From: Pyrobaculum ferrireducens
GTDB taxonomy: Archaea > Thermoproteota > Thermoprotei > Thermoproteales > Thermoproteaceae
Direction of reading: 5' to 3'
DNA length: 64,000 bases
Assembly (NCBI RefSeq): GCF_000234805.1
Contig: NC_016645.1
Location: 1,774,391 to 1,838,390 of the forward strand
Below, in pieces: positions 1 to 64,000 of this stretch (the stretch's first letter is position 1; each line of letters starts with the position of its first letter). Position numbers and translations under genes: made by a program. The notes under the pieces were generated by a model. It was not told the origin of the DNA and made no database searches. It saw only the letters and a program-made list of their open reading frames with translations.

Positions 1-347
1 ATGCCGGAGGCCACCGACCCGCCGTTTCCAAACGCCACATGTATCCACGGCACAGCCCAGTTTGTCCTCGGATAAACCACGGTGGAGACCTCGGCGCAAC
101 CAGTCGGGTTCACGACGACCGTGTCGGGGCCGAGGACCTTGAGCATGTGTCTAGCTATGACGCCTATTGTACAGCTGGCGCACAGGCCGTGGCCTGGGAG
201 GAACAGCTCCTCCTGTGGGAGTTCGAAGTTTGCGTATTCGTACAGCCCCGGGTACTCCTCAGCCACCTTCATCCCCGGGAGCAACAACTGCGGCCGTCTG
301 ATGTATATCTTCTCCTTTATCTCCTTGAAGCGGCCTTTCTCACTCAT
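1..347 (-). CDS. porB: 2-oxoacid:ferredoxin oxidoreductase, beta subunit (N-terminal part)
   Basis: About 115 N-terminal residues of the thiamine-pyrophosphate-binding beta subunit of a pyruvate/2-oxoacid:ferredoxin oxidoreductase; the gene runs off the left edge. The CxxC in GLCASC, followed by the PTGCAE segment, is what this family shows in its N-terminal cofactor region. The ATG at 345-347 overlaps the end of the alpha-subunit gene by 8 bp, so the two are translationally linked as the last known genes of a gamma/delta-alpha-beta operon. The enzyme oxidatively decarboxylates a 2-oxoacid to an acyl-CoA and reduces ferredoxin. Substrate (pyruvate or another 2-oxoacid) cannot be fixed from this fragment. 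Confidence 0.9.
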   Translation of the reverse strand, partial: MSEKGRFKEIKEKIYIRRPQLLLPGMKVAEEYPGLYEYANFELPQEELFLPGHGLCASCTIGVIARHMLKVLGPDTVVVNPTGCAEVSTVVYPRTNWAVPWIHVAFGNGGSVASG

Positions 348-1545
348 ACCCCCTCAAGCCCACCGTGTACGGCGTGTTGGGCACCCACAGCCCTCTGTGG
401 ATTTTAACAACGGCGTCGTATATCATGTCGGAGTCTATTGCCCTCATGCCGATGGTGGCTAACACGTTGTACACCGGCTTCTGTATCGTCGCCGCTATCT
501 CCACGGCCATGGGCCCGTACAGCGGCCCGCCGTGGTTAATCGCTCGGTCAATCACGGCGACCTTGTCCACGTGCTCCAGCAACTTCTTAAACATGTCACC
601 GGGCCACGGACGTATCACCCTAAGCCTCAAAGCCCCCGCCCTGACGCCCTCGCGCCTCAGCCTATCCACAACCTTCTTCACCAGGCCGAAGATTGAGCCG
701 TAGGCTACGATTGCCAGCTCCGCGTCCTCCAGCCTGTACGGCGTGAGGAGGCCGTAGCTACGCCCGAACACCTTTCCGTACTCCTCATCCGCCTCTTGAA
801 TAACCTTCAGCGAGGCGCGGAGAGCCTCAACCGCCTGCCACCTAATCTCCCAGTACCACTCCGGCGTGCCCACCGCGCCGAGCTGAGCCGGGTTGTCGAC
901 GTCCAGCTTCACCCAGCTCCTCGTAATGGGGGCGTAGCGCATCACCTCCTCCTCGTCCTCAGGTACGTCTAGTGGTTGTAGCACGTGGCTTGTCCAGAAG
1001 CCGTCGTAGGCCACGACGGCTGGGAGGTGGACTCTGGAGTCCTCGGCGACGCGGTACGCTTGTATCACGGTGTCGAAGGCCTCCTGGGCGTTCTGTGCGA
1101 TGTATATTATCCATCCCAGCTCTCTCATCGACATTACGTCGCTGTAGTCTCCCCACACGTTTATTGGGGCTGAGTACGTCCTCACCGCCATGCCCATTAC
1201 TATGGGTAGCCTCATGCCCACTGCTATTGGCAAGTTTTCGTACATATGGCCCAGGCCTTGGGAGGAAGTCTCCGTAAAGGTCCTTGCTCCCATGGCTGAG
1301 GCTCCGATCACCGCCGACATGGCAGAGTGTTCGCTCTCCACAGGTATAAACTCGGCGTCTAGCTCGCCGTTGTTTACATACTCAGCGAGCTTCTCCACCA
1401 CAGGGGTCTGCGGCGTGATGGGATAGGCAGCTATCACCTCGGCCCGGGCCATCTTGACCGCCAGCGCCACGGCGTGGTTGCCCGTAAGGGCGATGCGCTT
1501 CTGCGCAACTTTCCGCTCTTTTGGAGCTACAATCTGCGCCGTCAT
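340..1545 (-). CDS. porA: 2-oxoacid:ferredoxin oxidoreductase, alpha subunit
   Basis: Alpha subunit of about 401 residues. It opens with the family signature LTGNHAVALAVKMA and the YPITPQTPVVE loop near residues 40-50, which contacts thiamine pyrophosphate at the alpha/beta interface, and includes the ESEHSAMSAVIGA segment. I chose the ATG at 1543-1545 (MTAQIV) because its ATGA overlaps the TGA of the upstream gamma-delta gene; a longer open frame upstream only reads through that gene. The gene ends 8 bp inside porB. Identification is secure, substrate specificity is not. Confidence 0.93.
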   Translation of the reverse strand: MTAQIVAPKERKVAQKRIALTGNHAVALAVKMARAEVIAAYPITPQTPVVEKLAEYVNNGELDAEFIPVESEHSAMSAVIGASAMGARTFTETSSQGLGHMYENLPIAVGMRLPIVMGMAVRTYSAPINVWGDYSDVMSMRELGWIIYIAQNAQEAFDTVIQAYRVAEDSRVHLPAVVAYDGFWTSHVLQPLDVPEDEEEVMRYAPITRSWVKLDVDNPAQLGAVGTPEWYWEIRWQAVEALRASLKVIQEADEEYGKVFGRSYGLLTPYRLEDAELAIVAYGSIFGLVKKVVDRLRREGVRAGALRLRVIRPWPGDMFKKLLEHVDKVAVIDRAINHGGPLYGPMAVEIAATIQKPVYNVLATIGMRAIDSDMIYDAVVKIHRGLWVPNTPYTVGLRGYE

Positions 1546-2480
1546 AACTCCCTCACCATCTGGATTGCTCCTGTCGGACACACCTCGGCGCAGACGCCGC
1601 AACCCTTACAGTACTGGTAGTCGAAATCGATTGCCTTCATTCTGAACTTCCTCCCACGGGGCCCCTCCGCCTCTCTCCACGCCTCTATTATGGCGTCGTC
1701 TGGGCAGTAGAGCCAGCACTTCCTGCACATTATACACTTCGAGTGGTCGATCACCGGCTTATCGATACGCCACCCTCCTGTGGTGTAGAACAGGCTTGTA
1801 CCTGGGAAGACGGCACCCGCCTTATTCACCTCCCTCCACCCCACTATCTCGTACGGTCCTGTAAGGAACGCCGAGGTGGTTGAGATTATCCCCTTGGGCT
1901 TAGCCGAGGCGTCTACTCTAGCCGGCGGGATAACCACGGCTTTTTCATAAGCCTCCTTGGTGGCGGCGAAGTTCTGCTCCACCGCCTTGCCCAGTTGCGT
2001 CTCGAAGGCTTGTTTTATGGACTCCAGCGTGGGGAATCCCATGACTTTTGAAAAGGCTCCTGCAAGAGGTCCGTTTGGAACATCGAGCTTCACGTGGCGC
2101 CTAGCTATGTCTATTGCGTCTAACACGACTAGATACACGTCATCCCTCCCCACAAGCTTCTTAGCCTCCTCCGGGCTTTTACCAGTATTAATTATTACGT
2201 ACCCACCTGGCTTGACTGCGTCGATGGCAAATCTCATGCTGTCGATTAGCTTGTCGTCGAAAACCACCACCACGTCGGGGGTTTTCACCGGCTCCTGGTC
2301 CTCGATAGGTTCTTTGCTAATTGTTAGAAAGGCTTTCACGGGCGCCCCCCTCCGCTCGGCCCCGAATTCGGGGTTGGCTATTGCGTGAAACCCGTCGATA
2401 ATAGAGGCGTTAGCCACTATGTATGTTGCCGTGACGATGCCCTGGCCTCCCCGCCCCAGCCAGACGGTTTCTACTCGCAT
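1542..2480 (-). CDS. porG: 2-oxoacid:ferredoxin oxidoreductase, fused gamma-delta subunit
   Basis: First gene of the operon, 312 residues. Residues 1 to about 190 are the gamma domain (GRGGQGIVTA near the N-terminus, then the GAERRGAPVKAF block). After a linker the C-terminal 65 residues are a two-cluster ferredoxin with two CxxCxxCxxxCP motifs (CIMCRKCWLYCP and CKGCGVCAEVCP), equivalent to the separate delta subunit of many archaea. Electrons from the alpha/beta active site pass through these clusters to soluble ferredoxin. A TATA-like box lies 25 bp upstream of the ATG. Confidence 0.92.
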   Translation of the reverse strand: MRVETVWLGRGGQGIVTATYIVANASIIDGFHAIANPEFGAERRGAPVKAFLTISKEPIEDQEPVKTPDVVVVFDDKLIDSMRFAIDAVKPGGYVIINTGKSPEEAKKLVGRDDVYLVVLDAIDIARRHVKLDVPNGPLAGAFSKVMGFPTLESIKQAFETQLGKAVEQNFAATKEAYEKAVVIPPARVDASAKPKGIISTTSAFLTGPYEIVGWREVNKAGAVFPGTSLFYTTGGWRIDKPVIDHSKCIMCRKCWLYCPDDAIIEAWREAEGPRGRKFRMKAIDFDYQYCKGCGVCAEVCPTGAIQMVREL

Positions 2481-2500
2481 ATAGCTATATTCGAAGATGA

Positions 2501-2510
2501 CTTAAAAATT
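2501..2510 (-). promoter_or_regulatory. TATA-like box of the por operon
   Basis: AT-only core (AATTTTTAAG on the minus strand) centred 25 bp upstream of the porG start at 2480, placing the transcript start at or next to the ATG. This implies a leaderless operon mRNA. Confidence 0.6.
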
Positions 2511-2565
2511 TAACTACGTGGCTTTCAATCATGGGAAAAGATACTTTTTATGAAACTCAAATTTT

Positions 2566-3666
2566 TTATAATGATAAAATCCAAGAAATCCACGCGAAGG
2601 GCACGAGGCCCAGCGCCAGGATCACCACGGCGGCGTGTAGAAAGCCGAGGACTCCCCCGGGGAGTGTGTGGAAGACTCTTATGTAGTAGGGTACAGACAT
2701 GACGATATTCGCCAAGACGAAGAGACCCGCGGCCGTCCCCAGGACGTGGGTAGCCGCTAGGAGAAGGTAGAGCTTAGGCCAGAAGCCCAGCACCGGCGGA
2801 ATCCCTATCTGGTTCATGACTAGGAGGAGGGCTTCCCACCTGGAGCCCCCGCCGTCTAGCTGGCGGAATAGCGCCATCTTCCCCACGGCGTCTGCGAACA
2901 CCAGCGCAAGAGCCAGGCCCGGGGAGAGGACATATGCAAACAGGGCGAAGCCGCTGTGGGCCACGGTGGAGTACGCCAAGACTCTTCTAAGGTCGTGGCT
3001 GGTCAAGGCGCCGAGGTTGCCGATGAGCATGGAGAGGGCCCCCACGGCGAGAGACACTGCCTGCGGCACGGCGGGCTTTAGATACACCAGGGCGGCCGCC
3101 GCCGCTATCTTGGGCAGACTCGCCAGCAGAGCCAGCCCCGCGGGCGACGAACGGCCGTAGACGTCGACGACCCACATGTACATAGGCACCGCCCCCAGCT
3201 CCGTGGCTATCGCCAGAAACAGCAACATATTTCCGACGTCTCCCCACGTCCCGCGGAGGGCGAGGCCTGATATAAGCATCGACGTGGAGATGGCGGAGAT
3301 TAGCAGATACCTAAACAAGCCGCCGAGGGACCCCTCGTCGTCGAGCACCGGCAACAGCGTGGCGGGGGCCGCGGCGGCCATGACAAAGCCCAGCGCCGCA
3401 ATGTGAGGCGCCTCCTGCCCCGCGGCGATGAGGTAGATGCCGGTGTAGGAAACAGCGGAGGCGAAGCCGGCGTAAGGCGCCAGCTTCCCCCTGTCTAGGA
3501 CGAAAACCGCGAGGATATATGGAATGGCTAAAAGCGTGAGAAGTATGTTGGTTTTCGCAGTCCAAATAGCCAGCGCGGCTATGTACGCCGCGTCTAGCAG
3601 AGAGGCTCTTGGTATATACAGCCTGGCGATGATGTACGCGGGCAGTATATAAATCAGCGGGTCCAT
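2566..3666 (-). CDS. Complex I-like membrane subunit, NuoN-type
   Basis: Very hydrophobic protein of about 366 residues with multiple predicted membrane helices, last gene of the five-gene membrane-arm operon. The conserved GNLGALTSHDLRRVLAYSTVAHSGF segment and a mid-membrane lysine-bearing helix (LLASLPKIAAAA) are those of the antiporter-like subunits; by position and lack of L- or M-type signatures it is the N-like member. It is clearly shorter than the usual 450-490 residues. The start could be the codon at 3672 (MAMD) or 3666 (MDPL); either overlaps the upstream gene. Homologues translocate protons or sodium ions in respiratory complex I. Confidence 0.8.
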   Translation of the reverse strand: MDPLIYILPAYIIARLYIPRASLLDAAYIAALAIWTAKTNILLTLLAIPYILAVFVLDRGKLAPYAGFASAVSYTGIYLIAAGQEAPHIAALGFVMAAAAPATLLPVLDDEGSLGGLFRYLLISAISTSMLISGLALRGTWGDVGNMLLFLAIATELGAVPMYMWVVDVYGRSSPAGLALLASLPKIAAAAALVYLKPAVPQAVSLAVGALSMLIGNLGALTSHDLRRVLAYSTVAHSGFALFAYVLSPGLALALVFADAVGKMALFRQLDGGGSRWEALLLVMNQIGIPPVLGFWPKLYLLLAATHVLGTAAGLFVLANIVMSVPYYIRVFHTLPGGVLGFLHAAVVILALGLVPFAWISWILSL

Positions 3667-5282
3667 AGCCACGTCAATACGACTATTAGGGCCCCCACGC
3701 CGACCCCGGTGACGTATAGATAAAACTCAAAATTCCGCCTTGCGATCTGGAGCGACGCCGTTTTGACAGCCGTTGGGAGAAGTCCGTGCAACGCCAAGTC
3801 GATAGATTTGTCAAGCGTGGCGACGGTAGAGGCGAGGCTTCCCCACACGCTTGGGAGGCTCATCAACCTTCTATCTATGTAGCCGTCGAACTTAGCGGCA
3901 ACTCTTGTCAACGCTGTTAGTAGCCTAGGAGCAAACAGATCGTAGGCGAGGGGTAGCCAAAACCTTCTATACAGCGGCGTGTACTCAGAGGTCTTCGCAA
4001 GGAGGAGGCCCGCCAGGGCCAGCGCCCAGAAGAAGTTCGGCATCTTAGCCACAGCGAAGGCGGCGAGGCTGAGTGCCAGATACGGTAGCGCGGCGCCCCA
4101 GCCCCCCGCGGCGGTGCCGCTCTTAGCCAGCAACTTCCCCACGTAGCCGGCGGTGAGGGCCGAGAAGATCAACAGCCACGGATCGGCGTGCGCCTTCGCC
4201 TCGGCGCCCAGCGGCGTCAAGCCGAGCAACGTCAGTAGAGAAAGGGCCATGGCCACCTTAGCCGGAAGGGGGTAGGCCGCTGGCGTCCTGCTGTGGGATA
4301 TGTGAATGCCGTGTCCAACGGCCATGAACAGAGTCGCCTTGGCCACGCCGTGGGCATATATGAGGGCCACGGCCTCCTCCGGCTTCGTCAAGGCGAAGGC
4401 CGTGATGAGGCCCAAGTACGACGCCGTCGAGGCGGCTAGCAAAACCTTGGGCTCTCTCTGTCCCAGCGCCACGAGCCCGCCGTAGAGGGCCGTGGCGATC
4501 CCCACAGCAAAGGCCACGTGGCCAGCCCACTGGGGCATTAACGCGCCTAGCTTCAGCAGTAGGATGGGGCCGGCCTTGACCATGGTGGAGCTGTGTAACA
4601 ACGCGCTGACCGGGGTGGGCGCCGACATAGCCGTCATAAGCCAGTCGGTAAAGGGTAGCTGAGCCGCCTTGGCAAACGCGGCAACCAGCACGAGGGCGGC
4701 CACCACGTCGGGGAGGGCGTGCCAATGGCTTATGTAGGGCGACTGAGCCGCGGCCAAGCCGAGCCCGGCTACCAGAGAGGCAGTGCCCACCTCAACCGTC
4801 AAGATAGCCCTCATGGCGGAGGCCGAGGGAGTCCACAGCCACCTCAGCCCGCCGGCCACATCCCCGCCCCCCACCCAGCCCGCCTCCTCCTCATCTCTGT
4901 AGGTGAGGATTAGGGCCCAGCTTGCCAAGTCGAGGCCGCCCCAGCCCAGCATCAGCACAGCCCAGTGATCTGCGGCGACGAAGGTTAGCATCGAGGCGTA
5001 GAAAACCCCCATCCACAGCCAGAACCAGCCCCTCCTCTCCACGTCTCTGACATACCACGTGGAGTAGAGGACAATAGACGTATAGACCCCGGAGATGAAG
5101 AATATCAACTGCGCTGTTTGCTCCCCCACGCGTAGCAACTGTGTAGCTGGGTGGAGCTCCCCTCTGAAGGCTAGGTACGTCGTGAAGCCTCCGGAGAGAG
5201 CGGCGCCTATCCCCCTTCTGGTGAATAAATCCGCAACGGCGGCAATGGCTATTAGCAGTAGCAACAGCTCTAGAGGAACCAT
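3654..5282 (-). CDS. nuoL: Complex I-like membrane subunit, NuoL-type
   Basis: Antiporter-like membrane subunit of 542 residues. It carries the L-subunit signature AQLPFTDWLMTAMSAPTPVSALLHSSTMVKAG around residues 210-240 and an adjacent lysine-bearing transmembrane helix used for ion translocation. The 3' end overlaps the N-like gene by about 13 bp and the start lies 13 bp inside the preceding M-like gene, so the operon is tightly coupled. Multiple-resistance (Mrp-type) antiporter subunits are related, but the order J-K-M-L-N fits complex I. Confidence 0.88.
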   Translation of the reverse strand: MVPLELLLLLIAIAAVADLFTRRGIGAALSGGFTTYLAFRGELHPATQLLRVGEQTAQLIFFISGVYTSIVLYSTWYVRDVERRGWFWLWMGVFYASMLTFVAADHWAVLMLGWGGLDLASWALILTYRDEEEAGWVGGGDVAGGLRWLWTPSASAMRAILTVEVGTASLVAGLGLAAAQSPYISHWHALPDVVAALVLVAAFAKAAQLPFTDWLMTAMSAPTPVSALLHSSTMVKAGPILLLKLGALMPQWAGHVAFAVGIATALYGGLVALGQREPKVLLAASTASYLGLITAFALTKPEEAVALIYAHGVAKATLFMAVGHGIHISHSRTPAAYPLPAKVAMALSLLTLLGLTPLGAEAKAHADPWLLIFSALTAGYVGKLLAKSGTAAGGWGAALPYLALSLAAFAVAKMPNFFWALALAGLLLAKTSEYTPLYRRFWLPLAYDLFAPRLLTALTRVAAKFDGYIDRRLMSLPSVWGSLASTVATLDKSIDLALHGLLPTAVKTASLQIARRNFEFYLYVTGVGVGALIVVLTWLWTR

Positions 5283-6547
5283 AGCAACACCACCGGCATC
5301 AATATGTAGGGCAACACCGCAGATGCCAACGTCGATATATACATCTCTCCGTCTACAGACACCTCACCGGCGCCACCTCTGTATATCCTATTCAGTATAT
5401 AAAAGCTGTACAGCGCCGTTGTGAACAAGGCGGCGATTAGCAACACCACCACCGACAGGCTGTGAGGAGCCCCCAGCGCCACGCCGATTTTGCCAAGGAG
5501 ATTAATCCCAAACACTCCTGAAAGAGCTACGAAGGTCATCACGGCTATGGCGAATATCTTGAGGTCCCACCTCAGCTCGTCAAATCTCCTTGTATGTAGC
5601 CCAACTATGTAGATTCCGCTTAGCATAAAGCCAGCGGCTTTGGCAAATGCGTGGCCGACGAATAACAGGGCGAGCGCGAAGTAGCCGAGTGGGTGTTTCA
5701 CAGCGGCCGCCGCCACCAGCAGGCCCATGTTGGCTATGGTGGAGTCGGCTAGGGCGCGTTTGATATCCACCTCTCTAAAGACGAGGAAAGAGCCGTAGAC
5801 GGCCGTCGCTAGGCCGTAGGCGTACAGAGCCTCAAGCGGCCACCCAGCCCCCTCTCTCAGCCGCCAGATCCAATAAGCCATAAGCCCGACGTGCACAGGG
5901 CTGAGTAAGGCGGACAGCGGCGTCGGTGCCTCGGCGTGGGCGTAGGGAAGCCAGAAGTGCGCACCTGCGGTTCCCATCTTCACCAGCAGTCCGACGAGCA
6001 CGAGGAGCGAGGCGAGGCCAAACGCCTTGAATCCCTCAGCCACAAAGTGGCCGGAGAGGGCGACGCCGACGAGGAATAAGATAGATCCGACTTGCGCCCA
6101 GATGAAGTAGAGGAGGCCCACCCTCTTCCTGTCGCCGTAGCCGAAGTACCATATGAGGAGGAAGCTGGTGATTATGCTCAGCTCCAGGGCTAGAAACACG
6201 AAGACTAGGTTTTCGAATAATATTATCCACACGAAGGAGAGCACGTAGAGCGCGTGGACGCCGTAGTACCACCTAGCCGCCTGTATGTGTTCCAGATATC
6301 TGGGGGCGTATAGAGTCACGATGAGGCCCAGGGCTATGGAGGTGGCCACGAAAGGCATCTTGTAGAAATCCAGCGAGACAGCTACGTCGCCTATGTAAGG
6401 CATGGAGACGAGGTGCTGGCGGCCTTGCTGAGCCAAGTAGAGGAACATGGCCAGCTGCGCGGCGACGGCCGCCGGCCTGCCGGCTTTTAAAGCTACTATT
6501 GACAAGGCGGCGGTCAGTGTGGTGGTTAGTAGGAATAGGTCAGACAT
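5270..6547 (-). CDS. nuoM: Complex I-like membrane subunit, NuoM-type
   Basis: Antiporter-like subunit of about 425 residues. The segment HFWLPYAHAEAPTPLSALLSPVHVG near the middle is the M-subunit version of the family signature, and FLALELSIITSFLLIWYFGYG precedes it. I take the ATG at 6545-6547 (MSDLFLL), which overlaps the end of the K gene by 8 bp; an open frame that extends further upstream is only read-through. It should sit in the membrane arm and take part in ion translocation. Confidence 0.88.
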   Translation of the reverse strand: MSDLFLLTTTLTAALSIVALKAGRPAAVAAQLAMFLYLAQQGRQHLVSMPYIGDVAVSLDFYKMPFVATSIALGLIVTLYAPRYLEHIQAARWYYGVHALYVLSFVWIILFENLVFVFLALELSIITSFLLIWYFGYGDRKRVGLLYFIWAQVGSILFLVGVALSGHFVAEGFKAFGLASLLVLVGLLVKMGTAGAHFWLPYAHAEAPTPLSALLSPVHVGLMAYWIWRLREGAGWPLEALYAYGLATAVYGSFLVFREVDIKRALADSTIANMGLLVAAAAVKHPLGYFALALLFVGHAFAKAAGFMLSGIYIVGLHTRRFDELRWDLKIFAIAVMTFVALSGVFGINLLGKIGVALGAPHSLSVVVLLIAALFTTALYSFYILNRIYRGGAGEVSVDGEMYISTLASAVLPYILMPVVLLWFL

Positions 6548-6776
6548 AGCCTCTTCTAGCCATTTTGAATAATGTAGCGACGAGGAGCACGGTCTCAAAC
6601 ACGCCGGCGGAGGCGGCTACGGCAAGCATGTTGATGTCACGGGCCACTGCCGTGGCGTATATGGCGCCCAGGGTCATCACCTCAGCTCCGATGATTGCCC
6701 TCACCAGAGACCTTGCGGTAGCAATCACGGCCAGGCCACCGGCCATTATTATCAACACGAAATACACCGCCGTCAT
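6540..6776 (-). CDS. nuoK: Complex I-like membrane subunit, NuoK-type
   Basis: Protein of 78 residues with two to three hydrophobic helices. The glutamate in IIGAEVMTLGAIYA, with AAASAGVFETVLLVA following, matches the conserved acidic residues of NuoK/MrpC. It is shorter than the usual 100 residues; the missing part is the N-terminal helix. The gene overlaps both neighbours (ATGA with nuoJ, 8 bp with the M-like gene). Confidence 0.85.
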   Translation of the reverse strand: MTAVYFVLIIMAGGLAVIATARSLVRAIIGAEVMTLGAIYATAVARDINMLAVAASAGVFETVLLVATLFKMARRGYV

Positions 6777-7177
6777 AGCGTTATCTCAAAAGCCATTTTT
6801 AGGGCAAAGATAAGTAGAGCCGATACCAGTGGTATCAAGGCGAAATCCACCGTCTGCCTCAGCGGCGGCTCTGCAACTGTTTGGAAAGTTAAAGCCGAGG
6901 CGGCGAGGATGAGGAGACCTCCTGCCGCGGCCCACCTCCACCGCATAGTTGTAGCTGACTCCTCCAGCGTGGAGGCGGCCACGACGACTAGTGTAAGCGC
7001 GGCTACTATATAAACCAACGCTGTTAGTATGAATGCAAGTTCTCCAAGGTGTATATATGCGCCAAAGGCCACGGCGACGCCCAGTGCGGATAGAAGGAGC
7101 GAGGCGTATATATTATCTCTTGTGAATAGGATTAGTCCAATGAGGAAAGGAAAGAGTAGTGACAACAGATACTCCAT
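6773..7177 (-). CDS. nuoJ: Complex I-like membrane subunit, NuoJ-type
   Basis: First gene of the membrane-arm operon, 134 residues, four to five hydrophobic segments. The sequence IHLGELAFILTALVYIVAALTLVVV resembles the third helix region of NuoJ, and the position directly before nuoK supports the call. The hydrophilic subunits of the enzyme (B, C, D, I) and NuoA/H are not in this window, so the complex is encoded at more than one locus or extends elsewhere. A TATA-like box lies 25 bp upstream of the ATG. Confidence 0.8.
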   Translation of the reverse strand: MEYLLSLLFPFLIGLILFTRDNIYASLLLSALGVAVAFGAYIHLGELAFILTALVYIVAALTLVVVAASTLEESATTMRWRWAAAGGLLILAASALTFQTVAEPPLRQTVDFALIPLVSALLIFALKMAFEITL

Positions 7178-7196
7178 GTGGCTATGTCTTTAGCCT

Positions 7197-7207
7197 CTTT
7201 TAAATTT
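7197..7207 (-). promoter_or_regulatory. TATA-like box of the nuoJKMLN operon
   Basis: Minus-strand AAATTTAAAAG centred 25 bp before the nuoJ ATG at 7177, giving a leaderless start. Confidence 0.6.
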
Positions 7208-7330
7208 CTCCATATCTTCTCTAATAAAATTTAGATGTGAGCTCTGAGAAATCTTGAATTAAATATAATTTGGGAACATGCGATCTCTTTGATTCGCCAT
7301 AATTGATACATTTTAAATCTCACTATTTTT

Positions 7331-7368
7331 ACAATTAAATTTGTAAAGAGCCGTAATACTTTAAAATT
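7331..7368 (+). promoter_or_regulatory. Promoter and candidate operator of the aldehyde oxidoreductase gene
   Basis: A TATA-like box (CTTTAAAATT, 7359-7368) is centred 24 bp before the ATG at 7387. Just upstream, 7331-7344 reads ACAATTAAATTTGT, whose ends ACAA and TTGT are inverted repeats; this is where archaeal activators or repressors often bind. The whole 7208-7358 interval is much more AT-rich than the flanking genes and holds no open frame I would call. Confidence 0.45.
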
Positions 7369-7386
7369 CAATACACGAACTAATAT

Positions 7387-9234
7387 ATGGCGGTGTTTAA
7401 AGTTCTGCGAGTAGATCTATCCACGGAGAAAATTAGCGAAGAGGTATACAAGGAGGATATTATTAGAAAGTTTCTGGGGGGTAGGGGCCTGGGGGCATAT
7501 CTCGCATTGAAGGAGTTACCAAGGGGCATTGACCCATTCTCCCCCTCAAATAAGCTGTACATATTCGCGGGTCCGCTGTCAGGCACCGCGAACTTAGCCA
7601 CTAGTAGAATCAACGTCGTCGGAAAGAGCCCGCTGACGGGTTCATATACGCATTCCAACGCCGGCGGGAACTTCGCCTACTGGCTGAGGAGGAGCGGGTA
7701 TGATGGCATAATTGTGGAGGGTAAGGCCGACGAGCCTGTCTACATATTAGTGAAAGATGGCGAAGTCACAATAAGGCCTGCAAAGCATATCTGGGGGAAG
7801 TGGACCGGAGCCGCCACAAAGGCGTTGTTAACCGACGCTGGGTTTGAGCCTGATGAGAAGAAGGCAGGCGTAATGACTATTGGACCAGCTGGCGAGGACC
7901 TTGTGAGGATCGCCGGTTTGAGGTTCAGCGACTACGAGAGGTTCGCCGGCCGCGGCGGGCTGGGCGCCGTGGCTGGTGCGAAAAAGTTGAAGGGCATAGT
8001 GGTATGGGGGACTCACGACCCGATGAAGGAGTTTGTGGATAGGCAGAGGTTTCTAAAGGTGGCCACTGAGTACTCTGTAAAGTTGATGAATGCCGCCACG
8101 TCCAAGGCGTTGCATCAGTACGGAACTAATCTGCTTACCAACATAATCAACTCCATTGGGGGGTACCCCACTAGGAATTTCGAGACGGGGTACTTCGAGG
8201 AGGCGGAGAAGATAAGCGGCGAGTATATCAAGCAGAACTACGTCAAGGAGGTTCACGGCTGTATGCTGTGTCCAATACAGTGCACTCAGATAACTGTGGT
8301 AGCCTCAGGTCCTTACAAGGTGGCTGGGGAGAAGATTAAGTACGAGTACGAATCTACCTGGGCTCTCGGAGCCAACCTCGGGCTCTCTCAGACCGACGCC
8401 GTGCTGAAACTAGAGAAGCTAGCTAACGAACTTGGAATGGACTCCATATCTCTGGGGAACACCTTGGGCACGTTCCTAGAGCTTGTGAAGAGGGGTAAGA
8501 TACAGTATGATATAAGTTGGGGCGACGCCGCTTCCCTCATCGACTTGGTATATAAAATGGCGTATAGGATAGATATAGGTGACGACTTGGCCGAGGGCGA
8601 CTGGAGGCTGGCTAATAAATACGGCGCACCAGACGCCTTCGTTGGGTCGAGGGGGCAGGGCTTCCCTGCGTATGACCCCAGGGCGCTGAAGGGGTTCGCT
8701 ATTTCCTACGTGACGGCTAACCGCGGCGGGGACCACCTAGAGGCCTACAGCCCGACGTGGGAGGTGCTGGGGGTGCCCGAGAAGATAGATCCGCTGTGCG
8801 AGACGCCGGAGTGCATATCGAAGCAGGTTAGGCTCGTTATATACGCACAACACTTGATGGCTCTCGCCGACTCGGTGACCTATTGCAAGTTCGACACGCT
8901 GGACAAGGACGGCATCTTCGAGACTCACATATCTGACTTATTCAACGCGGCTTTTGGCTGGGACACGACGCCGCAGGAAATGTTGACAATAGGCGAGCGC
9001 ATTTTCAACGTCGAGAGGCTGTTCCACGTGAAGGAGGGCAAGTGGGTGAAGGACGAGTTGCCTCCCAAGATGAGAGAGCCTATAAAGACCGGCCCCGCCC
9101 AGGGCCACACGGCGTCTAAGATGTTTGACGAGGGGATTAAGGAGTTCTACAAGCTCAGGGGGTGGGTCGACGGGAAGCCAACTTACGAGACTTTGAAGAG
9201 GCTTGGCCTAGAGGAGTTCCAGTACCTGTTGTAA
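7387..9234 (+). CDS. aor: Tungsten-containing aldehyde:ferredoxin oxidoreductase
   Basis: Full-length member of the AOR family (615 residues), which oxidises aldehydes to carboxylic acids with ferredoxin as acceptor, using a tungstopterin and one [4Fe-4S] cluster. The cluster ligands are visible as C292, C295 and C299 (CMLCPIQC) plus C500 (TYCKF), the same spacing as in the Pyrococcus enzyme. N-terminal pterin-binding features include GGRGLGAYLA and NRGGDHLEAY further on. It is transcribed alone from an AT-rich promoter region, divergent from the nuo operon, and followed by T-runs. The exact aldehyde substrate is unknown. Confidence 0.93.
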   Translation: MAVFKVLRVDLSTEKISEEVYKEDIIRKFLGGRGLGAYLALKELPRGIDPFSPSNKLYIFAGPLSGTANLATSRINVVGKSPLTGSYTHSNAGGNFAYWLRRSGYDGIIVEGKADEPVYILVKDGEVTIRPAKHIWGKWTGAATKALLTDAGFEPDEKKAGVMTIGPAGEDLVRIAGLRFSDYERFAGRGGLGAVAGAKKLKGIVVWGTHDPMKEFVDRQRFLKVATEYSVKLMNAATSKALHQYGTNLLTNIINSIGGYPTRNFETGYFEEAEKISGEYIKQNYVKEVHGCMLCPIQCTQITVVASGPYKVAGEKIKYEYESTWALGANLGLSQTDAVLKLEKLANELGMDSISLGNTLGTFLELVKRGKIQYDISWGDAASLIDLVYKMAYRIDIGDDLAEGDWRLANKYGAPDAFVGSRGQGFPAYDPRALKGFAISYVTANRGGDHLEAYSPTWEVLGVPEKIDPLCETPECISKQVRLVIYAQHLMALADSVTYCKFDTLDKDGIFETHISDLFNAAFGWDTTPQEMLTIGERIFNVERLFHVKEGKWVKDELPPKMREPIKTGPAQGHTASKMFDEGIKEFYKLRGWVDGKPTYETLKRLGLEEFQYLL

Positions 9235-9235
9235 C

Positions 9236-9264
9236 AGTTTTTTCTCTTCCCATATCTTTTTTAA
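9236..9264 (+). terminator. T-rich termination region after the aldehyde oxidoreductase
   Basis: Two T-runs (TTTTTT at 9238-9243 and again at 9257-9262) follow the stop codon, the usual archaeal intrinsic termination signal. The second run overlaps the TATA-like element (TTTTTTAATT) that drives the next gene, so termination and initiation are packed into 30 bp. Confidence 0.4.
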
Positions 9265-9283
9265 TTGTAGGTGTGCTCGGGGT

Positions 9284-10009
9284 GTGTTTGCCGTATATTA
9301 CAGACCTGATTTGAGGAGTCTTGCGGAGGATTTTAAGCAGAGGTACGGCGCGGCTGATTTGGGGTGTGGATCTAGGTTTACGCATTTGTTTATATTCGGC
9401 GGAGATGGGACTCTGCTTGAGGCTATTAGGAAATATCCCTGTGCACTTGACTTGGTTGTGGTGCATCTGGGGTTGGGCAAGGTGAATTTTTACAGAAGTG
9501 CCGAGATAACACTGCCCCCCGACGACGCTGTGGAGAGAATTTCGAGGGGTGAATATAGGGTTTTGGAGCTGGCTACTCTTGAGGTGGGGGGCTGTGTTGC
9601 CCTTAATGAAGTGGCTATTTATAGAGGGGAGCCAGGTCGGCTTCTGAGTTTTAGGGTGAGGAGCGACGAGGGGGAGGTGGTGGGTAGGGCTGACGGGGTT
9701 ATTGTATCTACGCCTCATGGGACCTCTGGCTACGTAGTGTCTACCTTCGGCCCTGTGGTGGACTACCGCGCTGACGTCATCGTCGTGTCGTTTGTGGCCC
9801 CCTACACGCTGTATCTGAGGCCGATGGTCTTGGCTACTGACAGGATCGTGGTGGAGACCGCTGAGGAAAGCGTGCTGGTTTGCGACGGGAGGGAGGCTCG
9901 TGTTGGGCGGGTTTTCGAGGTGGCGAGGGGTCGGAGGAGGCTTAGGCTCGCGGTTTTCGGCGACTTCCAGTTTCTCAACAGAGTGGCGGAGCGGCTGAGG
10001 AGTTTATGA
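9284..10009 (+). CDS. nadK: NAD kinase
   Basis: ATP- or polyphosphate-dependent NAD kinase of 241 residues that makes NADP. The GGDGT motif (residues 39-43), the LNEVAIYR segment and the DGVIVSTPHGTSGY block are the three family signatures. GTG start, about 24 bp after a TATA-like box. The last codon overlaps the ATG of the PIN-domain gene (ATGA), so the two form an operon. Confidence 0.92.
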   Translation: MFAVYYRPDLRSLAEDFKQRYGAADLGCGSRFTHLFIFGGDGTLLEAIRKYPCALDLVVVHLGLGKVNFYRSAEITLPPDDAVERISRGEYRVLELATLEVGGCVALNEVAIYRGEPGRLLSFRVRSDEGEVVGRADGVIVSTPHGTSGYVVSTFGPVVDYRADVIVVSFVAPYTLYLRPMVLATDRIVVETAEESVLVCDGREARVGRVFEVARGRRRLRLAVFGDFQFLNRVAERLRSL

Positions 10010-10338
10010 ACTGCTACGTGTTGGACGCGTCAGCATTTATACACGGCAGAGACGCCAGGCTGTTCGCCGGGGTGCTCTACACCACGAGAGAGGTCGCCGA
10101 GGAGTTGAAAGACCCCAGGGCCCAGGCCGCGCTAGAAGTTATGAGGGTTGAGGTGGTGGAGATCGACGAGGGGAAATTGAGGGAACTTCTCCGCAGGTTT
10201 AGGGAGCTATCACTTGCAGATGCCTCGGTTTTACTTCTCGCCTTGGAGAGGGGGTGTGTCTTGGTGACAGACGACGGGAGACTGGCGGCGGTTGCCAGGA
10301 GGCTGGGAGTGAGAGTTCAGGGTGTTTTCTACAGATAG
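10006..10338 (+). CDS. PIN-domain ribonuclease, Nob1-like
   Basis: 110-residue PIN domain. Candidate metal-binding acidic residues are D7 (LDASAF), E33, D72 (LADAS) and D89/D90 (VTDD). The pattern LDASAFIHG and LSLADASVL...VLVTDDGRL is closest to Nob1, which cleaves the 3' end of 16S rRNA precursor, but the C-terminal zinc ribbon of typical Nob1 is absent. A VapC-type toxin is the alternative; no antitoxin partner is seen, and the upstream neighbour is NAD kinase. Overlaps the convergent lipid kinase gene by 10 bp. Confidence 0.75.
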   Translation: MNCYVLDASAFIHGRDARLFAGVLYTTREVAEELKDPRAQAALEVMRVEVVEIDEGKLRELLRRFRELSLADASVLLLALERGCVLVTDDGRLAAVARRLGVRVQGVFYR

Positions 10339-11018
10339 TGCAATATGTAGGAGCCCGCCGCCGCCGCTAGGGGGATTGTCAGGTTGTCCTCTGGGCTCGC
10401 GGCGTCTGCGGCTATAACTAGTGCTGTAATAACGGCGGAGGCTGGCGGGGAGTAGCCCAGCGACATGAGCACGGCGGTGTTGAGCAACGCCCCTACAGCC
10501 GTGCCCCAAGCGGTGAGTTTGCCTAGAAATTTCTTGCCTCCGAGAGCTGAGCCCGCCACGGCGCTCGCGGCGTCGTACACCGCCATGCTTATGAGAGCGG
10601 CGAGCAGGTGCTGTTTTCCAAATAGGACCAGCGCCGTGAGGAAGCCCACGGCGCCCATTAATATGCCTAGGTATCCATGCCGCTTCTCGTAGTCCCTCTC
10701 AGCCAAAAGCACCAGCTCCTCAAACTGCCTCACCGCCTTTAGGTACTGATCTCTTAGCTTCGGCTTGTCTAGAGGCAGGAGCTGTTCAAGTCTTCCAAAG
10801 GCGTCTTCGAGAGCCTTGAAGAAGCTCTGTCTCCACTCCTCCCACACAATTGGCTGTCTCACCTGTATAGAGTAGAGCAGGCTCCCGACGAATGTCAACG
10901 CAGCTATGTAGAGTTCTGGCGGTATATCGGTTATAAACGGCACAGCCATCAACCCCACGAAGCCTATGTGGAATATCTTCCTCGCGACTAGGTTACGTAA
11001 ATCCTCTAGGCGACTCAC
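10329..11018 (-). CDS. CTP-dependent isoprenoid/lipid kinase (dolichol/phytol kinase family)
   Basis: Membrane protein of about 230 residues with hydrophobic helices on both sides of a charged loop (roughly residues 60-110). The RKIFHIG motif near the N-terminus, the SMAVYDAASAVAGSALGGKK segment and the SPEDNLTIPLAAAA C-terminus are hallmarks of the SEC59/phytol kinase family, which phosphorylates polyprenols using CTP. A role in dolichyl-phosphate supply for glycosylation is inferred. A TATA-like box at 11036-11044 favours the GTG at 11018; a GTG at 11030 would add four residues. Confidence 0.75.
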   Translation of the reverse strand: MSRLEDLRNLVARKIFHIGFVGLMAVPFITDIPPELYIAALTFVGSLLYSIQVRQPIVWEEWRQSFFKALEDAFGRLEQLLPLDKPKLRDQYLKAVRQFEELVLLAERDYEKRHGYLGILMGAVGFLTALVLFGKQHLLAALISMAVYDAASAVAGSALGGKKFLGKLTAWGTAVGALLNTAVLMSLGYSPPASAVITALVIAADAASPEDNLTIPLAAAAGSYILHYL

Positions 11019-11102
11019 GGACCACTTCACATCTCGGTTTATAAACTGTGGTGAGGGCTGGACGCCATCCTACCCCCGGCGCTTTGGATAGTGAAGTTGC
11101 GG

Positions 11103-11564
11103 CTAGATCGTGGAGCAGACGCCGACGATAATCCTCAGCGGCACTCCACGTTTCAACTCGGCCACGAGTTCCCTATCTAGATCCGAGGCCGCCTTATTGG
11201 CGTGGATTGCCACCGTCGAGTCGTCTACGTATCCGCTTTTCCTCACAACTATCCGCCATTTTGATGTAGGCGTTGCTATAGGCGTCTCGCCGATTACGTA
11301 ATCCCAGCGGTTGCCGGTGTCTAGTATTAACACGACCACGCCGCCCCGCGCCAAGGCGCCCAGCACATCCCCCGCTAGTTCGCCAGCCGCCTTTTCTGAG
11401 CAACAAGCTACTATGCAGTTGCCCCTCTTAGTTAGATACGGGTCTTTTGTTATTTCTAGCGACTTCTGGTTTCTGGCAGTTACATTGGGGTGCCCCCTGG
11501 CCGTGAAGACGTCACGCGGCGCCTCGCCGCGCGCCACCCTCTCGACACATTCCTCCACAGGCAT
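11103..11564 (-). CDS. DUF371 family protein
   Basis: 153 residues with the DUF371 pattern: TARGHPNVTARNQKSLEITKD followed by LTKRGNCIVACCSEKAAGEL. DUF371 proteins are small, archaeal and of unknown function; the paired aspartate/glutamate-rich strands suggest a beta-rich fold. It is transcribed divergently from tyrosyl-tRNA synthetase. No partner gene shares its transcript with confidence. Confidence 0.75.
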   Translation of the reverse strand: MPVEECVERVARGEAPRDVFTARGHPNVTARNQKSLEITKDPYLTKRGNCIVACCSEKAAGELAGDVLGALARGGVVVLILDTGNRWDYVIGETPIATPTSKWRIVVRKSGYVDDSTVAIHANKAASDLDRELVAELKRGVPLRIIVGVCSTI

Positions 11565-11619
11565 ACCTTAGGCGGCTGTATATTATGGAGGCTTTTAAAA
11601 ACACTGTTTTTAACCCGCC

Positions 11620-12738
11620 ATGGATGTTGAAAGTAAATTGGCGCTGATTTTGAGATACCCCACTGAGGAGATCTTGACGGTCGAGGAGCTTAGAGAGCTC
11701 CTCCAGGTCGGGTATAGGCTGAACCACTACATCGGTTTTGAAATTAGCGGCTTCATCCACATAGGGACCGGCATCGTCAGCATGTCTAAAGTGGTGGATT
11801 TGCAGAAGGCTGGAGTTAGGACGCAGGTGCTCCTGGCGGATATACATTCCTGGCTGAATAACAAGCTCGGCGGCGACCTGGAGACGATTAGGAGGGTGGC
11901 CGTGACGTACTATGTGGAGACTTTTAAGAAGATTATCGAGGCCCTGGGGGGCGATCCCGACGCGACGAGGTTCGTCCTAGGCTCCGACTTGTACCACCAC
12001 AACGATGAGTACTGGCTACTACTGATGGACATTACCAGAAACCTAACGCTTTCGCAGGTGAGACACAGCCTCACGATACTGGGCAGGAAGATGGGCGAAT
12101 CTATCCCACTCGCCTACCTGGTGTACCCACCACTCCAGGTGGCGGACGTCTTCGCCTTGTCGGCCCACATACCCCACGGCGGCATCGACCAGAGAAGGGC
12201 CCACATCCTCGCCAGGCAGGTGGCTGACAAAATCAGATTCTACCCAATGGAGGTAAACGGGAGGCGCATCAAGCCCGTTGCTCTGCACCACAGGCTCCTC
12301 CCAGCGCTTAACATATCCACCAAGCCCAGTAGCAAGGAGGAGCTCAGCGAGATGAAGATGTCGAAGAGCATACCCCAGAGCGCCATTTTTGTACACGACA
12401 CCCCCGAGGATATTAGGCAGAAGGTGGCCCGGGCCTACTGCCCCCCTAGGGAGGTTGAGTATAACCCGGTGCTCGAGTTGCTACGCATATCTGTGTTTAG
12501 GGAGGAGAGGAAGGAGCCCTTTGTCTTGAGGCGGCCTCAGCAGTACGGCGGCGACATAGAGGCTTGGAGTTATGAAGAGGTGGAGGCGATGTATAGGGAG
12601 GGCAAGATACACCCCGCCGACTTGAAAAACGCCACAGCCGAGGCTTTAATCACCCTCCTGGAGCCGGTCCGCAGATACTTCCAGGGCCCGGGGGCGAAGT
12701 TGCTAGAGGAGATGAAGAACATCACGATTACCCGCTAA
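11620..12738 (+). CDS. tyrS: Tyrosyl-tRNA synthetase
   Basis: 372-residue class I synthetase that charges tRNA-Tyr. The HIGH-type motif is HIGT at residues 47-50 and the second ATP loop is KMSKS at 246-250. [23 protein letters not shown] and the [14 protein letters not shown] block are typical of the crenarchaeal TyrRS rather than TrpRS. ATG start 20-25 bp after an AT-rich TTTTAAAAAC element. Its last 36 bp overlap the convergent FAD reductase gene. Confidence 0.9.
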
Positions 12739-13779
12739 AAACCTCAGAGCTTCTCTCAGCACAAGGAGAGATCTCGCATCAGTCAAGGCGGCGGTTGCCA
12801 ACGTCATGACGTGGTCGTCGTAGTCCACAGCCACGTAGTCCCCCCCGTCGAGGGTTGCCAGGGCGCGGTCCACCAGCCTCATGCCGTATAGTAGTCTAAA
12901 CGCCGCGAAGGCCGCCCTCAGCCTAAGCCTAGTGGAGAGGGTGGCGGCCTCGTAGAGCTGGGGGTTGCCCTCCTCAACTGCCCTCGCCGCCAGGCCGCCG
13001 CTTTTGAGAGCCAGCAGTATCCCGCCGCCGCTGAGGGGCTTCACCAAGCCCGCGGCGTCGCCAACAGCAATATACCGGCCGTGCGCCACTCTACGCAGTG
13101 GAGGCCCCGCCAGCACCCCCCCGCCGAACGGCTTCCCTACAGGACTGCCCCGCATCAACCTTACCAGCTTCCTTAACTTCTCCACAACACAGCAGGTGTC
13201 TGCGAGGCCTACTCTGTACACACCTCTATCTATTTCGACAATCCACGAGAAATAGGTTTTCGACAGCTTCTGGTTGTAGACAACGGTTATGCCAGGTAGG
13301 TCCACCTCGCTCTTTACGTCTACCTGTAGGCCGGGCAACCTAACTACGTGGCCAAGTCTGCTAGAAAACCTCCTGACGGAGCCCTCTGCTAGTATAACGT
13401 AGTCGTACGGCCCGTGCCTCCCGCCATCGGCGGTGTATATGTAGCCTCTGCCCAAGGCCACTACCTTCCTGCCGAGGTTAAGCCTAGGCACATAGCTGGC
13501 GAGGCTCTGCTCAAGCCCCGGCCTGTCTATCAGGTACACGCCGCCTTTAATTCTAAAGCGTATGAGGCGGCCGCCTAGATCTGTGACAGTCAACTCGTTG
13601 TATTTCGCAACGACTAACGACCTGGGGACGCCCACCCGATCCGCCGACGAGGCGCTCACCAAGCTTGTACAGTGACGGGGCAACCCCACCTCTGTGTGTT
13701 CTTCAAATACCTCCGCATCTCTATACCGGCTGGCGAAGGCGAGCCCGGCGGGCCCCGCGCCGATGACGGCGACTCGCAC
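12703..13779 (-). CDS. Geranylgeranyl reductase-family FAD protein
   Basis: 358-residue flavoprotein. [10 protein letters not shown] near residues 7-16 binds the FAD ADP moiety, and [17 protein letters not shown] near residues 240-256 is the second FAD motif of the geranylgeranyl reductase family. In archaea these enzymes saturate the isoprenoid chains of membrane lipids. The lipid role is inferred from family; distant relatives act on other prenyl substrates. GTG start, sharing a promoter interval with the HD-hydrolase gene. Confidence 0.8.
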
Positions 13780-13797
13780 CTCCGCACCTCTATTTGA

Positions 13798-13806
13798 ATT
13801 TAAAAC
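13798..13806. promoter_or_regulatory. Shared TATA-like element, bidirectional
   Basis: ATTTAAAAC lies 22 bp before the minus-strand flavoprotein start (13779) and 30 bp before the plus-strand HD-protein start (13832). Its near-palindromic core TTTAAA could serve either direction. Confidence 0.4.
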
Positions 13807-13831
13807 CCTTAGTATATGGCTTATTTGAGGT

Positions 13832-15262
13832 ATGAAGTTTAAAAAAGCCGTTAGAGACCCTATCCACGGCTTTATTAAACTGACGGAGGAGGAGGTTAGG
13901 CTAATAGATGGGGAGCCGTTGATACAGAGGTTGAGGTACGTAAAGCAACTGGGGTTTGTCTACCTGGTATACCCCACGGCGACGCATACCAGATTTGACC
14001 ACAGCTTGGGTGTTCTACACGTCGCCACTCTGCTGGGCACACGGATTATGCAACAACTCGGCAACGTAGACGAGGATTTGCTGAGGCACATACGGGTGGC
14101 GGCCCTCCTCCACGACATCGGCCACCTCCCATTTTCCCACTCTTTTGAAATATTGACAAAACACCTACTTCACATGGCCGTCGCGAGGGGATGCGTCGAG
14201 GTGGACATGGCTCAGTTCGACGCGGCGCGTAAGCCGCATGAAGTCACTACGCAACTCCTGGTGAATAAGCTGGGGCCAAGGCTGTCGGAGCTGGGGTACG
14301 ACCCCAGCCTCGTGGCTGAGTTGCTATTCGGCCGGGATGGCAGATACAGACTTTTTAGCAACATCTTAACCGGGGTGTTCGACGCGGATAGGCTTGATTA
14401 CATAATGCGCGACATGTACTTCACAGGCGCCGCCGTGGGCACCAGCTTTACCCATATAGATCTCGAAAGGATTGTGGAGAATTTGGAGGTAGTTGGAGAA
14501 AATTTCCAGTTTAACGAGAAGGCGCGCGTCAATCTGGAGGGCTACCTCATAACTAGGTACAACCTCTACCGCCACGTGTACCTCCACCACAAGACTGTGC
14601 TCTTCACAGAGGTGGCCAGGAACATACTGGCGGAGGATATAGAAAAATGCGGAGAGGGCTCCGGCGACCCCCAGATATGCCAGTATCTATGCGACCTGGC
14701 GCGGTTCGCCACGGGGAACGTGGATGAGGTAAACATCTGGAAAGCCACCGACGACTATTTCGTCTCTGTGTTTATCCGCGACGCCAAGTTTAGAGATCTT
14801 CTCTCTAGAAAGCCCCCGGATTACGTCACCCTGTGGAAGAGGGAGAAGGATTTTCTAGAGGTGTTTAAAGACCCAGTGAGGATAAACGATCTGGTTGATA
14901 AAATAGGCCCCATACACTGGGCCTTGCTGAATAGGCTTAAGAAGAAGTTCGTGGAAAGGCTTAACATCGAGCTCAGCGAGGTGGTCAACTGCAGACTTAG
15001 CCCAGACGACGTCATACTTTCCTACGTCAGCTTCGATCCGTATGCAGAGGATCTCTTCATAACCACCGCCATGGGCCCTCTATCCATTTCTGACATCTCG
15101 CCGCTTGTAAAAGCTGTTGACGAGGCGTGGAAAGGGGCGCCCCACTTCTTTCTATACATTAGAAAGGGGGCGCTTGAGAAATGCGGAGAAAAGGCGGTGA
15201 AGAGCTTGGAATTTGTCCTGGAGCCCTTGATGGACCTCGCAGTTCGAAGAATATCAAACTAG
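13832..15262 (+). CDS. HD-domain phosphohydrolase, dGTPase/SAMHD1-like
   Basis: 476 residues. The HD domain shows H57 (RFDHSLG), the H94-D95 pair in LLHDIGHLPFSHSFE and the distal D in FDADRLDYIMRD, a complete metal-binding H...HD...D set. Length and the RDPIHGFI N-terminus match the dNTP triphosphohydrolase-like branch that includes SAMHD1. A role in lowering dNTP levels or clearing nucleotides is inferred from family. Overlaps the convergent gene by 9 bp. Confidence 0.85.
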   Translation: MKFKKAVRDPIHGFIKLTEEEVRLIDGEPLIQRLRYVKQLGFVYLVYPTATHTRFDHSLGVLHVATLLGTRIMQQLGNVDEDLLRHIRVAALLHDIGHLPFSHSFEILTKHLLHMAVARGCVEVDMAQFDAARKPHEVTTQLLVNKLGPRLSELGYDPSLVAELLFGRDGRYRLFSNILTGVFDADRLDYIMRDMYFTGAAVGTSFTHIDLERIVENLEVVGENFQFNEKARVNLEGYLITRYNLYRHVYLHHKTVLFTEVARNILAEDIEKCGEGSGDPQICQYLCDLARFATGNVDEVNIWKATDDYFVSVFIRDAKFRDLLSRKPPDYVTLWKREKDFLEVFKDPVRINDLVDKIGPIHWALLNRLKKKFVERLNIELSEVVNCRLSPDDVILSYVSFDPYAEDLFITTAMGPLSISDISPLVKAVDEAWKGAPHFFLYIRKGALEKCGEKAVKSLEFVLEPLMDLAVRRISN

Positions 15263-15550
15263 CAGGGGCCCCAGCGTCTTCTTTACGTACTCCGCCACCT
15301 CCTCCTTGGTCTGTTCGTATATCCACCTTCCGAGGGGGGTCAGCTCCGCGACGCCGTCCCTCACGGCGACTTCCCGCTTCAACAGCTCAGGCCAGATCCG
15401 CCAGTCGTATCTAAACCCCGTCTTCTCGACGGCCTTCCTTGCCACGTCGTTTATCTCCTCGACGCTGGCCGGCCCCCTCGCCAGCCTCTGCAAAATGACG
15501 AGCCTCAGATACTCCCCCACGGGGCTGTACACTGCGTACTGGGCGTACAT
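15254..15550 (-). CDS. Small winged-helix-like protein
   Basis: 98 residues, not recognised as a named family. Predicted helices VGEYLRLVILQRLARG and SVEEINDVARKAVEK, followed by the short strand pair VAVRDGVAELTPLGRWI, look like a winged helix whose wing is formed by V-AELT. A transcriptional regulator or a small PadR/MarR-like domain is a guess. A TATA-like AATTTATT (15571-15578) sits 25 bp before the ATG. Confidence 0.6.
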   Translation of the reverse strand: MYAQYAVYSPVGEYLRLVILQRLARGPASVEEINDVARKAVEKTGFRYDWRIWPELLKREVAVRDGVAELTPLGRWIYEQTKEEVAEYVKKTLGPLLV

Positions 15551-15644
15551 GTAGTTTAGATTCGTATCCTAATTTATTCCCATGACTTAGAAACCCCCGG
15601 GGGGAGGGGGAGTAAGCTGAAAAATATTATGGCAACATGTAGCC

Positions 15645-16481
15645 GTGGCGCACTTCGCCGTTCCTGTGGTTTCTAGGTGGCAGATAGAGGAGCTGAGAAA
15701 TAGAAGTGAGGAGGTGTCGTTTGACCTGGAGATTACCAAGACTCGTGTTGTGTATTCGGGGGGCGTTGCCAGGTTTGTCTACAACGGCGTAGAGTACAAG
15801 TTTGATCTCGAAGAGCTACCTGGCGTCGACGAGGAGAGTTGCGAGGTGTATGCGTTGATTGGCGGCCAGTGGCGTGAGCTGTCTATAGCCGCGGAGCGTT
15901 TCTACAAGTTGTGTGTGTTTAAGAGGGGGTGGGCGCCTACGTTGATGATAGACGGCGTCACTATGCACAGCGTGTTGGAAAACCCCCTAGTCGTCACGGC
16001 TAGAAAGATAGAGCGGGTCTGGGGGAGGGTTTTTGAGTGTTGTACTGGCCTTGGCTACACGGCCATAGAGGCGTTGAGGAGGGGGGCTAGGCAGGTGGTG
16101 ACCGTGGAGGTGGATCCGCACGTGCTTCTTCTCGCCTCGTTTAACCCCTACAGCAGAGGGCTGTGGACGCCCGCCGTGGATATCGTCGTCGGCGACTGCT
16201 ACTCCTTCATAAATTCGCTGAGAGACTCCTCATTTGACTACATAATCCACGACCCGCCCAGGCTCAGCCACGCGACTCAGAGGCTGTACTCCGAGGCGCT
16301 TTACAGAGAGTTCTACAGAATACTCAAGAGGGGAGGCGGGGTTTTTCACTACGTAAGCCAGAGCGGCGCCAAGTACAGAGGCTTAAACCCGTACAGAGGC
16401 GTAGCTGAGAGGCTTAGGAGAGTGGGTTTTGTAGTAGAGAAGGTGAAGGTGGGCTACGGGATATATGGAAGGAGGCGTTAG
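15645..16481 (+). CDS. Archaeal SAM-dependent methyltransferase (COG2521-like)
   Basis: 278 residues. The C-terminal half is a Rossmann methyltransferase: motif I is VFECCTGLGYTAIEALRRG, the acidic residue of motif II is in VTVEVDPHV, and DYIIHDPPRLSHAT is motif IV with DPP. An N-terminal beta-rich domain precedes it. The layout matches the predicted archaeal methyltransferase group COG2521, whose substrate is unknown. GTG start; its stop is shared in a TTAG with the convergent peptidase gene. Confidence 0.75.
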   Translation: MAHFAVPVVSRWQIEELRNRSEEVSFDLEITKTRVVYSGGVARFVYNGVEYKFDLEELPGVDEESCEVYALIGGQWRELSIAAERFYKLCVFKRGWAPTLMIDGVTMHSVLENPLVVTARKIERVWGRVFECCTGLGYTAIEALRRGARQVVTVEVDPHVLLLASFNPYSRGLWTPAVDIVVGDCYSFINSLRDSSFDYIIHDPPRLSHATQRLYSEALYREFYRILKRGGGVFHYVSQSGAKYRGLNPYRGVAERLRRVGFVVEKVKVGYGIYGRRR

Positions 16482-17512
16482 AAAATATGCGGCAGTTTGT
16501 TCAAAACCACGGTGCCGCCGTCTATGTAAACCATGTCCTCAATACGCACGCCCCCAACCCCCTCTATGTAGACCCCGGGCTCTATCGTAACTACATAGCC
16601 CTTCTTCAAGATGTCTCTCGACGTGAGGTATAGCCTAGGCGGCTCGTGGACCTCGACGCCGACGCCGTGGCCCGTGGAGTGGATAAAGTAAGGCGCGAAT
16701 CCGTACTCCTCGATAACCCCCCTCGCCGCCTTGTCCACCTCGGCCGCCGGCGCCCCCTCTCTCGCTACCTTCTCCGCAGCCTTGACGGCCTCGTAGACGG
16801 CGTACATTGCGTCTCTCAACACGGGGCCTCCGCCCAGCGTAAAGGTCCTCGTCATGTCGGAGCAGTAGACGCCTTTCTTGGCGCCTATATCCACCACAAC
16901 GTAGTCGCCGTGTGATATCTTCCTCTCGCCGAATCTGTAGTGGGGATACGCCCCGTTGGGCCCGGAGGCCACTATCGGCTCGAAGGCTACGCCGTCCGCC
17001 CCCTCCTCTAGAAACCACTTGTATACAAGCGCTACCACGTCCCTCTCCCTAAGACCAACCAGTCTGCTCTGGCTCAGCTTCATATACACACTTTCCGTTA
17101 TCGCCAAGGCCTCTTTCATAACGCCCAGCTCCCACTCGTCTTTCACCGCCCTCAGCTCGGCGATTTCCCCCGAGACGTCTACACCCAATTCTTTACTGTC
17201 CGAGGCGACCCTCCCGCCTAGCTTCTTCACAACATCTGCAAAGCCCGGCGCGACCACGAGCTCCTCCCCAGGCCTCCTTGGAGGCACCTCCGCCGAGGCT
17301 ATCGCGACGACTTTATCCACGCGCGCCGTGTTTCTAGCCCGCGTGTAGTCTAGCCTAGAGACGTAGAGAGTGGAGTGCCCAGTGCCCAGCTCCACCACGA
17401 GGCCGACGGCGTCCGGCATGCCCACGGCGTACGCCAGGTTGGGCCCTCTGGTCAGCACCAGGTAGTCGTATTTTTCACTAAACGCCTTCACCAGCTTCTC
17501 CAGGTTTTTCAT
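16478..17512 (-). CDS. pepQ: Xaa-Pro dipeptidase (M24 metallopeptidase)
   Basis: About 344 residues. The C-terminal pita-bread domain has the five metal ligands: D in VVDIGAKKG, D in CSDMTRTF, H in HSTGHGVGVEVHEPP, E in TIEPGVYIEG and E in VRIEDMV. The N-terminal domain is the creatinase-like one of aminopeptidase P/prolidase. It cleaves Xaa-Pro bonds in peptides. I use the ATG at 17512 (MKNLEKL), 23 bp after a TTTTAAG box; upstream in-frame sequence overlaps the next gene and is unlikely to be translated. Confidence 0.87.
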   Translation of the reverse strand: MKNLEKLVKAFSEKYDYLVLTRGPNLAYAVGMPDAVGLVVELGTGHSTLYVSRLDYTRARNTARVDKVVAIASAEVPPRRPGEELVVAPGFADVVKKLGGRVASDSKELGVDVSGEIAELRAVKDEWELGVMKEALAITESVYMKLSQSRLVGLRERDVVALVYKWFLEEGADGVAFEPIVASGPNGAYPHYRFGERKISHGDYVVVDIGAKKGVYCSDMTRTFTLGGGPVLRDAMYAVYEAVKAAEKVAREGAPAAEVDKAARGVIEEYGFAPYFIHSTGHGVGVEVHEPPRLYLTSRDILKKGYVVTIEPGVYIEGVGGVRIEDMVYIDGGTVVLNKLPHIF

Positions 17513-17534
17513 ATGTGTGGGATATAGGGGAGTT

Positions 17535-17912
17535 TTAAGCCCTCCCCCCACGCAGATGGCTTAGCGGCACCGGCTTTTCGTAACGCCTCACAAGGGTGAA
17601 GAAAATCACCGAGACGGCGTCGTCTTCGCGCACCTCGCCGTATATCTCCCTCAGCTCGTTCACCAAGTCGTCTCTGGAGTGGAGCCCCTCGGCCGCCACC
17701 ACGTCCTCCCCCAGTCTCCCCAGCTTTGTGTAGTACACACGTGTTATTACCGCCTCTCCATATATCTCGCCGCAACAGACTATGAAGATGAAGCTGAAGC
17801 GGGGGCGCACCACGCCGTATCTCACAGTGACGTGCTTTTTCCCAGAGAGGACGCCCTCTAGGTACTTCTTCTTAAACCTCAGGTATGGCCCCAGCTCCAC
17901 GTCTCTACGCAC
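17535..17912 (-). CDS. ASCH/PUA-like domain protein
   Basis: 125 residues. LRFKKKYLEGVLSGKKHVTVRYG at the N-terminus is the ASCH signature (basic, RNA-binding beta-barrel related to PUA), with IYGEAVITRVYYTKLG following. ASCH proteins are thought to bind RNA or act in translation-linked regulation; the specific role is unknown. GTG start about 20 bp from a TATA-like element shared with the divergent gene. Probably separately transcribed from pepQ, which has its own TATA-like box inside this gene's 3' end. Confidence 0.7.
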   Translation of the reverse strand: MRRDVELGPYLRFKKKYLEGVLSGKKHVTVRYGVVRPRFSFIFIVCCGEIYGEAVITRVYYTKLGRLGEDVVAAEGLHSRDDLVNELREIYGEVREDDAVSVIFFTLVRRYEKPVPLSHLRGGRA

Positions 17913-17925
17913 GTAGTGGGTAAAC

Positions 17926-17934
17926 CTTTAAAAT
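17926..17934. promoter_or_regulatory. Bidirectional TATA-like element
   Basis: CTTTAAAAT is about 18-22 bp before the minus-strand GTG at 17912 and 25 bp before the plus-strand GTG at 17955. It decides the plus-strand start, because the earlier GTG at 17916 would lie upstream of the box. Confidence 0.5.
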
Positions 17935-17954
17935 TTTTACCTTACGGAGAGGAG

Positions 17955-18446
17955 GTGTGCGAGGTATCCACCAGCGACGACTCGGTCCTCTTCACCGGGC
18001 CGGAGCTTGAGCTGACCATGGCGTATCTTACAGTTAAGCCTCTTGCGGAGAGGGTGGAGATAGGCACGGAGACGCTCCGCGCGTCGCCTGCCCCGCCGGA
18101 AGTTGTAAACGCGTTGCAGGCCCTGTGCAGGTCAGACGTCTCCAGCCTACTGCTAGATGTTAAAGAGTCGCTGTTACACCTCGGGTGGCTCGTGGAGGGA
18201 TCTAGAGACGTTGTAAGGATTAGGAAAAGCCGCCGGGCGGGCGTGTCGGGCTTCACAACAATTGAGTACGAGAAGAGCACTAGAAAAATGACCGTCGTGA
18301 CGACTCAGAAATGTCTCGCAGACTTCCTAAAACAAATAGGCTTTGAGGTGGTGGAGAGCAAGTATCTTGTCGAGGGGCGTCGGCACGTCTCGACACTGGC
18401 AGAAGCTGTGGAGATAGAGGAACGGCTGTCGCAAGCTGCATGCTAG
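17955..18446 (+). CDS. Hypothetical protein, first gene with a membrane winged-helix protein
   Basis: 163 residues, family not recognised. It is soluble, with a beta-rich start and a basic middle segment (VVRIRKSRRAGVSGFTTIEYEK) and a helical C-terminus (STLAEAVEIEERLSQ). I chose the GTG at 17955, which is 25 bp downstream of the TATA-like box. Its 3' end overlaps the next gene by 7 bp, so the two are co-transcribed. Function unknown. Confidence 0.65.
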   Translation: MCEVSTSDDSVLFTGPELELTMAYLTVKPLAERVEIGTETLRASPAPPEVVNALQALCRSDVSSLLLDVKESLLHLGWLVEGSRDVVRIRKSRRAGVSGFTTIEYEKSTRKMTVVTTQKCLADFLKQIGFEVVESKYLVEGRRHVSTLAEAVEIEERLSQAAC

Positions 18447-18796
18447 AGCTTGTGCTTCTAGTTGTTCAAATTTCGGCGCTGGCGGTGGCCACGTACGCCG
18501 GGAGGGCGAGGCTGAAGAAGTTGCTAAACGAGGCGCAGAACGGCAACGCCGCGATCCAGGTGGACGAGCTTAGAGACGACCTGCCCGAGCTAGATAGATC
18601 AATCTTGAGACTACTCGCCGAGAGGCAGGGGGTTATGTACCAGAGCGAGATTATGAAAGAACTCGGCCTCCCGAAGAGCACGTTACATAAAGCACTGCGG
18701 AGGCTGAGCGAGGGGGGCTACGTGGAGATTCAAAAGCGGGGCAGGTTCAACGTGGTGATACTGAAGAAACCTACTTCAGAGGCTTCAGCAACTTAA
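18440..18796 (+). CDS. Membrane-anchored winged-helix protein
   Basis: 118 residues: a single N-terminal hydrophobic segment (residues 1-20, LELVLLVVQISALAVATYAG), a basic/helical linker, then a winged-helix DNA-binding domain (residues 50-110) with recognition helix KSTLHKALRRL and wing VEIQKRGRFNVVIL. This looks like a transcription regulator tethered to the membrane, as in several archaeal MarR/IclR-like proteins. Its ligand and target are unknown. Overlaps the upstream gene by 7 bp and the convergent gene by 26 bp. Confidence 0.7.
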   Translation: MLELVLLVVQISALAVATYAGRARLKKLLNEAQNGNAAIQVDELRDDLPELDRSILRLLAERQGVMYQSEIMKELGLPKSTLHKALRRLSEGGYVEIQKRGRFNVVILKKPTSEASAT

Positions 18797-19190
18797 CCTC
18801 GCCGTATTTCTTCAACACGTCGAGCACCAGGGGGATCGGGTCGTCGTCGAGGCTCTTGTAGCCAGCTAGCTTCACGCTGTCTTCAGACACGCGGATGAAG
18901 CCGCCCCCAGACCTAATGGTGACCTCCTTAGGTCCAAATATTACTTTAAACGGCCTCCTAGCCTCGACGAGGCGCTGGGCCACCACAGTCGCCAGCTCTA
19001 GCTGTTGCTTTGTGGGCTTCCCCCTGGGCTTCCTCTTTTTCAACTCGCCAAGATCCTCGCTGGAGAAGTCGCCCTTGACGACGCCCTTGACCTTGTCCAC
19101 CACAGCGGCGTCGCCCTCGTAGCCGACCACCTCCAAATTCTCGCCTCTGCCCACTCTAGCCACCACTTCGCTAAGTGGGACTCTGTCCAC
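18771..19190 (-). CDS. Hypothetical basic protein
   Basis: About 139 residues from a GTG at 19190 (149 if read from the ATG at 19220). Lysine/arginine-rich middle (LGELKKRKPRGKPTKQQLEL) followed by an alpha/beta C-terminus (FKVIFGPKEVTIRSGGGFIRV). I do not recognise the family; nucleic acid binding is suggested only by charge. A TATA-like element around 19207-19215 fits the GTG start and also serves the divergent zinc-ribbon gene. Confidence 0.6.
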   Translation of the reverse strand: MDRVPLSEVVARVGRGENLEVVGYEGDAAVVDKVKGVVKGDFSSEDLGELKKRKPRGKPTKQQLELATVVAQRLVEARRPFKVIFGPKEVTIRSGGGFIRVSEDSVKLAGYKSLDDDPIPLVLDVLKKYGEVKLLKPLK

Positions 19191-19230
19191 GCGTTGGTGA
19201 TAATTCTTAAATAAATACATTAGCGGAGCT

Positions 19231-19404
19231 ATGGACAGCGACTACCTAGACTACCTAGCTAGATGCCCCTCATGCGGCAGAAAAATGGAGGTGGCAAACC
19301 AGTATCTTAGAATTGACCAGCTGAACAGCAGGAGGACTCTGGATAGGTTGCTCTACTGTAGACAGTGTAACATTAAAATTAGGCAGTACGTCCAGCTCAC
19401 ATGA
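19231..19404 (+). CDS. Small zinc-ribbon protein (57 aa)
   Basis: Short gene with two CxxC pairs, C12-C15 (CPSCG) and C43-C46 (CRQC), 27 residues apart, the pattern of a zinc ribbon. ATG start about 20 bp after a CTTAAATAAAT element. The stop overlaps the next gene's ATG (ATGA), so it forms a two-gene operon with a four-helix membrane protein. Function unknown; it could bring a zinc-dependent partner or RNA to the membrane protein. Confidence 0.7.
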   Translation: MDSDYLDYLARCPSCGRKMEVANQYLRIDQLNSRRTLDRLLYCRQCNIKIRQYVQLT

Positions 19405-19898
19405 GTAGGGCAACGCTGTACAAAAGGTCTGAGGAGTCTAAACAACGCTTCTCCTTCTATGGACTCCTCACTTCAATTCTCCACCTGGCGACCATGTTGG
19501 TGGGCGGCGTGGCGTACGCATCCAGCAACCTCCCAATCTACCTCAGTCTCAACGCCGCCTACGCCAGCGGCCACGGGGTCACCGTCTTCGCCCAGAGCTT
19601 ATTAGTGCTCCTCTCCTTCGTGGCTCTAGTAGCGTCGACAATTCTCATGTTCCTCTCCCGGGCCACCACGGCGAGGGGCGAGTTCACCTCTACAACGAAG
19701 TTGCTCTACTCGGCGGCGGCCACGACAGGCCTAGCCTTCCTCTTTGCCCTCACGGCGCTGGCCCCCCCGGCGGCTCAGGTGGTGAGTCCTGTGTACTACG
19801 CCTACGTCGCCATGGTAGCCGTGTGTATAGCCCTCGTGGCCTTCGCCTTCCAGCTACTGAGATCCGTCACTGCGTACTACGCCCCCAGGCGGAAGTAA
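19401..19898 (+). CDS. Four-helix integral membrane protein
   Basis: 165 residues with four predicted transmembrane segments (about residues 20-42, 62-84, 101-123 and 130-152) and a basic C-terminus (YYAPRRK). No family recognised. It is translationally coupled to the 57-residue zinc-ribbon gene and its 3' end overlaps the convergent cysteine-rich gene by 22 bp. Confidence 0.65.
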   Translation: MSRATLYKRSEESKQRFSFYGLLTSILHLATMLVGGVAYASSNLPIYLSLNAAYASGHGVTVFAQSLLVLLSFVALVASTILMFLSRATTARGEFTSTTKLLYSAAATTGLAFLFALTALAPPAAQVVSPVYYAYVAMVAVCIALVAFAFQLLRSVTAYYAPRRK

Positions 19899-20416
19899 CG
19901 ACTTGGATCCCCAGTCTTTTCAATTAGCGATAGGCTTACTACGGCGTTGAGCAGGTTGTTCAGCGGCACCTCCAAACCTGAGCAGTTAAACACAGCGCAG
20001 AAATCTTTTAGGGGCCGGTAGACGTCTATCTTCACCACGTACGGCACCTTCGCCAGCCTGGAAACCACCTCTCCTCTAAATATGGAAGCCACCCATAGAG
20101 GGAAGGCCCTCTCCTTCCTCTCCCTCTGAAGTAGCTTCACAAGACCCATTAAGTTCTTCAAGAAGGCTACTCCAATCTCAACTCTGTCGTATGGCTCCAG
20201 CAGTCTCGTGACGTGCTTCCCCAGATCTATGTACATGTCCAACTTGGGCTCCAGCGTCTTGAGGAATTTCAAGCCCTCCACCGCCACGTCGCATTGTTGC
20301 CTGTCGGGGCAGGCGGCGCATTTGTCGCCTAGGGCTTCTCTTGCACACACGACGCATGTCTCAGTGAGTCTACACATGTCTAGAGCAGGGGCTGTAAATC
20401 CACAGTTTCTACACAT
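19877..20416 (-). CDS. Cysteine-rich protein with N-terminal zinc-binding region
   Basis: About 179 residues. The first 45 contain CxxC (MCRNCG) and further pairs in ETCVVC and KCAACPDRQQC, enough for one or two metal-binding knuckles; the rest is alpha-helical (VEGLKFLKTLEPKLD and later) without a recognised fold. I start at the ATG at 20416 because the TATA-like element at 20451-20459 would overlap an ATG at 20452. Function unknown. Confidence 0.6.
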   Translation of the reverse strand: MCRNCGFTAPALDMCRLTETCVVCAREALGDKCAACPDRQQCDVAVEGLKFLKTLEPKLDMYIDLGKHVTRLLEPYDRVEIGVAFLKNLMGLVKLLQRERKERAFPLWVASIFRGEVVSRLAKVPYVVKIDVYRPLKDFCAVFNCSGLEVPLNNLLNAVVSLSLIEKTGDPSRYFRLGA

Positions 20417-20450
20417 GCCGACTCCCCTCGCGGTGTAGAGGTTGCCCACC

Positions 20451-20459
20451 ATATAAATA
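20451..20459. promoter_or_regulatory. Bidirectional TATA-like element
   Basis: ATATAAATA lies 25 bp before the plus-strand ATG at 20480 and about 39 bp before the minus-strand ATG at 20416 (33 bp before a GTG at 20422). It rules out the minus-strand ATG at 20452 as a leaderless start. Confidence 0.45.
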
Positions 20460-20479
20460 TTGCCATATATTTACTTACC

Positions 20480-21358
20480 ATGGACGTGGCTGTCGTGGCG
20501 GAGTCCCAGACGCCAGACGAACCAACTAGAGATATCTACTTCGAGGTGAAGAAGAGGGGTCTATCCGTGCGCTACATCCCCCTACAGCGGCTCTCGGTTA
20601 AGATAGTAAACGGCGACGCGGTTGTGGAGACGCGCAGAGGCCCCGTAGACGCCTCTGTGGTGGTTATTAGGGGGCTTGGGTACGTGATAGACACCAACAC
20701 GTTGATGAGAAGGGTAGCTGTTTTGAGAATACTTGAGAGGAAGGGCGCGGCGGCGATTAACCCCGTAGACGCCTTGCTGAACTGTAGAAATAAGCTGGAG
20801 ACTGTGTACCTCCTCAGCAGGGCCGGCGTGCCGGTGCCCCCCACCGTAGTAACCGAGGATCTGTACTACGGTTACGTGGCAACGAGGGACATGGGCAGGG
20901 TGGTGCTGAAGCCTATCCAGGGGAGCAGAGGCTTCGGCGCCATGATGTTTGAAGACCCGGAACAGGCCTTTCAGGTAATGAGAACTCTGCTCATCGCTAG
21001 GAACCCCCTTTACATACAGAAATACGTAGAAAAGCCTAATAGGGATATACGGATTATTGTGGTTGACGGGAGGGCCATCGGTTGCATGTACAGAATTTCA
21101 ACTTCGTGGAAGACTAACATTGCCCAGGGCGCCCAGGGCGTGCCGTGTAGACTCACGCCGGAGTTGGAGGAGGTGGCGGTCAAGGCCACGAACACCATGG
21201 GCCTCGTATACTCCGGCGTCGATATCGGCGAGGGGCGTGAGGGCTACGTCGTTTTTGAGGTCAACGCCAGCCCCGACTGGCGTGGTTTTAAACAAGCCAC
21301 CGGAATAAACCCAGCAGTACATATAGCAGACTACATCCAACGCGTGGTGAAGAAGTAA
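20480..21358 (+). CDS. RimK-like ATP-grasp ligase
   Basis: 292 residues of the ATP-grasp superfamily. LKPIQGSRGFGAMMF is the mobile ATP-binding loop, YIQKYVEKPNRDIRIIVVDGRAIGCMYR the substrate/ATP site and FEVNASPDWRGF the metal-binding Asn-containing motif. RimK-like enzymes add glutamate or other amino acids to a carboxylate of a protein or cofactor (RimK, MptN, LysX). It lacks a LysW-type neighbour, so a lysine-biosynthesis role is unsupported. Substrate unknown. Confidence 0.8.
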   Translation: MDVAVVAESQTPDEPTRDIYFEVKKRGLSVRYIPLQRLSVKIVNGDAVVETRRGPVDASVVVIRGLGYVIDTNTLMRRVAVLRILERKGAAAINPVDALLNCRNKLETVYLLSRAGVPVPPTVVTEDLYYGYVATRDMGRVVLKPIQGSRGFGAMMFEDPEQAFQVMRTLLIARNPLYIQKYVEKPNRDIRIIVVDGRAIGCMYRISTSWKTNIAQGAQGVPCRLTPELEEVAVKATNTMGLVYSGVDIGEGREGYVVFEVNASPDWRGFKQATGINPAVHIADYIQRVVKK

Positions 21359-21387
21359 AATATTTCTACACGGCGGTTTACAACGAC

Positions 21388-21582
21388 GTGACTAAATGGG
21401 TCTTGAAATGCACAGTCTGTGGAGAGGAGAGAATTTTTGAGGCGGGTTTCAACCTGTCGCTATTTGGGGGGAAGCTCTATCTATACTGTAGGAAGTGCAA
21501 AGCAAATAGAGAACACTTGATACTGGGCTGCGCTGACGAGACTGAGGGCTGCCCCGTGGCGGGCGTCGACGTTATTGATTAA
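21388..21582 (+). CDS. Small zinc-ribbon protein (64 aa)
   Basis: 64 residues with C8-x2-C11 (CTVCG) and CRKC, plus a C-terminal CADETEGCP. GTG start roughly 25 bp after AAAATATTT. It follows the RimK-like gene but has its own promoter-like box. Function unknown; possibly a nucleic acid- or protein-binding zinc ribbon. Confidence 0.65.
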   Translation: MTKWVLKCTVCGEERIFEAGFNLSLFGGKLYLYCRKCKANREHLILGCADETEGCPVAGVDVID

Positions 21583-21743
21583 AAAACCTCGTTTCTATAC
21601 GCAATGTCTCTCAGTAGCCTCGCCAGGTGCGGCGCAGTGTTGCTAAGCCTCTCCGCCGCCTCTCGTACGTCTAGGTGGGGCGGGATTCCGTATCTCTGGA
21701 AGATGTAGGCATGGGGCCCTAGCATGGTTTGTAGAGTCGCCAT
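21579..21743 (-). CDS. Short hypothetical protein (54 aa)
   Basis: Open frame of 54 codons from the ATG at 21743 (59 from an ATG at 21758). Sequence is helical and slightly amphipathic (HLDVREAAERLSNTAPHLARLLRD). Two facts support it: a TTTTTAAAG box sits 24 bp upstream of 21743, and its TAA shares the TTAA at 21579-21582 with the convergent zinc-ribbon gene, the same arrangement found at four other convergent pairs here. No family recognised. Confidence 0.55.
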   Translation of the reverse strand: MATLQTMLGPHAYIFQRYGIPPHLDVREAAERLSNTAPHLARLLRDIAYRNEVF

Positions 21744-21786
21744 GTACATGGCGTACATCCACTTTAAAAAATGCTCCGTAGCGCCG

Positions 21787-22458
21787 TTAGCAGATAAGCC
21801 TCAACTGGATGATAGAAGAGGTTATTAGGTGGCTCAGAGCGTTTATGCTACCCAGTGTGTTGAGGATTTTGCCTAGCTCCTCCGCTTCGGATTCGTCAAG
21901 CTTGTCCAGGAGGCGTTTGGCCTCTAGCCGCTCTCTCTTCTTCTCTAGCTCCATCTTTAGCTGGCTGAGGGACTGGCCCACCGACGCCACGCTCTTCTCC
22001 ATGTCTATACAGGCGTTTCTCAGCCTCTTCTCCCTCTCCTGGAGACGTTTAATCTGCTCGTTGTACACATCCATCCCTATTACCCCCTTCAGGAGGGCCT
22101 CCTCCAGCTTGTGGTAGGACTTATCCAGCTCGCTCCTGGACTTCTTCAACTCCTCGATCATCCCGTTGACCTCCCGGACCTTAATCTCGAAGAACTTCGG
22201 CAAGGCCGCCACGTCTAAGTCGACGTATTCTCGCGTGATCTTCACCCGCGTGGTTGATGTGTCTAGGTAGTAGCTGTGTCCGCCTGCGTCTTTTATCTCT
22301 ATTGAGATGAGTTTTCTCCGCTTGACGTCGAACTCCCCCTTCTCCGCCACGCCGATGAGGAGGACCCCGCCGATGTAAACCGGCTTGCCCCTCACCGTAG
22401 GTAGCTTCGCGTCTTTTCTCTCCTGTTTGCCCAGCGGCGGAAAAAGCTTCCAAATCAC
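21787..22458 (-). CDS. CdvA-like protein: beta-barrel domain plus coiled coil
   Basis: About 223 residues from the GTG at 22458 (up to 245 if read further upstream). Residues 1-90 are beta-rich with IGGVLLIGVAEKGEFDVKRRKLISIEI, resembling a PRC-barrel; residues 95-205 are a continuous charged coiled coil with a short break at LLKGVIGMDVYNEQ. This order and the break look like CdvA, the membrane- and DNA-associated organiser of ESCRT-type division in other Crenarchaeota. The match is by architecture and weak motif, not confirmed by a search. No CdvB or CdvC is in the window. Confidence 0.5.
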   Translation of the reverse strand: MIWKLFPPLGKQERKDAKLPTVRGKPVYIGGVLLIGVAEKGEFDVKRRKLISIEIKDAGGHSYYLDTSTTRVKITREYVDLDVAALPKFFEIKVREVNGMIEELKKSRSELDKSYHKLEEALLKGVIGMDVYNEQIKRLQEREKRLRNACIDMEKSVASVGQSLSQLKMELEKKRERLEAKRLLDKLDESEAEELGKILNTLGSINALSHLITSSIIQLRLIC

Positions 22459-22475
22459 GTAACCCACTGGGGAGG

Positions 22476-22484
22476 TATTAAAAC
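22476..22484 (-). promoter_or_regulatory. TATA-like element between the CdvA-like and uracil glycosylase genes
   Basis: TATTAAAAC (plus-strand reading) is 22 bp before the minus-strand GTG at 22458. For the plus-strand gene a second element, TAATTTATA at 22503-22511, is better placed for a start at 22530. Confidence 0.4.
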
Positions 22485-22529
22485 TCCAGGAGTTAAGAAA
22501 TGGTAATTTATAGCGAGTATACACACGCC

Positions 22530-23108
22530 GTGGATCTCCAAGAGCTTCATGAACAAATTAGGAACTGCACAAAATGCCCGCTTCATAGACACAGGAAAAA
22601 CGCCGTGCCCGGCGAGGGGGGTATGAAGCTGGGCGTCATGCTTGTGGGCGAGGCGCCCGGCGCCGTCGAGGACGAGCAGGGCCGGCCCTTCGTAGGCCCC
22701 GCGGGTCAGCTCCTCACAAAGTCCCTTAGCCAACTAGGCGTACATCGGGAAGACGTGTTTATTACTAACGTGGTTAAGTGCAGACCTCCGGAGAACCGAA
22801 CTCCCCGGGAGGACGAGGTTGAGGCGTGTATGCCGTACCTCCTCAAGCAGATAGAGATATTAAAGCCCAGGAGGGTCGTGGCGCTCGGCCTGGTCAGCGC
22901 GGTGGCGCTTCTGAGGCACATGGGGAGGGGGGTGGAGAGACTTAGCGACGTGCGGGGGAGGTGTTTCAAGGGACGGATCGCCGGAATTGAGCTGGAGGTC
23001 TGTGTGACTTACCACCCCGCCGCTGTGCTGAGGAACCCGAAGCTGAGGGGCGAGTTTCAGAGCGACTTGGCTGTGTTTTTCGGCGGGGGGTTAGAGAGGT
23101 ATTTCTAA
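22530..23108 (+). CDS. udg: Family-4 uracil-DNA glycosylase
   Basis: About 192 residues. Removes uracil from DNA in base-excision repair. The [4Fe-4S] cysteines are in NCTKCPLH, NVVKCRPP and VEACMPYL; the active-site region GEAPGAVEDEQGRPFVGPAG and the C-terminal TYHPAAVLRNP are family-4 hallmarks. I start at the GTG at 22530, 23 bp after TAATTTATA; the ATG at 22500 would add ten residues (ATGGTAATT). High deamination rates at growth temperature explain its importance. Confidence 0.92.
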   Translation: MDLQELHEQIRNCTKCPLHRHRKNAVPGEGGMKLGVMLVGEAPGAVEDEQGRPFVGPAGQLLTKSLSQLGVHREDVFITNVVKCRPPENRTPREDEVEACMPYLLKQIEILKPRRVVALGLVSAVALLRHMGRGVERLSDVRGRCFKGRIAGIELEVCVTYHPAAVLRNPKLRGEFQSDLAVFFGGGLERYF

Positions 23109-23129
23109 TTTATATAGGGGGGTTTACTT

Positions 23130-24017
23130 GTGGATTTTTCCTGCCACCGCCGTGGGTGCACCGCCGAGGATCACCTAAGGGAGTTTGAGTACTGCGTGGC
23201 GAATTTCGGCGTTGAGAAGATGAGGAGAGCGCTGGTGGAGTTCTCGGCGGATCACATCGCCTTGTTGCAGAAGATTAGCCTCAACTGGATCAATACGAAA
23301 AACCCGGTGTATATGTTTCTGTCGGGTAGCTTCGTCGTGGAGTGTCTGTGGGACGAGCCGATTTGTAAAAGCTTGGAGGCCATGAGGCTGGCCGGCGCTG
23401 CCGAGAAGGCGGGCTCGGCGTATTACCTCCCCCACACCTTGTTTTCAGAAGAGGTGTTGGAAAACATGCCGCTTCCCGAGGTGTCTGAGGAGGAGTACGA
23501 GGTGAAGAAGTTCTACGTGGTGAGTATGAGGGGCATGTCTGGGGAGGCGGATGTCTTGGACTCCTTTGCCAAGTTTCTAGAAGCCGCGCCTGCCTTCCTT
23601 GGCAAGCGGGTGGCTAAGGTGGTGAGGGGCGTCCCCTACATGCCGCAACTAGCCAACAAATATACGGATAAAATAGATATATTACTGCGGGGTGTAGACG
23701 GCTCTTTGACTGGTTTCGGCTATGTAGACGTGGCTAAGACGTACCACCTGGGATTCTCCATGGCTAAGAGTTTTCTCCTCTACGGCCTTGACAAGGTTGT
23801 GGTGCTCCACCCCTTTGTCGACCCCGGCTTCCATAGAGATGTGGCTAATAGAGTTAAGAATAGGTGGGATATTTCGGAGGTGGGCTACGCCGTGATTAAC
23901 CCAATGGAGGAGGAGCTGTACTTCTACAAACTCCCCCGGCGGAATAGGTACCTCCAGATGAGCCTGTCGGCTCAGAAGTATTCAAGTGCCATTAGGCGCT
24001 ACATAGAGCTGTTATGA
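23130..24017 (+). CDS. Hypothetical protein, first gene of the DUF2070 operon
   Basis: 295 residues. The first 120 are helical; the C-terminal half alternates strands and helices (KIDILLRG, GYVDVAKTYHLGFSMAKSFLLYGLDKVVVLHP), a pattern reminiscent of the PD-(D/E)xK nuclease fold though the catalytic ExK is not convincing. GTG start 20 bp after TTATATAG. The final codons overlap the DUF2070 gene (ATGA), so they are made together. Function unknown. Confidence 0.65.
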   Translation: MDFSCHRRGCTAEDHLREFEYCVANFGVEKMRRALVEFSADHIALLQKISLNWINTKNPVYMFLSGSFVVECLWDEPICKSLEAMRLAGAAEKAGSAYYLPHTLFSEEVLENMPLPEVSEEEYEVKKFYVVSMRGMSGEADVLDSFAKFLEAAPAFLGKRVAKVVRGVPYMPQLANKYTDKIDILLRGVDGSLTGFGYVDVAKTYHLGFSMAKSFLLYGLDKVVVLHPFVDPGFHRDVANRVKNRWDISEVGYAVINPMEEELYFYKLPRRNRYLQMSLSAQKYSSAIRRYIELL

Positions 24018-25624
24018 GGGCGTTTGAGAAGAGCTATTCTATTCTATTCGGCCGCTCGCCGAAGAGAATCGCGCTCTACGCCACCTCGTTGTTTATTGTC
24101 TTCGCCGTCTTGAAGGGGGCTCAGCAACCCCTAGCCCCCCTTCTCTACATCGCCTTAGGGGGGGCGCTCATCCTGATCTTTCTGCTGGTGGACCGCGCCT
24201 TGATTAACCCCAGGAGGTCGTACTACGTCGCCGTGGTGTCTACGACGTTTGTGGCGTTTTTTGACTTGGTTTTTCAAAAGCCTGCGCTGTCCTTCTCTCT
24301 AGTTGGGGCGATTATAAGCGCCACGGTTCTACAGTCGCTTAAGTGCAGGACGCCGGCGTACGTGTTGCCGCTGGCGGTGTCTTCCCTGGTGTATTACCTA
24401 ATGGGGGAATACTACCTCTTCGTGGTGTCTCTCTCCTACATCGCCGTCCTTCAGATAATGAGGTTTGTGATTAACAAGATGGCCCGCGGTCTTGACGCCA
24501 TGTGTATGTTCTCCAGCTTCATATACGCTGTGTTTGCAGAAGACGACGTCTTGGAGGATGCCTTTAGGGAGCTGGGGAGGGTGGAGGCTGTGCCTCTCCA
24601 TGTCTACACCATAGGGGGGCGGCACGTGGTGGTGGTTTCCGACTTCCACCCGGGCCCCTTTAGACACATAGGGGGAGGCATGTTGGTGGATTACCTGAAT
24701 AGCGAAGTGGAGAAGATGGAGTACCGCTTCACCTTCCTACACGGCGTTGGTAGCCACGAGCGGGACCCCATCACCAGCGACTCCGTGAGGCGCATTGTCG
24801 ACGCGGTTAAATCCGCCCTCGCGTCTATGCACAACGGCTCACCACCCTTGGGCGTGCGCCCTGTGAAGCACAGGTTCGGGGATGTGAAGGTGGTAGGCTT
24901 CAGCATAGGCACCCCGCCCCACCTGGCGATAGTGAGTAGGGTGGAGTCGGCGTCTGATGATATACCCACGTGGGTGGGTAGGCGGGTGGACGCTGGGGAG
25001 TACGTATTAGTCGACGCCCAGAATAAATTCGACGGCGCCGTGCATTGGGGGGAGGAGGACGTCGTGTCACTCTCTAAAGGTCTGAAGGCGTTGCACGAGG
25101 CTAATGTATGCCGCTCTTTCAAAATCGGGATTGGGAAGACCTATGCGCAACACCTCGATCCGCTGGGCTATGAAATTGGGCCTGCGGGGATCTCGGCTAT
25201 TGTGAACGACTGCGACGGAGCTAGGGGGTTGCTAATTGTTTTTGATGGGAATAACCTGGACGGCGCCTTGTATGAACAGCTTATTAAGATCTACGAGGCG
25301 CGTGGATACGAGGTTGTGGAGGTGGTGACAACGGACACCCATAGGGCCACCGGCGTTGGGCTGGGCCGTGGGTACAGGATAGTGGGGGAGCGTATTGAAC
25401 ACAGCCGCATAGTGGAGCTCGTGGACAAGGCGGTGTCTGAGGCGGAGAGGTCGCTGGCGCCGATGCCGGTTGCCTACAAGAGGGTGGAGGTCGTGGCGGA
25501 GGTATTAGGCGAGGAGGGCTTCAGGAGAATTCAAGACACCGTCAGGATCTATAAGAAAGTTGGGTTAGTTATAGCTGTTGCTGTTTTTGTCATACCTTCT
25601 CTTTTAATTGCGCTTTTGGCATAA
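24014..25624 (+). CDS. DUF2070 family membrane protein
   Basis: 536 residues. The N-terminal third holds about six transmembrane helices, followed by a large soluble domain with the diagnostic DFHPGPFRHIGGG segment and FLHGVGSHERDPIT, both rich in possible metal ligands (D, H). A further TM helix closes the protein (VGLVIAVAVFVIPSLLIALLA). DUF2070 is archaeal and uncharacterised; the soluble domain's His/Asp motifs suggest a metal-dependent hydrolase at the membrane. Confidence 0.8.
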   Translation: MRAFEKSYSILFGRSPKRIALYATSLFIVFAVLKGAQQPLAPLLYIALGGALILIFLLVDRALINPRRSYYVAVVSTTFVAFFDLVFQKPALSFSLVGAIISATVLQSLKCRTPAYVLPLAVSSLVYYLMGEYYLFVVSLSYIAVLQIMRFVINKMARGLDAMCMFSSFIYAVFAEDDVLEDAFRELGRVEAVPLHVYTIGGRHVVVVSDFHPGPFRHIGGGMLVDYLNSEVEKMEYRFTFLHGVGSHERDPITSDSVRRIVDAVKSALASMHNGSPPLGVRPVKHRFGDVKVVGFSIGTPPHLAIVSRVESASDDIPTWVGRRVDAGEYVLVDAQNKFDGAVHWGEEDVVSLSKGLKALHEANVCRSFKIGIGKTYAQHLDPLGYEIGPAGISAIVNDCDGARGLLIVFDGNNLDGALYEQLIKIYEARGYEVVEVVTTDTHRATGVGLGRGYRIVGERIEHSRIVELVDKAVSEAERSLAPMPVAYKRVEVVAEVLGEEGFRRIQDTVRIYKKVGLVIAVAVFVIPSLLIALLA

Positions 25625-25654
25625 GGTTTATATACAGATATGGGAGTAGGGTAC

Positions 25655-26122
25655 ATGAATCGTGAAATTCCGACTACGGAGGCCGTTCTGGAGTACCTGG
25701 AGTCGATGATGGAGCGGCTGGATCAGTGGGTTAAGGAACAGGAAAGGCAGGTGAAGGACCTGGAGGCCCACGGAGAGTCTATGAAGATGGCCGACAGGCT
25801 TGAGCTGCTCTACTCGGCGCAAGCGATGCTGGGCTACATAGCCAAGGTTCTGAAGGATTTCGAGTCTTGGCTCAGCAACCCAGTGGTGACGTCGGTGATG
25901 CCTGAGGAAATGCTAAGGCGCCTCGAGGCGATGCTTAGGGAGGTCGCTATTAAATTCATACAAGTCGATATTTCTCACACCAGCGAATATAGAGACTTGC
26001 TTTCTAAATTCGCGAAAGAGGGAAAGGTGCCGAGCGTCCTCGCGTTGTATATACAGCAGAGGCCGCAGGCGCCGCCGCGTAGGCGTGGGGGGGAGGAGGG
26101 GGGTACGCCGCGGTTCTTCTAA
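25655..26122 (+). CDS. DUF2153-like helical protein
   Basis: 155 residues, mainly alpha-helical, with a proline/arginine/glycine-rich tail (QAPPRRRGGEEGG). The SWLSNPVVTSVMPEEMLRRLEAMLREV segment is what I recall of the crenarchaeal DUF2153 group. The ATG at 25655 is 24 bp after TTTATATA; an ATG at 25640 would be only 9 bp from it. Stop shared with the convergent gene (CTAA). Function unknown. Confidence 0.65.
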   Translation: MNREIPTTEAVLEYLESMMERLDQWVKEQERQVKDLEAHGESMKMADRLELLYSAQAMLGYIAKVLKDFESWLSNPVVTSVMPEEMLRRLEAMLREVAIKFIQVDISHTSEYRDLLSKFAKEGKVPSVLALYIQQRPQAPPRRRGGEEGGTPRFF

Positions 26123-26940
26123 GGCTTGTAGATATCCAGCCTAACCTTGTATACGCCGGGGGCGTAGTCCCTCACTACCCGCCGACCTACCACTTGGCAG
26201 TGGGGACATATCTGCGTGACAATCCCCTCCGCCTCCCCAAATGGATCCTCTTCTTTGCCCAAGTGGTAGAAGTGAATCACCCCGCTCTTCTCTAGACACT
26301 CAAGAGCCGCTGGCAGGTACTTATAGGCGCCTAGAGGTAGCGTTAGGAGGACTCTGTCGAATTTCCGCCTCAGTAGGGGTGCAACCACAGCCACGTCGCC
26401 GTGTATCGCCACGGCGTTTTTAATCTTGTTAAGCCGGAAGTTGTCGACCATGTACTTAAAGCCCCATGGGTTGAGCTCTACGGCTACTATCAGCCTCGGC
26501 TTTGCCAACTTGGCTATGGCCACCGCGTAGGGCGCGACGCCGGCGAAGAGGTATAGAACTCTCTCGCCCTCGCCGACTCTACTCGCCACGTCAAGCCTGT
26601 CTGTCTGGTCCCTCGAAGAGAAGAAGACTTTGGTGGGGTCGACTTTTATGTAGTAGCCGTGTTCCTTGTGTATAACCTCCGTGGGGCCCTCCAGCAACAC
26701 CTCGTAGTTGTAGAGCCTGTACTCCCCGGCTCGGCCCCCTACTCTGCGCAACACGGCGCGTACGTGTTTATTCGCCTCAGCCACCGCCTTAGCTATGGCG
26801 AATTTATAGTTCTCAAGCTCCGGCGGTATCTCGATAATCGCGACGGCGCCGCTCCTGGATCCAATAATTTCAAGTGAGGATGGGACCTTCTCAAGCAACT
26901 CCCCGGGCACCACTCCGCTGAGGCGGCGTCTAAGAGACAC
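26119..26940 (-). CDS. tRNA methyltransferase, Trm5/TYW2 family
   Basis: 273 residues. FFSSRDQTDRLDVAS is the Trm5-type substrate-recognition motif, LYLFAGVAPYAVAIAKLAKP binds SAM and VAVELNPWG is motif II. Trm5 makes m1G37 in tRNA and thereby prevents frameshifting; the related Taw enzymes act in wyosine formation. Length suggests a shortened N-terminal domain. Which branch cannot be decided here. ATG start 24 bp from TTTTTAAAC. Confidence 0.8.
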   Translation of the reverse strand: MSLRRRLSGVVPGELLEKVPSSLEIIGSRSGAVAIIEIPPELENYKFAIAKAVAEANKHVRAVLRRVGGRAGEYRLYNYEVLLEGPTEVIHKEHGYYIKVDPTKVFFSSRDQTDRLDVASRVGEGERVLYLFAGVAPYAVAIAKLAKPRLIVAVELNPWGFKYMVDNFRLNKIKNAVAIHGDVAVVAPLLRRKFDRVLLTLPLGAYKYLPAALECLEKSGVIHFYHLGKEEDPFGEAEGIVTQICPHCQVVGRRVVRDYAPGVYKVRLDIYKP

Positions 26941-27094
26941 ATCCCACAGAAAGGCGGCGTTTAAAAATCAGTCCCTGACCCCATCTTCACACAGTCAGCC
27001 GGGTTAGTTATCCTCACAACCACCTCTCCCCTGGCTACTATATTTGTTTTATTGGCGACCCAGATGCGCTGGTGTGCCGTGTCTATGACAAAAA

Positions 27095-27104
27095 TTATTT
27101 ATAT
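27095..27104 (+). promoter_or_regulatory. TATA-like element of radA
   Basis: TTATTTATAT centred 24 bp before the GTG at 27124, again giving a leaderless mRNA. Confidence 0.5.
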
Positions 27105-27123
27105 CTAGCATGCGAGCTACTCC

Positions 27124-28125
27124 GTGTCTTCTAAAAAGAAAAAGGCTGACGCCGAGGCGGCCCAGGCGCAGGCCACCGTCGAGGTACGCGCCGATCTAGA
27201 TGTCGAAGAGCTGGAGGGTATTGGGAGGGTGACGGGGGCTAAGCTAAAGGAGAGGGGGTACTACACGGTGCGCGACATAGCCTTCGCATCTGCCAAGGAG
27301 CTCGCCGAAATTATCGGTAACGAGGAGAGAGCGCAACAGATTATAGAGGCGGCGCGTAAGATGCTGGGGCTCCACTCATTTATCTCCGCTCTTGAGGTTT
27401 ACGAGAGGCGCAAGATGATTAGGCGGATCTCCACGGGGGTGAGGGCTCTTGACGAGCTCCTCGGCGGCGGCGTGGAGACCAGGGCCGTCACTGAGGTTGT
27501 GGGCGAGTTCGGCTCCGGCAAGACGCAACTGTGTCACCAGCTAGCGGTGATGGTCCAGCTCCCCGAGGACAGGGGCGGGCTGGGCGCCAAGGCCATTTAC
27601 ATAGATACTGAGAACACCTTCCGCCCCGAGCGCATTATGCAGATCGCCAAGGCCAGGGGGCTCGACCCCGACCAGGCGTTGCACAATATCTTCTACGCCA
27701 GGGCCTACAGCTCGGATCACCAGATGATTCTTGTGGACCAGGCTAAGTCAATCATAAAGCAACACAACGTGGCGTTGCTTGTAGTAGATTCGGTAATTGC
27801 CCACTTCCGCTCCGAGTTCCCCGGCAGGGAGAACCTGGCTGAGCGCCAGCAGAAGCTGAATAAACACGTCGCAGACCTACTGCGCCTCGCCGACGCTTAC
27901 GACGTGGCGGTGGTAATCACAAACCAGGTGATGGCGCAACCAGACGTCTTCTTCGGCAACCCGCTGAGGCCGGCTGGGGGCAACATATTGGCGCACGGCG
28001 CAACCTACCGCCTCTGGCTGAGGAAGTCAAAGGAAAACATTAGAATTGCGAAGATATTCGACAGTCCCTACCACCCGGAGGGGGAGGTTTCGTTCCGCAT
28101 CACGGAGGAGGGGCTTGTGGACTAG
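27124..28125 (+). CDS. radA: RadA recombinase
   Basis: 333 residues. The archaeal Rad51/RecA orthologue that forms nucleoprotein filaments for homologous recombination. Helix-hairpin-helix domain at residues 27-80 ([20 protein letters not shown]), Walker A GEFGSGKT at 127-134, Walker B in [17 protein letters not shown] and loop [20 protein letters not shown] start. The stop codon overlaps the convergent gene in a CTAG. Confidence 0.95.
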
Positions 28126-28709
28126 CCGTACATAAGTAGAAGCCAGTTGTATATGGGCAGGTGTTTGAAGTTTGCCACTGCGAAGTCCCAGAAGCTCCTG
28201 TACTTTTCATATATTGGGTGGCTGGCCAGCTTTGTAACTAACTGAAGCGCCTCCGACATATGACCAGCCACGGCTAGGCTAGCTGATACATCGACGGCGA
28301 GCGTGCGGACTAGTGTATAGGCGAGGGTTTCGCCCTCCACAACCTCCGGCCTTGCCCTTTCCATTACTAGCTGGGCATCTACCTTCGCGACCATGGCGTC
28401 CAATAGCCTCTTCAGAAGCGCGATGGATAACTCGTTGGCCAGCTGATCGGCGGCTAGCTCAGGTGGGGCGGCCCATATCTCTAAGAGCTGGGGATCTGTC
28501 AAGGCGTGGCTAAAGGCCGCTTCCCTAAGGACTGCATATCTGTCTACTGGGAGGGCGATTTTTAAGATTTGAATCTCGCCGGGCTCCAGCCTCGTCTCCT
28601 CGGCCCCTATCACCACTACGTCGATAGGCGGCGGGCCGATCAGCTCTATCAACTGCTTCACCAGCGTCACCACATCGCCGCTAACCTCCCTCAAAGTGAT
28701 TACCTCCAC
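28122..28709 (-). CDS. Hypothetical protein
   Basis: 195 residues, no recognised family. N-terminal alpha/beta segment ([25 protein letters not shown]) then mostly helices. GTG start 24 bp from a TATA-like element shared with the divergent radical SAM gene. Convergent with radA and sharing its stop tetranucleotide, but nothing shows a functional link. Confidence 0.6.
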
Positions 28710-28729
28710 AAGGGTAGAGGCAGTTAATG

Positions 28730-28738
28730 CTTATAAAT
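28730..28738. promoter_or_regulatory. Bidirectional TATA-like element
   Basis: CTTATAAAT lies 24 bp from both the minus-strand GTG at 28709 and the plus-strand ATG at 28758. An ATG at 28737 overlaps the box, so it cannot be the start of a leaderless message. Confidence 0.5.
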
Positions 28739-28757
28739 GGATAGCCGAGATAATAGT

Positions 28758-30356
28758 ATGCCTTTACCTAGATTTGACGTCGTGATTACCACAGATAGAT
28801 CAATGATGTCGAACTACCATAGGAAGGAGTTTCTAGGGTTTGGGACCACGGGGCCTGTTTTCGTCGAGCTCCCCTTTGGCCTCTCTGAGCGCTTCCACAC
28901 CTATCTCTTTGCTCCAAAAGTTAAGACAGATAAATGGGGGAGGCCCCTGGAGGCACCCTACGGGATGAGAAAAATTGAGGCTAAGCTTCTAGACGCCGGC
29001 ATAAACGCCGCTGTGATAGACCCAGACCACGTCCACAAGTACCTCAAAGACGCCAAGTTGCTTATGTTAAGTCACCACGACTACTTCGGCCTCAACCCTC
29101 CGAGTAGCACCTGGGGGGTTATTGTGGGTAAGGAGCCTATGAACGCCATGCTGTTTAGGAGATTTATGGAGCGGCTGGCGCCGCGTATATGGGAGGCGAA
29201 GTCAAGCAACGGGCTGAGGGTGGTCGTGGGAGGGCCCGCGGCGTGGCAGTGGCTGTACTATCCAGAACTTGTTGAGAGGTGGGGCGTCGACACTATTTTC
29301 GACGGCGAGGGGGAGAAGCTAGTTGTAGACCTTGTGAAGAGGGCTTTAGAGGGCAAGCCGTTGCCGAGGTATGTATATGTGGGGGTGGGCGAGGCCCCCG
29401 ACGTAGATGAGATATCCACAATAAGGTACCCGAGTATAAACGGTCTGGTGGAGATTGGGAGGGGGTGCCCCCGGGGATGCGCCTTCTGCTCAGTGACGCT
29501 TAGGGCGATGAGGTGGTATCCTCTTGAGAAGATTGAGAGGGAGCTGAAAGTAAATGCAGATGCGGGGGTTGTCGACGGTATTCTCCACTCAGACGAGGTG
29601 CCTCTCTACGGCTCTACTAGTGTGGAGCCCAATCCCGAGAAGCTGATAGCTTTACACAAACTGGCTAAGAAATACTACCGGAAGGTTGGGTGGAGCCACT
29701 CCACGCTGGTGGCGGTGTACCACGGCGAGAAGAAGATGGGGAAGCTCTTTACTAAGCTCTCAGAGATTATAATTGACGACAATCAGGAGTGGTGGGGGGC
29801 GCAGATAGGGCTTGAGACCGGATCTATACGGCTGGCGCGTAGAATAATGCCGGGGAAGGCCGCCCCCTACAAGATTGAGCAGTGGCATGAAATAGTTGTC
29901 GAGGCGGCCGCAGTTATGCACGAGGTTAGGCTGATACCCGCCATCACCCTGATCGTAGGTCTCCCAGATGAGCAACCAGACGACGTGGTTGAGACCATTG
30001 AGCTCGTGGAGCGGCTTAGGCCGTACCGCTCGTTAATAGTGCCGTTGTTCTACGTCCCTATGAGCCACGTGAAGAGCGAAAAGACTGGATGGCTGGACAA
30101 GGTTAACCTATATCCAGAACACATAGATTTGCTTAAGGTGGTGGCGAGGCACTCTATATACTGGGCAAAGGATATTGTGAACAAGTTCTACTTCAAGGGG
30201 CCGCAGTATGCGCTGGTGCGTCTCTTAGTTAATTACTTTATTAACTACGTCGAGAAGAAACTTGACAAGATTCAAGAAGATGTTGAACGCTATAAGGAGG
30301 AGCTTAGGATGGCGAGGGCGAGCTCTAGAAGAGAAGTGTTAACTTTCGCCTCTTAG
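28758..30356 (+). CDS. B12-binding-type radical SAM protein
   Basis: About 532 residues. The N-terminal half resembles a cobalamin-binding Rossmann domain (VVVGGPAAWQWLYYPELVERWGVDTIFDGEGEKLVVDLVKRALEG), without the DxHxxG lower ligand. GRGCPRGCAFCSVT has the CxxxCxxC cluster of radical SAM enzymes. Class-B enzymes of this shape methylate or join unreactive carbons; archaeal ones include the GDGT ring synthases. A lipid role is inference, made plausible by the nearby archaeol genes but not proven. Start set by the TATA-like box. Confidence 0.75.
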   Translation: MPLPRFDVVITTDRSMMSNYHRKEFLGFGTTGPVFVELPFGLSERFHTYLFAPKVKTDKWGRPLEAPYGMRKIEAKLLDAGINAAVIDPDHVHKYLKDAKLLMLSHHDYFGLNPPSSTWGVIVGKEPMNAMLFRRFMERLAPRIWEAKSSNGLRVVVGGPAAWQWLYYPELVERWGVDTIFDGEGEKLVVDLVKRALEGKPLPRYVYVGVGEAPDVDEISTIRYPSINGLVEIGRGCPRGCAFCSVTLRAMRWYPLEKIERELKVNADAGVVDGILHSDEVPLYGSTSVEPNPEKLIALHKLAKKYYRKVGWSHSTLVAVYHGEKKMGKLFTKLSEIIIDDNQEWWGAQIGLETGSIRLARRIMPGKAAPYKIEQWHEIVVEAAAVMHEVRLIPAITLIVGLPDEQPDDVVETIELVERLRPYRSLIVPLFYVPMSHVKSEKTGWLDKVNLYPEHIDLLKVVARHSIYWAKDIVNKFYFKGPQYALVRLLVNYFINYVEKKLDKIQEDVERYKEELRMARASSRREVLTFAS

Positions 30357-30788
30357 CAAGACCTCCCTCAGCTTTTCTCTAAGGTCTACCTCTATGCCTA
30401 GTTTGGCGAGCCCCGCCACGATCGCCAATTGACACGCCACGCCGCACCCCCCGCAACAGCTTAGTTGCACCTCGTCGCCGCACTCCACAACGCCCGACGT
30501 GCAGAGGAGCTCGTTTAAATACGCCCACGCTTTTCTCAAGAGCGTTGCCCGGGGAATCCTCTTTGCAAATGCGGCGGAGTTCGCTATGCCGTATATATCT
30601 GTGATGTAGAGCACCGACCTAATTCCCAACCTAGAGGTAAGCGAGGTTAGGCACGGCAGATTTCTCCGCTCGGCTAGACCGCCGCAGAGCTCGACAATTT
30701 TTTTAAACTCCTCTAGAGCGTAGTCGTCCGCCTCTACGTAAGCTAAGACCCCCCTTCTCCAATCCACCAGCGCGGCTCCTCTATGCAT
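30339..30788 (-). CDS. Hypothetical cysteine-containing protein
   Basis: 149 residues, family unknown. The C-terminal third has CSC-type clusters: VECGDEVQLSCCGGCGVAC, a possible metal site with five cysteines. The N-terminal part is alpha/beta. ATG start 23-25 bp from the shared TATA-like box. Overlaps the radical SAM gene by 18 bp. A metallocofactor role is only a guess. Confidence 0.6.
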   Translation of the reverse strand: MHRGAALVDWRRGVLAYVEADDYALEEFKKIVELCGGLAERRNLPCLTSLTSRLGIRSVLYITDIYGIANSAAFAKRIPRATLLRKAWAYLNELLCTSGVVECGDEVQLSCCGGCGVACQLAIVAGLAKLGIEVDLREKLREVLLRGES

Positions 30789-30807
30789 GCCTCCGCCTTA
30801 GTTGAGC

Positions 30808-30816
30808 TTTATAAAT
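30808..30816. promoter_or_regulatory. Bidirectional TATA-like element
   Basis: TTTATAAAT lies 24 bp from both the minus-strand ATG at 30788 and the plus-strand ATG at 30836. An ATG at 30815 overlaps it and is not used. Confidence 0.5.
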
Positions 30817-30835
30817 GGGTTTCTTCCCCAAGGCC

Positions 30836-31150
30836 ATGGAAAACCAGCTGTGTTTCGCATGTACTGAGCAGAGGTACGCAAAACCGACCACCAGAGTTAG
30901 GTGCTCTGTGTGTAAGAAAGAGGTTAGTTGGAGGCATGTTGTCTCCCACTACGCCGAGCATGGAAAGAAAAGCGGCAACGACGTCGTCTGCCCCATATGC
31001 AACAATAAGGTGAAGAGCCAGGAATATAGACGGCATGTTAGAATGCATTTCGTGGCGAAAAGCGAGCCGGGCTATATGTGCGGCATCTGCGGCAGGGGAT
31101 TCGTAACTCTGCGGTCGTTGCTCGTACACCTATTGAAAACTCACGAGTAA
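30836..31150 (+). CDS. Archaeal C2H2-type zinc-finger protein
   Basis: 104 residues with three fingers: CSVC...HVVSHYAEH, CPIC...HVRMH and CGIC...HLLKTH, plus an N-terminal CFAC pair. Tandem C2H2 fingers this close to the eukaryotic type are uncommon but known in Crenarchaeota. It probably binds DNA or RNA. The stop codon overlaps the next gene's ATG by one base (TAATG), coupling it to CarS. Confidence 0.75.
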   Translation: MENQLCFACTEQRYAKPTTRVRCSVCKKEVSWRHVVSHYAEHGKKSGNDVVCPICNNKVKSQEYRRHVRMHFVAKSEPGYMCGICGRGFVTLRSLLVHLLKTHE

Positions 31151-31644
31151 TGGATCTTGTCGCTTTTTTCATCCTAATCTGGCCCCCATACGTGGCGAAC
31201 GGCTCCGCCGTCTTCTCATCCCGACTCAAGACTCGCCACCCCCTAGACTTTGGGAAAACGCTGTGGGACGGCAGGAGGATTTTTGGAGACGGAAAAACTT
31301 ATGAAGGACTCGCCATAGGCATCACGGCGGGGTCAACCATAGGCTACCTCCCCAACTTGCTCTCCCCCCACATAACCCCCCTAGACGCGTTTGTCCTGTC
31401 GACGACGGCGGTGCTCGGCGACCTCCTAGGCGCGTTCATAAAGCGGAGGCTCTGCATGCCGAGGGGATACCCAGCCTTCCCACTTGATCAGCTAGACTTT
31501 CTCTTAACAGCCTTCCTAATATACAGTCTATACGCAGAGATCCCGCCTATCTACATACTGGCGGCTGTGATAATCACCCCCCTTATACACAGAGCCACTA
31601 ACTACGCCGCGTATGTCCTTAAGCTGAAGAGAGAACCGTGGTGA
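31150..31644 (+). CDS. carS: CDP-archaeol synthase
   Basis: 164 residues, five to six hydrophobic helices. Activates unsaturated archaetidic acid with CTP for polar head-group addition in ether-lipid synthesis. GDGKTYEGLAIG and AVLGDLLGAFIKRRLCMPRGYPAFPLDQLDFLL are the DUF46/CarS signatures, with the acidic residues that bind metal-CTP. ATG at 31150 chosen because it couples to the upstream TAA; a longer frame only reads through the zinc-finger gene. Confidence 0.88.
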   Translation: MDLVAFFILIWPPYVANGSAVFSSRLKTRHPLDFGKTLWDGRRIFGDGKTYEGLAIGITAGSTIGYLPNLLSPHITPLDAFVLSTTAVLGDLLGAFIKRRLCMPRGYPAFPLDQLDFLLTAFLIYSLYAEIPPIYILAAVIITPLIHRATNYAAYVLKLKREPW

Positions 31645-31714
31645 CTAGACGTTCACGTATCGCCTCTCTAAGAACGTCCAAGGATTTATTAACTAATTAT
31701 TTCTACCTCTAGCT
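31645..31714 (+). promoter_or_regulatory. Promoter region of the ATP synthase genes with an inverted repeat
   Basis: GACGTTC (31648-31654) and GAACGTC (31672-31678) form a 7-bp stem with a 17-nt loop, directly before the TATA-like ATTTATTAA at 31684-31692, which is 27 bp from the ATG at 31715. The repeat could be the carS terminator or an operator. Confidence 0.4.
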
Positions 31715-32005
31715 ATGCATATCGTGATTGGCGACAGAACTACAGTGGCCTTATTTAAGCTAATGGGATTTGAGGGCAGGCCCGTCGAGGACCCGGCGGA
31801 GGCGCTTAACTTCGTAGTGAAAAATCTCGATGTGTATGACGCCATCTTCATAACTTCTAAAATAGCGCGGGTTATTAGGAAGGAGCTAGATGAGATAAGG
31901 ATGAGAAATCCTCGTAAGCTTGTGGTTGAGGTGCCGAGCGTAGAAGAGGGCATGGAGCGGGAGGTGAATTACCTACAGATCGTGAGGCAGGTTTTGGGCG
32001 GATAA
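31715..32005 (+). CDS. atpF: A-type ATP synthase subunit F
   Basis: 96 residues. The central-stalk regulatory subunit. GDRTTVALFKLMGFEG at the N-terminus and the alternating alpha/beta pattern DAIFITSKIARVIRKEL match AtpF. First of three ATP synthase genes here (F-E-A), all plus strand. Confidence 0.88.
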   Translation: MHIVIGDRTTVALFKLMGFEGRPVEDPAEALNFVVKNLDVYDAIFITSKIARVIRKELDEIRMRNPRKLVVEVPSVEEGMEREVNYLQIVRQVLGG

Positions 32006-32032
32006 TTTAAAAGTTGTTAAAAAGATGCCCTT

Positions 32033-32599
32033 ATGTCGCTTTTCGAGGACTTGATACGTTCCAAAATCGCGGAGCTTGAAGAATTAAAGAAGAATCTAGT
32101 TATAGAAATCGAGACCAGGGTTAGGAGGGATGCCAACGCGTCTCTTAACAAATTTTCAGAACAGATTACTAATGTAGAAAGCGAAGTTGCTCTAGAACGT
32201 GAGCGTATTCTGTACGACGCCGTGGTAAGTTCAAGAAAGAAGTTGGCTGAAACCTATGAACGGCTTCTCAAAGACTTGGTTGAGGCGCTTTACGAGGAGG
32301 TGGATAGAATGAGGGGCTCGGAGAGATATGTGAAATTTCTCACCAGACTCGTGGAGGACGCCGTGAAATATATACAGTCTAGCGATGTTGTTATATATGC
32401 CTCGCCTAAGGATAGGGGGGTTGTTGAAGTTATCGCGAGGAGTCTAGGCCTCACTGGTTTAATAGGCGAGAGGGACATAAGAGGCGGGGTAATAGTCACG
32501 TCGCGGGATGGCAGGGTGGCGGTTGACTACTCTATCGAGTCTATAGTTAGTAACAAACTAGAAGAGTTAAAACACCTCCTATACCTCGAGACACGATGA
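32033..32599 (+). CDS. atpE: A-type ATP synthase subunit E
   Basis: 188 residues. Peripheral stalk subunit: a long N-terminal coiled coil (residues 5-100) and a globular C-terminal domain containing [22 protein letters not shown], the E-subunit signature. TATA-like TAATTTAAAAG 25 bp upstream gives it its own promoter as well as read-through from atpF. ATG of atpA overlaps its stop. Confidence 0.88.
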
Positions 32600-34377
32600 G
32601 TGGCAAAATTGAATACATCTCAGGCCCCGTTGTGAAGGCCGACTTACCTGGCGCCAGGCTTTACGAGCTTGTCTTCGTAGGCGAGATTAAGCTATTCGGC
32701 GAGGTTGTGAGAGTCCAGGGCGATAAGGCGTTTATACAGGTGTATGAGGATACAACAGGGCTGAAGCCGGGGGAGCCTGTGGAGAGGACTGGCGAGCCGC
32801 TCAGCGCGTGGCTCGGGCCAACTATAATTGGCAAGATTTACGACGGTGTACAGAGGCCTTTGAAAAACATCGAGGAGATCTCCAAAAATCCGTTCATAGC
32901 TAGGGGTATTGGTTACGACCAGGCGCCTCCCCTAGATCTGCGGGCCGAGTTCGACTTCAAGCCGTCGGTAAAGCCGGGTGAGGAGGTGCAACCTGGAGAT
33001 GTGCTGGGCTTCGTAAAGGAGACTGAGTTAATGACGCATTACATCCTCTACCCGCCGTTGCCTGACCACGTCCCTGGCGTGGTGGAGTGGGTGGCTGACG
33101 GGAAGTATAAAGTTGACGACGTGATCGCCAGGGTTAAGACAAAGCGAGGAGTTGTCGAGGTGAAGATGTGGCATAAGTGGCCTGTGAGGAGACCTAGGCC
33201 GTTCAGGGAGAAGCTCCCGCCGGTGGAGCCACTAATAACCGGCGTCCGCACAGTAGACACGATGTTCCCAATCGCCAAGGGCGGCACCGCCGCCGTGCCC
33301 GGCCCCTTCGGCTCTGGCAAGACCGTCATGATAAGAACCTTATCTATGTTTGCACAGAGCAGATTCATAATCCCGGTGCTGTGCGGCGAGAGGGGCAACG
33401 AGGCGGCAGACGCCCTGCAGGGTTTGTTAAAGCTGAAGGACCCCACCACCGGGAGGCCTCTGCTTGAGAGAACGACGATTATTGTTAATACTTCAAACAT
33501 GCCGGTGGCGGCTAGGGAGGCCTCGGTATATATGGGCACGACTCTCGGCGAGTATTTCCGGGACCAGGGCTACGACGTGTTGGTGCTAGCCGACTCCACG
33601 TCGCGCTGGGCCGAGGCGATGAGAGAGGTGGCTCTCCGCATAGGCGAGATGCCTTCTGAGGAGGGCTACCCGGCCTACCTCCCGACTAGGCTGGCGGAGT
33701 TCTACGAGAGGGCCGGGCGCGTCGTGCTGCTGGGCAACAGGGAGCGGGTGGGGTCGCTCACCATAGCCGCCTCAGTCAGCCCGCCTGGCGGAGACTTCAC
33801 CGAGCCGGTTACGTCAAATACCCTCCGCTTCATAGGGGCCTTCTGGCCGCTGTCGCCTAGGCTGGCCTACAGCCGCCACTACCCGGCTATTGACTGGCTA
33901 GTTGCCTTCTCTAGGTACGTGGACACCGTCGAGGTATGGTGGTCTAAGAACGTGGCGCCGGAGTGGAGAAGGATTAGGGACACACTGCAGTCTATTCTGG
34001 TCAAGGAGGCCGAGTTGCAAGAAATCGTGAGGATTCTCGGAACCGAGGCGTTGAGCGAGTACGAGAAGCATATCTTAAACGTGGCGTTTATGGTGAGGGA
34101 GGGCTTCCTAAAGCAAGACGCCTACAACCCAGTGGACACGCCCTCGGCGCCGATCAAGCAGTTCTTGTTGATGAAAGCTATCTACACCTACTACGAGGAA
34201 GGTCTTAAGGCCATTGAAGCCGGCGTTCCAGCCTCGGTATTGAGAGAACTAGAAACTGTCAAGAGACTACCAAGGCTCAGAATGGAAATTAATAACGATG
34301 TTGCAAAAGAAGAATTGACAAAGTTCATAGAGTCTCTTATTGCCGATATAAGGAAGGCCACAGGTAAAAAAGCATAG
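32596..34377 (+). CDS. atpA: A-type ATP synthase catalytic subunit A
   Basis: 593 residues. Catalytic subunit of the membrane ATP synthase. P-loop GPFGSGKT at residues 236-243, GERGNEAAD catalytic glutamate segment, and [14 protein letters not shown] with the family PPGGDxxEP motif. The insert domain of A-type catalytic subunits is present. Overlaps atpE by 4 bp (ATGA). Subunit B and the remaining subunits are not in the window. Confidence 0.95.
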
Positions 34378-34523
34378 TCGTAGCGACATTTCCCACTTAA
34401 TAGGGCACTTCTTCTATAGATGATCGGCGCATTGTTCATGTTTTTTGAGTGTGAGGGGAGTATAGGGCTTAATTAAGTCGTTGGCGCATTGAAATGTTTT
34501 TATACTTCTTGGCGTAGGACGGC
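34378..34523 (+). promoter_or_regulatory. Intergenic region upstream of rpoH with a direct repeat
   Basis: GGCGCATTG occurs at 34426-34434 and 34483-34491, each followed by an ATGTTTTT-like run, 57 bp apart. The TATA-like GTTTTTATA (34496-34504) is 24 bp before the GTG of rpoH. T-runs after the first copy may terminate the atp transcript. Confidence 0.4.
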
Positions 34524-34751
34524 GTGGGCAGGGTCACTCTAGGTGTCAAGGAGGTTGCTGTGGTTCCAAAAGAGGAGGCGAGGGAACTCTTGAGGAGGCT
34601 GAGGCTGAGGCCTTGGCAGCTCCCGTGGATTAGATCCAGCGACCCCTTGGCTCAGTTAGCTGGGGCTAAGCCGGGGGATGTGCTTAAGATTGTTAGGGAG
34701 TCGCCGACAGCTGGAGAGGCGGTGGCTTATCGCCTGGTGGTGCCGGGGTAA
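34524..34751 (+). CDS. rpoH: RNA polymerase subunit H (Rpo5)
   Basis: 75 residues, matching the compact archaeal homologue of the C-terminal domain of eukaryotic RPB5: [48 protein letters not shown]-type sequence with the LPWI..SDP and GDVLKI..SPTAGE motifs. GTG start. First gene of the RNA polymerase operon, as in most archaea. Confidence 0.92.
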
Positions 34752-34756
34752 TTAAA

Positions 34757-34765
34757 CTTTTTATA
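34757..34765 (+). promoter_or_regulatory. TATA-like element of rpoB
   Basis: CTTTTTATA centred 25 bp before the ATG at 34786. Shows that rpoB can be transcribed independently of rpoH. Confidence 0.5.
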
Positions 34766-34785
34766 CTTCACTCTCTGGTGGGGCA

Positions 34786-37700
34786 ATGGTTGATCTCCTC
34801 CCGTTGCCTGTAGTTACCTCGCCCTCGGATGGGGGGTTCCCCACGAGGGATGATAGGTGGGTTTTGGTGGAGAGGTTTATTAAGGATAAGGGGCTGGCTA
34901 GCCACCAAATAAAGTCATTTAACGATTTTCTTGATAAGAAGTTGCCTCGAATTGTTGAGGATTTCAAAGTTGTAGAAACTGAGATTAAGGGACTTAAACT
35001 CGTGTTGGAGAGAATTGAGGTAGGGTGGCCTAGGATTAAGGAGAGTGACGGCTCCGAGTCGTTGATATACCCTATGGAGGCGCGGCTCCGCAACGCCACC
35101 TACTCAGCACCTCTGTACCTAACTGCGACTCTCTACGTCGACGACGAGCCATACGCCACTGAGACTTTTTACATCGGAGAGCTTCCCATTATGGTTAAGT
35201 CTAAGCGCTGTAACTTAACTAGGCTGAGGACTGGTGAATATGCGAAGAGATTCGAGGATCCGCAGGACTTCGGGGGGTACTTCATAATAAATGGCAGCGA
35301 GAGGGTGATAATATCGCAGGAGGACCTCGTCGCTGATAGGCCTATCTACGACAAGGGTGACAAGCCCTCGGTTAGGTATCTGGCCAAGACCATCTCCACC
35401 GGCATTGGGTATAGGAGCACCTTAACTGTGGAGTTCAGCCGAGATGGGGTGATCTACGCCACGCTCTCGGCGATGCCTGTCAAGATACCATTCCCCATAT
35501 ACATGAAGGCCCTTGGCCTTGAGACAGATGAGGAGGTTGTCAAGGCGGTGTCGGACGACCCTGAGATTCAGAAGGAGCTTCTCCCGTCGCTGATAGCGGC
35601 TAACCAGATAGCCATCACTAGAGAAGACGCCTTGGATTTCATCGGCGGTAAGGTGGCCGTGGGGCAGCCCAGGCCTGTGAGAGTTGAGCGTGCTCTGCAG
35701 TTGCTAGACAGGTACTTCCTGCCTCACCTCGGCACGACGGTGGCCGACGAGAAGAGACAACAGGAGATTAGGTTGAAGAAGGCGTTGATGCTTGGGCAGA
35801 TAGTAAAGGGGCTGGTGGAGCTACACCTGGGCAGGAGGAAGCCCGACGACAAGGACCACGTGGCCAACAAGAGGGTGCGTCTCGTCGGGGATTTGATGAC
35901 TCAGCTATTCCGCACCGTGTTTAAGCAGTTTCTCCAGGAGCTGAAGAGCCAGTTGGAGAAGTACTACGCCAGGGGGAGGATACCTCATATACAGACGGTG
36001 GTGAGGCCCGACATAATTACTGAGCGTGTTAGGCAGGCCCTCGCCACTGGGAACTGGGTCGGCGGCAAGACCGGCGTGTCGCAGATACTAGACCGCACGA
36101 ACTACCTATCGACGCTGAGTTATCTTAGGCGGGTTGTGTCGTCTCTCTCCAGGACTCAGCCCCACTTCGAGGCGCGTGATTTGCACCCAACCCAGTGGGG
36201 GAGGCTCTGCGCGGTGGAGACGCCGGAGGGTCAAAACGTCGGCCTTGTAAAGAACTTGGCACTCCTCGCAGAGATCACCACGGGCGTAGATGAGGGGGAG
36301 GTTGAGCAGATGCTGTACGGAATGGGCGTCGTCCCTATCTTAAAGGCAAGGGATGAGGGGGTAGCCGGCGCCGAGGTGTACCTAAACGGGAGGCTCATCG
36401 GCGTGCATCCCAACCCAGATGAGCTGGCCGCCGCAGTTAGGGGGCTTAGGAGGCAGGGCAAGATAAGCGACGAAATCAACATCGCCGTGTTGAACGGAGT
36501 TGTGTATGTGAACTCAGACGGGGGCCGCATCAGGAGGCCTCTTCTCGTGGTTGAAGATGGCAAATTGAAGCTAACCAAGGAGGTGGTTGAGAGAGTCAAG
36601 AGGGGTGACTTGACTTGGGACGACTTGGTGAAGACCGGCGTCGTGGAGTACCTAGATGCCGATGAGGAGGAGAATGCCCACATCGCGACGGATCCACACG
36701 TGGATCTGTCCAACTACACGCATGTTGAGATTATCCCCTCGTCTATACTCGGCGCAGTTGCCTCCATAATACCCTACCTTGAGCATAACCAATCTCCGCG
36801 TAATCAGTACGAGGCCGCCATGGCGAAGCAGTCGCTGGGTCTGCCGCAGTCCAACCTGCTCTACAAGCTAGACTCCCGTGGCCACATGTTGTACTACCCA
36901 GAGAGGCCGATAGTGACGACCCGCGGCTTGGAGCTCATCGGCTATTCCAAGAGACCGGCTGGCCAGAACGCCGTTGTGGCGTTGCTCACATACACAGGCT
37001 ACAACATCGAGGACGCCGTCATACTGAATAAGGCGTCGGTGGAGCGGGGCATGTTCCGCTCGGTGTTTTACAGGACCTACGAGACAGAGGAGCAGAAGTA
37101 CCCCGGGGGCGAGGAGGATAGAATTGAGATACCGGACAGCTCGGTGAAGGGGTATAGAGGACCCGAGGCGTACAGCCACCTAGACGAGGACGGCATCGCG
37201 CCGCCGGAGGTGTATGTGAGTAGTAACGAAGTTCTCATCGGCAAGACGTCCCCACCCAGGTTTTACACGACGCTGGAGGCCGAGCGTATTCTCAAGGAGC
37301 GGAGAGACGCCTCAGTCGCAGTTAGACGCGGCGAGAGGGGCATTGTGGACAGGGTGATTGTCACCGAGTCTCCGGAGGGCAATAAGCTGGTCAAGGTGCG
37401 GCTGAGGGAGTTAAGGATCCCCGAGCTTGGGGATAAATTTGCCTCCCGCCACGGGCAGAAAGGCGTCTTGGGAATGTTGCTGAGACATGAAGACATGCCG
37501 TTTACAGAAGACGGCATAGTTCCCGACATTATTGTCAACCCACATGCTCTGCCTTCGCGCATGACTGTGGCGCAACTACTGGAGAGCATGGCTGGCAAGG
37601 TAGGCGCCTCCACGGGGCATCTCGTAGACGCCACCCCCTTCGAGGGGGTGAAGGAGGAGGACCTGAGAAAGTTGTTGCTGAAGCTAGGCTACAAGTGGGA

Positions 37701-38169
37701 TGGCAAGGAGGTTATGTACAGCGGCATAACTGGCGAGAGGCTGGTGGCCGACATCTTTATCGGAGTTGTTTACTACCAGAAGCTCCACCACATGGTTGCC
37801 GACAAGATACACGCAAGGGCGAGGGGCCCCGTGCAGATCTTGACGAGGCAACCCACCGAGGGGAGGGCCCGCGAGGGCGGCCTCAGGCTGGGCGAGATGG
37901 AGCGCGACGTCCTCATAGCACACGGCGCCTCTGCCCTTCTGTACGAGAGGCTCGTCGAGTCGAGCGACAAGTACGTAATGTATGTATGCGAACTCTGCGG
38001 CCTCCCGGCGTATCTAGACGCCAAGTCTAACAAGCCTAGATGTCCAATACATGGCGACGCCGGCCAGTTCGCCAAGGTGGTGGTGCCATACGCATTTAAA
38101 TTGTTGCTACAAGAGTTGATAGCCCTTGGCATATATCCAAAAATTGAGCTTTCCGAAGTCTTGGATTAA
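34786..38169 (+). CDS. rpoB: RNA polymerase subunit B (Rpo2), unsplit
   Basis: 1127 residues. Second-largest core subunit in one piece, unlike the split B'/B'' of many euryarchaea. Visible signatures include HPTQWGRLCAVETPEGQNVGLVKNLAL, LAYTGYNIEDAVI-type loop (LLTYTGYNIEDAVILNKASVERG), GDKFASRHGQKGV with the catalytic-region lysine, and a C-terminal zinc site CELCG...RCPIHGD. Only about 30 bp separate it from rpoA1. Confidence 0.97.
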   Translation: MVDLLPLPVVTSPSDGGFPTRDDRWVLVERFIKDKGLASHQIKSFNDFLDKKLPRIVEDFKVVETEIKGLKLVLERIEVGWPRIKESDGSESLIYPMEARLRNATYSAPLYLTATLYVDDEPYATETFYIGELPIMVKSKRCNLTRLRTGEYAKRFEDPQDFGGYFIINGSERVIISQEDLVADRPIYDKGDKPSVRYLAKTISTGIGYRSTLTVEFSRDGVIYATLSAMPVKIPFPIYMKALGLETDEEVVKAVSDDPEIQKELLPSLIAANQIAITREDALDFIGGKVAVGQPRPVRVERALQLLDRYFLPHLGTTVADEKRQQEIRLKKALMLGQIVKGLVELHLGRRKPDDKDHVANKRVRLVGDLMTQLFRTVFKQFLQELKSQLEKYYARGRIPHIQTVVRPDIITERVRQALATGNWVGGKTGVSQILDRTNYLSTLSYLRRVVSSLSRTQPHFEARDLHPTQWGRLCAVETPEGQNVGLVKNLALLAEITTGVDEGEVEQMLYGMGVVPILKARDEGVAGAEVYLNGRLIGVHPNPDELAAAVRGLRRQGKISDEINIAVLNGVVYVNSDGGRIRRPLLVVEDGKLKLTKEVVERVKRGDLTWDDLVKTGVVEYLDADEEENAHIATDPHVDLSNYTHVEIIPSSILGAVASIIPYLEHNQSPRNQYEAAMAKQSLGLPQSNLLYKLDSRGHMLYYPERPIVTTRGLELIGYSKRPAGQNAVVALLTYTGYNIEDAVILNKASVERGMFRSVFYRTYETEEQKYPGGEEDRIEIPDSSVKGYRGPEAYSHLDEDGIAPPEVYVSSNEVLIGKTSPPRFYTTLEAERILKERRDASVAVRRGERGIVDRVIVTESPEGNKLVKVRLRELRIPELGDKFASRHGQKGVLGMLLRHEDMPFTEDGIVPDIIVNPHALPSRMTVAQLLESMAGKVGASTGHLVDATPFEGVKEEDLRKLLLKLGYKWDGKEVMYSGITGERLVADIFIGVVYYQKLHHMVADKIHARARGPVQILTRQPTEGRAREGGLRLGEMERDVLIAHGASALLYERLVESSDKYVMYVCELCGLPAYLDAKSNKPRCPIHGDAGQFAKVVVPYAFKLLLQELIALGIYPKIELSEVLD

Positions 38170-38170
38170 A

Positions 38171-38179
38171 TTTTTTATA
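38171..38179 (+). promoter_or_regulatory. TATA-like element of rpoA1
   Basis: TTTTTTATA centred 24 bp before the GTG at 38199. Confidence 0.45.
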
Positions 38180-38198
38180 CTGAACTATATTAGACGCC

Positions 38199-40853
38199 GT
38201 GTCGTTAAGAGAGGAGTTTGATACTATACCTAGAAAGGTAATTAAGTCTATCAAGTTCGGCGTCCTCAGCCCGGAGATTATTAGGAAATACTCAGTGATG
38301 GAGGTCACGACTTCTGAAGTATATGACGAGGGTGGCCTGCCGGTGCGTGGGGGGATTGCCGACAGGCGGCTTGGGGTGGCTGAGCCGGGGGCGCGGTGCG
38401 AGACATGTGGACAAACACACGACGTATGTCCTGGGCATTTCGGCCATATTGAATTAGTCAAGCCTGTGGTGCATGTGGGGTTCGCCCGCGTTATCTACGA
38501 CATTCTGCGAACCACCTGCCCCAACTGCGGGCGTATAATGCTTAAGGATGAGGAGATAGAGAGGTACAGAGAGAGGCTTACTAAGCTTAAGAAGAGGTGG
38601 AGGCTACTTGCGCAAAACCTACACGAGAAGATTAGGAAGAAGGCCGCCGAGCGTGTGACGTGCCCCCACTGCGGCTACAAGAAGAACAAGATAAGGTTCG
38701 AGCGGCCGTATTACTTCTACGAGGAGACTGAAGACGGCGCCTTGGTGAAGCTTGACCCCGAGATTTTGAGGGAGAGGCTGGCCAAAGTGCCCGGAGAGGA
38801 CTTGGAGCTCCTCGGCATAAACTCCTCTGTGGCGAGGCCGGAGTGGGCAGTTTTGAAAGTTCTGCCCGTCCCGCCTCCACATGTGAGACCGTCTATACAG
38901 CTTGAGACTGGTATTAGGTCTGAGGACGACTTGACGCACAAGCTCGTTGATATCATTAGGATGAATGAGAAGTTGAAGATTGCCATTGAGACGGGCGCTC
39001 CTACTAACGTAGTTGACAACTTGTGGGATTTGTTGCAGTACCACGTAGCTACTTATTTCGACAACGAGCTACCGGGCATCCCCGTGGCTAAGCACAGAGG
39101 CGGGAGGCCCCTCAAGGGGATTGCACAGAGGCTAAAGGGGAAGGAGGGGAGGTTCAGAGGCTCGCTCTCCGGCAAGCGTGTGAACTACTCGGCACGCACC
39201 GTGATAAGCCCAGATCCGCATATAGGCATAAACGAGGTAGGGGTGCCCTATGACATAGCTAAGGTGTTGACCGTGCCGGAGAGGGTAACTGCGTGGAATG
39301 TAGACGTCTTGAGAGAGTACGTCATTAGAGGACCTGAGACTTGGCCAGGTGCTAACTATGTCATTACGCCAGAGGGCCGGAGGATCGACTTGCGCTACGT
39401 CAAGGACAAGAAGACACTCGCCGAGAGGCTATCCCCCGGCTGGATCGTGGAGAGGCACTTGATAGATGGCGACATTGTGCTTTTCAACCGTCAGCCGAGT
39501 CTACACAGAGTTTCAATAATGGGCCACCTAGTCAAGGTGTTGCCCGGCCGGACTTTTAGGCTCCACCTGGCTGTCTGCCCGCCGTATAACGCCGACTTCG
39601 ACGGAGACGAGATGAATCTACACGTGCCGCAGACAGAGGAGGCTAGGGCTGAGGCTAGGACGTTGATGTTGGTAGAGAGACATATTATCACCCCACGCTA
39701 CGGAGGCGCCATAATTGGCGCAAGACAAGACTACATCATAGGGGCCTACCTGCTGTCGCTTAAAACTACCTTCTTAACCAAGAAGGAGGTCGCCTTCTTG
39801 CTGGGGGCCGGCAAATCGGGTGAGGACCCGCCGGAGCCCGCGATTCTACACCCGGTGGAGCTGTGGACTGGGAAGCAGATAATTTCCCACTTTCTTCCAA
39901 GGGATCTCAACTGGGTGCAACCCACGGCATTTAAGTCCAGGTGCCAAGACGCCTATACCTGCCCCACTGACGAGTGGATTATAATTATCAACGGCAACAT
40001 GGTGAAGGGCGTGCTTGACAAGAAGTCGATCGGCGCGGAGCAGGTAGATTCGCTCTGGCATAGAATCGCCCGGGACTACCCGCCCGAGGTGGCCAGGAGG
40101 TGGCTAGACTCCTCGTTGCGGCTCTTCCTGAGGTATCTAGACCTGCGGGGCTTCACCTTCGGCATGGATTCCATATATATACCGCCTGAGGCTTATGAAG
40201 AGATTGACAAGATAGTGGAGGAGAGCTTAAAGAAGGTCGAGAGTCTTATCGGTGATTTTAGAAGCGGGCGGCTGGAGGCGATGCCTGGGTTCACCGTGGA
40301 GGAGACATTTGAAAACAAGGTGACTGAGATACTGTCAAGAGTTCGCGAAGACGCCGCTGTTGTGGTTGAGAAGAATATTGATAAAAACTCTGAGGGCTAC
40401 CTAATGGCGAAGACGGGGGCGAGGGGGAGCATCGTAAATATAGTACAGATGGTGGCTACATTGGGACAGCAGACGATAAGAGGTGAGAGAATTAGGCGCG
40501 GCTTTAGGACTAGGACTCTACCCCACTTTCCCGTAGGAGACATAGGTGCGTTTTCCGGCGGCTTTGTGAGGAGCTGTTTTAGATGCGGCCTTACGCCGGT
40601 TGAGTACTTCTTCCACGCCGCCGCTGGGAGAGACGGGTTGATAGATACGGCTGTGCGTACGGCGCAGTCAGGTTATATGCAGAGGCGCCTCATAAACGCG
40701 CTTCAAGACGTCTATGTAGCCTACGACGGCACCGTCAGATTCGGCGGTGCCATGCTTCTCCAACTGCTGTACGGCGAAGATGGCGTGGATGTTAGCCGCT
40801 CGGACCACGGCAGGGTTACCGATATAAAGTCGCTTAAGATGTCGATAAGATGA
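38199..40853 (+). CDS. rpoA1: RNA polymerase subunit A' (Rpo1N)
   Basis: 884 residues. N-terminal part of the largest subunit. The metal-binding NADFDGD motif is at residues 464-470. Zinc site 1 is [17 protein letters not shown] (67-83), site 2 the CPNCG...CPHCG pair. The bridge-helix region is in the second half ([47 protein letters not shown]). Overlaps rpoA2 by 4 bp (ATGA). GTG start. Confidence 0.97.
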
Positions 40854-41989
40854 TGTCGAAACAAGAACTGTTAGCCAGGATCTCGCTGGTTTTGCCGCAG
40901 CCGCTGTATAAAGAAGTGGAGAACGCAGTGAAGGATCTAGATGATGAAAAAGCCCTGCGGCTAATATACCGAGTCTTGAAGTTGTACGCCACGTCGCTAG
41001 TGGACCCAGGGGAGGCTATTGGTATAGTTACGGCGCAGTCCATAGGGGAGCCGGGCACGCAGATGATCCTCCGCTCTTTCCACTACGCGGGGCTTAGGGA
41101 GTTCTCCATGGCCAGGGGTCTGCCGAGGCTTATAGAGGTGGTGGACGCCAGGCGGAACCCCTCCACTCCGCTGATGTACATCTACCTAAAGCCGCCGCAT
41201 AACAAGAGTAGGGAGGCCGCCGAGGATGTGGCGAAAAAGATCCAGCAGGTGACGCTTGAGATGCTGGCTAAAGAGGTCGACGTGGATTACGTCGCCGGCG
41301 CCATAACGATAGTGCTGGACCAGGACCAGCTGAGGTACCGGGGGCTCAGCGTGAAGGACGTGGAGAAGATCGTAACCAAGGCGAGGGGGAAGGACGTCTC
41401 TATATCCATGCGCGGGCACACAATCACCGTGTCTCTCACCACGCCCGACATCCTCAAGATGAGAAAGATTAGGGACAAGGTCCTTCAGACGAAGATATCA
41501 GGCATCAAGGGAGTGAGGAAGGTGGTGTTGCAGTACGACTCCAAAAACGACGAGTGGTATATAGTCACAGAGGGGACGAATTTAGAGGCCGTGCTTCAGC
41601 TGGAGGAGGTCGACCCGACTAGGACATACAGCAACGATCTCCACGAGGTTGAAGAGGTATTGGGGATAGAGGCCACGAGGGCCCTGGTGGCGCAGGAGAT
41701 TAAGCGTGTGTTGGAGGAGCAGGGCCTGGACGTAGATATTAGACATATGTACATGGTGGCTGACGCCATGACTTGGTCGGGTAGGCTGAGGCCTATAGGG
41801 CGCCACGGCGTCGTGGGCGCCAAGGAGTCGCCGCTTGCCCGCGCTGCTTTTGAGGTGACGGTGAAGACTCTCATAGAGGCGTCTGTGAGGGGCGAGGAGG
41901 AGCAGTTCAAAGGCGTTGTGGAGAGCATAATAGCTGGCAAATACGTCCCAATAGGCACAGGCATTGTCCGCCTCTTGATGCAGTTCTAG
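40850..41989 (+). CDS. rpoA2: RNA polymerase subunit A'' (Rpo1C)
   Basis: 379 residues. C-terminal part of the largest subunit. [28 protein letters not shown] is the trigger-loop region and [22 protein letters not shown] follows; [22 protein letters not shown] completes the catalytic half. Translationally coupled to rpoA1. Confidence 0.96.
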
Positions 41990-42000
41990 GTGCATAAATC

Positions 42001-42009
42001 TTTTTAAAG
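42001..42009 (+). promoter_or_regulatory. TATA-like element of the L30e-NusA-S12 segment
   Basis: TTTTTAAAG centred 25 bp before the GTG at 42030; a T-run immediately after may also terminate the rpo transcript. Confidence 0.45.
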
Positions 42010-42029
42010 CTTTTTTTCACCTGAGCAAC

Positions 42030-42335
42030 GTGATTGACATAGGTAGAGAGCTCCAAGTAGCGATTAACACCGGCAAGATAGTTATGGGGTTTGAGGAAAC
42101 TAAGAGGGCAATACTGGCAGGCACCCCCAGGCTGGTTATACTGGCGGCCAACGCGCCTAAGTGGGCGAAGGAGGATATAGAGTACTACGCTAAGCTGGCC
42201 GGCGTGCCGATTTTTGTTTTTCCGGGATCCAGCATTGAGCTCGGCGCTGTTGCTAAAAGGCCGCACAAGATTATGGCCCTGGCCGTTATAGACCCCGGCC
42301 AGAGCGAGATTTTGAAATTAGCTGAACATGCCTGA
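42030..42335 (+). CDS. rpl30e: Ribosomal protein L30e (eL30)
   Basis: 101 residues. L7Ae-family fold protein of the large subunit; [27 protein letters not shown] and [10 protein letters not shown] are family segments. GTG start. Overlaps the NusA-like gene by 8 bp. Confidence 0.92.
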
Positions 42336-42762
42336 CATTAGGCTCACAGAGGAGGAGATTAGGTACGCCACTCTTTTTGAAAGCATTACCGGGGTTACGC
42401 CTATCGACGTCGTCATCGACCCCGAGTATTCGAGGATTATCTATGTTGTTCAGAAAAACCAGGCGGCCATCGCCGTGGGGAGGGGTGGGTCAAACGTCAA
42501 GATGCTGAGGCAGATTGTGGGCAAAGATGTGGAAATTGTAGAGAGCGGCGACTCGCCCGAAGAGTTGATAAAAAACAGTCTCTACCCCGCCAAGGTAATT
42601 ATGGTAAAGGTGACAAAGGCCCCCTCTGGGGCGAAGGTGGCTATTACAACCGTCGCCCCAGAGGACAAGGGCGTGGCAATTGGTAAAAACGGCCGTAACA
42701 TTGCAAGGGCTAAGTTGCTGGCGAGGCGTTACTACGACATTGAGAAGATAATTCTGGCGTAG
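42328..42762 (+). CDS. nusA: NusA-like KH-domain transcription factor
   Basis: 144 residues with two KH domains: [21 protein letters not shown] (first, GxxG loop) and [17 protein letters not shown] (second). Archaeal NusA lacks the S1 and N-terminal domains of bacterial NusA and probably binds nascent RNA. Position between L30e and S12 in the polymerase operon is conserved in archaea. Confidence 0.92.
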
Positions 42763-42801
42763 GCGTTGTAAAATTTATTAACCGACTGTTGCCACAGGTG
42801 C

Positions 42802-43245
42802 GTGCCTGGTAAAAAATCGCCGTATGGGCTATTTGCAGGTGGAAAGTTGAAAAGAAAGAGGCAGAAATTTAAGTGGAACGACGTGACTTACAAGCGTAAG
42901 ATGTTAGGTCTTGTTGAGAAGTACGACCCTCTCGAGGGCGCCCCCATGGCGCGAGGTATAGTCCTTGAGAAGGTGGGCGTCGAGGCTAGGAAGCCCAACG
43001 CCGCCGTTCGTAAATGTGTGAGAGTCCAGCTGGTGAAGAACGGCAAGGTTGTGACCGCCTTCGTGCCGCTGGACGGTAGCCTAAACTATATAAACGAGCA
43101 CGACGAGGTGGTAATTGAGCGCATCGGCGGCCCCGAGGGGAGGTCGCTCGGTGACATACCAGGTGTTAGGTTTAAAGTAATTAAGGTCAACGGCGTCTCG
43201 CTCTGGGCTATCTGGCGCGGCAAGAAGCAGAAACCGACTAGGTAA
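42802..43245 (+). CDS. rps12: Ribosomal protein S12 (uS12)
   Basis: 147 residues. Decoding-centre protein. [29 protein letters not shown] is the conserved core. GTG start with a TATA-like AATTTATTA 25 bp upstream. Its stop overlaps the rpoD start (TAATG). S7, usual next gene, is missing here. Confidence 0.95.
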
Positions 43246-44027
43246 TGCCCCAGGCGCGGGTTGTTGAGAAATCCGGACTTTTCCTAAAGGCCGTAGTGGA
43301 GGGGGTGCCCCCCACTCTCATCAACTCGCTTAGAAGGGTAATTATCTCCGAGCTACCCGTCATGGCGATAGATTCCGTCGTTGTGGTAAACAACACCTCT
43401 GTCATGTACGACGAGATGTTGGCGCACAGACTCGGTCTAATCCCCTTGACGACGCCGCTTAGCGCCCTTCCGCCGATAGAGGATTGCGTCTCCGGCCTCG
43501 CCGATCCGTCTGAGTGCAGCGCCAGGCTGACCTTGCAGGTAACGGCAGACGGGGACTTAACCGTCTATTCTGGAGATCTCGTCTCTGAGAGGCCGGACGT
43601 CGCACCCGTGTATAAAGACATTCCGATAGTAAAACTAGTCAAGGGGCAGAGCATAGTATTGGAGGCATATGCAAAGCTGGGTGTCGCGAGGGATCACGCC
43701 AAGTGGCAAGCGGCATTGGCCAGCTATTACTACTACCCCCGTGTAGAGGTGAGAAATGAGGAGTGTAGAGAGAGGTGTAGAGAGATCTGCGCCAAGCTTG
43801 AGGATCCAATTGAGTGCACGTTTAATAAGGCGTGGACGTGTAAAAATTTGTGTAAAGACGGGCTGGAGGTCACGTGGGAGAGGAATAAGTACGTCTTCTG
43901 GATAGAGTCTTATGGTAATTACGATGTGGAGACCGCACTGAGGGAGGCATTTAGAATTTTAAAGAAGAAGTTCGCCTTTTTTGCCGAGGAGCTTTCCCGC
44001 AAGGCATCTGTCCTGGAGAAACTTTAA
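43245..44027 (+). CDS. rpoD: RNA polymerase subunit D (Rpo3)
   Basis: 260 residues. Assembly platform of the polymerase, homologous to bacterial alpha and eukaryotic RPB3. VPPTLINSLRRVIISELPVMAIDSVVVVNNTSVMYDEMLAHRLGLIPL is the alpha motif. The middle has six cysteines in about 30 residues (CRERCREIC...CTFNKAWTCKNLC), the ferredoxin-like insert that holds one or two Fe-S clusters in many archaeal D subunits. TAATG coupling to S12. Confidence 0.93.
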   Translation: MPQARVVEKSGLFLKAVVEGVPPTLINSLRRVIISELPVMAIDSVVVVNNTSVMYDEMLAHRLGLIPLTTPLSALPPIEDCVSGLADPSECSARLTLQVTADGDLTVYSGDLVSERPDVAPVYKDIPIVKLVKGQSIVLEAYAKLGVARDHAKWQAALASYYYYPRVEVRNEECRERCREICAKLEDPIECTFNKAWTCKNLCKDGLEVTWERNKYVFWIESYGNYDVETALREAFRILKKKFAFFAEELSRKASVLEKL

Positions 44028-44030
44028 ATA
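44022..44030 (+). promoter_or_regulatory. TATA-like element of the L18e segment
   Basis: CTTTAAATA 27 bp before the ATG at 44053, overlapping the end of rpoD. Confidence 0.45.
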
Positions 44031-44052
44031 CTGATTAACTCGGGGTGACGGT

Positions 44053-44421
44053 ATGCCTCCTAATCCAACAGGACCGACAAATAGGCAGTTGAGGATGCTG
44101 AGCCGATTTCTAAGGAAGGCTGCGAGAGCTAATTCTGCAAATATTTGGAGGGTCGTGGCGGAGTTTATCGAGAGACCTAGGAGGCAGAGGATAGTTGTAA
44201 ATGTGGGGAAGTTGAGCAGGGTGGTGGGCGAGGGTGAGGTGGTGGTGGTACCTGGTAAGCTACTTGGGGGTGGGCTACTTGACAAGAGGGTGGTGGTGGC
44301 GGCGCTCAGCGTATCCCCTAAGGCGGCTCAGAAGGTAGCGGAGGCGGGCGGGGAGGTGTTGACTATTCCGGAGCTTGTGAGGAGATTTCCAAAGGGGAGC
44401 GGGGTGAGGATAGTGGTATGA
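44053..44421 (+). CDS. rpl18e: Ribosomal protein L18e (eL18)
   Basis: 122 residues. PPNPTGPTNRQLRMLSRFLRKAARANSANIWRVVAEFIERPRRQRIVVNVGKLSRV covers the basic N-terminus and first repeat of L18e. Overlaps rpl13 by 4 bp (ATGA). Confidence 0.92.
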   Translation: MPPNPTGPTNRQLRMLSRFLRKAARANSANIWRVVAEFIERPRRQRIVVNVGKLSRVVGEGEVVVVPGKLLGGGLLDKRVVVAALSVSPKAAQKVAEAGGEVLTIPELVRRFPKGSGVRIVV

Positions 44422-44981
44422 ATATTGTTAAGAAGACTCTAGATATATCTAAACTCCCGGAGGACGGCGAAATGGTTATAGACGCAGAGGGGCATGTGAT
44501 GGGTAGGCTCGCCACGTACATCGCCAAGACATTACTTGAGAAGCCGCGTCTGCGGATTGTCGTGGTAAATGCAGAGAAGCTTGTGGTGACCGGCGACGAG
44601 AAGATGGTTGTTGAGTGGTTTAAGAGGAGGATAGGGGAGTGGCGTACTCACTACAACCCCGAGAAGGTGGGGCCTAAAATCCCGAGGAGACCTGACCGCG
44701 TGTTTAAGAGAGTTGTGCGGGGGATGTTGCCTAAGGACGTGGAGACTGGGCGCTTGGCTTTGAAGAGGTTGAGGGTGTACATGTCCATCCCCATCGAGAT
44801 GTTTGAAAGAAAAAGGGTAGTGGTATATGAGGTTCCCAAGGCGAAGCTTAGGGTAAGGCCCTTGTTGAAGTATGTAACTCTCGAGGAGGTGTGGCGTGGT
44901 ATCGACCCAGCCGCGTGGGAAAAGTGGAGAAAGGCCGTAGAGATTTGGGGTAAAAAATTAAAACAGGCACCTAGCGGGTAG
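44418..44981 (+). CDS. rpl13: Ribosomal protein L13 (uL13)
   Basis: 187 residues. VIDAEGHVMGRLATYIAKTLL is the L13 N-terminal motif; RRPDRVFKRVVRGMLPKD and GRLALKRLRVYMSIP follow. Second gene of the L18e-L13-S9-rpoN module. Confidence 0.94.
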   Translation: MNIVKKTLDISKLPEDGEMVIDAEGHVMGRLATYIAKTLLEKPRLRIVVVNAEKLVVTGDEKMVVEWFKRRIGEWRTHYNPEKVGPKIPRRPDRVFKRVVRGMLPKDVETGRLALKRLRVYMSIPIEMFERKRVVVYEVPKAKLRVRPLLKYVTLEEVWRGIDPAAWEKWRKAVEIWGKKLKQAPSG

Positions 44982-44983
44982 GT

Positions 44984-45424
44984 ATGTCGGCGGGCACGTC
45001 CGGCGCCAAGGTGCTACAGGAGGCGCCTAGAGTTGTTATTTCTGTCGGTAAGAAGAAGACTGCCGTGGCTAGGGCCGTTTTAAGACCCGGCATTGGCCGG
45101 GTTAGGATCAACGGCTATCCTCTAGAGCTGTGGCCGATAGAAATGGCGAGGGTAAAAATGAGCGAGCCTTTGGTGCTGGCGGGAGATCTAGCTAAGAAGG
45201 TGGATATAGATGTGAATGTTTCCGGCGGCGGCTACATGGGGCAAGCCACGGCCGTGAGGATAGCCATAGCAAGGGGACTCGTGGCCTTTTTCCAAAGCCA
45301 AGAGCTGAAGGAGCTGTATGAAAAATATGACTCATATATGTTGAAAGGCGACCCCAGACGTACCGAGCCAAAGAAGCCCGGGATAAAGCACGCGAGGAGT
45401 AAGAGGCAGAAGGCCTACAGATGA
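44984..45424 (+). CDS. rps9: Ribosomal protein S9 (uS9)
   Basis: 146 residues. [29 protein letters not shown] and the basic tail [12 protein letters not shown], which reaches the P-site tRNA in the ribosome. Only two bases separate it from rpl13; overlaps rpoN by 4 bp (ATGA). Confidence 0.95.
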
Positions 45425-45621
45425 TTATCCCAATCCGCTGCTTTACCTGTGGCAGACCGCTGGGCCATTTATACGCAGTTTTCAAGAAGAGGGTGCTCGC
45501 CGGGGAGCATCCAGGCGCGGTGTTCGACAGCCTAGGCGTGACTAGGTATTGCTGCAGGAGGACTTTGATGGCACATGTGGAGTGGATTGAAGATCTCCTT
45601 GTATACGAGAAGCGTATCTGA
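45421..45621 (+). CDS. rpoN: RNA polymerase subunit N (Rpo10)
   Basis: 66 residues. Zinc-bundle protein homologous to eukaryotic RPB10. CFTCGRPLG and the adjacent pair CCRRT ([15 protein letters not shown]) make the atypical CxxCn CC zinc site. Overlaps rps9 by 4 bp. Confidence 0.93.
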
Positions 45622-45643
45622 GCGGCGCGTTTCTAGGGCTAAA

Positions 45644-45652
45644 TTTTATATA
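45644..45652 (+). promoter_or_regulatory. TATA-like element of the Sm-like gene
   Basis: TTTTATATA centred 26 bp before the ATG at 45674. Rules out upstream in-frame starts inside rpoN. Confidence 0.5.
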
Positions 45653-45673
45653 TTGCTAAATACGGCCTTAGCC

Positions 45674-45934
45674 ATGTCGAAAACGCCCCAACAAGTGAAG
45701 CTACCCTCTCCAGTCAAGGTACTAACCAAAATGTTGAATAAGGAGATCGTGGCCAGGCTTAAGGGTGGCGTGGCGGTCAGGGGGGTTCTAACGGCGTACG
45801 ATGGATGTATGAATCTTGTACTGGATGACGCCGCCGAGTTGGATAAGTCGGGAGAGCCGGTGACGCGGTATGGGCGAATTGTCGTGAGAGGATCCCAGGT
45901 GATATACGTATCTACCGGCGAGGTGGCGCCATGA
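45674..45934 (+). CDS. Sm-like archaeal protein
   Basis: 86 residues. Sm fold: Sm1 motif LNKEIVARLKGGVAVRGVLTAYDGCMNLVLDDA and Sm2 motif GRIVVRGSQVIYV. Forms a homomeric ring that binds U-rich RNA. Its gene overlaps the SAM synthetase gene (ATGA), an operon pairing worth noting but of unknown meaning. Confidence 0.92.
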   Translation: MSKTPQQVKLPSPVKVLTKMLNKEIVARLKGGVAVRGVLTAYDGCMNLVLDDAAELDKSGEPVTRYGRIVVRGSQVIYVSTGEVAP

Positions 45935-47136
45935 TAGTAGTGGGGAAAGTAGACAAGACGCCTGTAGCTAAGCGGCTTGTGGAAATAGTAGAGAGAAAGG
46001 GGCAGGGGCACCCCGACTACATAGCCGACGGCATATCGGAGTGGGTTAGTAGATACCTATCGAAGTACTATCTAGAGCGGTTTGGCGTAATTCTCCACCA
46101 CAATGTCGACAAGACGCTTGTGGTTGGCGGCCAGGCCGCGCCGCGTTTCGGCGGCGGCGAGGTTCTACAGCCTATATACATCTTAGTCTCTGGGAGGGCC
46201 ACCTACGAAGTCAGGACTAGGGATGGGGTTGTGAAAATCCCGCTGGGCCCCGTGGTGGTGCAGGCGGCTAGGGATTGGATAAAGCAACACTTCAGGTACC
46301 TAGATCCAGACTCCCACGTTATTATTGACTACAAAATTGGACAGGGCTCAGCTGACCTCGTCGGTATTTACGACCTAGGCGTCAAGGGGGTGCCGCTTGC
46401 CAACGATACCTCGGTCGGCGTGGGCTACGCGCCCCTGACCCCGCTGGAGGAGTTGGTGTACAAAACAGAGCGGTTGCTGAACTCCAGAGATTTCAAGTCC
46501 AAGTACCCCGAGGTTGGCGAAGATGTGAAGGTAATGGGGGTGAGGGTGGGGAATGAGGTGAAGTTGACAATCGCAGCGGCTATGATTAGTAAGCTTGTGA
46601 AGGACAAGAGCCACTACCTCTCTGTTAAAGAAGAAGTGAAGAAAGCTGTTGAGGATCTCTCTACCAAGGTGGCGCCGGATCTAAAGGTGGATGTTACGAT
46701 AAACGCAGCAGACAAGCCTGAGCACGACATCTTTTACCTAACGGTGACTGGAACATCAGCGGAGCACGGCGACGACGGCATGACCGGCAGGGGCAACAGG
46801 GCCAATGGGTTAATCACACCGATGAGGTCCATGTCTCTAGAGGCCGCCGCGGGTAAGAACCCGGTCAGCCACGTGGGCAAGATATACAACGTGGTGGCTC
46901 AGAAAATCGCGGAGAGGATATACAAAGAGGTGAACGTAGTCGAGGTATATGTAGAAATCGTGTCTCAGATCGGGAAGCCTATCAACGAGCCAAAGATCCT
47001 CAACATAGAGGTAATTAAAGATGGGGAGCTCACTGGAGAGGTGAGAAACGAGATAGAGGCTATAGCTAGGGAGGAACTTGGGGGAATCACGCGGGTTACC
47101 GACAGCATACTCAGAGGCGAGGTGTCTCTATACTAA
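45931..47136 (+). CDS. mat: S-adenosylmethionine synthetase (archaeal type)
   Basis: 401 residues, the archaeal class distinct from bacterial Met[25 protein letters not shown] at the N-terminus, [21 protein letters not shown] and [32 protein letters not shown] are its signatures; the last includes the ATP-site. ATGA overlap with the Sm-like gene. Final 9 bp overlap the convergent gene. Confidence 0.95.
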
Positions 47137-48885
47137 CCCCCGGCGGTACTGCTCTACTATCTTTCTGATATCGACGACTTCTCTCTTCTCTAGGCATTGC
47201 TTCACCAGCTCCGTCAGTTGCCTCACCATGTCTAAATCCACTACGTAGAAGTCGCCTAGTTGGAGTTTAACGACTTGGCGCAATGGCACACCCATCGTAC
47301 CTCTGGCCACTGCGTCATCCACACTGTCTATGTTTCTGCAGATGGTGCCCACCGCCTCGCCACCTCTGCAGTCCACCACCTCCGACACATGCAGAAGCCT
47401 ATACCTAGAGCCGTAGCTGGCCAGAACCTCCACGAAGGTTTTCTTAAGCAGTTCGACCTCCCTCTCCTTTTCTGCCACCATGGCTGACAGCGCCTCTATT
47501 CTGCTTTGTAGCTCTCTGTACTTCGCATCGCGCCACCTGGCGTCGTCAAAAGCGCGCCGTAGCTGGGCGTATTCTCTCCTCAACTCCTCAAGCTCTTTCT
47601 GCAGTTGCATATTCTCATACTCAAGCGCCTTAAGCCGGGTGGCTAGGCTCTCGTCTCTCGCGGCGCACGGCTTCTCCACCGTGACGTACACCACCCGGAC
47701 CTCCCTCTCCCCACGCCTCTTTAAAGCCTCAGACACAGCCTGAGCTATTGAGTATCCGCGGACCACCAGCGCCTTGGCGTATTCAAGCTGGTCGAACTTC
47801 AGTATGCTACCAAACTCCTTCTCAAGCTTCTCGAATTTAGGTCTATACTCCTGGTAGGCTCTGTAAGCCGCGGCCAGCGCATCTCTCTCGTGGCTAGTCA
47901 CCGCCCTCCACCTAATTTTCTCAAGTATCTGGGCCTTCTCCTCAGACGCTAAGTCGCGGCCTGGCGTGTAGACCGCCGCGCCGCACATGGTCGCAAGACG
48001 TCTCACGAAGTCGGGCGCCTCGGCGACGTCGGTGGCCACTAGCACAGGTACCCCCCACTGGCTGACGTATCTCAAAACGTCTCCGCGGGAGAAGCCGCGG
48101 CGGGCCACTGTATCCAACACCTCGCCGTCTAGCGTCATCACGGCTATTCCAGTCACCACGCCGGGGTCAACGCCCACTATGAGAAAGCGCTCACGTGCCG
48201 GCGCCTTCCCGCCCCTGGCAGGGGCTGAGAATATAGCAACGGCTATGTCTATGCTCCGCATGGGCTTTACATACCTCCTCACCACCTCCCTGTTTGCATA
48301 CACGACGAATTTCGCCGAAGTAACCTCGCCGGACTCCTCTTTTAGAAACAGATCGTAGTCGAGCCTCGCCTCTTTTAGCCTTGCCTCTATCTTTGAGGCG
48401 ATGGCCTTTATTCTGTGGGTGACGTTTCGCATGTAGCGGTTTCTACTCATGCCTCCAGGAGTCGTCGAGATCCTCCTGTGAATTAGTATAATAGTCTCCT
48501 CCTCGAAAAGCTTAACCGGCGCGCCGACGCCGCGGCGGGCCAGCATCGCGAGATACACCGCTGTCTCAAGCGGGTCGAGATGCCCCTTCTCAACTCCGAA
48601 GTATCTACCCACCAACTCCTCCATCTTTACGTAGCCCTCGGCCTCCCGCGTCACCTCCACCACGTTAACCACATACGGCAGTTTACCGAGCAACCTCACC
48701 ACCGGCTTTCCATATTGAAACAACTCGCCCAGGTTGTCGACAGCAAGTGTTTCTATCTTGTATTTTTTAAATAGCTGAGCGAGGCGGTGGACATCTCCAA
48801 CACCCCTCTCCACCACCTCCTCGTTCTCAAATACTGCATATGCGAATAAGCCCCCCGGCGCAATGTCGACGCCTAAAACCGCCAC
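47128..48885 (-). CDS. DUF460 family, RNase H-fold protein with coiled coil
   Basis: 585 residues. Residues 1-140 and 225-330 show RNase H-like topology with acidic residues in GVDIAPGG, GVDPGVVTGIAV and HERDALAAA. Residues 400-490 are a long coiled coil, and a small C-terminal domain ends the protein. DUF460 is archaeal, thought to be a nuclease of RNase H fold but biochemically undefined. Three bp after the Rio2 gene, so probably co-transcribed with it. Overlaps MAT convergently by 9 bp. Confidence 0.75.
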   Translation of the reverse strand: MAVLGVDIAPGGLFAYAVFENEEVVERGVGDVHRLAQLFKKYKIETLAVDNLGELFQYGKPVVRLLGKLPYVVNVVEVTREAEGYVKMEELVGRYFGVEKGHLDPLETAVYLAMLARRGVGAPVKLFEEETIILIHRRISTTPGGMSRNRYMRNVTHRIKAIASKIEARLKEARLDYDLFLKEESGEVTSAKFVVYANREVVRRYVKPMRSIDIAVAIFSAPARGGKAPARERFLIVGVDPGVVTGIAVMTLDGEVLDTVARRGFSRGDVLRYVSQWGVPVLVATDVAEAPDFVRRLATMCGAAVYTPGRDLASEEKAQILEKIRWRAVTSHERDALAAAYRAYQEYRPKFEKLEKEFGSILKFDQLEYAKALVVRGYSIAQAVSEALKRRGEREVRVVYVTVEKPCAARDESLATRLKALEYENMQLQKELEELRREYAQLRRAFDDARWRDAKYRELQSRIEALSAMVAEKEREVELLKKTFVEVLASYGSRYRLLHVSEVVDCRGGEAVGTICRNIDSVDDAVARGTMGVPLRQVVKLQLGDFYVVDLDMVRQLTELVKQCLEKREVVDIRKIVEQYRRGLV

Positions 48886-48888
48886 GTG

Positions 48889-49803
48889 CTATAGAAACCA
48901 CATTTTATTTATTTCTTTAAAGAATTCCCTGGCGCTGTCTATATATCTTATGTCAAGCGCCTCCTCCAGCGGAATCTCCACACCGCACTTCTTGAAAAAT
49001 GCGGATAGGTTCGCGAAATCGCGCTGTAGGTAGCGCCTGGCCTCTGGGTGGCTTGTGGGGACCCACTGAGGCCAGTCAATGACAAAGCTCCTTTTTCCAA
49101 CGAGTACGTTGTATGGCGACAAATCGCCGTGGATGATGCCAAGGCTCAACGCTACTTTGATTGTGTGGAGCACGTCGTCTGCAATTTTTTTGAAATCTCC
49201 ATCTGAAAGTTTGTATAGCTCGACTCCCTCTATGTAGCTCATCACGACTACGTGTCTGTTGTGCGCTATGGGCTCGGGCACGAGGCCGCCGCCCTCAAAT
49301 ATCTTTGACAGTGCGAAGAACTCGGCGACGGCCGACAGCCTTGTGTTAAATACATCCTCCAAGTGGCTAAATTTAGCCACCCTCGACCTGAACAACTCCT
49401 CGTATCTAAAGGCGGAGACGCCCCCGCGGTGGAATTTAACCGCAATTTTAAAGCCTGAGGGGGTTTCGCCTGCATACACCACGGACTCCTTGCCCACGCC
49501 GATGGGAGTGGGGGAGAGCCTCAGTATCTTGCGCTGCATGCGTAGTGTGTGTAGCGCAAGGACGTCGTAGCCCAACGCCGTGATTTTCCACCCTCTGTAC
49601 GGCGCCACGTTCCTCCTAAGGAAACCATGGTAGTGTAGGCGCTTAATGCTGTCCAAAACCTCCTCTCTCCTGTATCTGGCCCACCTCGCTATAAGCTCCT
49701 CGGGGACAAACTCATGGCGTCTGTGCCCGGCTTCTATTATCCTCAATATCTGGAGGTCACGTTTCTCAAGGCTACGGTAGGCCTCGACGACGCTTTTAAT
49801 CAC
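48889..49803 (-). CDS. rio2: RIO2 protein kinase
   Basis: 304 residues. N-terminal winged helix (DLQILRIIEAGHRRHEFVPEELIARWARYRREEVLDSIKRLHYHGFL) and RIO kinase domain with P-loop GVGKESVVYAG, lysine AVKFHRGG, HGDLSPYNVL catalytic loop and IDWPQ in place of DFG, all RIO2 features. Acts in 40S/30S ribosome maturation. GTG at 49803 is 24 bp after the minus-strand TATA-like GATATTTAAG; open frame beyond it is not used. Confidence 0.9.
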   Translation of the reverse strand: MIKSVVEAYRSLEKRDLQILRIIEAGHRRHEFVPEELIARWARYRREEVLDSIKRLHYHGFLRRNVAPYRGWKITALGYDVLALHTLRMQRKILRLSPTPIGVGKESVVYAGETPSGFKIAVKFHRGGVSAFRYEELFRSRVAKFSHLEDVFNTRLSAVAEFFALSKIFEGGGLVPEPIAHNRHVVVMSYIEGVELYKLSDGDFKKIADDVLHTIKVALSLGIIHGDLSPYNVLVGKRSFVIDWPQWVPTSHPEARRYLQRDFANLSAFFKKCGVEIPLEEALDIRYIDSAREFFKEINKMWFL

Positions 49804-49805
49804 AG

Positions 49806-49831
49806 TTAAATATTGACTTAGGATATTTAAG
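49806..49831. promoter_or_regulatory. Pair of divergent TATA-like boxes (rio2 and UPF0179)
   Basis: TTAAATATT (49806-49814) is 25 bp before the plus-strand ATG at 49835; GATATTTAAG (49823-49832) is 24 bp before the minus-strand GTG at 49803. Unlike the shared single box of other divergent pairs here, each gene has its own, arranged face to face. Confidence 0.55.
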
Positions 49832-49834
49832 ACA

Positions 49835-50353
49835 ATGAGGCGAGTGGTCACCCTAGTCGCAAATGAGCAAGCCGAGGTGGGCCACAGATTCCGCGTAGTC
49901 AGCATTCCAGACGAGTGTAGGGAGTGTAGACTCTTCCCCGTGTGTCTGGGCAGGCTGACGCCGGGCAGGAGCTACAGAGTAGTGGAATTGAGGCCCTCGA
50001 TGGGCCAGCGTTGTAAGATAACTGGCGGCGAGATGGTGCCCGTGGTGGTGGAAGAGGCGCCTCTGGTTGGCCTGCTCCCCATAAACAAGGCCCTGGAGGG
50101 GGTCGTCGTGACTTTTGAGGAGGAGTGCGCTGGATGCGAGGGCTGTCCCTCGGAGGGCGTGAAGAGGGGGGAGAAGATAAAGGTAGTCAAGGTGATGGGG
50201 AGGAGGAGGTGTGGAAATAGGGATTTTGCTATTGTCGAGTTCTACGTCGTATCTCAGCCTTCACCCTTAGTATCAAATGCCTCAGCGGCTTCTCCAGCCC
50301 CCTCTCGCGCGCCTCCTTCACGACGTCTTTCAAAACATTCCTCGCCTCGGTGA
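49835..50353 (+). CDS. UPF0179 protein with an extended C-terminus
   Basis: 172 residues. The UPF0179 core (about residues 1-140) has cysteine pairs CRECRLFPVC and CAGCEGC, probably metal-binding. The family is archaeal and unassigned. Beyond residue 140 the sequence becomes a serine/proline/arginine-rich tail that is simply the complement of the convergent 68-residue gene, overlapping it by 125 bp. Typical family length is about 145 residues, so the tail looks like lost-stop read-through. Confidence 0.75.
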   Translation: MRRVVTLVANEQAEVGHRFRVVSIPDECRECRLFPVCLGRLTPGRSYRVVELRPSMGQRCKITGGEMVPVVVEEAPLVGLLPINKALEGVVVTFEEECAGCEGCPSEGVKRGEKIKVVKVMGRRRCGNRDFAIVEFYVVSQPSPLVSNASAASPAPSRAPPSRRLSKHSSPR

Positions 50354-50435
50354 CCCTCCCCTCCGCGGCGAGCTTCTCCGCCTCTCTTAGACGCATTACT
50401 AATCTGCCAGCGACTGCGTATGTCTCATCAGCCAT
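50229..50435 (-). CDS. Small helical protein (68 aa)
   Basis: 68 residues: two or three charged helices (RLVMRLREAEKLAAEGRVTEARNVLKDVVKEARERG), like a hairpin or TPR-like pair. Start at 50435 is 24 bp from the minus-strand TATA-like CATTTAAAG. Family not recognised. Overlaps the UPF0179 gene tail by 125 bp and is divergent from the FAD synthetase gene. Confidence 0.6.
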   Translation of the reverse strand: MADETYAVAGRLVMRLREAEKLAAEGRVTEARNVLKDVVKEARERGLEKPLRHLILRVKAEIRRRTRQ

Positions 50436-50490
50436 ATGGGGGTCAAATGCGCGTTCTTTAAATGTTTTAAGTGTCGTATTTCGCCTCACT

Positions 50491-51165
50491 GTGGATAGAG
50501 TAGCTGTATATATTAAGAACCTTGAGGAGGCCTTGGGGAGCCTCGTTTTGAAAGACCCGGCTTATAGAAATCTTGTAGATCTGGCGCGGGCGTATCTAAA
50601 GGATTCGAAGTATTACTACTCCAGAGGTGATAGGGAGACGGCGTTAGCCACTGTTTCGTACGCGGAGGGTCTTCTCGACGCCTTGAGACTTATCGGGGTG
50701 GCTGACTTCGTTTGGAAGAGGCCCAGCGAGATTAAGAATACTAAAACCGTTATGGTGGCAGGCACCTTCGAGATCCTGCACCCCGGCCACTTGTCGTATT
50801 TAAAGAAGGCGTGGGAGCTTGGCTACGTCGTGGCAGTTGTGTCTTCAGATGAAAACGCTGAAAAAATAAAGAGGCGGAGGATTGTGGTGCCTCAGCGGCA
50901 GAGGGCCGAGATCCTCTCCTCCCTCTACTATGTCCACGAGGTGGTGCTGGGGCGGCCCGGCGATATTTTCGACGTGTTCCACATGGTTAAGCCCGACGTA
51001 GTCCTCCTGGGGCCTAACCAGCATGTGTCTGAGGACGTGGTGAAGGAAGAGGCTAGGAGGCGGGGCGTGGAGGTGGAGGTGGCGAGGGTGGACGAGCTCA
51101 GGCAGTGCGAGCTCTGTAGCACCACGCGGATAATTGAAAAGATTATTTCCACATTTACGCATTAA
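50491..51165 (+). CDS. DUF357-FAD synthetase fusion
   Basis: 224 residues. The first 75 are a helical DUF357-type domain ([46 protein letters not shown] region); the rest is a cytidylyltransferase fold with [17 protein letters not shown] (HxGH nucleotide motif) and [13 protein letters not shown], matching archaeal FAD synthetase (RibL). Starts at GTG 50491, 24 bp from a TTTTAAG element; N-terminal in-frame sequence further upstream is the opposite strand of the neighbour and not used. TAATG coupling with endonuclease V. Confidence 0.8.
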
Positions 51166-51821
51166 TGCCCCTCAACATAGAAGCCGCGCGGCGTGTCCAG
51201 GAGCGGCTCGCCGGCAGGGTGGTGTTTCTACCCCTCCCGCCTGTGGAGATCGTGGCGGGTCTCGACGTGGCGTATGTAGGAGACACGGCGCTGGGCGCCG
51301 CCGTAGCAGTCAGGATGGCGGATCTCTCGTTGGCGGATAGAGCGTGTTCTGTTACGAAAAGCGTCGTGCCCTACGTCCCCACGTTCCTCGCCTTTAGAGA
51401 GCTAACCCCTATGCTCAGAGCCTACATGAAGCTGAGGGCCAAGCCAGATGTAATTCTCGTGGATGGCCACGGCGTGGCCCACCCGCGGAGGTTCGGAATC
51501 GCCTCACACCTAGGGGTTGTCCTGGGGAAGCCTACTATAGGCGTCGCGAAGTCAAGGCTCTACGGAGTAGAAAAGGGCGACGTGGTGGTAGACCCGGAGA
51601 CGGGGGAGGTCTTGGCTAAGGTGGTGAACTGCGGAGGGAAGAGATACGTTTCGGTGGGGTCGCACGCAACTCTCTCCGACGCCGTGAGGTTGGTGGAGGA
51701 TCTCTGCAGAGGTGGAGATATCTACCCGCTGAAAGCGGCCCATGACCTTACCCAGGTTATGAAAAAGGCGTGGCGCCGGGGGGCGTTATCTCACGACGAG
51801 CACGGGGACTCTTGCCCTTGA
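51165..51821 (+). CDS. nfi: Endonuclease V
   Basis: 218 residues. Cuts DNA (or RNA) near deaminated adenine (inosine). Catalytic acidic residues D34 (AGLDVAYVG), E79 (FLAFRE) and D100 ([14 protein letters not shown]) are present. Second deamination-repair gene in the window besides the uracil glycosylase. Overlaps the universal stress protein gene by 36 bp. Confidence 0.92.
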
Positions 51822-52172
51822 GACCACCGCCTGCGACACCGAGCCCAGCACTAGGCGTTGCAGTGCGGAGAGGCCGCGTGACCCCATCACTATTAGATCA
51901 ACCTCCTTCTCCTCGGCGTAGTTAAGAATTTCGTCCGCCGGCGTCCCCGACCTCACAGCGACCTCCCCCACCTGTAGCCCCTGTGACTGCACGGCCTTTG
52001 CGGCCTCTCCCGCTATTCTCCCGGCCTTCTCTAGGGAGATCTGCGAGGGGTCTGTGGCAACCGTTATAATATGTATAGAGGCCCCAAAGACTTTTGCGAG
52101 AGCTACGGCGTGTTCAACCGCCTTCTTGGCGTGGTCTGAGCCGTCGTAAGCAACTAGAATTTTCTTATACAT
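51786..52172 (-). CDS. Universal stress protein (UspA family)
   Basis: 128 residues. ATP-binding pattern [18 protein letters not shown] (G-2x-G-9x-G-S/T) near the C-terminus and [19 protein letters not shown] at the start. Small alpha/beta protein of unknown specific duty. ATG 25 bp from a TATA-like element that overlaps the stop of the ABC permease gene. Confidence 0.9.
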
Positions 52173-52196
52173 GTAGATTAGAATGTATCCACTTAT

Positions 52197-53012
52197 TTAT
52201 TTTCCTCCCGATCCCAAAACCAGCAACCCCCGGATGAAGTATCTCCCCAGCGCTATGAAGAGCAGTAGCGGAGGTAGTGATGCTATGAGGGCCGCAGAGA
52301 ACATCTCGTTATAGAGATTTCCAGACTGCCCCACGTAGCTGAAGACCTTAAGCGTTATGTGATTGTTATAAGTTCTAGAGAGCACAAGCGGTATGAAGAA
52401 GTTATTCCACCCGTTGATCGTCAAATAGGTGGCCGTCGACGCGAATGCAGGACCTAAGAGGGGCAACACCGTTTTTGTAAATATGGCGAACTCGCCAGCG
52501 CCATCTACCTCAGCGGCTTCTACAACCGTCCGTGGAAGGGCTGTTATGAATATTAACATCATCAACGTGGCAAAGGGTATGTAGAAGATGAGTAGGCCTA
52601 GGGCTATGCCATATAGGGTGTCAAATAGACCTATTTGTGTCATGAAGCGCGCGAGTGGGACCACTGCCGATTGGTATGGTAGATAGGTAGACACAGCCAC
52701 AAGTATAAGCAACACGTCTTTTAACTTGGTGGTAGCTCTCCAAAGGGCGTACGCCCCCAAGGCGCCGATGAGGGTGGCGCCTAAAGCCGTAGGGATAACT
52801 ACTATAGTCGTGTTGAGCAACACTGGGGCCAGCTCCCCGGCCACTTTGCTTAAAGTGGCTAGATCCACATTTAGAGATGGCATAAAGACCGGCGTTGTCA
52901 ACACTTCCGATAAAGGCTTTAATGCGCCGATTACTAATACATACAGGGGGAGGGCCCAGAGAGCCCCCAGCGCCAATATGGCGAGATATATGGCAAATTT
53001 CATCTTATCCAT
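52197..53012 (-). CDS. ABC sugar transporter permease (MalG-like)
   Basis: 271 residues with six predicted membrane helices. EAA loop VEAAEVDGAGEFAIFTKTVLPLLGP is where the ATPase docks. Third of three transporter genes reading binding protein - permease - permease. Overlaps the upstream permease by 13 bp. No ATPase gene follows. Codons are AT-richer than those of flanking regions. Confidence 0.87.
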   Translation of the reverse strand: MDKMKFAIYLAILALGALWALPLYVLVIGALKPLSEVLTTPVFMPSLNVDLATLSKVAGELAPVLLNTTIVVIPTALGATLIGALGAYALWRATTKLKDVLLILVAVSTYLPYQSAVVPLARFMTQIGLFDTLYGIALGLLIFYIPFATLMMLIFITALPRTVVEAAEVDGAGEFAIFTKTVLPLLGPAFASTATYLTINGWNNFFIPLVLSRTYNNHITLKVFSYVGQSGNLYNEMFSAALIASLPPLLLFIALGRYFIRGLLVLGSGGK

Positions 53013-53824
53013 TTCTTTAATCCGAACAGGGAGTAGGGAATTACTATGACGGCCGACAGAGCTAGGATTACTACAGCGGCGGCGCTTGCCACCGCTAAAT
53101 AAAATGCAGTGAATTTCATAAAGGTGTACATAACCAATGTCATAATATTAGGATTTATAAATAGTATTGAATATGGTAGATCAAACATCTGTATAGAGAA
53201 TAAAGTAAAAAATATTGTAGATATGATCAAGCTCTGTTTTGACTGGGGTATAACGACCCTCAGCATTGTGTAAAGCCGCCCTGCTCCGTCTATCTGCGCA
53301 GATTCTAATTGAGACTTATCCACGTTATAAAACATCGCAAGGTAGAACAACGTGGCGAGCCCGGAATAAACCCAGACGGAGACTAGTGCTATGCTCCAGA
53401 ACGCGTTCTCGCCTTGGAGTGGGTTGCCCAAAAACCAGCCGATTCCCCTATCTGCGTCGAGTAGCCAACGCCATATTATACCAGACGCCACGAGTGAGAT
53501 CGATAGGGGGTATATGAAATACGCCGTGAGGATATTCCTAGCACGTGCATTATTTATGTTGTAGATCAGCGACGCCGTCAAGAGGCCCACTAAATTGCCA
53601 AGAGCGACTAATACAGAGATCCAAAGAAGCGTCTTGATCAGCGCAGTCTGGAATAGCGGGTCTGAAAATAGTTGTGAGTACGTGGCCAGCCCCACGAATT
53701 GGTAGTCGGGGCTTAGCACTGAGTAGTTGGTAAATGAGTAGTATAGATTCCACGCTATAAAGACGTAGAGAAACGCCGTCGTTAAGAAAAGGGGGATGGA
53801 AAAAAATAGTAGTGATATTCTCAT
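53000..53824 (-). CDS. ABC sugar transporter permease (MalF-like)
   Basis: 274 residues, six membrane helices. EAA-type loop LESAQIDGAGRLYTMLRVVIPQSKQSLI. Overlaps the binding-protein gene by 4 bp. Together with its partner it forms the transmembrane channel for a carbohydrate-type substrate. Confidence 0.87.
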   Translation of the reverse strand: MRISLLFFSIPLFLTTAFLYVFIAWNLYYSFTNYSVLSPDYQFVGLATYSQLFSDPLFQTALIKTLLWISVLVALGNLVGLLTASLIYNINNARARNILTAYFIYPLSISLVASGIIWRWLLDADRGIGWFLGNPLQGENAFWSIALVSVWVYSGLATLFYLAMFYNVDKSQLESAQIDGAGRLYTMLRVVIPQSKQSLIISTIFFTLFSIQMFDLPYSILFINPNIMTLVMYTFMKFTAFYLAVASAAAVVILALSAVIVIPYSLFGLKKWIR

Positions 53825-55242
53825 TTAACCCAGGGCGGGTTGTAGCCGCCGAAGGGCTTCCCCGGCGCGCCCATGTACCAGGTGTCTTTCCATAGAGAGC
53901 GCTCGGTCCCCAGCGCTTTTGCCAGTGTGTCGTACCACAAATCTGATCTACCGGTCTGGACGAGCACTATTGACTGTTGCATAAGTGTCTGCCACACATC
54001 TGAAAACAGAGCTCCGTGTGTGAGACTAAAGACGTAGGCCTTTGCCCCCCTATACTCCTCAACCTCCCACCGCTGTATAGAGGTGGGGTAGATCGACGGA
54101 TCTATGTTCTTATACACCGCTATAGATCCCTTCAGTGGGTTGAATATCGACTGGCCTTCTGGCCCTGCGAAGAACTTCACAAACTGAATTCCTAGATCTG
54201 TCGTGGGACCGCCCGCCGGCACCGCCACCGAGTCGATAACTAAGTTGTAGATGCCTTGCGTGCCTGGGAATGGTGCCACTATGATGTTACAATCAGGCGT
54301 CACCGCCGTATATGGACACATTTTTGTCTGTGGATACACGTTGTATATCAGACCCACTACCCAGTCGCCATCTACGTGGGCTAGTCCCTTACCAGCGACA
54401 AGGTCGGCTACCGCACCTGTCCAGTCAAGAGCTGGCCAGTTCGCTGGGAACGTCTTGGCCAGCGACAGGAACGTCTCTGTGGCCTGCCGCAACGAGGGAT
54501 CGTCAGGCGGAAGCGTGCCGTACATGAACATGATAAATTTCTGGGGGCCAGCCACCGCTAGGAACACTTGTTCCCATAGATGTAGAATAGTGAATTGATC
54601 GGCGCCAGCCTGGAGCATACATGGAACCCCCGCTGAAGACGCCTTACTGCACAGCGCGACCAAATCTTCAAGCGTCTTGGGTACCGAGCCGCCCAGCTTC
54701 TCCAGGACTTGTTTATTTATAAAGATTAGATTAGCACGGTGTATATTTACTGGCAGGGCATATACCTTCCCGTTAAGCGAACACGCAGAGAGGACATCCG
54801 ACGCTTGCGTCGTCATATCTATTTCCTTGGCTACTTGGCTCAGCTCTACGAAGCTAGCTTCGCCCTTCGGCGCGACGTATATATAGCTCAGCATCTCGGG
54901 TCCGCAGTGCACCTGAAACGCCGCCGGCGGGCTACCCGCCTGCATTAATGCAAGAATTGCAAACTTCGCATTTACACCGGCGCCCCCGGGCACCGCCGTC
55001 TTTTCAACCTGTATACCAGTTTTCTTAGTGAAGTTGCCAATCACAGCGTCAATAGCAAAACGCTCAAGCCCAGCCCACCAGGTGTAGAACGTAATTTTCT
55101 TAGGCGCGGAGATTGTTGGGGAGGTAGGGGGTTGCGCCGTAGTTGTCGTCTGTTGTGGCTGAGACATAGTGCCCAGGAAATATGCAACAGCGGCGACAAC
55201 GACCAGCGCGAGAATAATTGCAACTACTTGAGTCAACTTCAT
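53821..55242 (-). CDS. ABC transporter extracellular solute-binding protein
   Basis: 473 residues. One N-terminal hydrophobic segment (residues 3-25) then a threonine/proline-rich spacer (TTTTAQPPTSPT) anchors the periplasmic-type domain at the cell surface, typical of archaeal sugar-binding proteins. YTWWAGLERFAIDAVIGNFTKKTGIQVE is the family-1 solute-binding N-terminus. Substrate unknown. Transcribed from TTTTTAAG 25 bp upstream of the ATG. Confidence 0.88.
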   Translation of the reverse strand: MKLTQVVAIILALVVVAAVAYFLGTMSQPQQTTTTAQPPTSPTISAPKKITFYTWWAGLERFAIDAVIGNFTKKTGIQVEKTAVPGGAGVNAKFAILALMQAGSPPAAFQVHCGPEMLSYIYVAPKGEASFVELSQVAKEIDMTTQASDVLSACSLNGKVYALPVNIHRANLIFINKQVLEKLGGSVPKTLEDLVALCSKASSAGVPCMLQAGADQFTILHLWEQVFLAVAGPQKFIMFMYGTLPPDDPSLRQATETFLSLAKTFPANWPALDWTGAVADLVAGKGLAHVDGDWVVGLIYNVYPQTKMCPYTAVTPDCNIIVAPFPGTQGIYNLVIDSVAVPAGGPTTDLGIQFVKFFAGPEGQSIFNPLKGSIAVYKNIDPSIYPTSIQRWEVEEYRGAKAYVFSLTHGALFSDVWQTLMQQSIVLVQTGRSDLWYDTLAKALGTERSLWKDTWYMGAPGKPFGGYNPPWVK

Positions 55243-55361
55243 AAATGTTATATCAACTTTGGTCTTAAAAATATTAATCTACAAAGCATACGACATTAGC
55301 TATATAGAGTATTACGTCATTAACATAATAAAGTATAGTGCCGGAGTTGTGGGTAGGGGAG

Positions 55362-55463
55362 TGGCGCCGGGGGTGGGATTTGAACCCACGCCCCCTGTGC
55401 GGGGACGGGATTTCTCACGCCGCGTCTCGAGTCCCGCGCCTTGGGCCGCTCGGCCACCCCGGC
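55362..55463 (-). tRNA. trnS: tRNA-Ser (CGA) with a 14-nt intron
   Basis: Cloverleaf with acceptor stem GCCGGGG/CCCCGGC, discriminator G and encoded CCA (55362-55364). The anticodon stem is CGGGA/TCCCG; the anticodon CGA is at 55427-55429 (minus strand). Twenty-one bases instead of seven lie between the stems, so 14 nt must be removed; the canonical site after position 37 puts the intron at 55412-55425. A long variable arm (about 16 nt) marks a class II tRNA, with serine rather than leucine supported by discriminator G and anticodon. Mature length about 85 nt plus CCA. Confidence 0.93.
55412..55425 (-). other. tRNA-Ser intron (14 nt)
   Basis: Extra sequence after G37 in the anticodon loop; removed by the archaeal splicing endonuclease. 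A CTC/GAG pairing between exon and intron could form a relaxed bulge-helix-bulge. Exact ends may shift by one or two bases. Confidence 0.75.
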
Positions 55464-55483
55464 CTTCTCTACCAATGCCTCAA

Positions 55484-55492
55484 TTTATAAAG
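55484..55492 (-). promoter_or_regulatory. TATA-like element of tRNA-Ser
   Basis: TTTATAAAG (plus-strand reading), centred 25 bp upstream of the mature 5' end at 55463. Standard archaeal spacing puts the transcription start at or beside the first base of the tRNA. Confidence 0.5.
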
Positions 55493-55530
55493 TTTGTCTT
55501 TTGTCTGGTGGGGCTGGGTGGGGGTGAAAA

Positions 55531-55540
55531 TTTTTATATA
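55531..55540 (+). promoter_or_regulatory. TATA-like element of the zinc-ribbon gene
   Basis: TTTTTATATA centred 25 bp before the ATG at 55561. Confidence 0.5.
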
Positions 55541-55560
55541 GTGGGCCCATTGCGGGGTCT

Positions 55561-55758
55561 ATGTCTATTAGGGGGGCGAAGTTCCACGGGCCGTCTCCGC
55601 CGTCTGACTCGACTACTAACTGGGTTTTGGCGCCGCTGGAGAGAGGTGTGGTTTTTGCTTGTCCTAACTGTGGCAAGACGACGGTTATCAGAAGCGCCAG
55701 GTCTAGGAAGCTTGGGGTGACGTATCGCTGTCCTGAGTGCGGCTTTATAGGTCCCTGA
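55561..55758 (+). CDS. Zinc-ribbon protein paired with aEF-1beta (COG2888-like)
   Basis: 65 residues: an N-terminal 20-residue low-complexity segment and a zinc ribbon with CPNC and CPEC. In archaea a zinc-ribbon protein of this kind (predicted RNA-binding, COG2888) is commonly found just before the elongation factor 1-beta gene, as here. It has its own TATA-like box, so the pairing may be one of shared regulation rather than a single transcript. Role in translation inferred. Confidence 0.8.
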   Translation: MSIRGAKFHGPSPPSDSTTNWVLAPLERGVVFACPNCGKTTVIRSARSRKLGVTYRCPECGFIGP

Positions 55759-55770
55759 TCTGGGGGTAAT

Positions 55771-55779
55771 CTTTTTATA
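55771..55779 (+). promoter_or_regulatory. TATA-like element of aEF-1beta
   Basis: CTTTTTATA, centred 25 bp before the ATG at 55800. Confidence 0.5.
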
Positions 55780-55799
55780 CACGATATGTTGCTGAGGCC

Positions 55800-56078
55800 A
55801 TGTCGGCGGAGGTTGCGTTGGTCTACAGAGTTCTGCCCGACAGCGTCGAGGTGGATGTGGAGAAGTTGAAGAGTGATGTTATTAATAAGCTGTCGCCGAA
55901 GTACAAGGTGGATAGAGTCGAGGTGGAGGAGATCGGCTTTGGGATCAAGGCCCTTAGGTTCTACATAAGGATGCCGGAGTCGGACGAGTACAGCTCAGAT
56001 GAGGTGGAGGAGCTGTTGCGGTCGGTCAACGGCGTCGGCAACTACGAGCTGGAGTACTTCTCGAGGCTGAGTTTTTGA
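55800..56078 (+). CDS. ef1b: Translation elongation factor aEF-1beta
   Basis: 92 residues, the single-domain archaeal form. [22 protein letters not shown] and [16 protein letters not shown] fit the ferredoxin-like fold that exchanges nucleotide on aEF-1A. Full length for the family. Confidence 0.9.
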
Positions 56079-56084
56079 TAGCAA

Positions 56085-56093
56085 GTTTTTATA
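56085..56093 (+). promoter_or_regulatory. TATA-like element of cdc48
   Basis: GTTTTTATA centred 25 bp before the GTG at 56114. Confidence 0.5.
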
Positions 56094-56113
56094 CCTAGAT
56101 CGGTTTATCACCC

Positions 56114-58309
56114 GTGTCTGAGTGGGTTGAGTTGAGAGTGCAGGAAAGCAAGGCGCGTGACGCCAACAGGCCCGTGGTTAGGATCGACCCCGAGGTTATG
56201 GAGAGGGCCGGTATAGTGGTGGGCGATGTGGTGGAGATTGTGGGGAGGAGGAGGACGGCGGCCAAGGTGTGGAATGGTTTGCCTGAGGACAGGGGGAAGG
56301 GTGTCATTAGGATGAACAGCATCTTGAGGAAAAACGCCGATATTTCGCTAAACGAGACTGTAAAAGTGAGGAGAGTCGACCCCAAGCCTGCCGCCTTCGT
56401 GAAGCTGGCGCCCGTATCCATGACCATAGCAGTTGACGCAAACTTTTTGCAGTACATCAAGCAGAGGCTTAGGGAGTACGTGCTGGTGGAGGGGGATATG
56501 TTGCAGATATACGTCTTGAGCCAGCCGCTTACGTTCCAGGTGGTTCAGACAAAGCCGTCTAACACGGTCCTCATAATTACGGAGGACACCCAGATCCAGA
56601 TCTTTGAGAAGCCGGTGTCTGGCGTCAAGATACCGCATGTTACCTGGGAGGATATTGGCGATTTGGAGGATGCTAAGCAGAAGATTCGTGAGCTTGTGGA
56701 GCTTCCTCTTAGACATCCCGAGTTGTTTAAACATTTGGGTATTGAGCCGCCTAAAGGCATCCTTCTGATCGGCCCTCCGGGTACTGGGAAGACTCTCTTG
56801 GCTAAGGCTGTGGCTAACGAGGCCAACGCCTACTTCGTGGCGATTAACGGGCCGGAGATTATGTCTAAATACTACGGCGAGTCTGAGGCTAGGCTGAGGG
56901 AGATATTTGAAGAGGCTAAGAAAAACGCCCCAGCGATTATCTTCATCGACGAGATAGACGCCATAGCCCCAAAGCGGGAGGAGGTGACGGGGGAGGTGGA
57001 GAAGAGAGTAGTAGCCCAACTCCTAACACTAATGGACGGACTACAAGAGAGAGGACAGGTGGTGGTAATAGGCGCCACCAACAGACCAGACGCAGTAGAC
57101 CCAGCCCTAAGAAGACCAGGAAGATTCGACAGAGAGATTTGGATTAATCCGCCTGATTTCAAGGGGAGGTACGAAATCTTACAGATTCATACCCGGAATA
57201 TGCCGCTGGCACCTGATGTCGATTTGAGAAAGTTGGCTGAGGTTACTCATGGATTCTCCGGGGCAGACTTGGCGGCGCTTGCGAGGGAGGCGGCTATGTC
57301 TGCGTTGAGGCGGGCTATTCAGAGCGGGCTGATTGACTTGAACCAGCCGTCGTTGCCGCCTGAGGTGTTTGAGAAGATTAAAGTGACGATGGCGGACTTC
57401 ACGGCTGCTTTGAAGGAGATTATCCCGTCGGCGCTGAGAGAGATCCATATAGAGGTTCCCCACGTCCGTTGGGAGGATATCGGAGGCTTGGAAAATGTGA
57501 AGCAGGAGTTGAGAGAGGCTGTAGAGTGGCCTTTGAAGTACCCGGATAGGTTTAAGAAATTCGGCCTTAGACCTCCCAAGGGCTTGTTGCTCTTCGGCCC
57601 GCCGGGTACAGGCAAGACGCTTTTGGCAAAGGCGGTGGCCACTGAGTCAGGTGCTAACTTCATAGCGGTTAGGGGGCCTGAGATCTTTTCTAAGTGGGTT
57701 GGCGAGTCTGAGAAAATGGTTAGGGAGATATTTAGAAAGGCGCGCATGGCCGCGCCCTGCGTAGTGTTTATTGACGAAATTGACGCCCTGGCCACGGCGA
57801 GGGGCATAGGCGGCGATTCGTTAGTGAGCGAGCGCGTTGTAGCCCAACTGCTGGCTGAGATGGACGGAATAAAGGCTCTGGAAAACGTCGTAGTGATAGC
57901 CGCCACTAATAGGCCGGATTTGGTGGATCCAGCCCTGCTGAGGCCGGGGCGTTTTGACAGAATTATATATGTGCCCCCGCCGGACTTCAAAGCCAGGCTT
58001 GAGATACTGCTTATACACACAAGAGCCACTCCGCTGGCTAAGGACGTCGATCTGGAGGAGTTGGCTAGGAGGACTGAGGGGTACTCCGGCGCCGATCTTG
58101 AGCTACTGGTCCGCGAAGCCACGTTCCTAGCCCTGAGAGAAGACATCAACGCAAAGGAGGTCTCTATGAGACACTTCGAAGAGGCGTTGAAAAAAGTGAG
58201 ACCTTCTGTGACGCAGGACATGTTGAAGTTCTACGAGTCATGGCTGGAGAAAGCCAGGCAACTTACCGTGGCCACCAAGGCCAAGGCGGCGCCGCCTCTA
58301 TACCTATGA
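56114..58309 (+). CDS. cdc48: CDC48/VCP-type AAA ATPase
   Basis: 731 residues. N-terminal double-psi barrel domain (residues 1-185), then two AAA modules with Walker A GPPGTGKT at 220-227 and 495-502, Walker B FIDEID in both, and arginine fingers in RPGRFDR. Unfolds proteins for the proteasome. GTG start. The second region of homology of the first module (57002-57135) uses a strikingly different codon set. Overlaps the next gene by 4 bp (ATGA). Confidence 0.96.
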
Positions 58310-58527
58310 TAATAACCACCGTCGGCAACGTAATAGAGATGCTTTTAAAGCGGCAGGAGACGATCACAAGCGACGACGTAAAGACTTTGCTAAAACGTGC
58401 TAATGTTAACATCTCCGACGAGGAGCTTATGAAAGCCCTCCTGGCTCTGGAGATCTACAAAAAGATCCACGTTAGAAGAGTTAAGAGGGAGGGGAGGGAT
58501 ATCTACCAGATTTCTCGGCGTAGATAA
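58306..58527 (+). CDS. Small winged-helix-like protein coupled to CDC48
   Basis: 73 residues: [29 protein letters not shown] and later [33 protein letters not shown] have the helix-helix-wing rhythm of a winged helix. The ATG overlaps the TGA of cdc48; more upstream frame only reads through cdc48. It may be a CDC48 adaptor or a regulator; nothing in the sequence decides this. Confidence 0.65.
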
Positions 58528-58534
58528 TATAAAT
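58525..58534 (+). promoter_or_regulatory. TATA-like element of fen1
   Basis: TAATATAAAT centred 24 bp before the GTG at 58553. Confidence 0.5.
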
Positions 58535-58552
58535 AGCCACCCCCGTCGTTAC

Positions 58553-61507
<2,955 letters not shown>

Positions 61508-61535
61508 GAAGTGGAGAAAGACTTTAGGTAAAAAA

Positions 61536-62057
61536 TTATGCCCTTAACTCCCTTTCCCTTACCAGCTCAACCTTTACGTTAGCCCCAGATATCTGGCCGA
61601 TAATCGCCTGCAACCTCTCAGGTCTTATAGGCAACCTCCTCAACTCCCGCGAGGGGATCTTAACGACAGTCTCCGTAGTGCCGTCGGGCAACCAAGAGGT
61701 GGAAATCGTCAGCAGTCTCGCCGGCGACACTAGCTGGGCAATTACCTCATTTACGTTGCCGTGCTCCACGATCTTGACGCTTCTCCCAAGTTGCGACGAC
61801 AACTCTTTCTCAAGTTGCACATAGGCTCCACGCGGGATCCTTTTCACGTTTCTCATCAATACAATAACCAAGTCGTCCACTTCGTAAGACTTTACATATT
61901 CAACATCAGCCAAATTTATTTTCTTGCTCACCTTCAGCAACGCGTCTGAAACCTCTACATCAAGCCACTGATACCTCCCGCTGTCTATAAGCGACTGGCA
62001 CTTCTGGCACAACACACGCGTCTTTACACAGAATTCGCAAAATGGTATCTTGACCAT
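61536..62057 (-). CDS. Zinc-finger plus KH-domain RNA-binding protein
   Basis: 173 residues. CEFCVKTRVLCQKC at the N-terminus (four cysteines, zinc knuckle), then alpha/beta sequence and a KH-like region with RLLTISTSWLPDGTTETVVKIPSREL. The family is archaeal and often annotated as NusA-like; its role, perhaps RNA-dependent transcription or translation control, is not known. Lies upstream of AspRS in the same direction. Confidence 0.7.
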   Translation of the reverse strand: MVKIPFCEFCVKTRVLCQKCQSLIDSGRYQWLDVEVSDALLKVSKKINLADVEYVKSYEVDDLVIVLMRNVKRIPRGAYVQLEKELSSQLGRSVKIVEHGNVNEVIAQLVSPARLLTISTSWLPDGTTETVVKIPSRELRRLPIRPERLQAIIGQISGANVKVELVRERELRA

Positions 62058-62112
62058 CGGTAGCTATAAATAGGATGTATAAAAACCTATTAACCCACTT
62101 CGAAAACAAGGC

Positions 62113-63810
62113 GTGAGAATTGCCATAGTAGACGGCTACACAGACGAGCCGGCTGGCCTCGGCGTGCCGCCCTACCTCGACGTGTATGCGAGATACGTCG
62201 CCGGCGCCGCCGACCTCGCGGGGGTAGACGCCGTGCATTACTTCACGGTAGATCAACTCAGAGCCGACTGGCCGGCTCACTTGAGCCTTCTGTCTAAATA
62301 CGACCTAGTAGTGGTAATAGCCGGCGTGACGACCCCTGGGAAGTATCTGGGTGGTACGCCGATTGCTCTAGACGAACTACTTGACATAGGTCGCGTAGAG
62401 GGGCCTGTGAAGGTGCTGGGCGGACCCGTGGCCAAGTTTGGCTACGGCATCGCTGGCGGCTCCGTGGCGGTGCCCCCCTATAAATTCCGCAGATACTACG
62501 ACTACGTCGTCAGCGGAGACGTGGATCTCGTAGTTTACCGCATTTTAAAAGACGGAGTGGAGAAGGCGCACCCATCTGAAAGACACGAGGACTTCAAACT
62601 CGTGGATATATTCGCAACGCGGGGGGCCAAAATCGCCCAGCAACACCCAAACCACGGCCGCAACCTGATCGTAGAGATAGAAACATACCGCTCATGTCCT
62701 AGGTACGTCTCCGGCGGCTGTTCTTTCTGCACCACAGTGGCCTACGGCCCCGTTGTAACTCGGCTCATAGAGGGCGTGGTGAGGGAGATAGAGGCGCTCT
62801 ACAAGGCGGGAGTTGTCCACTTCAGGCTGGGGAGGCAAGCCGATTTCTACACCTACATGGCCCACGACGTAGGCCGCGACGACTTCCCAAGACCCAACCC
62901 CGCCGCGATTGAGAAGCTACTAGTTGGGATAAGGAACGCCGCTCCCGGCCTGAAGACGCTACACATAGACAACGTCAACCCGGGCACTGTGGCTAGGTGG
63001 AAGATCGAGTCCATTGAAATAACCAAGCTCCTAGTCAGCTACGGCACGCCGGGCAACGTCGCGGCCATGGGGGTAGAAACCGCAGACCCCCGCGTCGTGA
63101 AGATCAACAACTTAAAAGTAGGGCCGGAGGAGGCGCTAGAGGCCATCGAGATCTTCACTAGGTACGGATCTGTGAGAGGCCACAACGGCATGCCGTACCT
63201 AATCGCCGGTGTAAACTTCGTCGCAGGCCTACCCGGGGAGACCCGCGAAACCTACCGTCTAAACGTTGAGTTTCTCAGTAAAATACTGGAGAGAAACCTA
63301 CTTGTGAGGAGGGTAAATATCAGACAGCTACTCATCTTCCCAAGCTCCCGCCTGTGGCCCGAGGCGAGGAAGCTCACCGCGAGACTCAGAGAGCACAAGA
63401 TGCGATTCCGCCAGTTCAAGAAGTGGGTGAGGGAGGTTTTCGACAGGGAGATGCTTAGGAGAATCGTCCCGCGGGGCACCGTCCTAAGAGAGGCGTACGC
63501 CGAGGTGCACTACCACGGCGGCACATACGCGAGACAGGTGGGCTCTTACCCCCTCCTCGTGTACATACCTACGAGAATTGAGCTGGGGAGGTATATAGAC
63601 GTCGTCGTTGTGGACCACGGGGCCAGGAGCGTACTGGCACTGCCCTACCCCGTAAACATAAACACGGCTGATAAGCGCGTCTTGAGACACCTCCCCGGCA
63701 TGACTGGGAAAAAGCTCAAGGCCTTGATAGGGGGGAGGCCCTACAAGTCTCTGGAGGAGGTCAAGGCAAGGGTCGGGGAGGGGGAGTTTCTTAACTACGT
63801 CTCTCTGTGA
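62113..63810 (+). CDS. Radical SAM protein with C-terminal helix-hairpin-helix (COG1031-like)
   Basis: 565 residues. N-terminal alpha/beta domain, radical SAM core with a CxxxxxxxCxxC variation (CPRYVSGGCSFC), and near the C-terminus NINTADKRVLRHLPGMTGKKLKALIGGRPYKSLEEVKARVG, a helix-hairpin-helix nucleic acid-binding pattern. This combination is the COG1031 group, uncharacterised; a tRNA or other RNA-modifying role fits the HhH domain. GTG start close to a GTATAAAAACC element. Confidence 0.8.
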   Translation: MRIAIVDGYTDEPAGLGVPPYLDVYARYVAGAADLAGVDAVHYFTVDQLRADWPAHLSLLSKYDLVVVIAGVTTPGKYLGGTPIALDELLDIGRVEGPVKVLGGPVAKFGYGIAGGSVAVPPYKFRRYYDYVVSGDVDLVVYRILKDGVEKAHPSERHEDFKLVDIFATRGAKIAQQHPNHGRNLIVEIETYRSCPRYVSGGCSFCTTVAYGPVVTRLIEGVVREIEALYKAGVVHFRLGRQADFYTYMAHDVGRDDFPRPNPAAIEKLLVGIRNAAPGLKTLHIDNVNPGTVARWKIESIEITKLLVSYGTPGNVAAMGVETADPRVVKINNLKVGPEEALEAIEIFTRYGSVRGHNGMPYLIAGVNFVAGLPGETRETYRLNVEFLSKILERNLLVRRVNIRQLLIFPSSRLWPEARKLTARLREHKMRFRQFKKWVREVFDREMLRRIVPRGTVLREAYAEVHYHGGTYARQVGSYPLLVYIPTRIELGRYIDVVVVDHGARSVLALPYPVNINTADKRVLRHLPGMTGKKLKALIGGRPYKSLEEVKARVGEGEFLNYVSL

Positions 63811-63985
63811 GGCGGTACACCACGTAGAGCGTAAAGATTACAAAGGCCGCGGCGACTACTACAAAGAGGTTTACCCGCGCCGCCCCGATGGAGATGTCCG
63901 GCGTCCGGAGGCCCAGCGCGGTGAGCACAAGGAAGTACAGCGCCACCCCCAGCGAAAAGCCCGCATATGCATAAACCAAGCGCAT
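63791..63985 (-). CDS. Small two-helix membrane protein
   Basis: About 64 residues from the ATG at 63985 (68 from one codon set upstream). Two hydrophobic segments (FSLGVALYFLVLTALG and NLFVVVAAAFVIFTLYVVY). No family recognised. Convergent with, and overlapping by 20 bp, the radical SAM gene. The 5' flank runs to the right edge of the window. Confidence 0.55.
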   Translation of the reverse strand: MRLVYAYAGFSLGVALYFLVLTALGLRTPDISIGAARVNLFVVVAAAFVIFTLYVVYRLTERRS

Positions 63986-64000
63986 AGGCGGACGCACAAC

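Follow-up and report, generated by a model that had tools for sequence, protein, structure and literature searches.

A divergent CdvA-family protein in a Pyrobaculum genome in which CdvB and CdvC were not found

According to a 2024 review, the Thermoproteales seemingly have neither FtsZ nor ESCRT machinery (PMC7617429). The locus considered here raises the question of whether a protein of this order that has the architecture of CdvA is indeed related to CdvA and, if so, what it could do without CdvB. The original prediction, made from the window (the whole 64,000-nucleotide stretch of Pyrobaculum ferrireducens DNA analyzed here), had pointed to a CdvA relative that lacks an ESCRT partner. Moriscot 2011 described CdvA as lost in the Thermoproteales (PMC3132758), and CdvA orthologues in almost all Thermoproteales have been credited to Zhao et al. 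2023 (PMC11188069). The detection of a CdvA relative in this order is already known and is not new. What is added here is the anatomy of the protein, namely the loss of its tail, a cysteine pair and its N-terminus, together with its gene linkage and the presence in the same genome of a gene pair resembling arCOG03733/arCOG03734. We found no published description of the cysteine pair, the N-terminus or the tail loss in the available portions of the literature searched, which comprised sources other than the text of Zhao et al. 2023.

The gene and its distribution in the Thermoproteales

The host genome is one contig of 2.47 Mb. The gene and its parts, in window coordinates, are as follows.

21787..22458, (-) strand: CdvA-family protein, Thermoproteales branch, 223 aa (open reading frame list, profile and PDB matches)
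22476..22483, (-) strand: TATA-like TTTTAATA, 18-25 nt ahead of the GTG (without mismatch in 6/11 copies from the genus)
22411..22458, (-) strand: N-terminal 16 residues, (V/M)IWKLFPPLGKQERKD, a candidate membrane anchor (pLDDT below 50 for residues 1-16; composition compared with CdvA)
22213..22410, (-) strand: PRC-barrel domain, residues 17-82 (AlphaFold2, fold searches, PF05239 in orthologues)
21790..22212, (-) strand: three-helix coiled coil, residues 83-223, with no linker or E3B tail after it (model and VIA alignment)
22063..22107, (-) strand: first hairpin motif, L118...G125-x-I127-x4-Y132, at positions common to CdvA (alignment)
22009..22011, (-) strand: Cys150, invariant in the 28-row alignment
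21790..21792, (-) strand: C-terminal Cys223, 73 residues beyond Cys150

The reading frame is open throughout and starts with the GTG at 22458. Four relatives (L003, L006, L012 and L014) carry an in-frame stop one to five codons upstream of the same start, and TTTTAATA is found 18-25 nt upstream in 6/11 same-genus copies, with near matches in the others, indicating that the assigned start is sound. The proximity of this TATA-like element to the GTG suggests that the transcript is leaderless. Thus, the 223-residue open frame of the original prediction is real, and its GTG start is backed by relatives. The named records with a close relative are three: Pyrobaculum sp. WP30, a Pyrobaculum MAG and P. 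oguniense TE7.

A single-sequence search identified the gene in 28 of the 45 genomes of the order, and a 28-row profile identified it in 33, with a single match per genome (18/25 among the best-assembled genomes). Five further diverged copies were recognized: PRC match, length and cysteine pattern revealed four in genus g5, and synteny revealed one in genus g4, located between RimK and UDG. This gives 38 genomes with a copy, five of them diverged; the profile and the later search for diverged copies found none in the other 7 of the 45. We had considered the gene lost in genus g5 and dropped this idea, since PRC matches at E 0.002-0.02, below the cut-off or close to it, pointed to genes of 231 aa whose N-terminus and cysteine spacing are similar. 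We read these genes as diverged copies on their sequence features, synteny lending no support; a motif derived from the first was used to pick three of the four, and start codons in relatives were assigned by visual inspection. In genus g3, where the gene was not found, one genome (G043) encodes a PRC protein of 130 aa that ends in a zinc ribbon (L187:4164-4556), whose PRC match is among the strongest of the order and which is a possible substitute.

Identity to the window protein falls as low as 17% within the 28-row alignment. Nevertheless, G36, L118, I127, C150, L178, K181, L195 and C223 are invariant in these rows, and G125 and Y132 are kept at 90% or more. The retention of I127, G125 and Y132 at such low identities argues that the hinge pattern is not due to chance.

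Relationship to CdvA

We modeled the protein with AlphaFold2 from the family's own 28 rows only and obtained a pLDDT of 86.7. The model contains strands at residues 26-29, 33-44, 49-56, 62-66, 72-74 and 79-81 and helices at residues 83-123, 129-183 and 189-222, and residues 1-16 are unplaced. Two features that the original prediction had read from the sequence are borne out by these results. The rhythm ascribed to a PRC barrel corresponds to the six predicted strands, and the G-I-x-Y element said to break the coiled coil is a G-x-I-x4-Y hinge between predicted helices, conserved in the 28 rows. When the N-terminal domain was modeled alone, a PRC-barrel fold was again predicted: all 50 matches listed were RimM, reaction-centre H, PRC-domain or CdvA proteins (CdvA at Z 5.7), and Z was below 8 throughout, so that these matches name the fold and not the family. 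PF05239 (PRC) was above the cut-off in 13 orthologues from two genera, and the Pfam PRC model was matched at E<=0.01 by 12/28 family members; the window protein itself gave no Pfam PRC match.

A Foldseek search of the PDB with the full model returned S. islandicus CdvA (9s9i and 9s9g) at ranks 1-8 and 10, with a best E of 1.6e-5. The remaining five matches at E<=0.001 were to CorA (three chains) and reaction-centre H (two chains). The TM-scores against CdvA are 0.41-0.48 by query length, with an rmsd of about 10 Å over both domains. VIA-align superimposed 129 residues of the coil on that of CdvA at 2.7 Å (Z 13.6) and 167 residues of both domains at 9.0 Å (Z 13.1), the best other match having Z 10.9; Z values of this size are weak on their own for helical bundles. 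The likeness to CorA in the fold searches was set aside and taken as helical-bundle similarity, as no membrane helix is predicted in the protein.

Sequence searches of Pfam, NCBIfam and the PDB with the protein alone produced weak matches only, mostly to coiled-coil or helical proteins. A PDB search with the family profile produced nothing significant (best E 0.022; the weak matches include PRC, reaction-centre H and TSG101). The Pfam CdvA model, PF18822, covers the coil only and did not match the protein, either in the genome search or by hmmscan to E 10. Its matches to other coil-rich frames in several genomes of the order were not used; Thermotoga maritima was matched as well at E<=0.01. 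For a profile-profile comparison, we took as reference 30 CdvA proteins, the best-scoring PF18822 loci among 119 matching genomes of 200 searched in the same phylum, which we infer to be from Sulfolobales/Desulfurococcales. Aligned to these with hhalign, the family gave 96.6% and E 6.5e-10 over its full length, 88% and E 2.9e-6 for the N-terminal domain, and 52% and E 1.4e-4 for the coil, all of these being single-comparison E-values.

Coiled-coil bias was assessed with a 33-row HMM of the family, searched against 50 positives (CdvA-type or bridging proteins) and two sets of controls, made up of 348 other frames and 50 reversed sequences. The full HMM matched 10/50 positives and no control at 1e-6, 19/50 versus 1/348 other frames at 1e-4, 35/50 versus 7/348 at 0.01, and 39/50 versus 13/348 plus 2/50 reversed sequences at 0.1. 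Six of the seven other frames at 0.01 lie, by coordinates, inside genes resembling arCOG03733/34 and one is in L144; all were counted as decoys. An HMM of the N-terminal domain matched 11/50 positives at E<=0.01, with 0/348 other frames and 0/50 reversed sequences even at E<=0.1. The coil-only HMM separates the groups poorly (8/50 versus 3/348 at 1e-4).

Bridging proteins connect the two families: one (L033, in G053) is above the PF18822 cut-off and has E 1.3e-7 with our family model, and another (G052:C45) is matched by both models, under the PF18822 cut-off. Across 200 genomes of the phylum, the family profile matched 30, of which 12 are outside the order, mostly by partial matches. In a tree of 42 chosen rows with an arbitrary root, one branch (99/96) sets the 15 rows of our family off from all the others, and another (99/97) does the same for the 10 sampled top-scoring CdvA proteins. 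Like the CdvA of S. islandicus (9s9g, 9s9i) and the 30 PF18822 proteins, the protein has an N-terminal PRC barrel, a three-helix coiled coil and two hairpins, and positions G24, G36, L118, I127 and Y132 are mostly common to both. The claim of a CdvA relative thus holds on the profile-profile match, the PRC fold and CdvA as the closest solved structure, although PF18822 alone gives no match. We consider it highly probable that this is the cdvA orthologue of the Thermoproteales, passed down by vertical descent and retained in a genome where CdvB and CdvC were not found. The orthologues credited to Zhao et al. 2023 come from the same order and include a PRC domain in a diverged CdvA orthologue (via PMC11188069); our family is very probably the same one, compared by description and not by accession.

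The PRC-barrel fold is also shared with CdpB1/CdpB2 (8qzo), PRC1/PRC2 (8onw) and MTH1859 (1pm3), at Z 5.8-6.5. To our knowledge, none of these has a three-helix coiled coil. The CdpB proteins differ further in having SepF and FtsZ as partners, and FtsZ was not found in this genome.

The C-terminus, the cysteine pair and the N-terminus

In Sulfolobus, the E3B tail of CdvA is regarded as the element that recruits CdvB, and a truncated CdvA that lacks E3B prevents the formation of complete CdvB rings (PMC12557731). We measured the distance from the first-hairpin Ile to the C-terminus and found it to be 96-99 residues in 34/34 aligned members of our family, compared with 126-146 in the 30 CdvA proteins, 107-194 in 16 other TACK CdvA proteins, and 100, 100, 143 and 171 in four bridging proteins. 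This length leaves no room for a linker and a CdvB-binding E3B tail. In the VIA alignment, the last residue, 223, pairs with CdvA residue 197; the crystallized S. islandicus CdvA construct was cut at 205, which removed the linker and E3B (PMC12818579). Two other measures of tail loss were discarded: alignment columns, which the hairpin-Ile distance replaced because global alignment placed the last helix over the E3B motif, and a plain regular expression for E3B, which also matched 18/34 members of our family.

A pair of cysteines spaced by 73 residues is present in 33/34 members (the spacing is 75 in the remaining one) and in 0/50 CdvA-type proteins. With the g5 and g4 copies counted, the figure becomes 36/38, the g4 copy having no pair. 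The midpoint of Cys150 and Cys223, at 186.5, lies within the loop that joins helices 2 and 3, and the two residues are expected from the model to lie opposite each other on these helices, across the predicted hairpin. Given this symmetry about the loop, a Cys150-Cys223 disulfide is geometrically likely in the model. An abundance of intracellular disulfides has been reported for Pyrobaculum (PMC3177088).

The N-terminus also sets the family apart. At least three large hydrophobic residues are found within residues 2-7 in 37/38 members versus 14/50 CdvA-type proteins, Phe or Trp is found in the same interval in 37/38 versus 10/50, and the mean net charge of residues 2-18 is +3.8 in the 38 members versus -0.4 in the 50 CdvA-type proteins. 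A corrected start codon in one row (L017) left the means unchanged. This contrast is present in genera g1, g2, g8 and g5; aromatics are fewer in g6 (mean 0.8), and the single g4 copy shows none of the three features clearly. The mean N-terminal helical moment, 0.44, is little above that of CdvA (0.38), so the segment is better described as aromatic-basic than as clearly amphipathic. Unlike the N-terminus of CdvA, it is a candidate membrane anchor, judging from its composition. Sulfolobus CdvA filaments are described as having no putative membrane-binding region, and a missing tether has been speculated upon (PMC12818579). CdvA of the CdvABC system is characterized by double-stranded helical filaments and a ring at midcell. 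Six residues that make longitudinal contacts in the S. islandicus CdvA filament (A90, L94, I100, I149, M153 and I156) are, by hand mapping, only partly hydrophobic in our protein, so that polymerization draws no support from its sequence.

Partners, neighboring genes and possible roles

A search of the full genome for CdvB and CdvC found neither at the sensitivity used. The Pfam Snf7 profile gave no Snf7/CdvB match in this genome, which is moderate evidence of absence, since the same model finds S. acidocaldarius only under the cut-off and leaves the ESCRT-III-like gene of G008 unmarked. No free-standing Vps4 was found in this genome: Vps4_C is confined to frames of 736 and 750 aa, and the one that lies within the window, at 56114-58309, looks like a Cdc48-type ATPase with two AAA domains. 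FtsZ/tubulin was found in 0/45 genomes of the order. There is one actin-family gene in this genome (C1:467835), more than 1 Mb from the window.

Two overlapping genes at C1:1932294-1933522 form a CdvA-related pair fitting arCOG03733/arCOG03734, labels that we assigned by description; these families have been added as CdvA-related (PMC11188069). A profile of the zinc-ribbon member matches 43/45 genomes, with at least two matches in 42. The pair resembles our protein in its CdvA-like coiled-coil hairpins, and such genes score with the coil-only HMM. It differs in that one member has an N-terminal Zn ribbon and neither is described with a PRC barrel (PMC11188069), and the two are adjacent genes elsewhere in the genome. 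The notion of a CdvA orphan holds at the sensitivity used, as no Snf7, free-standing Vps4 or FtsZ was detected in this genome, but "orphan" may be too strong a word given this pair and a locus carried by two genomes of another genus of the order.

In two genomes of genus g6 (L102:9700-13323, G007:C54, and L103:2113-7786, G008:C188), a Vps4-like ATPase lies beside a coiled-coil gene and an FHA-type gene. The ATPase has AAA and Vps4_C above the cut-offs and MIT below. The coiled-coil gene matches Snf7 at E 3.5e-4 in G007, under the cut-off, and is only PspA-like in G008; the FHA-type gene is above the cut-off only in G008, where a protein kinase is also present. Although the order is said to have no ESCRT machinery, this is likely an ESCRT locus, with MAG contamination possible. 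It recalls the FHA/kinase systems described for haloarchaea, and the cdvA-like gene is on other contigs in these genomes. At the sensitivity used, the premise that Thermoproteales lack CdvB and CdvC holds for this genome; for the order it is qualified by the g6 locus, whose domain matches are partly weak.

The gene is flanked by the following genes.

20480..21358, (+) strand: RimK-like ATP-grasp ligase, conserved neighbor (Pfam RimK E 2.8e-33; synteny)
21388..21582, (+) strand: zr64, a 64-aa zinc-ribbon-like protein, convergent neighbor (no Pfam match)
22500..23108, (+) strand: uracil-DNA glycosylase (UDG), divergent neighbor (Pfam UDG E 5.2e-35; synteny)

In 23 genomes carrying the gene or a gene like it, the surroundings were searched with the window's neighbors: zr64 adjoins it in 18, RimK in 16 and UDG in 13, and none of the three is beside it in the four g5 genomes or in G052. 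The neighborhood is kept in most genera. The tail-to-tail linkage with zr64 recurs outside the order in L136 and L137 and was not seen in the CdvA loci searched (L029-L088, L138-L152). No known division gene is among the neighbors. In three g5 genomes (L089, L090 and L091), the zinc-ribbon/coiled-coil pair is divergent to UDG, in the slot that our gene occupies in Pyrobaculum, with pepQ close by.

The protein therefore differs from CdvA in having no linker or E3B tail, no cdvB or cdvC neighbor, no detected CdvB or CdvC and no PF18822 match, and the cysteine pair and the aromatic-basic N-terminus are features of its own. Given these differences and the published record, we file it as a divergent CdvA-family homologue and not as a functional CdvA. 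The reading that we favor joins orthology to CdvA with a role as a membrane-attached, ESCRT-free scaffold. The protein would still self-assemble through PRC and coiled-coil contacts, would be anchored to the membrane through its own N-terminus and stiffened by a Cys150-Cys223 disulfide, and would act as an ESCRT-independent scaffold that marks or organizes the division site. It may work with the zinc-ribbon/coiled-coil pair (arCOG03733/03734 by description), perhaps together with the actin system. We hold this joint claim tentatively, as a serious possibility that falls somewhat short of being probable. Its extension to the whole order, in which Thermoproteales would divide by an ESCRT-free form of Cdv whose primary division scaffold is a tail-less, membrane-binding, disulfide-locked CdvA working with the zinc-ribbon/coiled-coil pair, is doubtful.

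A CdvA orthologue could instead act outside cytokinesis, on the nucleoid, as a DNA-associated coiled-coil filament that organizes or marks chromosomes. DNA was reported in the CdvA filaments of M. sedula (PMC3132758), whereas a 2026 structure paper saw none in those of S. islandicus (PMC12818579). Sulfolobus CdvA has been proposed as a marker of the plane in which DNA is separated (PMC12557731), and UDG adjoins our gene; however, UDG is a repair enzyme and is divergently transcribed, and a membrane explains the aromatic N-terminus better. We regard a nucleoid role as unlikely. Less likely still is that the protein is a PRC adaptor tying a crenactin/arcadin filament to the membrane for cell shape and not for division. 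Although PRC proteins serve as FtsZ/SepF adaptors in Haloferax (PMC11188069) and crenactin and the arcadins are still named as the likeliest division machinery of the order in the 2024 review (PMC7617429), the actin-family gene that this genome does possess is more than 1 Mb away. Crenactin and arcadin-2 have been localized earlier in cells of P. calidifontis (PMC5840170). Finally, a lineage-specific protein that resembles CdvA by convergence would suit the failure of PF18822, the weak coil similarity (52%), the poor separation by the coil-only HMM and the commonness of PRC and coiled-coil modules, but it is made very improbable by the specificity of the N-terminal-domain HMM, the bridging proteins, the tree and the first rank of CdvA among solved structures.

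The question of how Thermoproteales divide gains a named protein, a CdvA that is naturally without the recruiting tail and that could show what CdvA does without CdvB. If the ESCRT-free form of division were true, CdvA-type scaffolds would be able to work without ESCRT-III.
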